Source: Chrysophaeum taylorii
Lineage: Eukaryota; Sar; Pelagophyceae; Pelagomonadales; Pelagomonadaceae
Assembly (NCBI GenBank): GCA_029834535.1
Contig: JAQMWT010000309.1
Location: 558,001 to 622,000, forward strand
Direction of reading: 5' to 3'
Length of the DNA: 64,000 nt
The notes under the pieces were generated by a model, which did not search any database, was not told the DNA's origin, and saw nothing but the letters and a program-made list of their open reading frames with translations. Shown piece after piece: positions 1-64,000 of this stretch (positions are counted from its first letter, which is position 1; every line of letters starts with the position of its first letter). A program made the translations under genes and the position numbers.

Positions 1-2415
1 GATCGCGGTGTTCGCGAGGTCTCGGGTATTGACGAAGCAAAACGCCGCTTCCACGCGGACGCTCTCGACGGCGCGGAGACCGCCGCCGCCGCCAAAGGGT
101 TCGAGCAACTGAAGAATTTTGAGGATCGACGTGGAGAGAAAGTCGTCCTCGACTTCGCGTTTGAGGACGAGAAGCAAGCCGTCGACCCTATCGACGACCC
201 TGACGATGTGCGCGAGCTTGCGGACGAAGACGCGGTCGGAAATGAGCGCGAACGACACCGACGCGACGTTGATGAGGAGGATAGCACCGCAGACGATCCA
301 GAGTTCGCGGCGCGCCGCATCTCGTTGATAGTCCCGGAGGTCTGTGTTGAGCTTTGTGGTCGTGTCGTTCCCTCGAACCATAACCCCGTCGTATCCGACT
401 CTTAGCGTATGTTTCTCGTACGCGCGACGTCTTTTCGCTTTGTCCGTGCGGACGTAGTAGTACCCGGCCATCCTCAAAGTCAACGCCGACAAGCCGTACT
501 TGTCTCTCTCCGACTTGTAGAGGTCGAAATATTCGAGGCGCTCGGAATGCGTGAGATCGCCCAACGCTCTCAGCAGTTGTCTTTGCGTCGCGTAGCGGTA
601 AGCGACCGTCGCGGGATCGGAAAAAGGCATCGCGCAGAGCGCCGCGACCACCGAGAGCAAGAGGACCCGCGAGCTGTAGAGCGAGGCCCTGCGGCCGATT
701 TCCTCCTCCTCCTTCCGCACCGCGAAAACAGGTTGTTGTTGTTGTTGTTGTCGTTGCTGCTTAAAATTCGGCTCGTCTCTGATGATAGAGCCCTCCTCGA
801 GGAGTTTTTCGTAAGTCTCGACCTCCTCGACCTTCTGCTGGGGCCAGAGTTGGTCGAGGAGATGGGCCAAAAACGACGCGCGCGAGAGCCGCACAAACCT
901 CACAAACCGCGCGACGCGGGCGGCGCGGAGAGACTGCTGCGCGCTCGACAGCGCGTATCGGCCCAACAGCCACGGCACGTCGAGACTCAGACTCGCCGCG
1001 CCGACGAGATTCATGCAGAACATGAAGCTCCCAAAATATTCGAAATCAAGGACGCAACTCGCGGCGATCTCGACCCCAAAGATTCCCAGCAACGCGACGA
1101 TGATCGCGTTGATAGCGACGTCGCTCGATTTGGGCAGAAACGCGCGTCGTATCGAATCCAAAACCAGCGACCCCACGGCCAAAGAAATCATGACCGCGGT
1201 GATCGCAACCCTCAGACGCGGCGACAACGAGGCTTTGAGCCGTTTTGCTGCCGTTTCGATGCGCCCCGACACCCGTCTCTTCGGATCCTCTTCGTGGACG
1301 GCCGTCACGACGTTTTCGGTCGCGGTAGCGTGATGCTCCTGCATCAGATGCAGCCTGTGATCGACGTCGACGAGGTGCAGCCTCCGCGACGACGACACCC
1401 TCGGGACCACCACCCCCACCGCATTATCACCACCACCACCAGCAGCAGCAGCGGGAACTTGGACGACAACTTCCGGGGGGGGCTCCTTGATTTCGAACCA
1501 GCGTGCGCGGTTCAGCCGGAGTTCGACCAAAGCGTCGTCCAGAGGCAAAAACCGCGACGCCTCGTTGAACAACGGTTGCACTATGAAATCGATAAAACCG
1601 ATCCCGACTTTCCAGGGAGGGGTTGTCTCGCGGTCCATGTTGGGCGACACGGGCCGTCCCTCGCGTCTCTCTCGATCCCCTTGCTTGAAAAATTCCTCGC
1701 ACACCCTGTCCGACCACTTCTTCGATATCCCCCACGACCTCGCCGGATTCGAGACGTCCGCACAATGGAGCATCACGTCGCACATAAACCCCGCGTCCTC
1801 GGGGGCGACGTGCTCCAAAGCCGTCAGTCGCTCCATCAGTTTTGAGTGGCCCGCCATGTCCGTGGCGAGAATCGTCGACGTCACCACGAACCTTACTCGA
1901 CGGAACTGAGTCTCGGGCAACCCCTCCAGCACCTTGCGGTCGCGCAGGATTTTGGACGTGACGGCGGCGGAGTGGGCCTCCAGCACGGCAACGTCCGAGT
2001 ACCGCACGGCGAGCTCGAGCTGCGCGGCCACGTGGTAGGCGTTGTTGACTCCGGGGTGACACACGTCGTGGCCGAGCGCCGCGACCGCTACGGCAAAACT
2101 GTCCAACGCCCCAACCAAACCGCTCTGGAGAAAGTGTCCGACCACCAACATCACGTCGGCGCCGTGCCGGAAGTTGTGGTACGCGGGCACCTCCTCAATC
2201 CAAACAGTACTCATGTTCTGCTGGACGTCCGCGACCACCCCGCCAAAGTCGCCCCACAGCCCCACAGCGCTCGCGAATTTGCGCAAAACCCGTTCGCACG
2301 TCGCCAAAACCGCCTCCTCCTCGAGCGCCAGCACGTCGAACCCCCACCCGAGCGCGGCCTCGTTCTCCTCGCTCTCCTCGCTCTCCGAGTCCTTCAACAA
2401 CACGTTGACCGGCAT
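1..2415 (-). CDS. Cyclic-nucleotide phosphodiesterase / voltage-sensor-like / class III cyclase fusion, partial
   Basis: The frame runs off the left edge, so the C-terminus is missing. From the ATG at 2415, residues ~30-310 are a class I 3',5'-cyclic nucleotide phosphodiesterase: YHNFRHGADV (79-88), GHDVCHPGVNN (115-125), ATDMAGH (184-190), HCADVSNP (217-224) and GFIDFIVQPLF (273-283) give the metal-binding His/Asp set and the nucleotide-pocket Gln. Hydrophobic helices follow, then an S4-like helix with Arg at every third position (about 865-920), a second membrane segment near 270-300, a coiled coil, and at the edge FCFVNTRDLANTA, which looks like the start of a class III nucleotide cyclase. 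Protists are known to fuse channel-like regions to cyclases; the N-terminal phosphodiesterase would let one membrane protein both make and destroy cAMP or cGMP. The frame stays open upstream to about 2580 with plausible coding sequence (IVHAQEGYGLGQEIRKGL), so an earlier start or exon is possible. Confidence 0.8.
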   Translation of the reverse strand, partial: MPVNVLLKDSESEESEENEAALGWGFDVLALEEEAVLATCERVLRKFASAVGLWGDFGGVVADVQQNMSTVWIEEVPAYHNFRHGADVMLVVGHFLQSGLVGALDSFAVAVAALGHDVCHPGVNNAYHVAAQLELAVRYSDVAVLEAHSAAVTSKILRDRKVLEGLPETQFRRVRFVVTSTILATDMAGHSKLMERLTALEHVAPEDAGFMCDVMLHCADVSNPARSWGISKKWSDRVCEEFFKQGDRERREGRPVSPNMDRETTPPWKVGIGFIDFIVQPLFNEASRFLPLDDALVELRLNRARWFEIKEPPPEVVVQVPAAAAGGGGDNAVGVVVPRVSSSRRLHLVDVDHRLHLMQEHHATATENVVTAVHEEDPKRRVSGRIETAAKRLKASLSPRLRVAITAVMISLAVGSLVLDSIRRAFLPKSSDVAINAIIVALLGIFGVEIAASCVLDFEYFGSFMFCMNLVGAASLSLDVPWLLGRYALSSAQQSLRAARVARFVRFVRLSRASFLAHLLDQLWPQQKVEEVETYEKLLEEGSIIRDEPNFKQQRQQQQQQPVFAVRKEEEEIGRRASLYSSRVLLLSVVAALCAMPFSDPATVAYRYATQRQLLRALGDLTHSERLEYFDLYKSERDKYGLSALTLRMAGYYYVRTDKAKRRRAYEKHTLRVGYDGVMVRGNDTTTKLNTDLRDYQRDAARRELWIVCGAILLINVASVSFALISDRVFVRKLAHIVRVVDRVDGLLLVLKREVEDDFLSTSILKILQLLEPFGGGGGLRAVESVRVEAAFCFVNTRDLANTAI

Positions 2416-2699
2416 AATAATATCGCCACAATAACGGTCGTCGTCGGTCGTCGCGAGACCTTTGCGAATCTCTTGACCTAATCCATACCCTTCCTGAGCG
2501 TGGACGATTTTATGTCGCCCCTTCTGTGAACGCCGACGTTCTCGCCGCCCTGCTTCTTCTTCTTCTTCTTCCGAGGCCACTCACTCACTACACGTGGCTG
2601 GCCTGTTTTTTTCGCAACTCTTAAATTCCTCCCGACCAAAGCAGATAGCAGGTACCACCACCCTGATTGTGTGATGTGTGGCCACTTCATACCGTAGTG

Positions 2700-4239
2700 C
2701 CTCCTTGGCCGTTGGGACGCGCGCCAACGCGGTGCCGGTTGGCGGCACGACGGCGTGAAGTCTTATCTCTTATTCGCTGACCTGGCATCACGAGCTGCGG
2801 TCAACGCGGTGTCTATCTACGATGAGGTGAATAGAACCAAGGCGAATCTCCTGCGTACCGCCGAGTCGACAACGGAGCCCGAGCTACCCATCGGACTCGC
2901 CCCCGCGACAAGAGAAAGAAGCTGGGACAGGTCCGACCTGCGGCTCGTTAGCGACCCTATACTTCAACTCGGCGGGCGGCTTGGAGTGCCTTCTTCTACT
3001 TCTTCAAGTATGAGACGTCGATCGTCGAGACCTCCATTGGACCTCAAAAAGTTCCAAATTCAACATCAACCCCACGAATGCCGACGATGCCAAGGTCGCC
3101 TTTTGATGCGCCGCGCCATCGAGGCCAACAGGAACAACCTCAAGATCCTCGACAAGCGCATGTTGAATCGGTGGTGGCGGCGTGGCCGCAGCACCGAACC
3201 TAACCAAGAAGAAGCAGGAGCCCTCCCAATTTGAGATCGGCGGTGACGATATCCTCGAGACGGCAACTGGCTTACTTTCAGAACGACTTTGGAAATTGCA
3301 CAAGTGCAGGCCAGTACGTTCACTTGGGCCAAACAAACTCACACAAAATAGTTTCGTGCTGCGCTCGCTTCGACCCTCGCCCTTCTAGACGTGCTTCGCC
3401 TCTTCGCTCTCCGTCCCTTGGGCGTGTACTTTCGAGGAGAGGGTTGATGGGAGATTAGAAAGAGGCATGCGTGCTTGCTTGCTGCGGGGCTCGACGACAC
3501 TGCTGCGGGAGAAAGAGCGGCTACCCGAGGAGGACCTCGCGGTGGACGCGTAGACGCGCGTTGTCGCAAGTGCGCAGCACGCGTGGGAAAGGGTGGAGTT
3601 GCCTCGGACGGGGGCGTTGGAATCAGCCGGGGTAGGGAGTATCTGCTTCCCGCCATGCACACACTTTTGTCTTGCGGAACAAGCCGCCGGCACTTACAGT
3701 TCTCGATGGTCTGCAGCAGCTCGGCCTCGGCAAACCGCCAGTAGCGGCACCCTCGTCGCCTCGAGGTGGAGTCAGACCGCACTCTACGACGGCGGAACCT
3801 TTTTCTGGGCGTCCGCTATTTCCAAGGCCCTCCTCTGGGCACCCAAGTTCGCTCAAGAGGAGGAGTTGAGGCGTCGTAGGTGATGATCCGCGAAACCGCC
3901 TCGTCGACCTCGCCGCGACGGTCGGCGCCAGTGCTCTGCGTCGGCCAGTCCCGCGACTCTGGATGTAGTAGTGCACGCGTTGCCGAGCGGTTGTCGAAGC
4001 GTGCCGATCCGAAGCGGCTGCTTGGAGGGAAAATCAAGCGTGGGGATTAGTCGAGCTTGGAGGCCGAGGATTCTTGGCACGCGCCTCGTCGAAGCAAATC
4101 GCCCCGGGAAAACTCCCCGCGGCCCGATCAACAATTGCGATTGTGGCAAAAGTGCGTGCCACAAGTTTTTTTTTCTGGAACACGAAAGTGATTTTCTACA
4201 CAAAAAAACCCGAGCCGATCGACGAAGAAAAAAGAGGTC
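2700..4239 (+). other. Broken coding remnants upstream of the ABC-like pseudogene
   Basis: No intact gene is supported. Short coding-like stretches lie on the plus strand in changing frames, for example around 2755-2950 (NAVSIYDEVNRTKANLL) and 3110-3170 (AIEANRNNLKILDKRML). They may be the decayed 5' half of the ABC transporter at 4240-5780, but no family motif proves it. Overlapping frames on both strands are arginine-rich shadows. A lone copy of the Helitron-associated repeat end lies at 3302. Confidence 0.35.
3302..3330. repeat. Isolated copy of the Helitron-fragment left-end motif
   Basis: The sequence AAGTGCAGGCCAGTACGTTC matches, with one mismatch, the shared left boundary of the elements beginning at 20692 and 29538. 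No array or helicase fragment follows, so this is probably a deletion remnant. Confidence 0.5.
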
Positions 4240-5780
4240 GAGTTGGTGGTGGCGTCGCACCAGGCATTCATGGTTCGCGGCGCCACCGGGAGCAGCAAGA
4301 CGTGGTTTGTCAAGAAACGAGGAGCTCTCTGGGAGATGGCAACGTGGTGCTGGTCCCTCAGTATCCGATGTTCAAGCAAGCCGCAGCTTTCCGTCGAAAC
4401 CTTCATCAACATGCTGCCCCTGCACGCGACGGCCCGCGAGAAGTTGTTTTCCGACCGACCTCGAGGCCATGGGCGTGCCTACCAACAAGCGAATTGGGGG
4501 CAAGCTGATGGGCATGCTCGACGTGCGTGCCCGGGTTAAGTGGAGGACAGCGCAAGAAGATGCTGTTGGCGCTCGCCGTGCAGCTCGCGATGACCCGCAA
4601 AGGCCATGGTGCGAGACGAACCCTTCGTCGGCATCGACGCCGCTAGCATGGAGACCGTGCTCAAGAAGGTACAGCAGCTCAAGCTGTTCTTGGTGACCCA
4701 CGACCACTTCCGGCTCATTGAAAACGCGTTTGTTGTCGGGACGCCAAACCTCAACTTCCAAATCAAAACGCGCTTTCCCCGAAGCAAGAGGAGAAACCCG
4801 ACGCTTTGCCGTGGATCGACACGCGTATGTCGTCAAGCGACACTTTATCGAAGGCGAGCATATGTTGCCGACGTTCACGATCATCGTATTTGGCATCCTC
4901 AGCGGCGTCATCATGGCCGGCAACTACAAGGGTGGCGGCCAGAGTCTGATGAATTGTTTTTGCATTCTTGGTATCATCATTTATCACGCGTGTTGTGAGC
5001 GTGGTGTTTTGGCGTATTATTTTTTTTCTCGCGATATGACCACCTCGTCCTGACGACTCTTCATCCTTTGCGTGCAGAGTCCACTTCGGTTCGATCATCA
5101 ACTATTGCTTCAAGCGCGGCCAGCATCTCGAAGACGTTGAGCTTCTACTCACGCGCAAGCGAGACGCGATCGTCGAGATTTTCGTGATCTCAGCCATCCA
5201 GTCGGTCACGCTCGGCTTCTTGCTCAACGGGTTCCTCGTCGCTTTGGCGGCGCCACTGTTCTGGTGGATCAACTCGAACGTCATCTTTGTCGACGTCTAT
5301 GACGCGCTCCAGGTTCTTCAGGTCGCCTACACGCTCCTGCCAGTCCTCGAGTCCTGTCCAGTGTTGAAACGAAACCCATCATCGAGTGTTCGGGTAGTGA
5401 CTCTTTTGATGCAGGAAAGGAAGCCCAACCCGCTCGTCACCATGGCGAGTATCTTCCCGTACGTCGCGGCGGTTTGGGGTTTCGCCAACGACCACGCTGC
5501 TCCCGCGCGACATAGCCCTCAAGAACGCTAGCTCGGTGGCTCGCAGTTTTGAGTCCGACGTACCACTTTGGTCGTGCCGATGTCAAGGAGGCAGCCACAC
5601 AACGGCTGGGAGCAATTGCAAGCCGACCGTTATCCACCACCTCGCCTTTATCAGCCCACTCCTGATTTTTGTTATCGTCGCCATGGCTTATTACGTTCAG
5701 ATGAAACACTGCATCAAGACCCGCCGTAGTAAGCAGCAGACCACATCCGGGAGAGACGAACCGCCGTGCCCATGAGCCGC
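4240..5780 (+). pseudogene. ABCG-like ABC transporter, frame-disrupted
   Basis: The nucleotide-binding domain is recognisable but scattered over frames. Walker A is GATGSSKT at 4279-4302, with Ser where Gly is usual. A Q-loop segment (VLVPQYPMFKQ) lies near 4350 in a second frame, then LSVETFINM back in the first. The signature LSGGQRKKM starts at 4536 in another frame, and the Walker B/D-loop DEPFVGIDAAS near 4615 and H-loop LVTHDH near 4690 are in the first frame again. Downstream are membrane segments like an ABC-2 region (TFTIIVFGILSGVIMAG; SAIQSVTLGFLLNGFLVAL; HLAFISPLLIFVIVAMAYY). NBD before TMD is the ABCG order. Possible introns end near 5087 (tgcgtgcag) and 5414 (ttgatgcag), but the indels inside the ATPase domain cannot be introns, so a pseudogene is favoured over sequencing error. 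Confidence 0.6.
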
Positions 5781-6007
5781 CGCAGGTAAAGAAGCAACGC
5801 AAGAGCGTGCACGCGGCTGATCGTCCGCCCAGCGCAGCCGATCAGTCCGGGTGACCGGCATCGCAGGGGTGCTGCTCAAGGCTGGCGCCGGTCAGGTAGG
5901 TTTGTCTGTCTCCTGCTGCGAGATATATACATAAGATACCTGAAAGAAGATCCGCGGTACTACGCGTTGTGATGATTACTTACCCGTAAGTTACTCCAAG
6001 AAGATCG

Positions 6008-6541
6008 ATGAGATCTTTGTTAGCTTTGTTTGTCGCGGTGCGAGGATTTAGCGTGACGCGTCGGAGTTTGATCGCCGGGGGGATGGCCGTGGTGGGCCCG
6101 GCGAACGCCCTCACCGACGAGGAGGCCATCGCGATCTTCAAGGAAAAAGAACTCGAGAAAAAGAAGAAGCGGAGCGCCCAACGGGTGGACTACGGTTCGC
6201 CGAAGCTAGACCCTTTGTCGCAGGAACTGCCGGACGTGGCCAAGCTCGAGTCCAAGGCCACGACCACATCGAAAACGACGACGACGACAAAGGTTGTGGT
6301 TCCGAGCGCGAAGCCCCCGCCGAAGATCGTGGTCCCCGACAAGAAAAACAACGAGGGTCCATCGATGAAAAGCCTCCTCGCTTCCGAAGTCGAGTCCCCT
6401 ACGGACTCGAAATTCGCCGGCGGAAAAGCCCCCGTCGCCCGAACCCTCACCGAGGAGGAGCGAAAATCTGCGAAGAAAGCGGCCGTCCTCTCGGGCGAGT
6501 ACGCGAAATCCATCAAAGAAAAGAAAGGACTCCTTAAGTAG
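6008..6541 (+). CDS. Putative plastid/thylakoid-lumen protein, unknown function
   Basis: A 177-residue intact frame. Residues 1-13 form a hydrophobic signal-like leader. Residues 14-34 (FSVTRRSLIAGGMAVVGPA) start with Phe and carry a twin arginine followed by a hydrophobic stretch ending in A-N-A, as expected for a bipartite secondary-plastid presequence plus a Tat-type lumen signal. The mature part is polar, with a Lys/Glu-rich helix (TDEEAIAIFKEKELEKKKK), a Thr/Lys/Pro-rich linker and a basic C-terminal helix. I recognise no family. Its stop overlaps the stop of the convergent COG4 gene by 8 bp. Confidence 0.7.
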   Translation: MRSLLALFVAVRGFSVTRRSLIAGGMAVVGPANALTDEEAIAIFKEKELEKKKKRSAQRVDYGSPKLDPLSQELPDVAKLESKATTTSKTTTTTKVVVPSAKPPPKIVVPDKKNNEGPSMKSLLASEVESPTDSKFAGGKAPVARTLTEEERKSAKKAAVLSGEYAKSIKEKKGLLK

Positions 6542-8420
6542 TAGTAATATCTTGGTGGAGCATTTTGTCGAGGAGCGCGCGGTCGCTGTCGGACCAGTGG
6601 CGGAGGGATACGATACGGGCGAGGTCCGGGCATTTGGGTACGAAAAAGGCAACGTCCGGGGCGTCTTCGACGGAGAGAATGGTTGCCACGAGCTGGATCC
6701 GCGCGAGACCGTCTCTGATGGTGGGTGCGTGGTTGAAGGACGTCAGGAGGATCGCGCGGAAGGCGCGGACGTCGCGGTCGAGCTGCATGGCACCAAAAAC
6801 CGTGACGCCGCCCCCGCACTTTTCCTCCAACTTCGCGCCGAACTGGGACGCGACCAAACCGGCAACCGCGTGAAGATTTGACTCCGAAAGGACGGACGGC
6901 ACCTCGAGGAGATTCTGGACTTTGGTTGGCCAGTCGTCGGTTTTTTGCAGAGATTGGAACGTACGTTCGTCTAGCGAATAGCGAGAAGACGCGTACTGTT
7001 GTATCGACGGAAGCGACGGAAGCGGAAGCTTTTTCGCGATCGTCGAAGCGTACGCCTCGCGCGCCGCCGTTACCGAAGACAACTTCTTCTCGGAGTTATT
7101 ATCTCGTTCTTCTTCTTGTAAGAATAAGTGAGGTTTGTTCTGCTGGTGCCCGTACGACAACCGAATCTCTTCCGAAACGTCGGCGTTCAGCTTGGAGAGG
7201 AGACGGGAAGCTCTTTCCATTGTATTCAAGGCTATCTGGGCCTCCAGAAACGCGCCCTTCGCGATGGCCTTGTGGGTGCGCGTGGAGAGCGCACGAAACA
7301 CGGTCTTCTGGAGCTGCGCGGCGAGGTCGTCTAGCACTAGCTGGGCGGCGCGAGCGTTGCCGCACCCGACCGCTCTCAGCGCGGTTTCGCGGCACGCGTA
7401 GAACGAGTCGTCCGCCGACGAGGAAGACCCTTCGGTCAACTTTTTGATGTTATCCAGGCGCTGCGCTGTGGCGAGGTTTGTCTCGAGGGCCCGGGATTCT
7501 AGAGCGGCGTACCAGCCGCTCATCTCGGCGGCAGCCTGCGAGAGCCGCGACGCGTCGAAGACTTCCTTTCGAACCGTCGAACCCCCGGCGTGGCGAACGA
7601 ACCGGTCCCAGGTCTCTAAGCGCTGCAGCACCGTCGCGACATCCTCGAGGGTGTCGTCGTCGGGGCAGTAGTCCTCGGGGTCTCGCCTCGCAGCTCTGGC
7701 CGCGATCGACGCGAGTCGTCGTTCGCTCGCGAATCGAGCGACGACGGCTAACGCCGCAGTCTCGCACGCGTCGTGCGCGAGGATTAGGGTCTGCTTTTTC
7801 GTCGCGTCCCCGAGCTTCTCGCAGAGCGGGAGGGTCTTGGTGACGCACGCGGCGATGTTGTTTATGACTTTCTGGAGTCGATCTTCTTGTTCCATCGACG
7901 TCGCGACGGCTTCGCGCAGAACGTGCCGCGCGTACTCGAGAAACGCGCTCACGCACGCGTCGTTCGCGAGGCCCAGAGGTTCCAGGAGCTCGAGCCAGCT
8001 TTCGAGCCCCTCGCGCGCCGCACAGGCTTCAAAGTACCTTTCCCGCACGATCTTATTAACCCTCGCGGTCGCGAGCCGGGCGGACGCCAACGAAGTCTCG
8101 TAGGCCTCGCCCCCCGCCTCGGCCGCGCGCTCGATGGCGCGGAACCGCAGCACCAGCTCGCAGGCCCCCTTAAGATCCTCGCGCTGGATCGCTGCTTCGA
8201 TCCCGGTCGCGCAGCTTCTCAGCCCGAGCACATCGGAACACGCCTGAATAGCTTTGTCCACGCTCAGCCGCCGGGCCTCGAGCGACCGCACGGCGTTCGC
8301 CATCCTCTGGGCGACAAGGGCGGCGCTTTCCGGCGGTTCGATCGACGGAATCCGCCCCGCAGCAGCAATCGCCGCCCGCATCGTCGTCTCGGCTACTCCT
8401 AAAGCCGTGGTGGTGGTCAT
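6534..8420 (-). CDS. COG4: Conserved oligomeric Golgi complex subunit 4
   Basis: A 628-residue all-helical protein. The N-terminal helical region (SLEARRLSVDKAIQACSDVL, then a block near LVLRFRAIERAAE) and the central WDRFVRHAG segment followed by Leu/Ala-rich helices resemble COG4, a lobe A subunit of the Golgi tethering complex that promotes retrograde intra-Golgi vesicle traffic. It is somewhat shorter than animal COG4 (about 785 residues). The assignment rests on overall pattern, so another COG/exocyst-type tether is possible. The start at 8420 lies 32 bp from the divergent start at 8453, implying a shared promoter region; its 3' end overlaps the convergent neighbour. Confidence 0.65.
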   Translation of the reverse strand: MTTTTALGVAETTMRAAIAAAGRIPSIEPPESAALVAQRMANAVRSLEARRLSVDKAIQACSDVLGLRSCATGIEAAIQREDLKGACELVLRFRAIERAAEAGGEAYETSLASARLATARVNKIVRERYFEACAAREGLESWLELLEPLGLANDACVSAFLEYARHVLREAVATSMEQEDRLQKVINNIAACVTKTLPLCEKLGDATKKQTLILAHDACETAALAVVARFASERRLASIAARAARRDPEDYCPDDDTLEDVATVLQRLETWDRFVRHAGGSTVRKEVFDASRLSQAAAEMSGWYAALESRALETNLATAQRLDNIKKLTEGSSSSADDSFYACRETALRAVGCGNARAAQLVLDDLAAQLQKTVFRALSTRTHKAIAKGAFLEAQIALNTMERASRLLSKLNADVSEEIRLSYGHQQNKPHLFLQEEERDNNSEKKLSSVTAAREAYASTIAKKLPLPSLPSIQQYASSRYSLDERTFQSLQKTDDWPTKVQNLLEVPSVLSESNLHAVAGLVASQFGAKLEEKCGGGVTVFGAMQLDRDVRAFRAILLTSFNHAPTIRDGLARIQLVATILSVEDAPDVAFFVPKCPDLARIVSLRHWSDSDRALLDKMLHQDITTT

Positions 8421-8452
8421 AGTTCCGTTGGTCTTGGTGTTTTTGTTCAGAG

Positions 8453-9544
8453 ATGAGTGCAGGCGACGAGGGCCGAAAGGCGTATGCCGAAAAGCGATAC
8501 GGCGACGCCGTGGGGCTGTTCGGGGAGGCCCTCGCCGATGCCGAGCCCGAGGAGGCCGCGAAGATCTACTCGAACCGCGCGGCGTGCTACATGCAGATGA
8601 AAGACTTCAAGCGCGCCGCCGAAGACGCCGAGGCCGCAACGCAGCTTACCCCGCAGTGGGCCAAGGGCTGGGCCCGGCTCGGGACGGCGCGCCTCGCGCA
8701 GGGAAGGACCGCGGAGGCCGCGGCGGCCTTAAACAAGGCCGCCGAACTCGACCCATCCTACGAGCGCGACGCGCTAAGAGCGAGAACTTCATCTTCTTCT
8801 TCTTCTTATCAGTCCCCCCAAAAGAAGAAGAAGAAGACCCCGGCCCAGCTCTTCGTCGGCCTCGTTGTGCTCTACTACGCCGCTCGATACGTCGTGTCCT
8901 TCGACCCGGCGTCGATCGCAAAAAACTACAAGAACATCCTAAAGTTCGCGGCTATGGGGTCGGTCGTGTCGACGTACCGAGCTCACGGGTTTGAATTGAG
9001 CAAAGCTTATCTCCAGAAAATCATCACCGACCGCCTCGTTCATCGCGGCTTCTGCGCCCTCATCTTGTTTGCCGGAACCTCGTTCGTGCCGTTGGTACCG
9101 CTTCTTTACGTCGAGGTCGCGCTCGTCGCAGAAGGCTTGGTCCCGCGACTTCCGAACCGCTACGGCCTCTCCCTCATCGCCGCGTGCGAGGGCTACCTCC
9201 TCAGCGGCAACGGCGATCTCTCGCCCCAAGTTCACCTCTACGCTGCCTACCTCGAAGTCGCGGCCGGCCTCGGTCTTTTGGTCGAACTTCTGACGCCGAA
9301 ACGCAACGTCATTCTCGTCGTCCTCTACTGGCAGTACCTCCAGATGCGCTACATGCTCGAGCAAGCCACCGGCGGTGGCTCCTTCCTCGCGGTCGCCTTT
9401 TCGAACCTCGACGATATCCTTGCCCCCCTCGCCGCCCGTTCCTCCGTCACCAACCTCCTCTACGCCAAGCTCAAGTCCCTCGCCAAGACCCAAGTCTCGC
9501 TCCCCGAACCCGGCACCAAGCCCAAGCTCTGCTCCATCATGTGA
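8453..9544 (+). CDS. TPR domain fused to TMEM33/Pom33-like membrane protein, CaaX terminus
   Basis: 363 residues. Residues 1-105 are three TPR-like helix pairs (GRKAYAEKRYGDAVGLFGEA; KIYSNRAACYMQMKDFKRAA; GWARLGTARLAQGRTAEAAA), as in Hsp90/Hsp70 co-chaperones. After a Ser/Lys linker (112-128), residues 130-340 hold several hydrophobic helices, including FVPLVPLLYVEVALVAEGL and VILVVLYWQYLQMRYMLEQA, resembling TMEM33/Pom33 proteins of the ER and nuclear envelope. The last four residues are CSIM, a CaaX prenylation signal identical to that of prelamin A. The product is likely a farnesylated ER/nuclear-envelope protein that recruits chaperones or other TPR ligands. TPR is certain; TMEM33 is a motif-level call. 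Confidence 0.7.
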   Translation: MSAGDEGRKAYAEKRYGDAVGLFGEALADAEPEEAAKIYSNRAACYMQMKDFKRAAEDAEAATQLTPQWAKGWARLGTARLAQGRTAEAAAALNKAAELDPSYERDALRARTSSSSSSYQSPQKKKKKTPAQLFVGLVVLYYAARYVVSFDPASIAKNYKNILKFAAMGSVVSTYRAHGFELSKAYLQKIITDRLVHRGFCALILFAGTSFVPLVPLLYVEVALVAEGLVPRLPNRYGLSLIAACEGYLLSGNGDLSPQVHLYAAYLEVAAGLGLLVELLTPKRNVILVVLYWQYLQMRYMLEQATGGGSFLAVAFSNLDDILAPLAARSSVTNLLYAKLKSLAKTQVSLPEPGTKPKLCSIM

Positions 9545-9725
9545 TCATGACTTTTTTTCCTACTACTACTACTATTTGCTTCTATTGACGTGACGGCGTC
9601 GTCGTGTGGGCGGCTGGTAAGTTCCAAGACCACCACCACCGTAGTCAAGTCGAATCGCTTGCTACTGGCGAGGAAAAAATAAAGTTGTTGTTGTTGTTGT
9701 TGTGTGAACAAAAGCGTAAAAGGCC

Positions 9726-9784
<59 letters not shown>

Positions 9785-10134
9785 CCCCAAAACGCGATGG
9801 ATGGCGACCCACAAGTCCCGAGTCTGGAATCACCGAAGCAATTCTTCGCTACACCACAAGAGCTCCAACCTTTTTTTTTCTGGCAACTTGGCACCAACAC
9901 GGCTCCTGATGATTTGTCTAATCGGATCGCCACTACGGATTGCGCTAATATCAGAAAAAAAACACGCTGCCCCACAAGCCGCGCTCGCCGCAAAAAGAAT
10001 CAAAGCTCAAGACGAGCAACTCGACCAGGACGAGCAACTTGAACAACAAATTGAACAAGCTTCCCTACACCACAGCTGTTCATACGACACCCCCCCCCCC
10101 CCTTTTCGTCAAGGCAACATAGGGTAGGGTAAGG
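9545..10134. other. Intergenic region with trinucleotide repeats
   Basis: No gene is supported. The Gln-rich plus-strand frame through the CAA tract begins with GTG rather than ATG and is explained by the repeat. A run of 14 C lies near 10089-10102, shortly before the selenoprotein H start. Confidence 0.6.
9684..9785. repeat. Inverted GTT/CAA microsatellite
   Basis: About 6 GTT units (9684-9702) are followed after about 20 bp by about 20 CAA units (9725-9785). The two tracts are complementary and can fold into a hairpin. Confidence 0.95.
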
Positions 10135-10476
10135 ATGGCTCCCAAGAGGAAGAAGAAGCGCCAGGAGGACGTCACCGAGGGTGAGGAGCCGCCCGCGAAG
10201 AAGGCGGCGAACGCGAAGAAGGTGACGATAGAACATTGCAAGTCGTGATCCGCCTTCAAGACGCGCGCCAACAAACTCGTCAAGGCGGTGCGGGAGACGT
10301 TGCCGGACGTTGAGGTCGAAATCAACGTCGAGAAACCAAGAAAGGGGGCGTTTGTGGTGCGAGCCGCCGAGACACAAGTCGTCGCGCTGACCGATATGAA
10401 ACGGCCGTTTCCGCAACTCAAAGCCCTCGACATTGAGGCCTTAGCCAAAGAGACTATCGACGCCCTCGAAGAATAA
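10135..10476 (+). CDS. SELENOH: Selenoprotein H, with in-frame TGA read as selenocysteine
   Basis: The ATG at 10135 opens a frame broken only by TGA at 10246-10248 and closed by TAA at 10474, giving 113 residues including Sec38. The N-terminus is a nuclear/nucleolar-type basic run (MAPKRKKKRQ). The redox motif is VTIEHCKS-U at residues 30-38, a CxxU matching the CxxU of animal selenoprotein H. Downstream LVKAVRETLPDVEVEINVEK, PRKGAFVVR and a final helix match the thioredoxin-like SelH fold and length. Uninterrupted conservation after the TGA argues strongly for recoding, not termination. Standard gene callers would truncate it to 37 residues or start it at 10288. A SECIS element is expected in the 3' UTR; one weak candidate is listed separately. 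Confidence 0.85.
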
Positions 10477-11214
10477 TAATAATAAGTAGGGACTCTCGTG
10501 GAGCCGCATGACCGCTTTTCGACGACGCACACCGTCACACCTGAGGCGCGACCCGCTCCCTTCGTGTGAATAATACTTAGAGAATAGGGCCTCTGGCTAC
10601 GTTGTCTTATTATTCATCTCGTGGTCGGGGATGACTGACGTGTGGGCGCTGGCTTTTTGTTCCAGCCAGCCTCTTCTTCTCCATCGAGATGGGGTGTGCT
10701 CGGCTCTGCTTGCGTGCACGTCGTCTTCGTGCATACGACGGGCCCGCTGAACATCAAGAGCGTCGCTGGTGTCGCCGCCGCCCGGGTTGTTTATTTCTTA
10801 CTTCCTTCCGAGTCGCTGCGATTATGCGCCACTTTGACGACGACGGCACAGAGTATTTGTCCTCATCTCTGAGTGGCGGGACTACTGGCGGCGTTTCCCC
10901 GCTCACCAGGCATGCCTATGTCACAGACGCTCGCTGCATAGTGTTTTTTATTGCTGGCGGAGCTTTGTTATTATGATCCCCATCGCTTGTACCATTTTAA
11001 TGCTGACATATTATGGTTGGTTTTCTTCAAGCTGCCGGTGTTCTTTCTCGCGACTGGCCGCCTCGCCCCCGGAACAACAAGCAATGATGGTGCGTGTACA
11101 ATGGCAGCGTAGAGGGCAATAGTCAATGACGTCAGAAGATAGGTAATAAGGGTTTTAAAAATCAGAACCGTCAGCACCAAAGGTTCTGAACCGAGCAGAC
11201 CAATCAGGACAACG
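10477..11214. other. Selenoprotein H 3' UTR and upstream region of the cathepsin-like gene
   Basis: No further coding frame is convincing. The stretch begins with TAATAATAATAAG after the SelH stop, should contain the SECIS element and ends at the protease start. Confidence 0.5.
10615..10691 (+). promoter_or_regulatory. Candidate SECIS-like stem-loop, weak
   Basis: About 140 nt after the selenoprotein H stop, CATCTCGTGG (10615-10624) pairs with CCA-T-CGAGATG (10681-10691), and GCTGGCT (10648-10654) pairs with AGCCAGC (10664-10670), enclosing a 9-nt loop ending in CC. An ATGA lies at 10631-10634 in the 5' arm as SECIS elements require. The matching 3' GA of the kink-turn core is not clearly placed and the inner helix is uneven, so this is only a candidate. 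Confidence 0.25.
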
Positions 11215-12288
11215 ATGCTGCTCCTCTACTACGCAGTCGCCGCCGGCGCCGCCGCCATTCACCCGCTGCGCGAGGCCGAGATCGCCGAGATCCGCGAACG
11301 GACGTCGCTTTGGACCCCCGGGGAGACGCGGTTCTCGAAGTTTGCTCCCGGCGTGTCCAAGTGGCTGAACGGGGTGAAGGGCGAGTGGAAGATGGAGGTC
11401 GCCATCGCCCTCGCCGCCGGCGAGATCGAACGGTTCGAATCGAGCATTTCGGTGCCGGATTCGTTCGACAGCGCGACGCAGTGGCCCGAGTGCGAGAAGA
11501 TCATCAACGACATCCGCGATCAGTCGAACTGCGGATGCTGCTGGGCCTTCGCTGGCGCCGAGGCCGCGTCCGACCGCATGTGTATCTCAAACGGCGGCGG
11601 CGAGATGGTTCCGTTGAGCGCGCAGGACGTGTGCTTCAACTCGAACCGCGACGGCTGCGATGGCGGCCAGATCACGACGCCGTGGACGTACGTGCGCAGC
11701 ACGGGCGCCGTGTCGGGCGGCCAATACAACAACTCCGGTCCGTTCGGGTCTGGGCTGTGCAGCGATTTTTCGCTGCCCCACTGCCACCACCACGGTCCCC
11801 AGGGCGACGATCCCTACCCCGACGAGGGCGACCCCGGATGTCCCTCGGAGTCCTCCCCCGACGGTCCGACGGCCTGCGACTCGGACGCGAACGAGACGCA
11901 CGCCGACTTCGCGAACGACAAGTACTCCTTCTCTGGTCTCGTCCAGGCTGCTACGGGCGAGACGCGCATCATGCAGCTCATTTACGAGGGCGGCCCCGTC
12001 GAGACCGCGTTTACGGTGTATTCGGACTTTGAGGACTACGTCTCGGGCATCTACGAGCACGTGTCCGGCTCGTACGCGGGCGGCCACGCCGTCAAGATCA
12101 CGGGCTGGGGCGTCGAGAACGGGACCAAGTACTGGAAGGTCGCCAACTCCTGGAACGAGTACTGGGGCGAGGACGGCTTCTTCCGCATCAAGAAGGGCAC
12201 CAACGAGTGCGGCATCGAGGACGAGGTCACCGCCTCGCCCGCGACCACCACCTGGTCCAAGGCCGGCAAGCCTCTCGTCGATTATTGA
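11215..12288 (+). CDS. Cathepsin B-like cysteine protease (peptidase C1A)
   Basis: 357 residues with a hydrophobic signal peptide (1-14) and a propeptide up to about 80. Oxyanion Gln103 and catalytic Cys109 lie in RDQSNCGCCWAF, His291 in GGHAVKITGWG and Asn311 in VANSWNEYWG, so all key residues are present. CSDFSLPHCHHH (182-193) aligns with the cathepsin B occluding loop, whose His pair gives dipeptidyl carboxypeptidase activity. Just after it, residues ~194-230 form an acidic Asp/Pro/Ser/Cys-rich insertion. The product is expected in the lysosome/vacuole or secreted. Single exon. Confidence 0.93.
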   Translation: MLLLYYAVAAGAAAIHPLREAEIAEIRERTSLWTPGETRFSKFAPGVSKWLNGVKGEWKMEVAIALAAGEIERFESSISVPDSFDSATQWPECEKIINDIRDQSNCGCCWAFAGAEAASDRMCISNGGGEMVPLSAQDVCFNSNRDGCDGGQITTPWTYVRSTGAVSGGQYNNSGPFGSGLCSDFSLPHCHHHGPQGDDPYPDEGDPGCPSESSPDGPTACDSDANETHADFANDKYSFSGLVQAATGETRIMQLIYEGGPVETAFTVYSDFEDYVSGIYEHVSGSYAGGHAVKITGWGVENGTKYWKVANSWNEYWGEDGFFRIKKGTNECGIEDEVTASPATTTWSKAGKPLVDY

Positions 12289-12468
12289 AACTGAGAGAAA
12301 ATAAATAAATAAATCCGTTGGCTGTCTGTTTATTATTATCATCATCACGCTTACTTCCTTACTTACTTCCCCCTTTTTTCTCAAGTTTGTTTAACTACTA
12401 GGCTACTAGAAGCAGCACCACCACCACCACCAGCTGTTGTGGTTTGAAGTTGAAGTTCAAGTTCAAAC

Positions 12469-13860
12469 ATGTTTGGTTGGGTGTTCGGGTTGTTCGCCTC
12501 GTGCGACTCTGATGGGTGTCCGCGCGGGGTCCACGAGTGGAACGCGACGGGGATGCGGTACGTCGGAGAGTGGTACAGGCACAAGCGCCACGGACTCGGC
12601 GTCCTGGAGACGCGGGCGATGGTGTACGAGGGGACCTGGTCGAGGGGGTTGTGGCACGGCGCCGGTGTCGCCCGCGCAAAGGGCGTGAGCTTCGAGGGCG
12701 AGTGGCGCGACGGTTACATGTATCTGGGCGTGATGAAGGACCGCGACGGCAACATTAGCGGGAGATTCGCGGAAAATCAGGCAACGGGGTGCGCCCAATC
12801 TTCGAGCTCTCGGGTCTCCTACGTCGGCGAGTGGGAGGGCGGCAAGTACCACGGGTATGGGCGGCTCGAGGGGCCCCGGAGCGTGCAGGAGGGCGAGTTC
12901 AGGCACGGGCGGTTCGTGCGGTCTGGCAACGCCAAGGCGGCGATCAGGTGCGGCGAGAGGACGGCCGGGCTCGCGTCGCGCTGGTCGAGACGAGGTCGCA
13001 CCGCGGCTCTGCGGGCGCGCACGGTCTCGAACTCGTGCTGGTGGCTGCTGATATTGTTGCTAGCATACTTTCTCGTTCCGGGGGGCGTCGAGTGTCCGTT
13101 GTGCGCGGAGCACGCGCAGCCTTTCGCGTTTGGCTGCGGCGACAAGTGTTGTCGCTCGTGCGCGGTGAGATGGGTACGCCAAGCCCTCGGCAACAGGAGC
13201 GTTTTTACGGAAAAGGGCCTCCCCTGCTTCGCGCGGTGCGGTTCCTTCATCGACTCGGCAACCCTCGACCGCCTCGCCCGCCCGTCGCCGTGGCTGCCGT
13301 ACCTCACGAAATCTGAGTTGGAGACGTTTCGTCGGCAGACCGAAATCCAGAAAATTCCCCCCCACAAGCGCCTCTTCTGCCCGTCCTGCGACCGCTGCAA
13401 CGTCGCAGACGCATCATCATCATCCGCTCTTTGCGCATACTGCGGGTGGACCTGGGATCCCAAGACAGCCCTCGAGCCGGCGGACGCCGAGTCGGAAAAA
13501 CTCATCAAACTCACGGCCAAGCCGTGCCCCGCCTGCGGCGCCGAGATTTCTCACTGGCACGGCCACGGCTGCCACCACATCGCCCCCGGCCGCGGCTGCT
13601 CCAACTGCGGCCAGCACTTTTGTTACGTCTGCGAGCGACCCCACGGCATACCGGGACGCTACAAGAAAAATCCCCTCTGCACCCACGGCTCCACCTTCTG
13701 CTGCGAAACTGACATCCATGCCCACCTCGAGAAAGTCGGCCCCAACATCGCCCGCGACACGCGCTGCGGCTGCGCGATCTGTCCCGATTGTCGCCCCAAC
13801 GCCCCCTGCCCCCATTGCCCGGGGACCTGCGTCGTCTGCCGCGGGATCGTCGAACTCTAA
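12469..13860 (+). CDS. MORN-repeat, transmembrane RBR-type E3 ubiquitin ligase
   Basis: 463 residues. Residues ~28-150 contain MORN repeats (YVGEWYRHKRHGLG; YEGTWSRGLWHGAG; FEGEWRDGYMYLG; YVGEWEGGKYHGYG), which often bind membranes or phosphoinositides. Residues 191-206 (WWLLILLLAYFLV) form one membrane helix. The rest is a RING-between-RING ligase: RING1 from Cys209 (ECPLCAEHAQPF) to ~258, an IBR-like Cys set ~304-326 (FCPSCDRC and LCAYCGW), and RING2 from Cys353 (CPACGAEISHWHGHGCHH) to Cys388. Cys368 aligns with the RBR catalytic cysteine that takes ubiquitin from E2. A further Cys-rich tail ends the protein. MORN plus RBR in one protein is unusual. Confidence 0.85.
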   Translation: MFGWVFGLFASCDSDGCPRGVHEWNATGMRYVGEWYRHKRHGLGVLETRAMVYEGTWSRGLWHGAGVARAKGVSFEGEWRDGYMYLGVMKDRDGNISGRFAENQATGCAQSSSSRVSYVGEWEGGKYHGYGRLEGPRSVQEGEFRHGRFVRSGNAKAAIRCGERTAGLASRWSRRGRTAALRARTVSNSCWWLLILLLAYFLVPGGVECPLCAEHAQPFAFGCGDKCCRSCAVRWVRQALGNRSVFTEKGLPCFARCGSFIDSATLDRLARPSPWLPYLTKSELETFRRQTEIQKIPPHKRLFCPSCDRCNVADASSSSALCAYCGWTWDPKTALEPADAESEKLIKLTAKPCPACGAEISHWHGHGCHHIAPGRGCSNCGQHFCYVCERPHGIPGRYKKNPLCTHGSTFCCETDIHAHLEKVGPNIARDTRCGCAICPDCRPNAPCPHCPGTCVVCRGIVEL

Positions 13861-14373
13861 CATTATTTCGCCTCATGCTAGTAATACTACCTGCCTTTCT
13901 GCTGCTGCAAAGTTCGTTAGATACATGTCTTCATGCCGGCCGACGGACTCTCCACATACTGCCCCAACATAAGGGAGCTTGGTATTTTGTTTTTATTGGG
14001 GAAACGGCGGTACGGGCGGGTGGTGAGCGCGAGACGATTCGTGCGTGGGCTATAGCCGCGTCAGACATTTTTTTGTCGCGACGCGAAGCGGCGAAGCGTC
14101 GGCGTTCACGCGGATGATCGACTTGTATTTTTGTGGGCCCGGCACGCGAAATAACGACCGAATTATTATGTCTCTACGAGGGACGGGCTGCCACCACCTT
14201 CGCGACAACGACGTTCGCTTATTTAACCAACTCGATGATTATGTCGTTGTGACAACTTGGGCCATGGAACACACCCGGCAACAAAAGTTGACGATCAAAA
14301 CCAGGTTTTTTTTTCCAAGGTGTGGTGGGACTGCGTGCGTCGACTCTGAAGGAACATCATCCTGACCACCGCG
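13861..14373. other. Intergenic; nothing recognised
   Basis: Only short frames without family motifs are present, and no RNA gene is apparent. Confidence 0.5.
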
Positions 14374-16720
14374 TTGACTGACCAGTGGGAAGGCGACGAC
14401 GCATGTGTGTGTATCCGGTTCTGGGAGCGCCTGAAGGGTGACGAGAGACTTCAAGAAAGGCACATGGCAGACGACCAAGCCCTCTTGGGGCCGGCCCACT
14501 TCAAGGCTGCGCATCCGGAGGAGGATTCGACGAGCTGGGACGTCGACAGCTCACCAAGAAACAGAAGACAGACCAAGAAAAGGAGGGCGTTATGACGACC
14601 GTGGGCGTTGTGTCAGCCTCGAAGGGTAAATCGGATATTACGAGTTACTTCATGGCCATGCCCAGCCAGGCAAAGCACTCTTCCCTGATGGCGACGTTCT
14701 CGGCTCGGCACTACGCGTACACGTCGCAGCGGATTTTTTCCAAGCGCACCTTTGACTGACGACGAAGATCATCGCAGCCTAATTGAGGCGGCGTATTACC
14801 GCGGCGGTGGCGGCGGGAAAGGCAAGCGCCCTCGTTCATGACTCGAAAGGCGCTGTTTGATGAATGGGTGGACGCTGAATATCGTTGCTTTGTTGTTCGA
14901 ATCTTGAAGCACGTCGTTACTACGGAGTGTTATTTATGAAGCGGCGGTTTTCGGCAATCCATTCGCCCAGGTGGTGCATGGACGGCGGGACACTCGATGA
15001 TAAGTTCAAGCGACAGGCCATTGGCCTATCCTTCATCTGGCCCGATTGGAGTGGCGTTGAGACGGTTCCCGCGTGGGCCTCGTTCCAGCTGACGACGGAA
15101 CCGATTCCGGCACGTCTTCTCTGCTCCGTTCTGTGGTCTCGGAGCGTGCGGGAATCGATATCGATTTGGCGGCCGCAACCATTGTTCAAGACCGGGCTGC
15201 AATTGGCGTCGCCGAAGAATTTCTTGTTGAGGTTCGAAGCGTGTGACGTGCATGATATATCTCAAAACTCTTGGCAGCGGCATGTGGCGACTTGACACGA
15301 TCCAGAGGCAAGCAGGTGATCAATCCATCCCCAGCTGGCCAGGAGCTGCTGAACAGTGGTGGCCACGATGGAGCCAAGTTCTTTTCTTACGGCACTCACG
15401 TTTGAAGGATCCGCGTGCGCTTTCGCCATTACTGCCGGGGAAATAAATCGCCGAAGCTCAAGCTTGACCTCAATAAGACGAGGTTCCGGGCGTGATACCA
15501 ACTTATTCGTTCCTTGCTGCGTATGCACCACGTCGTGCTCAAACTGTACGCGGCTACCAACATTGGACTCCCCTGCACAATTAGTGATGAGCAATGGGTG
15601 GCGTTGGCTGAATTCGAGGCGATTTTTGCTATAACGGATGCGGCCGTTGTTTTCGTGCAACATGAACACTTATGCCTGGGGGCGTGCGCCGCATTGATCA
15701 AGCACAACATGATCGAGTCTCTGCGAGCTGGGACGCTAGAAGTCATTGATCTCCTGAACATAACTACGAAATCCATGCCACGTAAGACTGTCGATGTTGA
15801 CGACCTCAGCGAGACCGGCAAAATCTGTCTTGAACGGGCTATTATTCTCGAATGTGAGCGTCGGTGCTGCGGGAATAATGAAAACAACTACGTGCGTCAC
15901 TTCGACTACGAATTATTCAACGATCGTGAGCTGATTGCCTTCCTTCTTGACTTTCGGACTATTGACTGCCGGCACCTGTCGTCCAATCAGAAAGCTCGGG
16001 CCAGGAAGTTGCTTGCTCAAGCAAGAATATGTGATTTACGCACGGACTGCATTCCACCACGAAAACGCAAAGACTTCCTCCGAGTCTGCGCCGCCCTCCG
16101 AGCCTGTGCCTGCCCGCAGTTTCTTGGCGGCACTCGACGCACCCTATGCTTGGGACGACGACATCAGTGGCGACGCATAGCCTTCTTTTGCTATGCCTGA
16201 GAACCAGATGCCCGATTTCAATGTGGAGGAGTTTGAACAGGTCTTCACTCAATGGATCATCAGGCTGTCGAGATCACTCAACTGGAATGAACGTTATCCC
16301 GAGCTTGAGAAGAAGGATGAAGTCTCAGCTTCACAGATCTGGCGGCTGTGCTCGACGTTGGAAAGCTGCATCGACCGCTCACCAAGGTTGTGCAGTATGG
16401 GTTCCTTCCTCCTTCCGGACATGGCGAGAGCCTCCTCTAAGGGATTTTTCAATTGGTAGTACACATGGCGCGCAGAGCTACTACTGCTGCGAGCGCTGCC
16501 TGAGCATTGGAAATCTTGTCTCCTGACCGAGGGAAAGAAACACGGTCATGCTCGGCGCGGACGAGACGGGCAAAGTTGTTGCCAGCATACTGCGCACGAA
16601 CAATAATTTCTTCATTGCGGCGGCGGCGGCCCGGATTTTGAGTGTACAGGGACCTCGGACACGAGACCGAGTTTTTCAAAAACGCCGAGAGCACCATGAT
16701 TGATTCCCCGAAGACTCTTT
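14374..16720 (+). pseudogene. Decayed DNA-transposase-like locus (possibly hAT-like)
   Basis: Coding-like segments line up on the plus strand in shifting frames: 14374-14592, 14592-14760 (KGKSDITSYFMAMPSQAKH), ~14830-14930 (RKALFDEWVDAEYRCFVVRI), 14990-15100 (QAIGLSFIWPDWSGVETVPA), 15514-16060 (DEQWVALAEFEAIFAITDAA ... LGACAALIKHNMIESLRAG), 16100-16180 (AALDAPYAWDDDISGD) and 16193-16459 (FNVEEFEQVFTQWIIRLSRS). The order and style recall hAT transposases, with a middle region containing DEQW and a C-terminal dimerisation part, but no diagnostic motif is certain. At least four frame changes mean it cannot be functional. It could instead be another repeat-family protein. Confidence 0.4.
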
Positions 16721-17277
16721 GGAGATGGAGGTTGACGAGGAAGAACCAGACGAAGATACCGAGGTTGTTCGTTCGTTCACATCGCCTAAAGTAAGTAAGA
16801 AACACCGAACCCCATCCACGGTAAGTAAGTAACTCCTCCTTCGCCCCGAATTTAACGCGAATGAATCTAAGAGCATCAGACCTAGGAAGCAATAAATAGC
16901 GCGCGGGGGGCACGGAAAAAACTGACGGGGCGCGACAGGGACCGTCGGCGCTGGCGTTAAAAAAAAAAAAAAAAAGTGGCGTTCACTTCACAAAGGTTGG
17001 TTGTTCACGATGGATGACCACGTAGGGCGTCAGTGTTCGTTCACTTCAAATCACTTCACCAATATTTGCGTGTGGGTGGTGAAGTGGTTCACGTTCACTT
17101 GCTGAAGTGAATATTCCCAAACGCTGGTTTTGATTGATTGAAGAGGCAGGAATGTCTGCCACATAAAATTCATTCCTAGTGAACTCAAGTCAGAGGTGTC
17201 AGAAGAAGCTTCTTCTGGGTCAAAAACATGGTTTTTTTGAACACTAACCATTATAGTGTGTATGCAACAAAACCCTC
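16721..17277. other. Intergenic region with poly-A tract and palindromic segment
   Basis: A 17-A run near 16960 is followed by several copies of GTTCACTTCA or its complement. It contains no gene and ends at the divinyl reductase start. Confidence 0.5.
17040..17111. repeat. Imperfect inverted repeat (TTCACTTCA / TGAAGTGAA)
   Basis: TTCACTTCA at 17040-17048 is the reverse complement of 17103-17111, and CACTTCACC near 17052 faces GGTGAAGTG near 17077, so the segment can fold into a nested hairpin. Confidence 0.7.
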
Positions 17278-18333
17278 ATGTGGAAGATCTTGGTCTTCTT
17301 CTTTTTCCCGCCGCCGCCAGCTCTGGGGCTGTCGTCGGTTCAAACAAGAACAACGAAAGCGAAGCCCCCCGTGTGCGTCGTGGGCGCCACGGGGTACATC
17401 GGGCGGCACGTCGTCCAGGAGTGCGTTCGCCGCGGGTACCCTACGACAGCCGTCGTTCGGAAAGAAACTGAGTCTTCGTTTTTCCAAGGCGCCGAAATCG
17501 TCGTCGCCGACCCGACGAAACCCCTTACCCTCGATTACGAGGCCGTTATCTGCTGCCTCGCCTCGCGGTCGGGGTCAAAGGCCGACAGCCTGCTCGTGGA
17601 TTACGAAGCTTCGACGAATTGTCTCAGAGCCGCGGAAGCGCGCGGCGCTCATTTCGTTCTTCTGAGCGCGTTTTGCGTCGCCAAGCCCCAACTCCAATTC
17701 CAGTTCGCCAAGCTCAAGACCGAACAAGCCATTCGCGATTCCACAGCGACGTGGTCCATCGTCCGTCCGACGGCCTTTTTTAAATCGGTGTCTGGTCAAG
17801 TTGAAATTGTGAGAGATGGTGGACCGTTTGTGTACTTTGACCTCGGTGGGAGATCAGCGACCTGCAACCCCATAGCCGAATCCGACCTCGCGAAAGCTCT
17901 CGTCGACTGCGTCTCGGATCCGTCGAGGAAGAATCAAATATGGAACGTCGGAGGTCCGGGAGATGGGATTTCGATGAGGGACCAAGGCAAACTCATCGCC
18001 GAAGCCATCGCCGAGGTCGAGGGAACCCCTCGGAAGGACCCCTGGCTCCTCGGGGTCCCGATCCTCGTCTTCGACGTCATTCTCGGGGCCCTCGACGCGC
18101 TCGCCAAGCTATATCCTTCTAAATTTGAGGACGTCGCCGAATTCGGACGAATTGGACGCTACTATGCCGTCGAGGACATGCTTACCACCGACGACGCCGA
18201 GCGCTACGGCACCATCACCCTCAAGGACCACTACAAAAACGTCGCCCAGTACGGCCAAGAATACGACCCCTACACCACCCTCTTCGGCGCCAAGCCGAAG
18301 AAACCTTCTTCTTCTTCTTCTTCTTCTTCCTAG
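17278..18333 (+). CDS. DVR: Divinyl chlorophyllide a 8-vinyl-reductase, plastid
   Basis: 351 residues. An N-terminal hydrophobic leader (MWKILVFFFFPPPPALGL) followed by a basic stretch suits import into a secondary plastid. The Rossmann NADPH site is VVGATGYIGRHVVQE (33-47). RPTAFFKSVSGQVEIVRDGG, YFDLGGRSATCNPIAESDLA and the NVGGPGDG segment are characteristic of the atypical SDR enzyme that reduces the 8-vinyl group of divinyl (proto)chlorophyllide to ethyl in chlorophyll synthesis. The frame ends in a Ser run encoded by a TTC/TCT repeat. Length fits the family plus presequence. This gene is the best evidence that the organism is photosynthetic. Confidence 0.9.
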   Translation: MWKILVFFFFPPPPALGLSSVQTRTTKAKPPVCVVGATGYIGRHVVQECVRRGYPTTAVVRKETESSFFQGAEIVVADPTKPLTLDYEAVICCLASRSGSKADSLLVDYEASTNCLRAAEARGAHFVLLSAFCVAKPQLQFQFAKLKTEQAIRDSTATWSIVRPTAFFKSVSGQVEIVRDGGPFVYFDLGGRSATCNPIAESDLAKALVDCVSDPSRKNQIWNVGGPGDGISMRDQGKLIAEAIAEVEGTPRKDPWLLGVPILVFDVILGALDALAKLYPSKFEDVAEFGRIGRYYAVEDMLTTDDAERYGTITLKDHYKNVAQYGQEYDPYTTLFGAKPKKPSSSSSSSS

Positions 18334-18750
18334 GGTTTGGTTTTATTTCTCCCCATCCTATTGGTTTTTTCCTCATTTATTAATGCGGAGTTGTATTCTT
18401 ATTTTTCTTCTTCTTCTTCTTCTTCTTCTAAAGCGACCACCGCCCCATATCGTCGAACGCCCAAAAGACCACCACCACCACCACCACAACCACCACCACC
18501 ACCACCAGGCACATCATCCTGTAAAATTTGAGGATTGAGGGACGGGACGGACAACTCCGCGAACAACGACGACGACGACGGACGCGCGCCACTCGTCCGT
18601 CCGAGATTCTCTTCATTGGGACCCCAGGTATCCTGCTTCTTGGAGAACAGGATGTCTCGGGCGATCCCCGTCTTAGACTTGGATCATAATAATATCTTTC
18701 GTATCCTACATGTCGTCGTCGTCGTAATCCTAACCCTTTTAAAAAAGAAA
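18334..18750. other. Intergenic region with simple repeats
   Basis: It contains TTC (about 18408-18429) and CCA/CAC (about 18470-18510) tracts. The open frame extending upstream from 18751 to 18535 is low-complexity and lacks FN3K similarity, so it is treated as leader. Confidence 0.5.
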
Positions 18751-19650
18751 ATGAAGCTCTTCCTCGTGGTGTGGATGGGTGGGGACGGCGACGTGCGCAA
18801 GTGGTTCAACGCCAACGGATACGAGGAGGCGAAGAAGTCCGGCGGGTTCGGGGGGTCGGGATGGGCGTCGACCGCGAAATGGACGTGTGGTTCGAAGGAT
18901 TTTTTTGTGAAGAGTTCGTCGAGGTCTGCTAATAGAATGTTCGCCGGCGAAGCCGCCGGACTCGGAGCGATGCGCGCGGCCGCCGGCAGTGGCCTCGCGA
19001 TTCCTGAAGTGTTTCACGCCGGGGACTACGAGGACGGCCGCGGGTCTTTTATAATCATGGAATACCTCCGTCTCGGCGGCAGGGGCGACGCGGCCGCTCT
19101 GGGCAGAGCGATGGCAGAAATGCATCTCGCCCCTGGACCAGACGCGTACGGCTTCGATGTCGACAACACGATCGGCGCGACGCCGCAGCCCAACGGCTGG
19201 GACGCGGACTGGATTCGGTTTTGGACGGAAAAGAGAATGAAACATCAGTTGAAGTTGGCGGGCGATTCCGCGATTCAAAACGTCGCCGAGAAGTTGATTC
19301 CCCGGATCCCCGAATTCTTCGACGACGGCGAGCCCACGAGACCCGCGATCATCCACGGGGACCTCTGGAGCGGGAACATTGGGACGGCAGATGGTCGGCC
19401 GTCGATCTACGACCCCGCCTGCTACTACGCCCACCACGAAGCCGAGTGGGGAATGAGCTGGTGCGCGAGCCTCGGACCCGCGTTTTGGGCGGCCTACCGC
19501 AGCCTCATCCCGGAAGCCCCCGGCTTCAAGAAGCGCCGTCCCCTCTACGAAGCCTACCACCAGCTCAACCACTACAACCTCTTCGGAGGCGGCTACCGCG
19601 GCGCGGCCATATCCTGCATGGAAGACGCCCTCCGGTTTTTAAAACCCTAA
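18751..19650 (+). CDS. Fructosamine-3-kinase / ketosamine kinase family
   Basis: 299 residues from the ATG at 18751; an in-frame ATG at 18535 would add a low-complexity leader. The length then matches the family (about 290-310). ATP-site lysine is in DFFVKSSS (50-57), followed by FAGEAAGLGAM (64-74) with the conserved Glu; FIIMEYLRLG (100-109) is the hinge; HGDLWSGN (202-209) is the catalytic loop and YDPACYYAHHEAEWGM (220-235) gives the metal-binding Asp221. These enzymes phosphorylate ketoamine adducts on glycated proteins, leading to deglycation. Confidence 0.92.
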   Translation: MKLFLVVWMGGDGDVRKWFNANGYEEAKKSGGFGGSGWASTAKWTCGSKDFFVKSSSRSANRMFAGEAAGLGAMRAAAGSGLAIPEVFHAGDYEDGRGSFIIMEYLRLGGRGDAAALGRAMAEMHLAPGPDAYGFDVDNTIGATPQPNGWDADWIRFWTEKRMKHQLKLAGDSAIQNVAEKLIPRIPEFFDDGEPTRPAIIHGDLWSGNIGTADGRPSIYDPACYYAHHEAEWGMSWCASLGPAFWAAYRSLIPEAPGFKKRRPLYEAYHQLNHYNLFGGGYRGAAISCMEDALRFLKP

Positions 19651-20084
19651 TCTCATTATCAATATTAAATGGGGGGAGGCCCTGCGACTGACCTACTGCG
19701 CCGAGTCGCTGTGTGGTCGCTCGCCACCCAGAGGTAGGTTGCAGAGAAGTTGAGATCCGGTCGCCGACCGCAACAACGTGTTGTGTGGCGAGCGGGGGCT
19801 GGAAGAGCATGCCCGGGCTGTCAGTCAGTCAACATGGACGCCTCGTCCCCTCGTTGTCCGTCCAAGGCGCCGCCGCAGCTCGTCGCCCAGCGCTGGCATC
19901 GAGTTCCGCGCCGACTTCGGCAGAGCGCGCCAGGACGAGCCGCACGACTATCGACTCGTCTTTCGCGAGGGCTGCGGCAGGCGGCTAGGGGCGGCCTCCC
20001 GGGTGGTGGGGCACACTACTACCTTGCGACGAAGCTCCGGCAGCTCCTTTTTGTCTCTAAAGATGAGGCCAGCGCGCCGCGAAT

Positions 20085-20439
20085 TCAGTCGCGGTACCGC
20101 AGCGTCGCGTCCACGTTCCGCAGCAGCCGCTCCAATGCCGCACGCACCCCCTCGATATCGCCGTCTATGTGCGAGTCGATGTCCCGCTGGTGTCGCCGAG
20201 CGAGGAGCACGTCGGACACGGTGTCCCGGTGGCGCACGACATCTCGGCGACGGCGGCGGCGTACTGCTCGGATGAACGCGTATGTTGTGGCGCCGGCGAC
20301 AAACACGTAATACATGACTGCCCTGGCATAAACGTGGCGAACGCCCGGATGCGGCTCGGTGCTGACGTAGATGCCCTGTCTGGCAAGAGCTGCCACCACT
20401 GCCTTGCTCAACAACTTGTCGCACCACCAGGAGCAAGGG

Positions 20440-20475
<36 letters not shown>

Positions 20476-20498
20476 GCCTCCAAATTCAAGAGGTTCAT
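20085..20498 (-). CDS. Hypothetical protein with one possible membrane helix
   Basis: 137 residues from ATG at 20498. Residues 9-20 are a TDRQ repeat made by the GACA microsatellite. The rest has natural-looking composition: KLLSKAVVAALARQGIYVST, a hydrophobic AVMYYVFVAGATTYAF segment, an Arg run and a charged helix ending ALERLLRNVDATLRYRD. No family is recognised; it could be a decaying fragment. Confidence 0.35.
20441..20476. repeat. (TCTG)n microsatellite
   Basis: Nine perfect TCTG units. The same tetramer recurs near 43620 and 51349 and, on the other strand and interrupted, at 22065-22110 and 30710-30735. Confidence 0.95.
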
Positions 20499-20691
20499 GA
20501 TGTAACACGAAAGTCACGCGCTCAGAGCCAACAGGCTCGGGTAGCAGAGGCGACTGGTAGATTAATCCAAAAAGGCCGATACAATTCATGAGAAGCGAGA
20601 TAGAAAATCTGAATTAGGGTTAGTACCCCCTATTCTAGAGTTAGTTAGTTCCATTAAATTTGCCACCCTTTATATATTTAAGAACAAAAAC

Positions 20692-21000
20692 AAGTGCAGG
20701 CCAGTAAGTTCACCTAGTCCCAATCTCTAACCCTAGTAAGTTCAGGTCTGGTCCCAGTAAGTTTCGTATAAGTTCACCTGGTCAGTAAGTTCACCTAGCT
20801 CACACCAACTCCTTTGAGCTCGTCGCTCTCGCCTCCGCCAATCTAAGCTGCTTTGATCCGCACGCGCCGCCAACCTTTGAGTTTACTCTAAAAACCCTTT
20901 ACTCTAAAAACCCCAGTATGTTCACCTGGTCCCAGTAAGTTCACTTGGTCACTAAGTTCACCTAGTCCCAATCTCCAACCCCAGTAAGTTCACTCACACA
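20692..21000. repeat. Array of CCAGTAAGTTCACCTGGTC-type repeats (copy A)
   Basis: Many imperfect ~19-bp units, spaced irregularly and separated partly by unrelated sequence such as a CTCTAAAAACCC duplicate. Confidence 0.8.
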
Positions 21001-21556
21001 CACGTGTGGGGTAGGGTGGAGTCGTCGACTCAGAAGAGGATATCCTCGGGGTTGCCGATCGACAGAGAGCCACGTAGAGCTGGACGTGGCAGAAGACGGG
21101 CTTCGCCAAGAGGACGCCGACCTCGCGAGGCGTCTGGCCCTGGCTCTTGTTGATCGTTTGGCGTAGGCGGACCTTAAGCGATACAGGTTGGAGGAGCCTC
21201 GGTGACAACGACACGATCGATCATGTATCTGGTACCGTTGCAGTGGCCGTGCGACGGGTCGAGGTTGCGAAGACATTAAGCTCGCGATCAAAGTCAGCAT
21301 GCCGTTGGTTGTCAGGGAGTTGAAAACTCTACTGTAAAGAGCGAGGCGTCGTCTTCCGACCCAGCCTAGTCAGCCGAAAAGAACTCCGACGCCTCGTCTC
21401 CGGGAAAAAAAGGCCGCGGTCATGCGCGCGTTGTCAGCATCGACAACATCGTTTCGACGGGGCGTGAGAATGGCGCGCTGAAAGAGCCGCCGCGGGTCGT
21501 GGAAATAGTCTGCGAGGTCGCCGTAGACGGCTTGGAGGAACACTGTCTGGCTCTCG

Positions 21557-22003
21557 CCAAAAGGAAGGGTAGGAATGCCGGTCCTGGTGTGTGCGAGTGG
21601 TGTGTGCGAGTGCCCGGGGCTATATATACCCCTGTGCTTCCCCATCAAAGTGAAACGTGAACATCTGGGGCGAGTCAAGCATGTATGTGTATGCGAGACG
21701 ATGGGGACCCAGCAGACGACGACGCCATCTGCTTAAGATGAACATCTGCGTCGGAGATGAACACCCGGTCCTGGTAAGTGAAAGCGCCCAGATGAGGGGG
21801 GTCTAGTGTTTGTGCTAGACGATGGGGCTCCAGCAGTTGGCGACGGCAACTGCTTCGTAGACACTCACACACTCCTTGCGGCGCAGCGGTGGGGCGGATT
21901 CGAACGCGCGATCCACCTCGAGCGCTTTAAGGGCCCATAACCAAAAGGGAGGGTAGGAATGCCGGTCCTGGTGTGCGCAAGTGCCCGGGGCTATATATAC
22001 CCC
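21557..22003. repeat. Direct repeat carrying GGGGCTATATATACCCC palindromes
   Basis: The ~80-bp segment at 21557-21640 (AGGGTAGGAATGCCGGTCCT ... TATA palindrome 21616-21632) recurs at 21941-22010 (palindrome 21987-22003). The palindromes look like TATA boxes readable in either direction and lie in the region 5' of the helicase fragment on the minus strand. Confidence 0.75.
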
Positions 22004-22128
22004 TGTGCTCGCGCCTACCTGATCCTTACTCTCGCGCCTACCTGATCCTTACCCTAAATCGATGGACAAACAAACAAACAGACAAACAGACAGACAAACA
22101 GACAAACAAACATCTGTCGATTAGTAGT

Positions 22129-22571
22129 TAAGAAAAAACGCTGTGTTATTCACACCGGCTGTCCTCGTTTAGGAGACAGATTCGAGGACAGACTACCACT
22201 GTTCTCACGCTCTGCTCAAGGGTAACACAGTTGTGATTACTGTTCTCTACGAAGTCATGGACCAAAATCGCGCCTGACGCGCGGCTTAGTCGCCAAATCA
22301 TATGAAAGACACATAGGCGAGAAAAAAAAAGAACGTCGATCCCGAGCCGGCACGATGGATTAGGATCAACGCCGACACGACCTATTTCGACAAACAGACT
22401 TCGTACGCACCAAGCACGTTGCGCCGGGTCCTGAAACAACAAGTTGCGGAGGTAGGTCGGGTCGTCGACGGACGCGTCGTCACTCGCCGCGTCCTCGTGC
22501 GGACCCACCCGCAGGCCTCATTTTCGTCGTTGGTCCACTCGAGGGTTTCACGAGACGAGTTGTAACCATTT
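22129..22571 (-). other. Spacer with a coding-like minus-strand fragment
   Basis: A GTG-initiated 120-codon minus-strand frame (22146-22508) has plausible composition (PTYLRNLLFQDPAQRAWCVR ... RRVGVD-like) but no ATG and no recognised family. It may be a repeat-derived fragment. Confidence 0.3.
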
Positions 22572-23425
22572 GTGCAGGCTAGTAAGTTGACCTGGTCCCA
22601 GCAGTAAGTTGACGTCCCAGTAATACGTAAGTAAGGTGACCTGGTCCCAGTAAGTTGACCTGCTGTGTGTCCTAGTAATAAAGTTCACCTGGTCCTAGTA
22701 AGTTGACCTGGTCCCAGTAAGTTCACCTGGTCCTGGTAAGGGCGGTCGGCGCAGACGACGTGTAGACGCCGGGAGGGAGCTTATCGGCGGTATTGCGCAG
22801 CACGTGTGGGGTAGGGTGGAGTCGTCGACCCAGAAGAAGATATCTATCTATCCTCGGGGTTGCCGATCATCGAAAGAGAGCCACGTAGAGCAGCTGGCCG
22901 TGGCTGAAGACGGGCTTGAGCATGAGGACCTCGCGGGTCGTCTTGCCCTGGCTCTTGTTGATCGTTTTGGCGTAGGCGGGCCTTAAGGGATAGAGGTTGG
23001 AGGAGCCTCGGTGACGACGACGCGATCGATCACGTATCTGGTACCGTTGCAGCGGCCGTGCGACGGGTCGAGGTTGCGAAGACTTTTTTAAGCTCGCGAT
23101 CAAAAAAGTAAGCATGCCGTTGGTGGTTGTCAGGGAGTTGAAAAAAAAACTCGACTGTAAAGAGCGAGGCGTCGTCTTCCGACCCAACCTAGTCGTCGGC
23201 CGAAAAGAACTCCGACGCCTCGTCTCCGGAAAAAAAAAGGCCGTGGTCATTCATTCATGCGCGCGTTGTCAGCATCGACAACATCGTGTCGACGGGGCGT
23301 GAGAATGGCGCGCTGACTAAAAGAGCCGCCGCGGGTCGTGGAAATAAATAGTCTGCGAGGTCGCCGCCGTAGACGGCTTTTGGAGGATCAATGTCTGCCT
23401 ACCTGAGCCTTACCCTGATTCGGGG
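22572..23425 (-). mobile_element. Helitron-helicase-bearing repeat element, copy B (truncated)
   Basis: It begins GTGCAGGCTAGTAAGTTGACC and carries a ~170-bp GTAAGTTGACC array (22572-22740). The minus strand at 22867-23250 keeps the helicase end in one frame: YAKTINKSQGKTTREVLMLK and PVFSHGQLLYVALFR. The right end stops at about 23425, where similarity to copies A and C (CCTTACCCTGATTCGGGG) is lost just before the gene at 23438. Confidence 0.65.
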
Positions 23426-23437
23426 GACTTTTTAGAC

Positions 23438-23797
23438 ATGTCGTCGGCCTATTCCAACGATTACGCCAACTCTTCGAACGAGATCGACGAGGCCCTCCTG
23501 TCGCGCGAGCGCGCCGTCACGGCGCGAGAATACGCGGTGAGTCAACGCGAACAAGCCGTCGCAGCCCGCGAATCCGCGATCCTCTGCCGCGAACGATGGT
23601 TACGGCAGCACGGAGTCAGGACCTATCCACCTCCGGCACCGACCTGGGAACAAAAGAAAAAACCAAAACACGACCCGCCGCCCTTCCAGGAGGAGGGCGC
23701 GCTCCAAGCGGCGGCGGCGGCTTTAGGAGTCAACCTCAAAAAACCCGAATCCGACGACGACGACGGCGGCGGCGGCGAACCCGATCACCATATCTGA
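23438..23797 (+). CDS. Small coiled-coil protein, unknown
   Basis: 119 residues. Residues 19-56 form regular heptads of the type RERAVTAREYAVSQREQAVA with a later CRERWLRQ, followed by a Pro/Lys-rich stretch and an acidic, Gly-rich tail (ESDDDDGGGGEPDHH). The ATG follows closely after the truncated Helitron copy B. I recognise no family; the NPF-less start and heptads only loosely recall SCAMP N-termini. Confidence 0.5.
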   Translation: MSSAYSNDYANSSNEIDEALLSRERAVTAREYAVSQREQAVAARESAILCRERWLRQHGVRTYPPPAPTWEQKKKPKHDPPPFQEEGALQAAAAALGVNLKKPESDDDDGGGGEPDHHI

Positions 23798-24087
23798 CGA
23801 CGGCGGCGGCGACGCGTGTACTCTGTCGTAGTCGTTTTAAATAACTAAGCAGCTCCTCGTTCGTTTGAGGGGGGGGGGGCATCTGTAAAGTATCGCGCTT
23901 GATTAAGGTCTGCGGCACGTCGTGGGGTGTACGGGCGATCAAAAAAAACACCGTCAAAAACCCGTTCTCGTCGCCGCGCGACGCCCCAAGATCGCGTGAT
24001 GCTATTCATCATCGTTCTCAGGGGACTTCTATCCTTCGCTTGGTGCTGTAGATAAAAGGTGACCCTTTTTCGCCTGACAGTGGCAAG

Positions 24088-27000
24088 ATGATGATGGGTC
24101 TTCTCTCGACGCGTCGTCAAGAGGCTGTGTCAATGATGCACCGCCTCAGTCTGCCGCAGTCTAGGACGATGGCTGCGGCCCCGGCCGTTCAGAACTTGCC
24201 TGATACGGTCACCGAGCTCCTTCCCCGAGGCAGGCAGTGGGCTCGCAAAATAGGTCAATGGAACCGGCCGAGCGGCGCCGGTCCAACAATGGCGATGGAG
24301 AGTGGTGCTGCTGCGTCGCTGCGTACTACCGGAGGAGGAGGAGGATCCGGGCAAGGCGATTGACCTGGAACGAGAGGGCGACTTGCCCCTTCAATTCTTC
24401 GTCTGCAGTAAGCGCTGCCGCAACGACTTTGCCACGAAAACTTCCGGCCTCGAGTGCTCGTCGAGAAACGCATCCCGGCGGCCGGCGTTGACGACGTGCT
24501 TGAAGACGGACATCCGGCCCGGCAATCGAGTCGAGGCGATAGGCAACCTTTGGGCGGGCGTCAGCGTGTACGCTGAGGCGGCTACCGCCCAGAGGCTCCA
24601 CTACGACGCAGGCTCGGTCACGCTCGCACCGTCAAAAGGGCGTCTCCAACGGCACCATCAAGGTGGTGGGCTTGAGCGGCGTCCGCGCAGCGTCGGACAA
24701 CAAGGAGTACGCCATCGCCCGTCGCGCTCGATCGACCGCTTCGCAATGGCGGCCGCCTGCGCTGCAGCCAGCACAATCGCAGTCGCAGTCGCCTGAGTCG
24801 CGGAGGCAGTTGCTGGCGGAACGGCTCAAGGTCCAGCAGCTCGAGGCAGCAAGGGCGTCCCAGCAACACCGTACCGCCACGGCCGAGCGTGCCGCCGTTA
24901 TGGTGGCACACGAAGAGGCCTTCGAGGTCGAGAAGGCCGAGGCCATGGAGGCTGCGGCAGCTGTCGCTGCCCGAGCTGATGCCGAGGCCCGAGGGCAGCG
25001 CGTCGAGAGCAACAACTCTAGGTCCAGCGTCAGCGGAGAGATGAGGCTGCGGCGTTGAAGCGGAAGCGCGCTCTGCAGGCGTTGGCTTTAAGAGAAGCAG
25101 GCGGTGGCCGACGCCCGCGCCGAAGTGAAGCGAGCAGTGACCGAGGCGACGGCGCGGACCAAGGCGCAGCTGGCTAAAAAGTGCGACTCGGCGAAGATGC
25201 GCCAGCTCCAGCGCAGCTACGCCGACGTCAACAGGGATGCGAAGCAGCTGACCCTTAAGCTCGACAAGGCCGAGGCCGAGCTTAGAGCGCGGGACGAGGA
25301 GATCGTGATCGCCGACGGGCGCGCGTCGCCGAGCTCGAGAAGCGAGACGCCACGATTCGAGGAGTTCCATGCCGGCCGGCAGGCGTCGGTGCTGGCAAGG
25401 ACTAGGCCTGGCCTCCGTGGGTGCGACACCTCTGTAGTATGCGTCTGCTGGCGTTGCGCGTCGCGCCGTCCGAGGTCTCCGAAGTCATCGCATCGATCGT
25501 CATCGCGGTCGTAGGGGAATCGAGCGCGCCGTCGAGATAGAGAGCTCCCGTCCTCCTTGCGTTTCGTCAGCAACCTGCGGCGAAGCGAGATGGGACGTCT
25601 CCACGAGGTCCTCCTCTTAGCCCTCGACCTCAACGAGGGCGAGGCGCGCGCGTTCCAATAATCGGACGCGTCGCCGTTCGACGGCAAGGAGCTCGTCGGC
25701 ACGCGAGTCCGAATCGACGTCGTCCATGGAGTTCGAGACTGGACCATGGGCGCCCGACCGAGCTCGCCGACCAGACCGCTCACGGCGAATCCCAGGCTAT
25801 TGCAGCCCGCTTTAGCGAGACATCCAGAGCGCCCTCGATGATCAGTTTTTCCGTGGCGTGTACGCGAAGCTTTCGTATGGTTCGGCGGACGGAATTCATA
25901 GCGATTGGTGACGACATCGTTCGCAGTCTTGCAAGTGCTGTCGGGACGACCGACAACGCGGCGGCGGCCTTGGCAAGCGTCCGAGAGCTGCGAACCATCG
26001 TGGCGGCAGAAGTACGCGAAAACATGGGTGAGCCAGCTTGGGAGAGAGAGGCTTTTCGAGTCAGAGGCGACTCGCGTTTGGTCGGCAAACTGCCAACGTC
26101 GTCTCGGAAACACCTTTATCGACAGTGGCGCCACCGCCGAGAGTCCGCTTCTTGAGAACTTGGTCCTGGCGGCGACCTCGCTTCTTGTGAAGGATACAAA
26201 ACACCTCCGGCTTTACAGCCGACGTGAACAAGGTTATCCGTGCGACATCATCGAAGGGCTTTGGCGAGGGCGTCGGTTGGTATGGCAAAGGGCTTTGGCA
26301 GTCAACTGCGAGCCTTCTTGGAGAAGGAGAAACCTAGGGAACTGTACTTGACGCTCGGCCGAACCGACAAGGGGACGCGCCAAGATGCATGCACCGAGGC
26401 TGCTTGGGTCCTGTTCGCCAACCTCACGCTCATTCTCGAGCATCTCGACGGTGCGTCTTACGCGGATGCCAACGTGCTCCGAGACAATCTCTTCGCCGCC
26501 GCGCTGAGCAGCGCCGAAATCAAGGCTGCGCTATGGGCCAGGGCTGTTATTCACCACAAATTCACTGTGCCTTTTCGGTTCTGTGCCGCATCCAACGATC
26601 TCGACGGCTGATCTGCGCTGCAGATGGCGTCCGCCTGTCGTCGAACGTGCGCACGGGTTGTTCGAGCGACTACTTAGCATCGAGCCAGCAGTCGTCGCCA
26701 CTGCGAAGGCCTTTGACAGGTCGATGATCAAGCTGCACGACGAATTCCTGAATGCCCGGGCCAACTCAACTCGCAAGTCAGCGGACGGGACCTTGATGCT
26801 ACGCGACGTCGACATCGTTCGCCACCGCCCACGACAGCGACGCATGGGCATTGAAACTGCAGCTGCTCGAAGAGTGGGGGCGCTGAATAGCCAGCACACT
26901 CCAAAATGGCTAGGGGGGCGCGGTACATTGGCAACGGAGACCTCGCCGTCTCCCAACAGAAGACTTTGGCGATGCAAAACGGCGTTTACGGGGGGCACGC

Positions 27001-27861
27001 GTCGACGCGCGAATAGACAAGAATCGGAGTCCGGTGGGATGAAGTACTACGGGAGCGTCTACCCAAATACGGCTTCGGATAATGTCACTAGCGTTGTTGC
27101 GGGCTCAAAAGATGAAATTTTCCCTCGGTGGGCCGATTGGCATACCGTCAAGCGCTTCACCGCGGATCTCCACCACGGCTGCCGAAGGAACACACAGTGA
27201 TGGTAGTGGTGGAAGGAAATCCGCCCCCGGTCGTCTCGACCAGGACGACGACGACAAGAGGGTGACGGCCTTGATGATTGAAGCAGCGCGAATGGGGCGG
27301 CCGGACTTCAAGGCGAAAGCCGACGCTCGTCGCCAAGCAGCGATCGATCGGCACCGCGCGCGAAATGCCGAAACGATCGCGGCGGCGGCGCTCGATCGAC
27401 GCGTAAACGATATGACGAGGGCCAGGGATGCCATTGAGAAGGTGCTCCTTGTCAGCCAGCAACCAGGAGGAGGAGCTGGATGGACAAACCACGCTCGCAG
27501 AGTTGGAAAGAAAGCTCGACGCCGCCGACCTCGCCGAGCTCCGTAGTAGCAGCGACAGTGGTCGATGCAAGATGCTCGTCAGCAACATTGCTCGCTACAC
27601 CAACGGCATGGGCATGGGTGACCTCAAGCCCAAGTCCGTCACTTCGACAAAGGACGCACTGGTCGGCCAGTCAGGAGCTTGCCTTCCTTTTTAGCCAAGC
27701 ATCTCAAGCAGATCTACCGCGAGATCACAATGGAGAGGGCGACGGTTGAGCCTGTTGTTCCGCAGCGACGGCCGCCGCCGGTGCTTGGTACGGAAACACG
27801 GGAGGAGCGAGCGCAGGGCCCTGGACGCTCGGCGCGCCTGGCGCTCGACACCAACGAATAA
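24088..27861 (+). other. Decayed multi-frame coding locus of unknown family
   Basis: Several coding-like plus-strand stretches follow each other in different frames: 24300-24600 (DLPLQFFVCSKRCRNDFATK; IRPGNRVEAIGNLWAGVSVY), a long Ala/Glu/Arg coiled coil at 24663-25320 (RQLLAERLKVQQLEAARASQ; AKMRQLQRSYADVNRDAKQL), 25838-26150 (FIAIGDDIVRSLASAVGTTD), 26240-26611 (RELYLTLGRTDKGTRQDACT; FANLTLILEHLDGASYADAN), 27240-27440 (VTALMIEAARMGRPDFKAKA) and 27500-27860 (TTLAELERKLDAADLAELRS). Frame changes exclude one intact gene; introns could explain some. No transposase, polymerase or other signature is seen. It is probably a degraded gene or a repeat-family member. Confidence 0.35.
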
Positions 27862-28099
27862 TACGACGACGAGGACGTGGATGAAACAGCGGGAGGCATC
27901 TTTTTTTAGAGGACTGTTTTCTTTCTTTTCTTCTTTCACCGACGACGACGACGACCTCGCTCGCCTTTCGACGGGCCGTTGACGAGTGTCGCCGACGGCC
28001 ACGCTCTCATCAGCGGGGTAAGGTAAGGTAAAAGGGTCTTCGGGTAGACGCGATTTTTGAGTTATTTTCGTAACGGAACCGAAACTGCCCAACGCCAGA

Positions 28100-28504
28100 A
28101 TGGAGCTGTACCTGAACGCGAGAGCTCGACTCCGGTCGCGCGGGTCGTCTTCGAAGCGAATTGAGGAGGAGGACCACAAGGAGGAACCCAAGATGACGCC
28201 ACCCAAGAACAGCTTTGTCGATTTTGTGAAAGAAGTTTGCCCTCGACCCGACAACCAGACGCCTCCGACAAAGCCGAGGCCTACCAAACCGGACGCCTAC
28301 GAAGCGGAGATTGCGGCGCTCCAGGCAGTCAAGGCCAAGCACGCCGAGACCACCGAGCAGATCGCCGAGGCTGTGAAGAACGCGATGGCCGTCGTGAAAC
28401 AAGCTCTCAATATCCTCGATAACCTGAACTCTGCCAATCAGCAAGCTACAGACGACGCGACCAAACGGATTGCCCTCATTTCTGACCGCTTCCACGCCTC
28501 CTAA
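28100..28504 (+). CDS. Small coiled-coil protein, unknown
   Basis: 134 residues. A basic start (MELYLNARARLRSRGSSSKR) precedes an acidic/Pro-rich linker and a helix from residue ~70 on (EAEIAALQAVKAKHAETTEQ; AVVKQALNILDNLNSANQQA) suited to a coiled coil. No family is recognised. Confidence 0.5.
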   Translation: MELYLNARARLRSRGSSSKRIEEEDHKEEPKMTPPKNSFVDFVKEVCPRPDNQTPPTKPRPTKPDAYEAEIAALQAVKAKHAETTEQIAEAVKNAMAVVKQALNILDNLNSANQQATDDATKRIALISDRFHAS

Positions 28505-28992
28505 CTTTGCTTGTGTCTATGCTAAACTGCCGTTTGGGTACTGAGAGTCTGCATCTTGTGATCTGAGACAACAACGCAACTACGCGGCGTGAAGGGGCCG
28601 CCTGGTAACACAACTTTAAAACGCTGCTGCTGCGATTCCCGTGTTTCTTTGTATGTTTCCTCAGTACGAGATTGCCCCGCGAAGCGCGCGTGTGTCGATC
28701 GAACCCCTCGAGCCTCTCGCCTTGTCTTGTTATGTCTGGAAAGAGCGCCTTCTTTCCAGTTGTTGAGCGATCTTTTGGGGGATGGGGGGTACAAAAAACT
28801 CCGCAAGCACCGGCGCTTAGCTCATCACGGTCCCCCCCCCCAAAAAAAAAAATAAAACACGAAGCGAAATCGCGTATGATTCTCTTCGTGTATGTTTAAT
28901 AACCACCCAAGCCACGGCCCTCCTCTTCGAGATAAGGTGCAAAAAAAAAAAAGTAATAATAAAAGGACGGAACCAGAGATAAGAGCACAAAG
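28505..28992. other. Intergenic; homopolymer runs only
   Basis: Poly-C/poly-A runs near 28831-28855 and an A run near 28940. Overlapping frames on both strands show no coding signature. Confidence 0.5.
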
Positions 28993-29503
28993 TTAAGCCC
29001 TGCGCCGCTTGAGGGGGGGCTCGTCCGCCTTGGGGTAATACCGGTCGTCTTTGACGACTCGCCAGAGCTTGGCTCGGTCGTTGACTTCGACGCCCAGGGC
29101 TCTCAGTTCTTCTCGCGTTGCGTCGGCCTCGGGGTACTTGCCGCTCATCTTGAGCTGGAGACGTCGAGCGATGAGCGCGTGAGTTCCTTGAGGCACAGGT
29201 CCGCCGTCCCTCGGGTCGCGAGAATAGTCGTGGCCTGTCGAGGGGTCCATATGGCCCTTGCCCCGCGCCTTCCATTGCTTCGTTTTGTCGAAGACCTCGA
29301 TCCCCATCGACTTGAGCCTACGACATCAATCATCAAAAAAACAGCAACGCTCACTCCGCGCGAATTCTGTCGGCGTCCTCGTATCTTCGCGCCTTCTTGC
29401 ACGCGAGGCGCTCCGCGAGGAGAAGGTCCACTCGCGGAACGTCCACTATGACGCCGCCGTCGTCCATGCGACGGTAATCGTGCCGCGCACCATCTTCGTA
29501 CAT
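28993..29503 (-). CDS. Two-exon protein with paired DALR-like motifs, unknown
   Basis: Exons complement(29355..29503) and complement(28993..29317) join across a 37-nt intron (29318-29354; GTGAGCG donor, TCGTAG acceptor) to give 157 residues. The join makes E|LKSMGIEVFDKTKQW continuous. Two related units are seen: RLACKKARRYEDADRIRAEL + KSMGIEVFDKTKQW and RRLQLKMSGKYPEADATREE + LRALGVEVNDRAKLW. This pattern (R..K.Y.EAD.IR.EL...GV.V.D....W) recalls the C-terminal helical segment of cysteinyl-tRNA synthetase but is free-standing here. The C-terminus is basic (PPLKRRRA), a possible nuclear signal. Confidence 0.75.
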
Positions 29504-29537
29504 TGTTCCTAATAAAAGGGGGGTTATTATTTATTAC

Positions 29538-30756
29538 AAGTGCAGGCCAGTAAGTTCACCTCGTCCCAATCTCTAACCCCAGTAAGTTTGGCGTAAACCC
29601 ACTCGTGCTCATGCCCACTCCTTTGAGCTCGTCGCTCTCACCCCCGCCAATCCAAGCTGCTTTGATCCGCACGCGCCGCCAACCCTTGAGTTTACTCTAA
29701 AAACCCCAGTAAGTTCACCACCTGGTCCCAGTAAGTTTTCCTGGTCACTCAGTTCACCTAGTCCCCCCAATCTCAAACCCCAGTAAGTAAGTTCAGATGG
29801 CCCCAGTAAGTTCACCTACAGTGCGCGTGTAGACGCCGGGAGGGGGCTTATCGGTATTGCGCAGCACGCGTGGGGTAGGGTGGAGTCGTCGACCCAGAAG
29901 AGCATATTCTCGAAGTTGCCGATCGACAGAGAGCCACGTAGAGCTGGACGTGGCAGAAGACGGGCTTGTGGGCAAGAGGACGCCGAGACTTTGCGGGGCG
30001 TCTGGCCCTGGCTCTTGGTGATCGTTTGGCGTCGGCGGGCCTTAAGGGATACAGGTTGGAGGAGCCTCGGCGACAACGACACGATCGATCATGTATCTGG
30101 TACCGTTGCAGTGGCCGTGCGACGGGTCGAGGTTGCGAAGACTTTAAGCTCGCGATCAAAGTCAGCATCCCGTTGGTTGTCAGGGAGTTGAAAACTCGTC
30201 TGTAAAGAGCGAGGCGTCGGCTTCCGACCCAACCTAGTCGGCCGAAAAGAACTCCGACACCTCGTCTCCGGGAAAAAAAGGCCGCGGTCATTCATGCGCG
30301 AATTGTCAGCATCGACAACATCGTTTCGACGGGGCGCGAGAATGGCGTGCTGGCTAAAAGAGCCGCCGCGGGTCCTGGAAATAAATAGTCTGCGAGACGG
30401 CTTTGGAGGATCAATGGCTGGCTCGCGGGCCTACCTGATCCTTACCCTAAATCGGGGTACAAACAAATGCCGGGGCCCGTCCTCTCTTCGCCTGCCCCAC
30501 TACTCGGCGATGACCCCGACTAGGTCCCGCGTACTTATCTCCGCCCGTCAGGCACATCCCTCGCACCCCACAAGCCCACCCACATCCTTCATGCTCCCCA
30601 CAGACGCCCCCCTCTTAGCAGTCGACACATTTAAAGACAGACAAACAAATGCCCACATCCTTCATGCTCCCCACACACACCCCCCTCTTAGCAGTCTCGA
30701 CATTCAAAGACAAACAAACAAACAGACAGAAAGACAACCATCTGTCGATTAGTAGT
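29538..30756 (-). mobile_element. Helitron-helicase-bearing repeat element, copy C (degenerate)
   Basis: Shares both ends with copy A (AAGTGCAGGCCAGTAAGTTC left, CATCTGTCGATTAGTAGT right). It carries a GTAAGTTCACC array (29538-29820), a broken helicase end on the minus strand (about 29860-30190) and, near the right end, two reversed copies of a copia PPT/LTR fragment. Confidence 0.65.
30571..30712 (-). repeat. Two tandem reversed copies of a copia PPT-LTR start
   Basis: On the minus strand both read GACTGCTAAGAGGGGGG, then G-T-rich LTR start, then GGGGAGCATGAAGGATGTGG, matching 37485-37535 of the copia element. Both are embedded in copy C and flanked by CAAACAAACAGACA runs. Confidence 0.8.
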
Positions 30757-30770
30757 GAGGCTTATTATTA

Positions 30771-31835
30771 TTATTGTAGTGCGAAGGCATCGAAGAGGCG
30801 GGCTTTGTAGACGAGGTTGACGATCTGTTCTTGGGGGATACTCCTACTACTACTACTATCGGCGGCCATCAAGTCGTCGTCATCCCGCTTGCTGGGGAAG
30901 CGGATGATGTCTTGGAGGAGGAGTCTCGCGAGGTCGCAGCACAGGTTGACCGCACGGTTGTCGCCGTTGGCGACCAGAACGCACCCCTTGTACTTGGCGG
31001 GGCCCTCGAAGCAGATCGCGTACAAGCCCCGGAACCCGTCGTTCGCGGCCTGGTGGAGCATGAAGCGGTTGGGGCCGGCCTGCGCCACAAAGACGCCCAG
31101 TCCCGCATCTGCCCCCATAAAGTCCCGCGCGTCGACGAGCGTATCGAGCATGAGCCGCGCGGTATTTCGGGATATCTTATCCGAGTCGCCAGAGTAGGCC
31201 TTGGCAATTTCTAGAAGAAAAGACGCGAGACTTGGGACGGGGCCCCTCAGTCCCGCAGCCAACGCGGGGAACGCAAGGTTTGGAACCCGAGTGCCGTCGT
31301 CGTAGAACGCGGGCGCGACCGGCGAGAGACCGGATCGAATATCGGAAAACCCGAGTTCTCCGAGCCAATCCGTTACGGACAACCCCATAAGACTCAGGAT
31401 GTACTCGAGCACCACAAACCCGCCCCCCGAGTAGCTGAATGTCGCGGGCCGCCGCACGGCGGGGGTTTCGTAGCCAAATTTTCCGTCCAAAAGATCGTAC
31501 GGGGATGCGACTTCCGGCAACCCCGGGCAGTAGTGCATGCCCAAGGCCGTGTGGTTCATGAGCTGCATCAACTTGACCTCCTCGGGGAGGACCCAGGGGC
31601 TCTCGAGCGACCGGAGAAGTTCGTTCACACCCATCGCGAGCACCGGAATCCGTTTTTCTCGAAACGTTTCGAGCGCGAAGGCGGCTCCGATTGTCTTCGA
31701 CAGCGACGCGTACTGCACGCGCGCCTCGGGAGGCAGCCCCGCGCACACGACCCCGTCGATCGTGCTCGCGACAACTCCCCGGACATTGTGCTTCTTCAGC
31801 AGCGACTCGACCGCGCTCACAGGGACCACAGCCAT
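30771..31835 (-). CDS. Beta-lactamase-related serine hydrolase (class C/LACTB fold)
   Basis: 354 residues from the ATG at 31835; the frame is open to an ATG at 32018, but the added 61 residues look non-conserved and overlap repeat-like sequence. Residues 41-53 (QYASLSKTIGAAF) give the SxxK nucleophile/base pair Ser44-Lys47. TFSYSGGGFVVLEYIL corresponds to the YxN element with Asn replaced by Gly, and MLHQAANDGFRGL to the C-terminal HxG-type strand. Such eukaryotic homologues are usually esterases or peptidases; the substrate is unknown. An Asp/Ser low-complexity loop lies near the end. Confidence 0.8.
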   Translation of the reverse strand: MAVVPVSAVESLLKKHNVRGVVASTIDGVVCAGLPPEARVQYASLSKTIGAAFALETFREKRIPVLAMGVNELLRSLESPWVLPEEVKLMQLMNHTALGMHYCPGLPEVASPYDLLDGKFGYETPAVRRPATFSYSGGGFVVLEYILSLMGLSVTDWLGELGFSDIRSGLSPVAPAFYDDGTRVPNLAFPALAAGLRGPVPSLASFLLEIAKAYSGDSDKISRNTARLMLDTLVDARDFMGADAGLGVFVAQAGPNRFMLHQAANDGFRGLYAICFEGPAKYKGCVLVANGDNRAVNLCCDLARLLLQDIIRFPSKRDDDDLMAADSSSSRSIPQEQIVNLVYKARLFDAFALQ

Positions 31836-32018
31836 GGGTGGCCCAACGAACAACCGAACGGCATTCTTACACCAGTTAAGTAAGCAAGCCTTGCCCTCAA
31901 AAAGCCGGAAGAAGAATGCGAGTGCCTGCTTCAAGGCAGAGGCGGTGTTCGAAAGGATTGAATGACAGTGGGAAGTGTGCACGAGATGGTGAATCGCTTT
32001 TCGCGAGGGAGAGAACAT

Positions 32019-32382
32019 GGTCGAACAACTGCCTATTCAAGCGGAACCCCCGCCTGATCTCGCGATCGTCGAGCATGGCCACGAACTGATCGAATGGCCG
32101 GCGCACCGGCTACTTTGCCGGTCGGGATTGCCAAAGATGAACATCGCGAAGGCTGCGACTACGCGACGAGCGGCCTCGTCCTCGTCCTGACCGCCAGGCA
32201 GAGTCGAACAAAGTTCGTACGCGACCCAAACAGCTTTCGATGGATATCCGCGGAATTTGGCGACCGTCCGACGCCCAGCACGCCGCCGCCGCGAGGCGCC
32301 AGAAGCCCAGACCTTAACAACATCTCGGACGACGGCGGGGTTTATTATTAGTCTCTCTCTACTAGGCGTTTGCGAGCTTATT
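32019..32382. other. Spacer between hydrolase gene and copia element
   Basis: A minus-strand frame at 31897-32106 (FDQFVAMLDDREIRRGFRLN) recalls the start of PIF/Harbinger-type transposases but is short and isolated. Nothing else is supported. Confidence 0.3.
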
Positions 32383-32471
32383 TGTGAGGAAGCTATGACA
32401 CTTACCCCTGCACCACGTATCCCTACGTCATTCCCTTATCGCTAGTCTAACGCCCCATTCTAGTTGTAACA
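32383..32471 (+). repeat. Truncated 5' LTR remnant of the copia element
   Basis: TGTGAGGAAGCTATGACACT to TTGTAACA matches 37669-37771. The upstream ~165 bp of the 3' LTR is absent here. TGGCAGCAGG directly after it may be the primer-binding site. Confidence 0.7.
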
Positions 32472-32572
32472 TGGCAGCAGGTGTTCTCCACGGTCGAGCC
32501 TGTGCTTGACTTCGTGGCGACTCCTCCTCGGCTTCAGTTCATTGCTACGTGTTCGGTTCGTTATCGTCTATC

Positions 32573-33122
32573 ATGTCCTCGATCGAAATTAAAGATAGCA
32601 AGCTTTCGCAAAAACTTGATGCCTTCAGCGGTGAGCGACTTCTTTTTCACCAATGGACCCGGCGCCTGGAGAACATGATCATTTCCACCGGCGATCGCAT
32701 TATCTTGACCAACGACACTTGGACCAGCATTTCCGCCTCTGGCTGCTCTGAAGAAGAATTTGGTGTTAAGCAGCAGCGTTGGTACTCTGCACTGTTCATG
32801 GCGTTACCAATGCATGATACTGATCGTGCGGATATCCGTGAAAACCGCGATATGAACTTCACGCGGTTTTTTTTACAAGCGCATTACCGATGTTTACATG
32901 GGCGATGGAGATCGTGTCGCTCAGTCTGCAATTGCTTCCTTGCATTCCTTGGTATGAAACAATATCGATGAACTTGAGAGTCTTTTCTTAACAAGTTCAT
33001 CACTGGTGTTCAAGTTGCTCGGCATCATCAAGAGATTTCCCTGACACTCTTGCATTGCAATTGCTTGAGACGAAAGAAAATCCCCGATTCGATCTTGTGT
33101 CTCTAAGGATCTCATTGCACTT
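32573..33122 (+). pseudogene. Copia gag N-terminal part, frame-shifted
   Basis: Starts MSSIEIKDSKLSQKLDAFSG and continues FHQWTRRLENMIISTGDRII, a typical copia Gag beginning (UBN2-like). A T-run near 32870 shifts the frame (then ITDVYMGDGDRVAQSAIASL), a stop follows near 32950, and further shifts lead into the frame used from 33123. Confidence 0.75.
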
Positions 33123-36100
33123 GACCCTAAACTGCGCACATATGATGGTTTCGTTGATCGCCTCAACAGTAAAGTTTTCGATTATCTTCAGACCAAGTCT
33201 GCGCTTGCCCATGCTACGCTCCGTGAAAGTCCCCGCCATCGTGAACGTTGCAACTTTTGCGGTCGTACCAACCATCCTTCTGATAAATGCCTTCATCGTC
33301 TCAATGCTTCGCGCTCCCAAGAACGTTCCAGCCCTCGCCCATCTTTTCGCCCATCTTTCCGTAACCGACCTTCGCCTTCATTTTCTCGTGGTTCTATCTT
33401 TCGCAAGCGCCCACGCCCTACTGACCTTTGTCACTTTTGTGGTATTCCTGGCCATCACCAGAAAGATTGTCGTAAGCGCTATTTGCTCTCCCAAGCCGCC
33501 GCCCGCCCTCGCCCTCGGCCTCCATACCCACCTCGGTCCAATCCCCACTACCCACCTCGACTCAATCCCCAATACCCACCTCGGCCCCATCCACCATTCT
33601 ACCAAGACTATCTTTCCGCCCCCATCCCACTCCTGCCCCCATCTCAACCCTCTCCGCCGCTTCTTGCTTTGCCACCCTCCACCACACCCTCTGTCCCACC
33701 TTCCACTGCCATCTCCCCTCCTGACCCATCTCTTTCTGCGCCCACCTACCCGTCTTTCAATTCCCATCTTCTTTCTATCTCCCCCTCCATTCATCATCAA
33801 GTTCTTTCCTCCACCAATGCTCTTACCGCTCTGCTCACCGCTCGTGAGCGCGACTACCTGCACAGCAACAACCTTCGCCTCGTCGTCTATGATACCGGCG
33901 CAAACGTCAATCTCTTCAATTCTTCTGCTGGTTTCACTGACCTTGACAACACTCAACAGCACTCAATCACTTCTGCTATCGGCACTGGCTCTGTTTCTGG
34001 TTCTGGCACTGCTCACTTAACGTTTCCTTCAATTGGTCCTCTCGACAATCGTGGTCTTCCTTCTCCTCCACCCACTCTTTCCGCCCCTCATGGTATCCAT
34101 GTCGCGTTCCCGCATACCCTCATTTCCCCTGGCCTTGGTGAAAAACGGATTCTTTCGGATCATGCCCTTGAGCAAGTTGGTCACGATTGTCACACGATTC
34201 AGGCTGTTGGCCCTGCTCATCCGCAACGCATTTTACGTCACCGACAAACGCATCACGTTATTCCCCTGCTTCGTCGCTGTGGTCTTCTTTTGATCGTCTG
34301 TTGGATCGGCAATACGACCGCTGCGCCCTACGCGGACTTCGTTTCACCTTTTGTGGCATTTTCTTCTTGCCCTCGCGTCCATGACCCTTGTGCGTTTCCC
34401 GCTGTGTCTCAACGCACTCAACTTACCTTCGACCTTTGGCATGCTCGTCTTGGTCACTATGGTCCCTCTTATATCCGACGATTGTCTTCTCTCGCTGTTG
34501 GCGCACCGCTTTTCCCGAGCTCCGCATCTCTTTCTTTTTGTCCTGCTTGTGCTCTTGGTAAAATGCATGCTGCGCATGTTGGCCAACGTAAAGCACATGC
34601 CTCCACTTCCACCTCGCTTCCTGCCTCCGAGCCTTTGTCTCGTCCACGTGCCGTTGCGCCTTATCTTATTATCCACGCCGATCTCATGTTTGCAGACGCC
34701 CCTTCTTTTATTCATCAAGACAGAGCGATCCTCACGTTTGTCGATGATCATACGCGCCGCCGTACACGTTACTTTGCTCCACGACACGATGCACTTACGA
34801 ATGCTCGTCAACTCGAACTTTTTCTATCTACAGTGGTTCGCCCATTTGGATATCGCATTGCCCTCATCTACACAGATCGTGACCGCTCTCTTATGGGCCA
34901 ATTCGAAACCTTCTGTCTGGGCAACAACATCGCTCTCAAACGTGCTCCTGCAGCTCAGTCCAAAACTTCACAGGCGCACGCCTTTTCTGGTGTTGTGGAA
35001 CGCTCTCATCGCGCAACTGCTGATATTACTCGCACTCTTTTGATGCATGCGCACCGTCCACCTGATTTTTGGCGTTGGGCCATGGAAACGGCTGACTTCA
35101 TCTCCGAGCGCATGCCAAACGCCTCTACCCCTGGTTACATGACGCCATATGAAATGCTACATGAAACTCTCCCCCGTGTCGATTTTCTTCGTGTTTGGGG
35201 CTGTCCTGCTGCAATTCTTACTGGCGACAAATGAACTACCAAAGCTATAACAGGTATCTTCATTGGGTATCCCTCTGCCGGCCCTGGATATCGCATCTTG
35301 CTTCAACGCGCCACTGGTCCCGTCATCCACACCTCGATTGACGTTGCTTTTGACGAAAATTTTGCTATGCGTAAGTCTCTGTCCTCTCAACCCCTTCCTC
35401 CGCCTCTTGTGGATTCTCGTTTTCCTGACTTATTTTATTATGACCCTCGTTTATCTTCCGCCGTTGCTCCCTTATCTCCTGTTTTTGATGCTCTGGAGCC
35501 GGCCTTATCGGGACTGATCACCCCTGAAACAATACCACAACCGTCAACGGACAATACGAAACGTGCACCATTACGTCGAGCCAAACGGGGCCGACCGCGC
35601 AAAGTCGACCAAAGCGCATTACAAAAACCAACAAACTTTCATACTGGCGTTTGTCAACAACGCAATGTCGATTCTGTTTCATCCTGTCACAATGTCGATT
35701 CTGTTTCCTCTGTCGTTTCTGTTTCCTCCTGTCACTCTGTGTATGTCTCTTATTCTAGCTTTCGTTTGTTATTTTATTATGTCTTCCTTCCCCTTTGTTT
35801 AGCTAACGCCCTTGTTGATCCCCATGCACATGTTTATTACTCTGCTTCCGAAGAAACCTCTCAGTATTCATACATGGGCGAGTCAACCGTTACTTCCACC
35901 CATTTACGTGAAGCTTTAGCTCAGACCAATCCTGAGCGTCCTGGCTGGTTGCAAGCCATCGCCAAAGAATATCACTCCCTTGGTCAGCTTGGTTGCTGGG
36001 ATGTTGTTCGCCTTCCTTCGACTTTTTCTGGCAACATTTGTACCCTCAAGTGGATCCTCCGCAAGAAGTATGACTCTGGCCGCTTCAAATCGTACAAGGC

Positions 36101-37421
36101 TCGCCTCGTTGTCCGCGGTTACACCCAGGTTCACGGCATTGATTATCACGACACCTACTCGCCGGTTGCTAACATCGTCACGATCCGTTTCTTTCTAACC
36201 TTTGTCGCTGTTCATGACTGGGATTTGCACAAGTTGGATGTCAGCTCCGCTTTTATCCAAGCTCCCATTGACGAAGACATCTATGTCTGGCCACCCGAAG
36301 GCTATGCTCCTCGCCAACCCACCGATGGTTCCAAAATCGTTTACAAGCTCCGTCGCTCTTGGTATGGTTGCAAACAAGCTTGTCGTAATTGGTGGCTTTA
36401 TTTGGAACGCTTCCTTGTCAATGATTGTGGCTTCGTCCGCGGATCTGGTGACACTTGCAATTACAAGCTCGTGCTTAATTCTACCGTTGTCCTACGTCTC
36501 GTTCTTGTCGTTGATGATCTTCTTGTGACGCACCCTCGTCATTGCCTTGGCCATTACCATGCCTTCTTCCTCCGTTTAAAAGCCTTCACTGATGTCAACG
36601 AGCTAGATCTTCACACTTACGTTGGTCTCCGCATTACGCGTGATCGCGCATCCCATGCTATCCGTGAAATCCTCCCCGATGGTCGCTTCATCCACAGCAA
36701 ACCAGCATTGACTCCCGCTCCCAGAGTTCTTCCTCTTTCTGCGGCTGATTGTCCTGCTCCTGGTTCTCCAGATCACATCTTCATAGCGCGCATCCCTTTT
36801 CGTCGCATTGTTGGTTGTGTCCTATTTATTTCCATTATGACTCGCCCTGATATCACTTGGACCGTAAATCCGTGTGCGCCTTTTACTGACAATCCTGGTA
36901 AACCCCACTGCAATGGTCCTCAAGATCTTGCCCTTGCTCTTGGTCGCGATTCTACCCTTCGTCTCTGTGGTTATTCCGACTCCAGCTGGGCCGACGACCC
37001 TGATGACCGCCACACCACTACTGGTTTTTGTTTTCTCCTTGCTGGCTCTATGATAGCCTACTGCTCCCGCTCGCAGTACCTCCTTGCTCGCTCTTCTTTT
37101 GAAGCTGAATTGCTCGCTCTTTACGCCGCTACTGCCGAGCTCTCTTGGCTTCTCAAACTTTTCGATGACTTTGATCTCCCTCGTCACACGGTACCAATGT
37201 ATGTCGATAATAGCACCACCGCCACCAAAGTCCGTCTCCAATGTCTCACACGGCGCACCCGCCATATTGACATTCGCTTTTACAGCACCGCCGAATATCA
37301 TCGCAACCACATCATTGATCTCCAACACATTCCTCGCCTTGACAACCTTAGCGATATCTTCACCCGCAGTACGGAAGCTCCTTCCTTTCTCCGGCTTCGT
37401 GCTCGTTACCTCACCTCGTGA
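33123..37421 (+). pseudogene. Copia gag-pol polyprotein with one in-frame TGA
   Basis: One frame from the end of Gag to RNase H. Two CCHC knuckles (CNFCGRTNHPSDKC; CHFCGIPGHHQKDC) are followed by a Pro-rich linker, the aspartic protease site YDTGANVNLF, the GAG-pre-integrase FDLWHARLGHYG, integrase core (HADLMFAD, IYTDRD, VVERSH), reverse transcriptase (LVVRGYTQVHGIDYHDTYSP; LHKLDVSSAFIQ; LVVDDLL as the YVDD site) and RNase H (GYSDSSWADD; SSFEAELLAL; HIDIRFY). The sole break is TGA at 35232-35234 between integrase and RT, most simply a CGA-to-TGA mutation. Confidence 0.9.
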
Positions 37422-37502
37422 CTTCGCCCTGATATCTCCTGTTTCTTTCTGCCACAATGCCTCTATTGACGTCTTTAAATGTCGACTGCTAAGAGGGGGG
37501 GG

Positions 37503-37772
37503 TGTGTGTGGGGAGCATGAAGGATGTGGGTGGGTTTGACGTCTTCCTCAAAGCTTCTTCTCTGTGAGCGTCTCACTTACCCCTTTTTCCTTCTTCCTTT
37601 TTCTTTTCCAACACCTGTGTGAGGACCTCAGTTACCCCTTTTTCCTTTTCTTTCTTTTCCAGCACCTGTGTGAGGAAGCTATGACACTTACCCCTGCACC
37701 ACATATCTAGTATCCCTACGTCATTCCCTTATCGCTAGTCTAACGCCCCATTCTACGAATTTCTAGTTGTAT
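37503..37772 (+). repeat. 3' LTR of the copia element
   Basis: Begins TGTGTGTGGGGAGCATGAAG after the polypurine tract and ends near TTCTAGTTGTA. It contains two imperfect internal repeats (CACCTGTGTGAGGA followed by pyrimidine-rich sequence). Confidence 0.7.
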
Positions 37773-37988
37773 ATTTAGGGCCTAACTTTTTAAGAGTCAG
37801 ACGGGCAGGTATGAGGTCTAGGATGAACGCACAAGTCTCAGAGAATACAGGTCATCATCATCATCATCATCCATAATCAAAGTGTGAACAGGCCCTGATT
37901 ATTGAGATGGGGATTATAATCTGTCGTCTCTGACACGAAGTGTGTAGTCACAAACTGGGGTGATATAATAATATTTGTCCAGGAAAAG

Positions 37989-38840
37989 TTACGTCCTGTA
38001 GTGAGCACGGGCGGCTTCGTAGACGCCGACCAATGCCCAGGGCGCGACGAGCCATAAAAAAAATACCTCCTCGAGTGGCACGTCGTTATTCCACCACGGC
38101 GATACGTAAATTCCCATCATCGCGTCGTGCTGAAAATTCCACCAATCATACTTGACCGCCAGCGTTGGTGTTCCCAAACCATAGCGAGGGCGAGCAGCGA
38201 AAAGACGGAGACGGTCAGGGCCGGCCAGTTCGCCGACGCTTTGATGTAGGGCATGAGGGCAGCGAAAGGATTCCAATCGACACGAGGAAGGCCCAGTACC
38301 ACGGCATCTTCCCCTTGACGGCGTAGCCAGCAACGTACAAAATAAGCGCTTCGAAAGCCACCAGAAGTTTTCTGTAGGTACGCCGTCGCGATGACTCGAA
38401 GAGCTCGCGTCGTTGTCGAGCCAACAACACACCCACCGCAATCAGGAAGAAGCCTCCGAGGCTGTAAAAGCCAAACTCTTCGATAGGAAGGTAGTCCTCG
38501 ACGACGCTGAGGGTTTGAATGTCGATGGCTGGTACGTAGACCCCCAGCACCGCGCCGGCGTTCGGAAATACGAACCAGCAGTAGCACAGAACGACATCTA
38601 GAACGCACCTAACGCAAAAGCCGCAGCGCGGCCGCGGTCGCTCATATTCCAGAGACGAATAACCAGGAAAATATTCGGCACGAGAAACAGCGAAATTGTG
38701 TACCCATACGGTGTTGGGTTTGCAGACGTCACGCTGAGCTCGCCCGCGTCGCGCACGCTGCACAGCGCCAACCCCACCGGCGCAACGATCGCCAACTCAA
38801 AGATTATGAGCCTCCACAACTCCTTCGACGACGCCACCAC
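37989..38840 (-). pseudogene. Lycopene-cyclase-like (CrtYc/CrtYd type) membrane protein, frame-shifted
   Basis: Read in order on the minus strand over shifting frames: start MVASSKELWRLIIFELAIVA, then ISLFLVPNIFLVIRLW, VVLCYCWFVFPNAG, DYLPIEEFGFYSLGGFFLIA, KMPWYWAFLVSIGI, PALTVSVFSLLALAMVWE, YDWWNFQHDAMMGIY and VPLEEVFFLWLVAPWAL. Two PxEE motifs, each next to aromatic membrane helices, are the hallmark of the CrtYc/CrtYd-type lycopene cyclase domain. Three single-base frame changes (near 38605, 38290 and 38160) break it. Either a pseudogene or local sequence error. Confidence 0.5.
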
Positions 38841-39114
38841 CGCCGAAAAAGTCGCTTTGCTTATTACCAGAGGTGGTGTTTGTGGCGGTTACTACAGCTT
38901 TATGTAGCGAAAAGTGTATGGTCCAAATAGGCTACTCCCGAGAAGCCGCCCATACACACACTTTTATACCGCTATAGTGTTGCCTCCATTGCCGAAGCGA
39001 TTCTTCAACGGACGGGTATAACCGTTACTACGAGACATTTTACTGGGTCCTTCCTTGGTGTCCAAGGCAGGATTATGTTTTCGTCTGACGTCCGCTCGCT
39101 CAAGCACATAAACT
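38841..39114. other. Intergenic with short inverted repeat
   Basis: AAAAGTGTATGG near 38910 faces CCATACACACACTTTT near 38950, a small hairpin of unknown meaning. Confidence 0.4.
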
Positions 39115-39570
39115 ATGATTTCGACTCTCGAACTTGCAGCACTCAAAAAGAACAGCAGGTGCGGGGGGGGGGGGCACGAGCTGAACGAGTTCGACCCCCT
39201 TTTAAAAAAAAGTGGCGAGCAGCTGTGTTGGTCGAAGGATCGCGCTCAAGCAAGCCGCAAAACCAACCAACCAATCGATCTGGCCTTTCGAATTCGCGAT
39301 GTGGATCGGGCGATTGCAGATGCGGACTCGAGAAGCAAAGGAGCCGACGATGAAGAGAGACGCGGGAGCTCTGTTTTCCCGTTCGAGACGTATGTCGCTC
39401 GAGACCACATGATTCATCATCGTATTAACAGCATAAGCAGAAGAAGGCCCAAGAACAAGGTGCAGAAAGTCAAGCCCCGGCAAAAAAGCTGTGGTCGCAA
39501 GGACAACAACAACAAAGCATTGACTAAGAGCGGCAGCACCAGAACTCTGCTTTCGGAGAGCCAGAATTGA
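39115..39570 (+). CDS. Hypothetical basic protein
   Basis: 151 residues from an ATG. Composition in the second half looks coding (IDLAFRIRDVDRAIADADSR; VFPFETYVARDHMIHHRINS) and ends basic. No family or context support; could be non-coding. Confidence 0.3.
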   Translation: MISTLELAALKKNSRCGGGGHELNEFDPLLKKSGEQLCWSKDRAQASRKTNQPIDLAFRIRDVDRAIADADSRSKGADDEERRGSSVFPFETYVARDHMIHHRINSISRRRPKNKVQKVKPRQKSCGRKDNNNKALTKSGSTRTLLSESQN

Positions 39571-39894
39571 GAAGCAAAAAATGTAGTGAGGAGGAAAATT
39601 GGGACGGCAGTGCCCCCACGACCCGACGAAAAGGGGGAAGAGGCTCGAGTGAATATGGGACGCAATGCCATGGGCAGAGAGAAAGGACTCCCCCCCCCCC
39701 TCTTGCCGTTCATCTGGCAACGCGTAGCTTGGTGCGCGGGCGTCTCTTGAGAGCTCATCATGCTAGACATCCTTATTGCACGTCGTGTTCTCCTGGGTTG
39801 TTTCTGAAGGCCGGCACCACCACCGTGTTTTCAGCTTCGCTTCGACTTTTTCTCAAGAAAATCTATTCTTTAAACTCGCGTGAAAAGCTCCTTA
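39571..39894. other. Intergenic; nothing recognised
   Basis: Contains a 10-C run near 39690. It lies downstream of the convergent MORN gene. Confidence 0.4.
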
Positions 39895-40392
39895 TCATCC
39901 TTCGAGCTTGGAGAGCACGGGAAGTTGGGCATAGAGTGTGCCGTTGACTAAGTCGCCGTTGGACCAGGTGCCGTGGATGACGCCGCGCGATGTCGTGAGG
40001 ACGCCCGTGCCGTGCTTTTTGTCGTTACTCCATTCGCCGGAAAACTCTTCGCACGTCCCGCGACCCTCCCTTTTTCCATTCTTCCACTCCCCCGAATAGT
40101 CCGAGGTCGCCCCCCGTCCGTGGGGCGCGTTGTTGGCAAACTCGCCAACGTAATCTGGCGTAGCGCCGTGGCCGTCGCGCCAGCCCTCGACCCAATCGCC
40201 GGCGTAAACCTTTTTGTCGCCCACCCACAACACGCCCTTCCCGTGCCTCTTCCCCTGAGAGAATTCGCCTTCGTAGCGATATTTGCCCCGCGTCAGCGTG
40301 CCGAACCCGTGCTTGCGGTCCCCCTTCCACTCGCCGACGTACTGCGAATCTCCCTCGATTATCAGCCGTCGCGCCCCATCGCGTTGAGACAT
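39895..40392 (-). CDS. MORN-repeat protein
   Basis: 165 residues made almost wholly of MORN units (YVGEWKGDRKHGFGTL; YEGEFSQGKRHGKGVL; YAGDWVEGWRDGHG; YVGEFANNAPHGRG; YSGEWKNGKREGRG; FSGEWSNDKKHGTG). It has no catalytic domain. Such proteins act as membrane- or cytoskeleton-associated scaffolds. It is unrelated in domain makeup to the MORN-RBR ligase at 12469 beyond the repeat. Confidence 0.85.
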   Translation of the reverse strand: MSQRDGARRLIIEGDSQYVGEWKGDRKHGFGTLTRGKYRYEGEFSQGKRHGKGVLWVGDKKVYAGDWVEGWRDGHGATPDYVGEFANNAPHGRGATSDYSGEWKNGKREGRGTCEEFSGEWSNDKKHGTGVLTTSRGVIHGTWSNGDLVNGTLYAQLPVLSKLEG

Positions 40393-42992
40393 ATCTTCGA
40401 ATTATGACGTCACGAAACCAACGGACCGATTAGGAACCTTTTCGACGAGGGTTGCGGCCTGAAACTGGAGTGCTCGAGTCGTATGTCCCGTCATTGTCGC
40501 TCTGCTGTGTGTCGGGGAACGCGAAGGAAACAAGGTAGAAGATAGTTGTGAAATCGCTTCGCAACGTGAATCGCGCGTCGTCGCTTGCACGCGGCCATTC
40601 GTGATCGCGCGAGTCCGCGTTTCGTTCCGAAAAATATGGACGGGGTGGGTGGGCCGTGCGAAGACCGCTTCTGGGGGGGCGCGCGAGGACACGAGCTTGC
40701 CAGCAGCGCCAGGGGCCGCCTCTCGGGACGTCTGGCATTGCTGCGGTAGACAGGCTCTGCTCGTCAAGCTAGAGATCAGCAGGGTTGTGGCGTGCGACGG
40801 TAACCACGAAGAAGAAGCCCCACGGATGCACCTCGAGTGCTCAGGGCTCACCGAAGTCCCGCTTGGCACATGCCCCCTAATGCATAGCGGCAGATCTTCG
40901 CATTCCTGAATATGAAGACAGTATTCCGAGCCGAAAACAGGTCGGATTCGTCAAAAGAATCACGGCTCGCAGTCGCGCGTTTGCCTACGGAACAGCGATG
41001 CTCCCTATGCTTCGAGCCTTCAACGCCCGTGCCCGAGAAGAGCGCGAGGATCTCAGAGGCGCTCCCACCCGACAGAGCCGCCGAGCCACCCCAGTTAGCA
41101 GCGGCCTGTAGTATGGTAGCTCGGAAGATCGCCTGCAAGGCAAATTAACTCTCGCGTATATGAATGACCTCCTCGCGACTAGCGACGGCCCCACAGACAG
41201 GCGCGTAGGCGTAGGTGCGCGCTCCTCGTGTGTGTGTGCGGCCAGGACCACCCCCCCAGCTTGAAATTTTGGCGCTCGAGAGAAGTTGCAGACCTCTCCC
41301 CCCAGCACGAAACTTTAGCGCTGGGGGGTCACCCAGCATCTCGTTGTCCTCGCGCCCACCCCCTGGACGCGGTCTTCGCGCAGCCGTGCATTCAGGCTAC
41401 ATCTTCGTCCTGGTTACTACGAGACTACCAACCCCCCGGAGATAGCCGAGCAACGCACCTGGTTGTTCTTCTCAAACACGACCAATAGTCGCGACCTCCC
41501 TTGCAGGCGAATCTCGAGACGCAAGAGGCAGATTTCGAAAAAAGGATTGTTGTGTTGGAGCACGTCTTTTTCAACGGGGTTGCCCGTAACGCAGTCCTAC
41601 TCTCGGAAGACCGATCGATGTTGTTGTTTGGCTGCAAAGGATTCGGTGGCCCGTACGTGTAAGCTGTGGCGCCCAAGGCGAGTTTGGCCAGCCGTGGCCG
41701 CCAAGACTGTACGCACCCCCAAAAAACGGGCCCCTTTGCGCTGTTGGGTGTTTATTCGGCGATTCTGGACTAAAAATATATTCGTTGTGGTTCCACGCTG
41801 CTGTCCTAAATTCGTTTGGTAATTTTCGTAGTCGTCGGCCGAGAGAAAAAATCGGCGACGATGGTCAAGCGACAAATTTGGCGTGCAACGTTCCTTCCAT
41901 CACCAACTCTCGGTGGATGACGGTTTTTTGGTACGATCACTCATCTTACGAAGGGCCATTAACCAGCAAATTAGCAGAAGGCTCCGCATGGCGAACTGGC
42001 GTCGCAAGAGGCCAGGCGGAAGAATTGATCGGAAGAAGAAGCTCGCTGGTAAAGGAGGACGGCGTCGTTTTCGTCGTCGTCGGAAGCGGGCGATGATCAT
42101 GGCGCCGATCGGATCGACAATTGTGGTCTACTGGATTGGAACACGGCGAGTGCCGACCCTCGAGAACATCAAAGAAGAAGTGTAGCGACTAGAATAACTC
42201 GAGGTCAATACGCACGTCGATTCGCGGGAGGATCCGAATTACGAATTGAAACATCCAATCAGCTTTCGCGTGCACTGCTTTTTTATGCGAGCTTAGGAGG
42301 TCAGTCTCTGCGGACGGGCGGACCTGCAGCTGCAACGCAGGCTGCCTAGGACATGAGCGACCGACAATGGCCTCGGCGTGGAGTCCGATGCCTAGCAACC
42401 ACCACTGCGGTATCTACCCCTGGACGAAAGAAGGCGCCAGCACTTCCAGGTGTCGATGGTCTGCTCGGCCTCGGTGAACGCCTAGTCCCTCGTTGTAACC
42501 ATCGACTCGCACCAGACTGAATGACAAGGTCGACCAGTGTAAAGAAGCTCGCGGATCTTGTCCGCATCCGACCCGGGTATTTGAACCGTGACCGCAAGTG
42601 TCATCCACCGACCAGGGGACCTGCGGTTGCGGACACCCTGCGGACACCCCGCGGACACGGACACCCAGCGGATGTACACACCTCGCGGACACGGACACCC
42701 AGCAAATGCGGACGGGTGGGAGCGTCGCGTCTCTCCGTGTCTCCGCTGCTTGTTCTGATATTGATGCGACTACAGAGACCGACGCCCATCTAGAGGTGTC
42801 GAGTCCGCTTCTTACTCTTGTCGTCTCGCGGCAAGGTTCCTGGGCCATTTACTGACTTTGAGTGGAGCGTCGACTCGCAGCACGAGAGGAAGCCACGCAG
42901 CCACCCACGAAAGCCACTCTCCAGACCGAAGGCGACGTTCCAGTGGCCGACATGGAACGAGTGTACGTTTATCGTTGCATCAAATTGCGTGA
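40393..42992. other. Low-information region with coding fragments and small repeats
   Basis: No intact gene is supported. A short plausible exon is 41502-41660 (DFEKRIVVLEHVFFNGVARN), preceded by a TTGCAG acceptor-like site. A ~45-bp segment is present in inverted copies at 40640-40700 and 41340-41395. A GGACAC-rich minisatellite lies at 42625-42715. Confidence 0.4.
42625..42715. repeat. GCGGACAC minisatellite
   Basis: Units of the type GCGGACACGGACACCCAGC recur about four times with variation, interrupted by GATGTACACACC. Confidence 0.8.
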
Positions 42993-43145
42993 GAAGAAGC
43001 TGCGCGTCCCAAGACGGCACACTCTGTTCGCAAATTACTAGACGACGACGTTCGGCGGGATAATGTTGACCAGTCCATTCAAACTTTCCGTCGTCAGGTA
43101 CTTGTCGAAGAACTGAAGCGGCGCCACTTTCCGGCGGAAGCGGCG

Positions 43146-43517
43146 ATGATTGTGATGCTGTTGAATCCTCAAGGAAATTCTGCCGAGGGCACTGTCACGT
43201 TTGCTTTGGAGGAAGCAACAGAGAGACTCGCTTCAGCCAGAATCGACGCAGCTTTTACCTATAAGAAGAAACGTCGTACTGCCGACTCCGATTCCGACGA
43301 CGATCTTCTCGACCTTGGCGATGACGACGAATCAACAGACGAGTCATTCGTTGTTCCGGGAGATGGAGACACGCTGGACCGACCTGACCTCCTCGCGCCC
43401 GTCGAGGCCGCCGCCGGGTTGTTGTTGTCAGCCTCCGCCAAATCATTGGCACTGGCGTCGGTCATTTCTTCTCGAGGTTTTTCCCGGCGCGTGGGTCGCG
43501 GCGCCTCGAGCAGGTGA
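43146..43517 (+). CDS. Hypothetical protein with acidic segment, possibly a C-terminal exon
   Basis: 123 residues from ATG, but the frame is open and coding-like from 42993 (VRRDNVDQSIQTFRRQVLVE; ELKRRHFPAEAAMIVML), so the gene may start in an upstream exon. A helical part (TFALEEATERLASARID) and a KKKRR run are followed by an acidic Asp/Ser tract (residues ~46-72) and a hydrophobic helix. Family unknown. Confidence 0.4.
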   Translation: MIVMLLNPQGNSAEGTVTFALEEATERLASARIDAAFTYKKKRRTADSDSDDDLLDLGDDDESTDESFVVPGDGDTLDRPDLLAPVEAAAGLLLSASAKSLALASVISSRGFSRRVGRGASSR

Positions 43518-43616
43518 CAAAACCCTTAAACCTGCGAGGATGCGAACGCAACGGGCACACGGTACGTGCCTCGTCCGACCGCTCGTCGCTGGTACTCAAA
43601 AAAAATCCCGCCTCGT

Positions 43617-43737
43617 GTCAGTCAGACAGACTGACAGACAGACACCTCGTCGAATTCAATCCTCGGAATCGGCGGCGGCGTTTTGGCTTCCTCGTGCCCT
43701 CGCAGCAGTCCGTCCGTCCGTCCGTCCGTCCGTCCGT
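43617..43737. repeat. GACA and TCCG microsatellites
   Basis: GTCAGTCAGACAGACTGACA at about 43617-43645 and seven TCCG units at 43709-43737. Confidence 0.9.
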
Positions 43738-43771
43738 ATCAGCTGGCGATCTTGCGGTCAAAGTCGTTGGG

Positions 43772-44600
43772 ATGATGTGGCTCGAACGCTCAATGTCGTG
43801 CGTTCTTGAACCCGCCCTCAGGGGCTGGAAATTAAGAGTATGCGGCGACGGTACGAACGCATTATTGACCCGTATCACACGGGAGTGGGAAGAGGGGACG
43901 GAGACTGAGGCCGAGTATTACGGGGATGACCTCGAGAAGATCGTGCAATACAAGTGCGCATTACTTTGTACGGTGGAGGTCCGTCGTATGACATCGATCG
44001 TTTGGTCCAATCGCCTCGAGTAAAAGTTTTTTGGAAGGCTCGTAAATTCGTTGGAAGACCAGTGCTGCCCGCGAGACCAGGACAGACTCCCTGTGCTGCG
44101 GTGTTTTGTGGTCCAGTCCCTCTTCGCGCCGTTCGTGGTCGAGTTCGACCCGAGGGACTTGAGAAAGAGCCCCGAAGATGTGAGCCCAGCTGCGGAGCTT
44201 GCATCCCTCGCTTGTCTTCGCGTGCGTACCTGATTCAAGCGCGACTCTCTGTGATCGAATTCCTGCAGCCACCCTGCCTGGAATCGCGCTGGGGCGACCG
44301 GGTGGGTAACTCCGCGACGGGGGTATGGAGCGCGAGGTCTGCTCCCAGCGCGTCCAGAGCCTGGACGAACCGTGCGCCCCAAAGATGAAGCTTCGGGCAT
44401 CTTCCGCGTGTCCATCATCCCCCGTGGCGTCGCTGGCTGGAAAAACGGCACCCACTACCACGTCCTTATGGGCAACGGTTTCACTCATGACGAGGTTCAT
44501 GGTCTTAGCGTGGGCCTTCAAGGTGAGGCTTCGCGAACGACCCCCCCCCCCCGGGGCCAACGACTCCAAGCGGCAAAAGAAAAACCCCAGGTGAAGTTTT
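43772..44600 (+). repeat. Duplicated locus, copy 1 (ubiquitin-like protein remnants)
   Basis: Aligns along its length with 48690-49604. Coding traces shared by both copies: an acidic Tyr/Glu segment (copy 1 TETEAEYYGDDLEKIVQYK, copy 2 EAEPEYHYEDLIEIVQH), SLFAPFVVEFD, and a C-terminal part (copy 1 RVSIIPRGVAGWKNGTHYHV, copy 2 RVSIIPPAGWENGTHYHVVI). Frames are broken in this copy. Confidence 0.65.
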
Positions 44601-46248
44601 ATTATTATAAAGGAACTCTACTAACTTCCTGTCTTTTTACGCTCCCATGTACGATCAGTCCTGCGACTCTTCAAGGATGAGCCGGAAGTCATGGGCGAGC
44701 GAAGGGCGTTCTTTTCCGAACCACCCCGCGATTCGATAAATCTGTCCGAGCCACAATGACCCCCAAAATCATCAAAAACCAGGTGACCGGTGGTGGCGTG
44801 TCCGAGAGAACGGAGATCGAGTTGTCGAAGTACGACCTGCGAGGGTGTTTCGAGCAGCCTTGCGCGATCGTATCTCAGCCCGACAGCGTATGCGGGACGG
44901 AACTTCCTGCTGCGAAAAAAGGAGTGTGGCAATGATCGTTATTAGGGTCAAGAATTTATTAATGGGTGCCATCAACCTCAGCTCAATCGCACGGTCAGAA
45001 TGTGGCTGTGCCAACACTTTGAAAAACGAATAACCACAGTACGCCGGATCTAACACTCGAACGGGGGCGCCCTCGCCGGCACAAGGCGTTGGCGCCGCCT
45101 CGGGCAAAACCAGGCCGCCCCCAGCAGGCTTCGTTCGTCGCGCGAACGTCCGGCTGCGGGCGGGGCCCCTCCTCTCTTCGCCTGGTCCGTGGCTTGGCGA
45201 TGACCGGCCTCGGCGGGCTCCATTTTCCCTCCAGCCACTACACAAACCAGCGTGAACCCCACCTACGTTCGCACTCCTCCCCTTAGAATTCGAGCCTCAG
45301 CCTTCTCCGGGCGGCGTCGTATGCGCCCAGGTCCGCGCGCCACCGTTTCGACCACCGCGCAGGATAACCTCACATGCACCCACCCCCCGCACGCGACCTT
45401 CGTCGTCACGCATTCGCCGCCGCTAGATAATTGGTGCTTCCCAAATCCTCGACGAGACGCATAACTCGCCGGGCACAGATTGATTGATATAGGGTGCTAA
45501 CGCCACCAAAACACCACGGAGGTTCTACGCCGCCTCCAGCGGCAAGGAAAAGGACGCCGACCACTACTTCCACCACGTCGCGTGTTTTACCACGGATTCG
45601 CGACCGACGCTGGCTTATTACTCGGAACGTCGCGACGGAAGCTTTCACACAATTCCGCAGCCCTGGTCTCCCTTCCTGGTCGCTCGACGCGCCCGGCGCC
45701 CGTCAACGACTGTAACCTGTCGCGGAAGCCGCTGCTGGGCCTCGAAGCGTTTTCATCAGCTGGACTAGTTCTTATCGGGTAATAAGTGAAGGCTTTAAGT
45801 TTGCTTAAGGAAAAGTTGCGACCGATACCTTCGGCGGCGGCGGCATGGAGTCGCAGGCAGTGCCTATGGCCTGCCGCGACAAGGCCAAGCTCGTAGTCCG
45901 CGAGGCGGCGATGCGTGTCGTGGCTACCTTGTCCGAGCGCTTCGAGGAAGGCGCAGGCCGAGCGTCAGATACAGGGCGGTCGCAGATCGCGATGCGACGA
46001 TAAAGAAGGCCGGGCTTGCGGCGATCATCAAAGAAAACGTGCCGCCGCCACCGACGACGACGGAGCTGCCACTCGAGGTTTTAGCGCCGGGAGCTCTTCT
46101 GGATCAAAAATGGGATCGCGGACGGGGCGGGCGTCTTGGCTGACGGTCAGTACTCTCGCGGCCGGCCTCAAAGAAGATCATGGACAGCTGCAGCGCGCTT
46201 TATGGCGAGGACGCGAAGTGCTCGGAGAAAAAAAAACTCGGTTTGGTT

Positions 46249-46279
46249 CGGATCGGATCGGATCGGATCGGATCGGATC
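46249..46279. repeat. (GATCG)n microsatellite
   Basis: Six tandem 5-bp units. Confidence 0.95.
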
Positions 46280-48647
46280 TACGCCGCGTCGCCTTGAATC
46301 TCCGAGAGACGACGACGCTCTAGTGCTTAAGCTTAAGGCGTGGCGGGCTGCGCTCCAGCCCGAGGAGGTCTACCGCAAGGCCTCAGGGTCCAAGTCCGGC
46401 CTCTCCCCCTTCAACCACCTATTGGATCCAGCTCTACCAGGAGCAGCAGCAGGACGCCACCCGCGCGGCGCCGGCAGGCGAACTCTCTACGGTTCTGAAC
46501 ACGTCTGACGCTGTTCCCGTCTTCTCGGAAAAAAACGCGCCACCCCCGCCGCCAACGCCAGCCCGGATGCCGACCCAGAATCCGAAGCTCCCAACGCCTG
46601 CGGCGCTCGCCTGACATCTGCTGACCTCCACAGCTGAACTGGCGCCGCCGCCAACTCCGCGGAGAAACAAACTCCGGCTCTCGTACCTCAAGCAAGGTGT
46701 CTCGGGGGCTACTCGGTAAAGGCCCCATCAAGGAGCAGCTTGGCACGCACAACCTCGGAGCCTACACCACGGCAAGATCGCCCTCCTTTGACACCTCGAA
46801 AAAAGCCCAGTTTGGCACGAAAATCCTCCTCTCCTGGCCGATCGTAGGATGCATGTCACACCGCGAGATTCGAATCGAAAGGGGTGTTCCTCGGACATTG
46901 ACTACCTGCGCATGGAGGGTCAGGCTTGCTCTTCCACCCCCGCCTTGTCGGTCGCAGAATAAAAGAGCGCTAAGTCAAGCCGCGACGGCGCCTGGGCCAC
47001 GGAGATGGTGATTTACTTCTCAAGTTGCTCTGCGAGAAATGCCCGCATAGCGGCGCGCCATCGTCGATGGCCATCATTCGCGTGAAGCAGGGGCTCGTCG
47101 AGCGAGCGAGCGATGGTCTGGGACGTCGTCGCGCTCGGCTCAGGAGTTCCGCGTCGGCTTGCACACTGATCGTCGCTGAAAAAGAAAGTCGGCGACAGCC
47201 GGAACAAGAAGGACGAGTCTTAGGTTCAATGGGGAGACTCCCTCATCCGGGATTTGAAACAACCAACTCCTCGAGATTGCCATCCCCATTTTCAGACGGA
47301 GGCACTAACAACGCGATTCCGAGCTGCCGTCGCAGAACGGCCCGAGAGCAGCGCCATCTACTGCATCAGGATGGCATGGTCCTCCTGCCGGATCGGAACG
47401 ATCGTCTCATTCCTGGACCGTGCCGCCCCTGGCTCATCGGCCTGACTGTTTCCAAGCGCTCGCCGAGGACGGGCGCAGAGTGCGGATCTTGATGAATGAG
47501 CGCTTCCGAGGTGTTCCGAGCCGTCATCTCATTTGCGAACCACGTCGTCCGTCTCTTCCGTCTGCTCGCGGATTAATTGGCTGTCCAGCGGTAGACTGTA
47601 TTCAAGGCTATCACCGAAAAGGGCGTAGATCAACCAAAAGAGCATTGCCGACAGTCGCGCGAGGGCACGCGGTAGAATGGCAACACCACGAGAGCAACTG
47701 GAGAGTGCGTGCGTGGACCATTGCCTCTGAGGAGCCCTTCGACGAACCCTGTGCCTTGGACCTTCGCACAAAACACGGGTGTTCTCGGGCTTTGGCGGGG
47801 TCCAGCTGTATATCTTGCGACGGCACAGCTCGTCCTTGGACGCGCCCACATTTCTGACGTCGTGGGATACGACGAAACTGCCGGCTTCGTGTTAGGTGCA
47901 GGTGGATGGATGCTCCGTATGTATCAGAGCAGAGAGACGCCTCGGGACCGCCGTCCTCCGTAGTATTGGGAATTCAACAATTGGTCGTAGCTTAGCCGCC
48001 GAGCGGCCGTTTGGAGCTCGTGAATGCCTCTTTTGGCGTGTCATCGCTTGCGTAACAGCTCGGCCTCCGAGGCTGCGGATTACCCTTTGTCTCCGCGCTG
48101 CTCCACACACCCGCTCCGTGTTGCCCCCAACCCGACACGCATGATGCCGCCGCCCGACAAGGACGTCGAGCACTTACGCCTAGCCTTCGTTTTCCCTCGC
48201 GGTGCTTAAAATGCCGCCCCGAGCGCCTCTGTCTGTTGATGGTGTTCAAACAACTAACTAACTAACTAATTTCAGACCTCTCCCGAGCATGGGAGCCAGG
48301 CCGGACCGACAGGAGCCAGTCCGGAATCACGGGCATGTAGACGAGGGGCGCCGAAAGGTGGGTCGGCGGAGAGTGATCATCAAGCTTGTCGCCATGCGAC
48401 GAGGAGACCGACCGCGATGTGACTGACAACCAACTCGTCGATAACCTTCCGTCTGCGCCCCCCGGCCATACCCCGTCCCACTGCGAACGTTCCGGCTGCC
48501 AACCGGCCCGCCCGAGAGGCGAATAGGTGCCAACCTACGCCGGGAGGGCGGATGCCCTCGCAAGGCTCAGGATTCATGAGGCACCGTCCTCCATCGCAAC
48601 CATGCGGTCGGCAATCAGCGTAAACAAACAAAGAAAGAATCGCGAAA

Positions 48648-48674
48648 TTAATTAATTAATTAATTAATTAATTT
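48648..48674. repeat. (TTAA)n microsatellite
   Basis: About seven TTAA units immediately upstream of duplicated-locus copy 2. Confidence 0.95.
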
Positions 48675-48689
48675 TTGCCACTTTATGAC

Positions 48690-49604
48690 GACGTCACGGT
48701 GATCATGTGGCTCCGCATGCGACGGTATATGGCGGGTCGTTTGAGGACGGGCGCGGGGAATGTGGGTGTGGGGAGGTGACAGAGATCGAGGCCGAGCCCG
48801 AGTACCACTACGAGGACCTCATCGAGATCGTGCAGCATGCCGCGTTTTCAATGGTCCCCATAACCCGACTGGAGCTAGGGGTGAAGGGAAAGGACCCAAT
48901 GCTGCTCCACCGTGATCGGACCCTCGGGGAGCAGGGGGTTCGGGAGAATGATTTGATTTTAGCGAGACAATCTCATTTTTGGCGTAATTAGCCCGTTGTG
49001 AATGGCCGGGCGCTGGTACGGTACCGTCTCGTCTCGTCGCCTTTGGTGAAAGTTTGAGAAGATAACACATCTCCAGACATATTCCCCGTGCTGCGGTGTT
49101 GGCCGTTTGTGGTCCCGTCCCTCTTCGCGCCGTTTGTCGTCGAGTTCGACCGGGTAGAAAGAGCCCAGAAGAGTTGAGAGAGAGCAACCCCTCGGACTGC
49201 AACGCTTACGTGGCTTGCTACCAAGCTCGTATATACCTGCGTCGGGCGCGACTCTCTGTGATCGAATTCCCCCGCCCTACCTGGAATCAGGCGACCGGGT
49301 GGGTAACGCCGCGACGGGGGGGTGGCGCGAGGTCAGCTCCCAGCGCGCCTGGACGAACCGTCAACAAAGTACCGTACGCCTCAAGAGGAAGCTTCGGGCA
49401 TCGTCCGTGTGTCCATCATCCCCCCCGCTGGCTGGGAAAACGGCACCCACTACCACGTCGTCATCATGGGCGCCGGTTTCAGCGAAACCGTCGCCCATAA
49501 GGACGAGGTTCATGGCCTGGCGTGGGCCTTCAAGATCAGGCTCCGCGAACAACCCCCCTCCGAACCATCGACGTCACGAAGCAGCAAAAGACTAAAGAAG
49601 TGAC
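48690..49604 (+). repeat. Duplicated locus, copy 2 (ubiquitin-like domain and C-terminal ORF)
   Basis: The open frame up to 48991 ends LGEQGVRENDLILARQSHFW, which has the form of a ubiquitin-like domain C-terminus, but it lacks an ATG. The ORF 49322-49603 holds RVSIIPPAGWENGTHYHVVI and an amphipathic end (HGLAWAFKIRLREQ). They may be two exons of one gene or decayed parts. See copy 1. Confidence 0.6.
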
Positions 49605-51347
49605 CATTTATTATTGATATCGCCCAAATATTTATAGGCTTTTTTTTTTCAAAGCGAAGTCGACTGCTAAGTTTTTTTTTTTTCTCTCTCTCTAGGTTTC
49701 TAGCTTGGGAAGCGGCGATTGGGTGGGCGCTGCGCGAAAAATGAAAGTTTTGATATATTCATTTTATCGCCGAGTGGCAGCAGGCCGACCCGCCTGGGGA
49801 TGAATCCCTGCTAGCTTGCTCGTGGCATGTGGACCGAAGGCGCCAAAGACGAGGCCATCAACGAAGCCCGCAGAGGCGATGGCCGGATATAGACAATAAA
49901 GGGCGGCGCGCGCGATGGAGTCGTCGATGTCGCGAGCGTGGCGAAGACAGGCGCAGTGGGCGCGTTGGAGGGGAGGCGAGTTACTTCCAGTGGCGAGCGT
50001 CTTGATGGACGTGGAAGCGTCGGTCCACACTGTCTGGATGTCAGGCAAGATAAGGCGCTGGTCTGTCGCGATACCGGGCCTAGAACAAAGCAGCAAGAGT
50101 GCTAAAGACCTTTTGACGGGGTTGCCGGAGGTTGGCGACGATGCTTGTCGTCGTCGTCGTCGTCGTGCGAAAAAAGTCTATATAAATTTTGTTGACGTGT
50201 GAGTGGCGAGGAGTCGTTGAAAAAAATGGCGCGGAGTATGCAGGGAGCGACAAGTATGGCCGCGTGAAGGTGGTGGATCCCGCCCGACGAGATCGAAAGC
50301 CAGATCACCTGGCATCTCAGAGATGAACGCTGGAGTTTGGGCAGTAGAGGATCCGCCGAGATCCGCCGGACCTTGCGCCGGAACGGACTCGAGTGCGAAG
50401 CCCATACCACGTACCCCGTAAGACAAACGACACCAACGTCGCATCTCCTTGTTGGAAGGAGCCACGGGCTGGGTATGCATCCAGAGACCTCGACGGCGCC
50501 CGTCCGGTTGCAGAAATTAAGGAGGCGCGTGACTGGGCCGTTGCGAAGGCAGCGGGGGTGCAAGAGAGCCCATTTCCCGCCGGAAGATGTCCGGAGGCGT
50601 TTGATGAGAATGTCGTCGGCATCAAAGATCCGAGGAGATTTTTTTTTCTCGGTAAAAACGACCAAGCTAGTTTTTTCAAGAAAAAACAGCCACGTAGAAG
50701 AATCGGTCGAGCAGGCAGGAGTAGGTTTGATGTCGCAGCGGCAATGGCCGAAGCACACGAGGTTAAAAACTTATCCCTCGATGCTCCGCGCATGGCAGGC
50801 CTACATTGCTCCCGATCCTTCGTCGCCCTCGTAGCCAAGGCCTGACTGGTCTTGGACGCCAACGCGGTATCAGCTCGCGTCCGATTGCGCACTGTGTAAC
50901 CCGCCGCGCGCGCCACTGTCGTGATCCTCTCGACTGGTTAAGTGATCGGCCGCGATGGCGACAACAAACGCCTGAAAATCGTCCCCGCGAGTGAACCTAG
51001 TCTCGAATACCGCGCCGTCGCGAACCCATTCGGCGCGAAAGATCCCCGCGCTTCAGCTTCGATGTCGGGCGCCATCGTGCGATCGCTCATCCACCAATGT
51101 CGCGTGGCCACGACACTCTGGATAACACCCCGGAGAAGCCTTCGCCGTCGAGCCGCCACGTCAACGATCGCGAATCAGTCTCGCTCGAGGAGGAAAACGG
51201 ACGTCTTGGTTCAATTAACTTCGGCAAATACCTATGTCGTTGCGACAACCAACGTCGTACATCATCTGCTGAGGCCACAACAAGACGCAACCGCCCGCCC
51301 GCGCGGGGCACGACGTGCTTTTGTCGAAGAGAAAAGCGCACAAGTCC

Positions 51348-51382
<35 letters not shown>

Positions 51383-51568
51383 CAAGGCGACTCTCGCACG
51401 AAACGCGGATCATCGGTCGTCGACGACTGCGAGTATCGCTGAACCAACCGTTGTGGCCTTGGTTTGAATTCTTGGGCGGCTGGCTGTGCTGCGGCCTCGC
51501 CGAGCTCAGGCACCGACTGCCAACGAAAATTGAACAATCTTGGCTCGATTAATCCTCAACCCTTGTTG
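49605..51568. other. Region without an assured gene
   Basis: Poly-T runs near 49640 and 49672, a CGT repeat (50143-50168) and a TCTG repeat (51349-51381). Plus-strand frames at 50393-50845 (GYASRDLDGARPVAEIKEAR) and 50942-51442 (VPASEPSLEYRAVANPFGAK) have partly coding-like composition but no recognised family. Confidence 0.4.
51349..51381. repeat. (TCTG)n microsatellite
   Basis: About eight TCTG units, the same motif as at 20441. Confidence 0.95.
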
Positions 51569-52474
51569 ATGTTTCGGCGCGCTCTCTTGGCGACGCTACC
51601 GCCGTCGGCGGCCACCGCCGTGTGTGGCGAAGAGCAGAGGCTTCGGTCCCGCGACTATCGGCTCGCCGAGCATCACCACGGGAAGACGCGGGTTAGGGTG
51701 TTGATTCGCGGCGCGAGCAACCAGATCGCCGAGTACAACGTAACAACTTGTTTGTGGGGACCGTACGAGCACGTGTTCACGAAAGGCGACAACACAGATC
51801 TCGTCGCCACGGATACGCAGAAGAATTTGGTCTATGTCGTGGCGAAAGATAAGCCGGAGACGCCCGAGGACTTTGGGTTAGCGTTGGCGGAGAAGCTGCT
51901 GTCGTATCGCGCTTTGCGGAAGGTCGAAGTCCGGGTCGAAGAGGTCGCTTGGCAACGGCACAACAACCACGACCACGCTTTTTTAAGGGGGGCTGAGGTG
52001 TGTAAGGCAACGGTCGTGAGCGATCGACGGAGAACGAGCGTCGAGAGCGAAGCTGGATTTACGTTTATAAAACCCTCGAAAAGTGGCTTCGAGGGTTTTA
52101 TGAGAGACGCTTATACGCTCCTTCCTGAGACGCGGGAACGCTGTCTCGCCTCCGAACTCCGGGCGACTTGGGGGTGCGAGGGGGATTTTAAGAAAACGAG
52201 AAACGATGTGCTGGCTGTTCTGAAGGACGGCCTCTTCGGTCCCCCAAAAACGGGCGTCTACTCCCCGTCCCTCCAAAACACCATATACGACGCCGCCTGC
52301 TTGGTCCTCGACCGCGTCCCTGGCGTCTCCTACGTATCCATCGATACCCCCAACCTCCACTACCTCCCGGCAAAAATCCTCGACGCCCTCCCGGGCACCT
52401 CCTTTTCCGACGACGTTTTCATCCCCACCTCCGAACCCTCGGGCACCATCTTCTGCTCCGTCTCGCGCCGTTAG
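51569..52474 (+). CDS. Urate oxidase (uricase)
   Basis: 301 residues from the ATG at 51569. HGKTRVRVLIRG carries the catalytic Lys, and KGDNTDLVATDTQKNLVYVV the conserved Thr region. GLALAEKLLSY, VEVRVEEVAWQRH, HAFLRGAE, FTFIKPSKSGFEGFMRDAYT, LPETRERCLASELRATWGC, SPSLQNTIYDAACLVL and IDTPNLHYLP follow the uricase family in order. The enzyme oxidises urate to 5-hydroxyisourate in purine degradation. The N-terminus (MFRRALLATLPPSAATAV) looks like a targeting peptide and the C-terminus (CSVSRR) is not a canonical peroxisomal PTS1. Confidence 0.95.
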   Translation: MFRRALLATLPPSAATAVCGEEQRLRSRDYRLAEHHHGKTRVRVLIRGASNQIAEYNVTTCLWGPYEHVFTKGDNTDLVATDTQKNLVYVVAKDKPETPEDFGLALAEKLLSYRALRKVEVRVEEVAWQRHNNHDHAFLRGAEVCKATVVSDRRRTSVESEAGFTFIKPSKSGFEGFMRDAYTLLPETRERCLASELRATWGCEGDFKKTRNDVLAVLKDGLFGPPKTGVYSPSLQNTIYDAACLVLDRVPGVSYVSIDTPNLHYLPAKILDALPGTSFSDDVFIPTSEPSGTIFCSVSRR

Positions 52475-52912
52475 CTCGCGTTGCTGAGATAACTAGGACC
52501 TCCTCTGTACGTCGTCATCTGTGCGTAACCTTCCATCATCCGTCGAAGTGCGGTGATTTTTTTTTGCGTAGACGGAAACCGCTTTGGTTTTTCTTTTCGA
52601 TGGCAATGTTGTCCCCGGACGGGAGGCACACACCCTGCTGGGACGGCGGGACCTCCTCGATTTGTCCTCCCCCCGAGGCGATGTCGTGTGAAGATGAGAT
52701 TCATCCAGATATTATCCGTTGAGAATCTTATGATTCAGAAGAAGAAGAAGAAGAAGAAGAAGAAGAAGAAGAAGAAGAAGAAAAAGATTCGATTCTGAGA
52801 ATCTCGAAATCATGCTGTTCCACGCGAGAACCCACAGACAGACTCTAACCCTAACACAGACAGACTCGGCACGACGAAAAGGACTGGAACAAACAACAAG
52901 ATAAGCACTATA
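52475..52912. other. Intergenic region between convergent genes
   Basis: Contains the GAA microsatellite and short frames only. Confidence 0.6.
52738..52781. repeat. (GAA)n microsatellite
   Basis: About 14 GAA units on the plus strand. Confidence 0.95.
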
Positions 52913-53740
52913 CTACCCCGCTCCGAGGGCGTACGTGGAAATTGCGGCGTCGAGGTTGATCTGGCAAACCTTGGAATCGTCCCACCAGAAGCATGCGGCG
53001 AGGGCAAAGCAGAGGAGGGCAGGGATGTCGATGTTTCTGGCGAGGCTGACGTGCTTTGGACCTTTCATGCTCCCCGAACACGCGGCGACGAGGTTGTCGT
53101 TGGCGTCTCGGATTACGAGGGCCCCCAAAGAGGAAACGTAGGCTGAGTTGTCGGAGCGGAAGATTGGATTGACTTGACGGAGTTTCGAGTAGGACCCTTC
53201 GGCAACCCAACGTACTTTGCCGCTTTCCTTGTATACGAACGAGTTTTTTCTCGACTCGATCACAGCCCTCTCGCGATACGCGATATCGTCGACGACGAGC
53301 TCATTGCCGGCGCCATCTGTTGTGTAGACTTTCCACGGAGCACGACCGGCCTTGAGCATCTGGGTCTCGATGGCTTTCTTCAAAACACACAAGATACCCC
53401 CTGGACCGCGGATAGCCACTTTTCCGGTACCGGCGAGACTCGACGTCGCCGAACCGTACCGAGGCAAAAACCGCTTCGCGTCGCCCTTGGGCTTGCCCGC
53501 CGGGTATATCGAGTAGCCGTGCGACATTTCGACGGTCGCCGGCGACCGCTTCGTGGGGCCGTTGAAATGCGGCGTCATCTCCACCAACGGACACATCGAA
53601 TCGCACCATTCGAAGACCATCCGACCAATCGAAATCGCGCCTCCAATGCACTCCTCGACTCGCATCTGCCCATCGGCCTCCTCGCTGATCTCGGGCACGG
53701 CGTACGCGTACTGCTGTTCTCGTGACGTGACGCAACCCAT
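52913..53740 (-). CDS. N-acylated tubby/LURP-one-like protein
   Basis: 275 residues. The start MGCVTS is a dual N-myristoylation (Gly2) and palmitoylation (Cys3) signal, so membrane attachment is likely. The C-terminal two-thirds read as beta strands ending in a hydrophobic helix (RERAVIESRKNSFVYKESGK; SSLGALVIRDANDNLVAACS; IDIPALLCFALAACFW), the layout of the tubby-C-terminal/LURP-one/scramblase fold. That family call is tentative; the acylation motif is clear. Confidence 0.65.
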   Translation of the reverse strand: MGCVTSREQQYAYAVPEISEEADGQMRVEECIGGAISIGRMVFEWCDSMCPLVEMTPHFNGPTKRSPATVEMSHGYSIYPAGKPKGDAKRFLPRYGSATSSLAGTGKVAIRGPGGILCVLKKAIETQMLKAGRAPWKVYTTDGAGNELVVDDIAYRERAVIESRKNSFVYKESGKVRWVAEGSYSKLRQVNPIFRSDNSAYVSSLGALVIRDANDNLVAACSGSMKGPKHVSLARNIDIPALLCFALAACFWWDDSKVCQINLDAAISTYALGAG

Positions 53741-53885
53741 CCTTGCTTCAGTAACAAGATATTTTGTTTTTAAGAAGAAGAAATCATCAGAACTTCTGTT
53801 CCTGACAACTTCTTTTTACCCGCGATCCTTACCCTGAAGCCAAACATTTCGTCGTTGACTTTGTCCCAACACCCTATAATAATAG

Positions 53886-54144
53886 TAGGGTCGGATAAGA
53901 AAACGAGACTAGCCCGCGCCGCAACGACGGGTCCTACAACGCGTGGGCTTTTTCCTTTTTTTGCGTGAGGGGACGAAAGGATGCCGACTTCACTATGGGG
54001 ACTAGGTACATCGCGACGATCTCGCGGCGTGGCGGCACATACTGCTTGAGTACAAATGAACATAGCTCAGCGATCCGTTGAGTATGTCTTAGTACAAACT
54101 GAAACATAGTTAACGGCTCGCACGAACTTTCTTATCCGACCCTA
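53886..54144. mobile_element. MITE-like element with perfect 17-bp terminal inverted repeats
   Basis: TAGGGTCGGATAAGAAA at 53886-53902 is the exact reverse complement of 54128-54144, and similarity extends weakly inward. TAG lies directly outside both ends, a possible 3-bp target duplication. At 259 bp and non-coding it fits a MITE. Confidence 0.6.
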
Positions 54145-54476
54145 TAGTAGGCTATATATACGCCATATGCATATATCTTGAGATAGGGGATGATGAGGCA
54201 GATGATAAGGGAGAACACGCTTTCCATCGCACTCCAAGATGACACTTTCGCCGTCGAAGATTTCGAAAGCAAATCGCTCATAGGTAATGAATGCGACTTC
54301 TAGACCGCCGCCGTGGCCCCCAAACAGGCGCAAACGATCACACGCCTCTGCGGCAAATTCGTCGAGACCTTCCACCCAAGGAAAATAAATTCGTCGCCGG
54401 CACTCCATTTGGCGCCCCCCTCGAAGCGTCGACACATGCGTCGAGGAAGCTGCGAAGTGGCGACGCCTACTCGTCT

Positions 54477-54515
<39 letters not shown>

Positions 54516-55042
54516 CCTCGGGCGCGCGCATTATTCGTACTTCACCTTTTTACCTACCTACGGAAGACCAGCTGTTGAGTTTAAATCTGGACGCGCCAGC
54601 GCAGCCTGAACAGAGGAGCATGCGCGATGGGCACGCGCGGTGCACCATCTTGCGCGCTCAAGGAATATGGCGCCCCCCCGGGATACGTTGGGCCTTGGCG
54701 ACACGTCTTCGTCGGAGCGAGCGCGGCTTGACTAGAGCGGCCAAGCGCTCAGCGACAATTAGAGGCGCAGAGTAAGTGCACCAGCAAGCTGCCTTGGCGG
54801 TGAGGAGCACCAGCGCTAGCGCGAGAGCGCCTGACTGGTTCAGCGCGCGCGACGGGCAGTCATGATGCGCCGTCGTATCGCTCCAAGTCATTGCAGGCGC
54901 GCGCGGGGCCTTAGCGCCGGGGCTTGGCAACGGTCACGACGCCGTCAGAGCGAGTGCGGCCGTTAGGTTACGGACCATTACCCGCGACGCCCACTCAACG
55001 GATACTGTGTGTCTATCGCCACTGGTGTCGTGTCCGTGTCGG
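54145..55042. other. Region upstream of the giant STAND-like gene
   Basis: Contains an AG repeat at 54480-54511. The giant gene's frame is open back to 54866 (after TGA at 54863) with plausible coding sequence (NGHDAVRASAAVRLRTITRD) but no ATG before 55043, so a first exon may lie here. Confidence 0.5.
54480..54511. repeat. (AG)n microsatellite
   Basis: About 16 AG units. Confidence 0.95.
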
Positions 55043-58000
55043 ATGTTGTGTTTCCCTTGCTGCAGACGCGCTCGGACGTCGAAGGTTGTCATCAGGGCCC
55101 GGAACGCTCGCGAAGACATCGTCGAGGCCGTTCTCGCAGCCTCGCGCATGATCGCGACCGAGGGCCTCGGCGAGAACCAGCGCGCGCACGGCTTTTTGTT
55201 CATCATCGGCAACTCGGAAGAGCTCCTCGCTCCGGATCCCGACCTCACGTACGCGGAAACAGAATCCTCCGTTCACTCCAAGTATGGATTCTTCCCCAAG
55301 GACCTCGACCGCCGTGACAGTACCGAGATTCTTATCCAAGACTGCTGCCAGAGCGACGCCAAGAAGCGGGCCTTGCAAACGCTCTGCGGCCGCGACAACG
55401 CGATTGTCGTCGACGGCACCACGGGCCGGGTCTGCTGCGGGGGGTTCGCGAACCGCGATATCACGACACCCTACGGCACGGGCTCGCGCACCAGAGCGGC
55501 CTCGTCGATCGCTGTCAAGGCGAATTGCGTCACTATCAAAGCCTCGCAAGACATCTGCGGCACGCGTGCGAACCCGATTTTTTTGGACGCGCACTTCGAA
55601 GTGTTCCGAGGAAAGTATGATCCCGATAAAGTCCCTGTCGTCGTCGCGGAGACGCCGAGCGCGATGAGCGACGAAGCAACTCCTTGGTCCTTCGGGTCGT
55701 GTTTGCTTGCTATTCAGAGGCACGTCGTTGCGATCAAACGGCTCGAGGCGTCGCACCGATGCGCGCTGCGACCACATTTGCATAGAAAGTACGGCACGGA
55801 CGAGTACGCCAAAGTTCGTGCGAAGATTACCGAGTTTGAGGACCTGACTGACGATGAGACGGTGCGCTTCTACGTCGACGAACGCCGGGTGGAAGAATTC
55901 AGGGATTTGGAAACCGGTTTCGAGGAGTTTTGCCGGGGATTGCCGACGGTTTATCCAGTGGCGGCCGTACTTTCAGTTGAAAACGAGGCAATCGCCGACA
56001 CGCGCATCCCGCTTCTTATGAGAACGTTCAAAGAGCGCGATGTCGCCACTTATTTTCATCCCGAGCTGGAACTCGTCGAGTTTGTGAGGGGCGTGGGACC
56101 GCGGATTTTGATCTTCGTCGGGTGTCCGCTCGATGGTGTTCGATGCTTTGATGAAGAGTGGCGTCTTTGCTACTTTTGCTCGAGTGCGCAAGGGAGCGAC
56201 AACATGCTCGAGTTTGATCAGGACAATCTCGTCGAATTCGTGAGATCCGTGCAGCCAGAATGTGTGCTTCTCCTCGCACATAACTCAATCGAACTCGTCG
56301 CGAATTTGTCACCAGAGAGACTGGCCGAACCAATCCGTCTGATTGTGTGGAAAGGGAGGATGAACCGAAGATCAGCATCCAAATTTGTGGATACTTTTAT
56401 CCACAAGTTCCTTGCGAATTTCTCGGACGACGGGCTGGATTGTATTCAGTCGTCTTATCTTCGAGGCATGCAAAAGGTTACACTCGATCCTGGTACGAAG
56501 CCGTCGATCAAGTTGCTGCCTGACACTCAAGTGGTAACGGACCGCCTTGGGACGAGCGTGCCCGACGAAATACTTATTCGCCTCAAAGATCTCGATTTGC
56601 TCTCTTCGGAAGTCGCTACGGCAATAAGAGATACGTATGTTCCTCAGATAGTCGCCCTCTTGCGTGCTGATCGGGAAAAATTTCAACTTCCGTATACTGC
56701 GATGATACGAATTGCAGGCAGAATTGACGATAGTAATGTCAATAAGGTCAAAATACTTCTTGATGATCTTAAAGCATTGCGAGTCGATTTTGAATTCACG
56801 ACGTCTGGATCGATCGTGTATCATTGTGTTGTTTCCGACAACGTCGAAGACTTTCGAGGATGGGGGCAACAGGTCGCGGCAAATTTAGCAGAAAAGCAGA
56901 CCATCCGGATCGCTGAGTTGGCATTGACGGGTGTCATCGTGAAGACGGCTGATCTCCAATTTTTGAGAGACGAATTCCCCGCCGAGTGCGCCGAGGCGGT
57001 ACATAATTATCAACGCTCGGATGTTCTTGGCGAAAAGTTGCTTTCTTTATTATTGCAACCCACGCAGGATCTGACAATAGACGCGATAAATGACGTCGCT
57101 GCTCGATGTGAAGAGCAATTGAAAGCTACCACGCACGCAACAATGTTGGACGTCGGGCCCCAAAAAAATCGAGGGGACCAAACTTCTGAGTTTGGTTTCT
57201 CTTCGAATTTCGAGAACGACAAACCTGCGCAGCGCGAGGAAGGCGTTACCACGATCCTTGAGGCCGCGCACACCGAAGGTGTCGGGGAGAAGAAATCCGA
57301 TGCCTTTGCTCTCGCCGCCCGGCCGTCGTCTACCCAGCATGCGGCAGCCGAGGCCAAACGGAGGCACCAAGGCCAGATCGCGCGCGTGCAGCACGGACGA
57401 TGCGACCCTAAGCAGCGCGAGAAGGTTGAGCGAGTTAACGCTGCCGTCGACAGCGAGCTCGACATCATCACGACCATCTTGACGATTGGAAAGGCGATTC
57501 CCCTCGTCGGAGGGATATGCGGCGTGGCCAAGGAGATCCTAGAGGATGTGCGAAAAAACACGGACAAGGCGGATGACGTGGTACGGGCTGGTTGCCGCGT
57601 CCTCGACGTCCTCGAGTTTCTCCGACTCCTCCAACGTCGCGTCGACGAGTTATCCCCTGAACCAACGCCCGAGGTGCGCGAGGCGATGAAAGACATCACG
57701 CAGTTGCTCGAGGAATTCAAGACGGCCGTTCAAAAATTCGGCAAGCCCGGCTTCTTTAAACGATTTTGGCGGCTGCGCAAGTACGCGGGGGCGCTCTCGC
57801 GCCTCGACGAGAAGATGCGCAACAAGCTCGATTTTCTGACGAAGGCGTACGGCGTTGCGAGAGATGCGCGCGTCGAGGGCTTGCTGCGAGCTATTCCGTA
57901 CAAGCTTGAGGAGGCGCTCAAGAAGTATGTCGACGAGCGCCACGACAACGACCAAATGGCGCTCGAGGACGCGGCCGAGGAGGGCGACGTCGACCCAGAG

Positions 58001-61000
58001 GAGACTAGGGCGGCGCTCGTGGCGCTGCACCAAAAGGTAGACGAGCTCGAGAAGAAGAGAGACTATTCGCTGCTGCTGCTGCTGCTCGAGGAACAAAATG
58101 CCCTAATTAAGCGCGCCTTGGAGCGTTCGGACAACGCTGCTATTCGAAACGCTGGCAGGAAGGTGTCCGACGTGATGTCCGAAACAAGTTTACTTCCGGT
58201 GTACGAAAAATGCCTCGTCTTGCAGCTGCTCGCAGCGAGCTTTGCTGACGACGCCAAGAGGATCCAAGAAATCCTAGACGTGGCCCCAACTATCATCCAC
58301 GAGCAGTTATCTGACGTCGGCGGTGCCTGTTGGGCGCTTTCGGCGCTTCACGTCTCCGCGTTGTGCGGCAACTTAGCGGCCATCATGAAGCTACAAAACA
58401 TGAACGGCGACTTTACCATCGCCGACGCGCACAAGCGGACGCCGCTACATCACGCCGCTGCTCGCGGGCACGTCGAAGTGGTATCGTACTTGCTTAGGCA
58501 CTGCGGCGTCGACGTCGATGCCAAGGACCGCAACGACCGGACACCATTGATGTTCGCTAGCTACAAAGGAAAAATCGACGTCGTCGAACGACTTGTGAAT
58601 GTGGGTAAAGCCGATGTGAACGTCGGGTTTGATGACGACGACGGCATCCAAACTGCCATCGACCTGGCTCTATGTCGAGGTCACGAGGATGTCGTAAATT
58701 TCCTGGACGAGCGCGGGGCACGTCGACTCTCAGCACCAATTCCGACGAATACTAGCGGCGACCCGCTGTTTTCGCAGACTCTTCATTTTCGGGAATCTCT
58801 GTTCGTCGGCGGTGTGGGTCGGACCCGAAGCGTGCGCCTGCAAAGTTCGAACGTCGACGCGAGATCACGGAGTGGCGAGGATTTTGATGTTCTCGTCGAT
58901 GATCAACCCGTGGCAGGAGAAAAGCATGGCGTCGCCGCTGATAGTCTCCCGGGCAAGCACGAGGCAGCCGAACACAACGACGTTGATCCAGCGAAACCCA
59001 CCAAAAAACTCCAGCGTTCTCTCGGCAACTTCGACGTGGGTCATCTCGTACGCTTGCCCACGACGGGTCGCCCCGTGTTTGAAGTCGTCGACTTCATCGC
59101 GAAAGGGGCTCACGGCGAAGTCTACGTCGTTCGATCGACGACTCGAGCTTCTTCGGCGATGTTTGCGATGAAACGCGTCCGCTCGGACGATAATCTGAAG
59201 AAGAAGAAGGATTTGATCGAGAAGGAGCTTCGACTCTGTCGCGAGGCTTTGCTTATGGCCGAGCTCGGTACGCACCCTCATATCGTTTGGCTGCACTACT
59301 GCATCGTGTCGAGCAATAATGCAGAATTCTTGATTTTTATGACGCTCGTCGACGCGGCCCGCGACTTGGAACGGCTCGTCTCGAGCGGCGATCTTTACGA
59401 CGGCGACACGCGTGCCGTGCGCGAAAATATCTTCTCAATACTTCAGCAGCTGGCCTCGGCGCTTTCGTTTTGTCACTCGCGAGGCGTGCTGCATCAAGAT
59501 GTCAAGCTCGAAAACGTTTTGGTCGACACCGCGGGCTGTGCGTATCTGGGGGGTTTTGGCCTCGCGCGCCGCGGCGATGGGATCGACGCCAACCTCCGTG
59601 CTCCTCTCGAGGGTTACTCGCCGGGATACGAGTCTCCCGAAATTGTCGCGGCCCTCGGCACATCGTCCGGGCGAGCTCGAGTTTCTCCGGCCGAGACTGA
59701 CGTCTGGGCGTTTGGAGTCGTCGCGCTGCACTTGTACCACGCTGGCGAAGTGTTTTTCCCGGAGATGCAGACGGCGCTCGAAAGTATCGTCGCGCTGGCG
59801 CCACCAGACACTAGTTGGGGGGGGCTCGAAGTCGACGCTTGGTTGAGGAAGCACTCGCTCTCCGTTCAGGAGGAGAACGCGCCGCCCGACGGCGCGGCGC
59901 TTTTTAAAATGTCGCCGAACAACCTCCACGATGCTTTACCGTGGCTTCCAAAGAAAAAAGATCGTTTGCGGTTGCGTCGAATGCTCTTGGCGCCACCTCC
60001 CGCAATGAGCATTCTTCTTCGTCAGTGTTTCGCCGCGGACGTGACCGAAAGACCAACGTGCGGCGCGGCGCTGCTCGAAAAAATGGTGCAAGTTCCTGGC
60101 ACGTCGATGACTCACAATCCTGTGGAGGATGTCGCAGAGACGCTGCTCAATATTGGGCGAGCGGTGGTCGAGCTAAACGATGTCGACCTCGCGCGCAGGG
60201 CACTCGAGGCTTCCGTCGCGAATGGCGGCGACGCGGCAGAGTGTTATGCGTTGATAGCGAACGCGCAATTGCGTGCCGGCAGGTGCGAGGAAGCATTGGT
60301 CGCGTGCGATCGGGCTTTGAGCAACGACGAAGAACACGGCGGTGCGCTTTTCGTCAAGGCGGAGGCAACGTATCGCCGCGATTCTTCGGATTATTCGCTT
60401 TTTCCCGATGTCATACGCCGTGCGCGGTTGTATGATGCGAAGCTCTTCCCCGCGCCGCGCGCGGTAGAAGGGGCCATCGCCTACCTCGAGGCCGCCAAAG
60501 ACGAGGCGGACTCGGCGCGCGACCCCGTTACCAACGACCGCGTCTCCGTATCTGCGTGCGTGCGAGACCTCCCCCCGAACATTGCTCATCGTCGCGACGT
60601 GAAGACCGAATTTGGGGGGTCGTTTCCGCCCGCGACGACGACGACGGTGGACTATTCGAGCGTTCGAGGGGCCCTCGGTGATGTCGTGCACGCTGGCGAA
60701 GCCGTCGACGCGGCGATGCGCACGGGTCGCGTTGTGATGGAGGGGGACACGGGCTCGGGCAAAGGCTGGTTTCTGCGCGCATTCGTGGTTGCGCTTTGTA
60801 AGAAGCAACTCGATGATAACGGATCGGGCGAATCGACGAGCACGTCGGAAGTCCTGCTCCCTTTGACAATCCCTCTTTCGAGCATCGAGAATCCAAACGT
60901 CGACTGGCTCGGCGGCGCAATCAATAGTGTTCGAGATGGCGGCGATGCCCTGCGAGCAGCACGGATCCACCAACGCCTTGTTCTTTGTCTCGACGGCCTC

Positions 61001-64000
61001 GACGAAGTTTCGCCCGATGCTCGACCTTCGCTCGTCGAGAAAATTGTCGTCGAGTACGCTCGAGGTTGTGCGTTCACTATCATCACCTCGCGTCCGGCGG
61101 CCGGCAACGTCGGCGATCTCGCTCCGCATGGTTTCGCGTTTCTCAGCATTGCGCAAGTCGATCGCAGGCGCGTCGAGGATCTCGGAATTCCTTCCGACGT
61201 CGCGAGCCTCGTGGAGACTCCTCTCTCGCTCCGGCTCGCGTCGCTTGCGTTGTCTTCTTCTTCTGGAGAATTGCAGAGGCCAGGTATTCTTCGAGATCGA
61301 TCCGATTTGTTCCGCATCGCGACCGAGGAGTTCGTGGCTCGCGCCGTTGCGCCGACGCAGCAGGACGGAACCCTCGCGGTCGCGCGTGATGTTCTCCGAG
61401 AGTGCGGCAGTTCGAAAGTGCGCGAGGTCTTCGAGCGGATTGCACTCGCGGCGCACGAAGATCGACGAACTTTGATTCAGCGTAGCGACCTCCAGGGCCT
61501 AGCATCCCACCGCTTGGCTGCGGCGGTCTGGAGCTTAGCGCGGTCCGGGGTGTTGCCTCCGTTCGTGCCGCGCGGGAGCAACTCGGTTGCTTTCTTCCAC
61601 TTGACGTTCCAGGAAAATTATGTCGCCCGTATGCTAGGATCTGACGCTTTGCTTGTCGAAGACGCGTTCGACCTCGGCGACCCGTGGTGGCAATCACCAG
61701 CGCTTTTTGCGTTTCAGCTCGCGGAGCCGCGTGGACGCGAGCGCGCGCTCGACGCTCTTTCTCGGAAGATCCCCGCATTAGTGGCTGGTGACAGGGTTGA
61801 AGTGTGTTCGGACGAATTTCGGTTTTATTTCCCGCGCACCGTCGCCTCTTTGGACGAGTTCGTTTCGAGTCGCAAAATTGGTGTCAAAGAGTATTCGTGG
61901 TCCGAAACACAAGTAGTCTCCGTGGAACAAACGCGGCGAGATGTTGAAGAAGTTGCAGCGCTCGCACGGCGCGCGGCCGCAGAGGGCGAAACTGCGCTCG
62001 TGGCAGGACTTTTAGATCGTGGTGCCGACCTCATAACGCCAGTCGATTCCACGACAAAAGATAGCGCGCTGCATGCGGCCGCTCGGTCTGGCAGGGCCGA
62101 GTGTGCCCGATTTTTGCTTCGCGCAGGCGCTTCGTTGTATTCTCGGAATAAGTTTGGTTCCAACCCGCGTGATCTCGGTTTTTCTCGCGCGGTCGAAGTT
62201 CAACGAAGAGCCGATATGGTTCGGATTTTTGATCCACCTCAATGTGACAAAGACCTCGACGCTCATCCTATCGTTCCGTATGTGCTTGAATGGGTCGATA
62301 GTGACGAGGTATCTGAAAAAATTCCTCGAGAGTGGAGCGACGAGCTGCGTTTATACGCGTTCGCGCAAGCGTGTCATCGAAGGCAAGAGCGCGCCGCGAC
62401 GACACTCGCGTCATTCGTCGACGTGAATGGTCGCTTCCCTCGCGGGGTTAGTGTGCCGCTCCATTTCGCTGTCGTGAATTCCTGCACTAATGCCGTGAGC
62501 GTGCTACTCGAACGAGGAGCCCGATTGCACGACATTGTGGGAGAGTCTGCGTTGGCACTCGCTTCGAGATTAAATCGCGTCGATGCACTTTCGGTATTGC
62601 TTCAAGAAAAAAATTTCGTCGAGAAAAGTTTCAAGCTGCAACCTGGTGCACAGTTTGGTTCTAGACACTGGGTCCGGGCGTTGATGGAGAAGGGCGCCGA
62701 TGCACTTTCAGTATTGCTTCACAAAAATCAGTTTGACGAGGTAAGTTTTGTGCTGCTACCTGCTGCGCAGTTTGGTTTTATAGAGTGTGTCCGGGTGTTG
62801 ATCAAGAAGGGCGCCGACGTCGATAAAGCCACGACCAACAATGGCTTGACCCCGCTATACATGGCGTCTCAGAACGGCCACGTCGACTGCGTCCGGGTGT
62901 TGATCGATAAGGGTGCCGACGTCGACAAAGCATGGGCCGACGATGGCACGACCCCGCTTTTCGCGGCGTCTCGGAACGGCCACGTCGACTGCGTCCGGGT
63001 GTTGATCGAGAAGGGTGCCGACATCGACAAAGCGAAGACCGACAATGGCGCGACCCCGCTTTGCGCGGCGTCTCTGAACGGCCACGTCGACTGCATCCGG
63101 GTGTTGATCGAGAAGGGCGCCGACGTCGACAAAGCGACGACCGACGATGGCGCGACCCCGCTTTGCGCGGCGTCTCTGAACGGCCACGTCGACTGCATCC
63201 GGGTGTTGATCGAGAAGGGCGCCGACGTCGACAAAGCGACGACCGACACTGGCGTGACCCCGCTATACATGGCGTCTCAGAACGGCCACGTCGACTGCGT
63301 CCGGGTGTTGATCGAGAAGGGCGCCGACGTCGATAAAGCACGGACCGACGATGGCGTGACCCCGCTATACATGGCGTCTCAGAACGGCCACGTCGACTGC
63401 GTCCGGGTGTTGATCGAGAATGGCGCCGACGTCGATAAAGCACGGACCGACCATGGCACGACCCCACTTTACGTTGCGTCTGAGAGTAACCAAGTCGAGT
63501 GCGTCCGGGTGTTGATCGAGAATGACGCCGACGTCAACAAAGCACAGACCGATATTGGCGCGACCCCACTTTACGTTGCGTCTGAGAGTAACCACGTCGA
63601 CTGCGTCCGGGTGTTGATCGAGAATGGCGCCGACGTCGATAAAGCACGGACCGACGATAGCACGACCCCGCTACACGTTGCATCTCTGAAAGGCCACGTC
63701 GACTGCATCCGGTTGTTGATCGAGAAGGGTGCCGACGTCGACAAAGCGACGACCGACACTGGCGTGACCCCGCTTTTCGCGACGTCTCAGAACGGCCACG
63801 TCGACTGCGTCCGGGTGTTGATCGAGAATGGCGCCGACGTCGATAAAGCACGGACCGACCATGGCACGACCCCGCTATACATGGCGTCTCTGAACGGCCA
63901 CGTCGACTGCGTCCGGGTGTTGATCGAGAATGGCGCCGACGTCGATAAAGCACGGACCGACGATGGCACGACCCCGCTACACGTTGCGTCTGAGAAGAAC
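55043..64000 (+). CDS. Giant STAND/NLR-like protein: DisA-like, HeLo/MLKL-like bundle, ankyrin, (pseudo)kinase, TPR, NACHT, ankyrin; partial
   Basis: One frame of 2,986 codons without a stop, cut by the right edge. Domains from the ATG at 55043: residues ~20-180 DisA_N-like (DNAIVVDGTTGR from 118; GTGSRTRAAS 145-154); ~330-470 unassigned, faintly caspase/CHAT-like; 805-945 four-helix bundle like the MLKL/HeLo cell-death modules (AGCRVLDVLEFLRLLQRRVD; LLEEFKTAVQKFGKPGFFKR; LDEKMRNKLDFL); a coiled coil ~990; ankyrin 1094-1226; kinase 1335-1685 with Gly loop GAHGEV (from 1355), Lys1377, HQD (Asp1486) but GFG for DFG at 1504; TPR ~1697-1785; NACHT with Walker A GDTGSGKG (1901-1908), Walker B LCLDGLDEV (Asp1984) and FFHLTFQENYVARM (~2186); ankyrin 2318-2400 and 2579-2986. 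The C-terminal repeats probably recognise ligand, NACHT switches and the bundle executes. The start is uncertain (possible acceptor at 55065). Confidence 0.88.
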   Translation, partial: MLCFPCCRRARTSKVVIRARNAREDIVEAVLAASRMIATEGLGENQRAHGFLFIIGNSEELLAPDPDLTYAETESSVHSKYGFFPKDLDRRDSTEILIQDCCQSDAKKRALQTLCGRDNAIVVDGTTGRVCCGGFANRDITTPYGTGSRTRAASSIAVKANCVTIKASQDICGTRANPIFLDAHFEVFRGKYDPDKVPVVVAETPSAMSDEATPWSFGSCLLAIQRHVVAIKRLEASHRCALRPHLHRKYGTDEYAKVRAKITEFEDLTDDETVRFYVDERRVEEFRDLETGFEEFCRGLPTVYPVAAVLSVENEAIADTRIPLLMRTFKERDVATYFHPELELVEFVRGVGPRILIFVGCPLDGVRCFDEEWRLCYFCSSAQGSDNMLEFDQDNLVEFVRSVQPECVLLLAHNSIELVANLSPERLAEPIRLIVWKGRMNRRSASKFVDTFIHKFLANFSDDGLDCIQSSYLRGMQKVTLDPGTKPSIKLLPDTQVVTDRLGTSVPDEILIRLKDLDLLSSEVATAIRDTYVPQIVALLRADREKFQLPYTAMIRIAGRIDDSNVNKVKILLDDLKALRVDFEFTTSGSIVYHCVVSDNVEDFRGWGQQVAANLAEKQTIRIAELALTGVIVKTADLQFLRDEFPAECAEAVHNYQRSDVLGEKLLSLLLQPTQDLTIDAINDVAARCEEQLKATTHATMLDVGPQKNRGDQTSEFGFSSNFENDKPAQREEGVTTILEAAHTEGVGEKKSDAFALAARPSSTQHAAAEAKRRHQGQIARVQHGRCDPKQREKVERVNAAVDSELDIITTILTIGKAIPLVGGICGVAKEILEDVRKNTDKADDVVRAGCRVLDVLEFLRLLQRRVDELSPEPTPEVREAMKDITQLLEEFKTAVQKFGKPGFFKRFWRLRKYAGALSRLDEKMRNKLDFLTKAYGVARDARVEGLLRAIPYKLEEALKKYVDERHDNDQMALEDAAEEGDVDPEETRAALVALHQKVDELEKKRDYSLLLLLLEEQNALIKRALERSDNAAIRNAGRKVSDVMSETSLLPVYEKCLVLQLLAASFADDAKRIQEILDVAPTIIHEQLSDVGGACWALSALHVSALCGNLAAIMKLQNMNGDFTIADAHKRTPLHHAAARGHVEVVSYLLRHCGVDVDAKDRNDRTPLMFASYKGKIDVVERLVNVGKADVNVGFDDDDGIQTAIDLALCRGHEDVVNFLDERGARRLSAPIPTNTSGDPLFSQTLHFRESLFVGGVGRTRSVRLQSSNVDARSRSGEDFDVLVDDQPVAGEKHGVAADSLPGKHEAAEHNDVDPAKPTKKLQRSLGNFDVGHLVRLPTTGRPVFEVVDFIAKGAHGEVYVVRSTTRASSAMFAMKRVRSDDNLKKKKDLIEKELRLCREALLMAELGTHPHIVWLHYCIVSSNNAEFLIFMTLVDAARDLERLVSSGDLYDGDTRAVRENIFSILQQLASALSFCHSRGVLHQDVKLENVLVDTAGCAYLGGFGLARRGDGIDANLRAPLEGYSPGYESPEIVAALGTSSGRARVSPAETDVWAFGVVALHLYHAGEVFFPEMQTALESIVALAPPDTSWGGLEVDAWLRKHSLSVQEENAPPDGAALFKMSPNNLHDALPWLPKKKDRLRLRRMLLAPPPAMSILLRQCFAADVTERPTCGAALLEKMVQVPGTSMTHNPVEDVAETLLNIGRAVVELNDVDLARRALEASVANGGDAAECYALIANAQLRAGRCEEALVACDRALSNDEEHGGALFVKAEATYRRDSSDYSLFPDVIRRARLYDAKLFPAPRAVEGAIAYLEAAKDEADSARDPVTNDRVSVSACVRDLPPNIAHRRDVKTEFGGSFPPATTTTVDYSSVRGALGDVVHAGEAVDAAMRTGRVVMEGDTGSGKGWFLRAFVVALCKKQLDDNGSGESTSTSEVLLPLTIPLSSIENPNVDWLGGAINSVRDGGDALRAARIHQRLVLCLDGLDEVSPDARPSLVEKIVVEYARGCAFTIITSRPAAGNVGDLAPHGFAFLSIAQVDRRRVEDLGIPSDVASLVETPLSLRLASLALSSSSGELQRPGILRDRSDLFRIATEEFVARAVAPTQQDGTLAVARDVLRECGSSKVREVFERIALAAHEDRRTLIQRSDLQGLASHRLAAAVWSLARSGVLPPFVPRGSNSVAFFHLTFQENYVARMLGSDALLVEDAFDLGDPWWQSPALFAFQLAEPRGRERALDALSRKIPALVAGDRVEVCSDEFRFYFPRTVASLDEFVSSRKIGVKEYSWSETQVVSVEQTRRDVEEVAALARRAAAEGETALVAGLLDRGADLITPVDSTTKDSALHAAARSGRAECARFLLRAGASLYSRNKFGSNPRDLGFSRAVEVQRRADMVRIFDPPQCDKDLDAHPIVPYVLEWVDSDEVSEKIPREWSDELRLYAFAQACHRRQERAATTLASFVDVNGRFPRGVSVPLHFAVVNSCTNAVSVLLERGARLHDIVGESALALASRLNRVDALSVLLQEKNFVEKSFKLQPGAQFGSRHWVRALMEKGADALSVLLHKNQFDEVSFVLLPAAQFGFIECVRVLIKKGADVDKATTNNGLTPLYMASQNGHVDCVRVLIDKGADVDKAWADDGTTPLFAASRNGHVDCVRVLIEKGADIDKAKTDNGATPLCAASLNGHVDCIRVLIEKGADVDKATTDDGATPLCAASLNGHVDCIRVLIEKGADVDKATTDTGVTPLYMASQNGHVDCVRVLIEKGADVDKARTDDGVTPLYMASQNGHVDCVRVLIENGADVDKARTDHGTTPLYVASESNQVECVRVLIENDADVNKAQTDIGATPLYVASESNHVDCVRVLIENGADVDKARTDDSTTPLHVASLKGHVDCIRLLIEKGADVDKATTDTGVTPLFATSQNGHVDCVRVLIENGADVDKARTDHGTTPLYMASLNGHVDCVRVLIENGADVDKARTDDGTTPLHVASEKN
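62774..64000 (+). repeat. 102-bp tandem ankyrin-coding repeat array
   Basis: Twelve full units of exactly 102 bp (starts 62774, 62876, 62978 and so on), each coding a 34-residue ankyrin unit of the type NGHVDCVRVLIEKGADVDKA + RTDDGVTPLYMASQ. Units differ at few positions, mostly in the loop after GADVDKA and at TPL(Y/F/C/H). The array continues past the window. Confidence 0.95.

Follow-up and report, generated by a model that had tools for sequence, protein, structure and literature searches.

NLR-type immune receptors have been described thoroughly in plants, animals, fungi, and bacteria and, to our knowledge, much less so in photosynthetic stramenopiles. According to Dyrka et al. (2014, PMC4986451), fungal NLRs combine HeLo or HeLo-like, PNP_UDP, PKinase, and other heads with NACHT or NB-ARC domains and with ankyrin, WD40, or TPR repeats. 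Among brown algae, NB-ARC-TPR and ROCO-LRR proteins are described as candidate immune receptors (PMC11378527).

The stretch of DNA analyzed here (hereafter, the window) is 64,000 nucleotides long and corresponds to positions 558001–622000 of contig C309 in the 70.8 Mb, 697-contig genome of Chrysophaeum taylorii, a marine, colony-forming member of the Pelagophyceae (Ochrophyta), and thus the stramenopile type of host surmised in the preliminary description. The genome paper reports an assembly of 71 Mbp in 702 contigs and describes the alga as colonial, with bacterial flora, and its main text contains no occurrence of the terms NACHT, NLR, ankyrin, or immun (PMC10366177). Toward the end of the window lies a single open frame, which encodes, in order, a DAC/DisA-like domain, a region that we call X, a HeLo/MLKL_N-like bundle, ankyrin repeats, a kinase domain, TPR-like repeats, a NACHT domain, and a long ankyrin array.

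This protein resembles the fungal NLRs in its tripartite STAND plan with swapped N-terminal effectors, and in the high internal identity of its repeats with variable concave ankyrin sites (PMC4986451), but differs from them in that HeLo, ankyrins, kinase, and TPR all precede one NACHT, in its DAC-like domain, and in its ochrophyte host. A homologue search recovered no fungal relative of the whole protein, only two fungal ankyrin proteins covering 6–9% of the query. With the brown-algal proteins it shares the standing of an ochrophyte candidate immune receptor with varied repeats, whereas those proteins carry NB-ARC or ROC-COR domains with repeats varied by exon shuffling, and the window has one long frame with a NACHT domain (PMC11378527). 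The arrangement had been taken to suggest an undescribed immune or allorecognition system, which needs qualifying: HeLo-NACHT combinations, ankyrin NLRs, and kinase heads are all known in fungi (PMC4986451). A literature search at the level of titles and abstracts found no description of a DAC-like head on an NLR-type protein, nor of a C. taylorii repertoire of this kind. The interest of the locus lies in its host group and its DAC-like head, and less in the HeLo-NACHT-ankyrin plan, which is common to fungi.

Modules of the open frame

The frame runs for 3,347 codons from the ATG at 55043 (3,406 from stop to stop) and ends at a TAA after C309:623083, so that the uninterrupted run of at least 2,986 codons noted earlier continues past the window end. 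At the local base composition, 3,347 stop-free codons would arise by chance with p ~1.4e-53, and the GC content of the third codon position exceeds that of the second in all 17 blocks of the frame. Pfam was run on the 2,986 residues inside the window, and then on cut-out pieces (Table 1). The kinase and ankyrin calls are strong, the NACHT call lies at its cut-off, and the DAC call is made by way of a bridging paralogue; the Pfam matches, together with the paralogues in the same genome, uphold an NLR-like architecture with an ankyrin sensor. The internal ankyrin block, the TPR-like repeats, and the GFG that replaces DFG in the kinase had gone unmentioned in the preliminary description.

Table 1. 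Features of the open frame, in window coordinates
Feature	Residues	Position	Strand	Basis or remark
Entire frame from the ATG to the window end		55043..64000	+	continues to C309:623083
DAC/DisA-like domain	24-190	55112..55612	+	Pfam E 0.12 alone; paralogue C418
Region X	225-700	55715..57142	+	relatives in C324, C398, P0002/P0003
Linker	701-785	57143..57397	+	C324 46.7%, E 4.7e-12; P0002 by eye
HeLo/MLKL_N-like helical bundle	786-1000	57398..58042	+	MLKL_N 28.9 bits, RPW8 E 0.0034
Internal ankyrin block	1100-1250	58340..58792	+	Pfam and paralogue alignment
Protein kinase domain	1346-1677	59078..60073	+	HQD, GFG; predicted pseudokinase
TPR-like repeats	1703-1764	60149..60334	+	TPR_16 30.2 bits, under cut-off 32.7
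NACHT and helical part	1897-2021 (Pfam), helical part to 2260	60731..61822	+	P-loop GDTGSGKG, Walker B, HLTFQE
C-terminal ankyrin array	from ~2306	61958..64000	+	Pfam ankyrin families

In the case of the DAC-like head, the DAC family is absent from the Pfam result on the whole 2,986 residues and is the sole family listed for the cut-out piece. The bridge is paralogue C418, which aligns with the window domain at 41% identity (E 4.5e-25) and matches Pfam DAC at 31.0–31.3 bits (cut-off 27). The motifs DGA and RHR are the catalytic motifs of DAC domains; the window has D-N-A and R-T-R in their places and, by eye, RHR occurs in one of nine alignment rows (C418) and DGA in three (P0001, C396, and C418), with C418 retaining both. 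The DisA-like label thus holds as homology to DAC, through C418 only, and fails for the catalytic motifs, which are degenerate in the window copy; judging by these residues, cyclase activity is probably absent. Without C418, the window-family profile had a score of 16.3 with a CdaA, which lies within the range of 60 column shuffles (maximum 21.4) run for this profile; with C418 included, the score was 23.95. The window domain and one CdaA gave E 0.017 in a two-sequence BLASTP, and a nine-member DAC-like profile listed DAC structures (E 0.34 to 1.4) only after two matches to ribosomal proteins, which we take for chance. Compared with the bacterial diadenylate cyclases CdaA and DisA, the domain shares a homologous region (via C418) with the D-x-A and R-x-R places, but has DNA and RTR there and is joined to NLR parts. 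All four proteins found in a homologue search with the DAC-like domain (743 candidates) come from C. taylorii, the search with the DAC-X half returned the same four, and scans of viral and prokaryote genome contigs with two short peptide patterns each gave no close relatives. Since the homologue searches detect only proteins that have 5-residue words in common with the query and are of comparable length, the absence of relatives elsewhere is unproven. One CdaA-type diadenylate cyclase is present in the assembly at C301:22900-24500 (1.6 kb); as a bona fide algal DAC it was set aside for its 38.5% GC, its bacterial-looking neighbor frame, and the bacterial flora mentioned in the genome paper (PMC10366177), and is probably bacterial DNA within the algal assembly.

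Residues 211–787 match no Pfam family at E values up to 10. A guess from residues 345–470 that X is a CHAT or caspase domain was dropped, as none of nine own-genome CHAT matches falls on X and no Pfam family matches it. Relatives of X occur together with PNP_UDP-like domains (C324 and C398) and with LRRs (P0002 and P0003) in the same protein, and the linker behind it is related to one in C324 and to another in P0002, a DAC-X-LRR protein. We note that the linker contains a TEGVG-type motif, like the TEGLGE at the start of the DAC-like domain (E 0.097 against C454b), and is perhaps a remnant of a second DAC-like copy.

The HeLo/MLKL-like bundle proposed earlier passes the MLKL_N cut-off of 27 bits only as a cut-out piece: on the whole window protein the match covers residues 825–950 at 24.4 bits (E 2.2e-5). 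RPW8, also matched, is presumably another helical bundle of the HeLo/MLKL_N kind. The match on the cut-out piece provides a putative N-terminal effector of the type that NLRs carry. A profile of five HeLo domains, three of which match MLKL_N at E 0.1, found no MLKL structure among PDB chains at E values up to 10, and AlphaFold gave a mean pLDDT of 46.1 with three sequences (46 for the bundle model) and 33.4 with five; as both models are too poor, we make no claim as to fold. Further MLKL_N matches, some of them stronger than that in the window (to 67 bits), lie at C309:44388, 112598, 145220, and 150447 and on C565, C8, and C25, in frames of 162 to 1,379 residues.

The kinase domain (Pkinase E 6.8e-27, residues 1347–1677) keeps the Lys, HQD, and SPE places, with GFG replacing a DFG that is, by eye, intact in three of nine core copies (C534, C324, and P0005). 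The kinase noted at the outset is hence real as a domain and, from these motifs, probably a pseudokinase. TPR_16 behind it reaches E 3.2e-4 on the whole window protein. MLKL itself consists of a 4-helix bundle and a pseudokinase, whose role is that of a latch or docking part, and the window protein resembles it in having a putative N-terminal MLKL_N-type bundle and a kinase domain without the DFG Asp, but differs in the ankyrins between bundle and kinase, the kept catalytic-loop Asp, and the attached NACHT and ankyrins. The bundle is not followed immediately by an MLKL/RIPK-group pseudokinase, as ankyrins intervene and the best 60 of 1,606 PDB kinases are nearly all CDKs, with no MLKL among them; the window protein may work like MLKL, but is not an MLKL.

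The NACHT domain was matched by profile search at its Pfam cut-off of 26.7 bits, with 22.1 bits on the whole window protein (E 1.5e-4, below), 26.3 bits on the cut-out piece (E 7.6e-6, just under, and the sole family there), and 26.1 bits in the genome search, or 29.2 with frame neighbors, rated over. That of paralogue C324, which aligns throughout with the window, reaches 32 bits, over the cut-off. The NACHT domain that defines NACHT-type STAND proteins is therefore present, borderline on the window sequence alone. Of the motifs described for it, Walker B (LVLCLDGLDE) and the FQE motif (HLTFQE) are there as stated, and Walker A as GxxxxGK with its final Ser/Thr missing, replaced by Gly. By eye, seven of nine core copies have this GKG P-loop (C489 has GKS and P0008 GKT), and as six further copies share the change, it is not decay of the window copy.

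Five ankyrin families match the window protein at E 7e-137 to 8e-70 (Pfam), and the C-terminal array supplies the superstructure-forming repeats typical of NLRs. Near-identical 34-residue repeats begin at 62849 (residue 2603) and extend past the window end as far as residue 3316; 20 scored repeats (the scan rule skipped one at ~2909) have a mean identity of 76% in protein and 86% in DNA, and reach at least 95% DNA identity in 11 of 190 pairs. Nine repeat positions show pN > pS, five of them within a six-position contact set on the concave face that we assume from ankyrin design practice (hypergeometric p 0.0024). As this set was mapped after the variable positions had been seen, its p-values serve as a guide only. 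The arrays of C27 (4/7 variable positions in the set, p 0.010) and C324 (3/5, p 0.029) agree with the window, that of C534x does not (3/10, p 0.23), and that of C538 has no position with pN > pS. Over the whole window array pN/pS is 0.75, so there is no net excess of replacement changes; the variation is concentrated on the presumed binding face. Fungal NLR ankyrins likewise have high internal identity, with positive selection on the same face (PMC4986451).

Paralogues, module exchange, and selection

A search for paralogues, recommended at the outset for related algal genomes, returned a repertoire of shuffled module combinations in the alga's own genome. Counted as matches, not genes, and as lower bounds, there are NACHT domains at at least 16 places (15 rated over the cut-off, three only with frame neighbors), NPHP3_N at at least 14, at least 21 DAC-like matches on 12 contigs (several being fragments or stop-bearing), at least 32 HeLo and at least 21 MLKL_N matches (11 of the latter over the cut-off, one only with neighbors), and at least 14 rows for the window-type kinase and at least 10 for X. 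The HeLo-ankyrin-kinase-TPR-NACHT-ankyrin core recurs in the same order in C27 and C73, with part of the bundle in C538, split over two frames in C534, without the bundle in C324, partial and distant in C489, and also in the public models P0005–P0008. Other pairings, inferred for C44, C359, C28, C84, and C398 from equal frame lengths and neighboring coordinates, are MLKL_N with NPHP3_N (C44 and twice in C359, MLKL_N being over the cut-off in one of the three), PNP_UDP_1 with NPHP3_N (C28), PNP_UDP_1 with X (C398), and, in C84, CHAT at 33 bits, over its cut-off, with NACHT at 26.4 bits, slightly below its own. The DAC-like domain shares a frame with NPHP3_N and WD40 in C165, C396, and twice in C454 (there as WD-type motifs), occurs with NPHP3_N pieces in C528 and C599, and precedes X and LRRs in P0002 and P0003.

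Several of these loci merit a remark of their own. The single frames at C84:132850-134289 (CHAT and NACHT) and C28:9103-10842 (PNP_UDP and NPHP3_N) have classic NLR plans. C25 and C521, with equal MLKL_N and CHAT scores at nearly equal coordinates, may be duplicate haplotypes. The C165 DAC-NACHT-WD40 frame contains a second P-loop (GQGRVGKTS) and VWDYGG after its WD40 repeats, at residues ~1090–1298, a region that we take to resemble a ROCO-type GTPase; the best 25 of 33 Pfam rows include no ROCO-type family.

The window DAC-like domain is 63–76% identical to those of C396, C165, C454a, and C454b, whereas the NACHT domains of the same four align with that of the window at only E 0.05 to 4. Close kinship of the one module without detectable kinship of the other indicates that parts have been shuffled, as in fungal NLRs. 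Outside the genome, a core homologue search (scoring the 8,000 candidates that share most words) found 44 proteins. Four of them, P0005–P0008, are from C. taylorii; the remaining 40 carry ankyrin or kinase families and cover 5–21% of the query, and they include NACHT or NPHP3_N ankyrin proteins such as P0010 from a beetle and P0040 and P0044 from fungi.

Comparing the window copy with its paralogues, dN/dS is 0.24–0.54 in 15 of 15 module comparisons, covering the DAC-like domain (0.35–0.45), HeLo (0.54), the internal ankyrins (0.33–0.49), kinase (0.25–0.30), TPR (0.30–0.31), and NACHT (0.24–0.32). The modules compared are under purifying selection, and the odd motifs therefore sit in a protein kept by selection.

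Function and alternative readings

Taking the modules, their order and shuffling, the purifying selection on those compared, and the variable ankyrin surface into account, all of them features read from sequence, we give a probability of roughly 55% to the window protein being an NLR-like, NACHT-type STAND sensor of non-self with a HeLo executioner. The steps that we infer run from ligand binding and assembly to membrane killing, with a kinase latch and nucleotide binding by the DAC-like domain. At rest, the C-terminal ankyrin array would keep the NACHT domain closed. A ligand, which might come from a virus, from a bacterium, or from a foreign strain of this alga, would bind the variable concave ankyrin face, upon which NACHT monomers would assemble, and the clustered HeLo/MLKL-like bundles would insert in membranes, so that the cell would be killed or disabled. 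The kinase between HeLo and NACHT would serve as a latch or docking part and not as an enzyme, and the DAC-like domain with X would form an exchangeable N-terminal module that may bind nucleotide and tune or read the response. A further proposal, which we regard as a long shot, is that a DAC-derived nucleotide domain is the signaling or sensing head of a eukaryotic NLR system, in which assembly would cluster the DAC-like domains and make or read a cyclic dinucleotide, C418-like proteins being the enzyme and the degenerate NACHT-borne copies the receptors.

Against a simple reading of this kind, the kinase DFG and the P-loop Ser/Thr are lost, the DAC motifs are degenerate, and the tail appears out of frame. 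C27, C324, C534x, C538, and C73 share a C-terminal tail; the frame studied here closes with another, short one, and by eye the first residues of a different reading frame just behind it resemble the shared tail, which appears to be out of frame in the window copy, either by a read error or in reality. Directly behind the frame, at C309:623084-630000, lie several repeats, along with fragments resembling a PIF1/Helitron-type mobile helicase element. It is conceivable, although we consider it unlikely, that the frame is a gene with decayed enzymatic parts, a degenerating or regulatory copy that serves as a decoy or helper or is a pseudogene in the making: this would account for the GFG, GKG, and R-T-R replacements, for the tail seemingly displaced after the last repeat and followed by repeat-rich DNA, and for the lack, in the searched collection, of a protein marked as the window's own, but sits poorly with the 3,347 stop-free codons, with the low dN/dS across the six modules compared, and with a P-loop change common to six further copies.

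Doubtful, too, is that the NLR-like scaffold has a non-immune role, in stress signaling, colony formation, or control of resident bacteria. NACHT and ankyrin proteins also serve other roles, and near-identical ankyrin repeats that vary, together with swapping of effector-type domains, are instead the pattern of recognition receptors. The colonial habit and the bacterial flora, as described in the genome paper, would fit such a role (PMC10366177).

Finally, we consider it very improbable that two or more neighboring genes (DAC-X and HeLo-ankyrin-kinase-TPR-NACHT-ankyrin) have been fused by assembly or a missed splice, as, despite a Met just before HeLo in the second-half paralogues C27, C534, and P0005 and a DAC-X half without HeLo in C575, C454 (twice), and C600 (which leaves the DAC-X-HeLo order at one of five DAC-X loci), the junction shows neither stop nor Met nor intergenic DNA, the public model P0006 extends from the linker into the ankyrins, and C324 joins a 28.5% identical X relative and a relative of the linker to the same ankyrin-kinase-TPR-NACHT-ankyrin core. 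With C324 included, a join of this kind is present at two loci, each of which has another head. The head of C324 is PNP_UDP_1-like (20.7 bits, under the cut-off; 25.6, rated over, in another search), and LRRs follow its X. Ahead of its PNP_UDP-like domain, C324 also matches the MBF2 family at 28.7 bits, against a cut-off of 25.

Read as a repertoire of NLR-like sensors, the pelagophyte HeLo, PNP, CHAT, and DAC-like heads on NACHT with WD40, LRR, or ankyrin sensors would represent the same kit assembled again, in a bloom-forming group, and offer one genome in which algal cell death and non-self recognition become testable.
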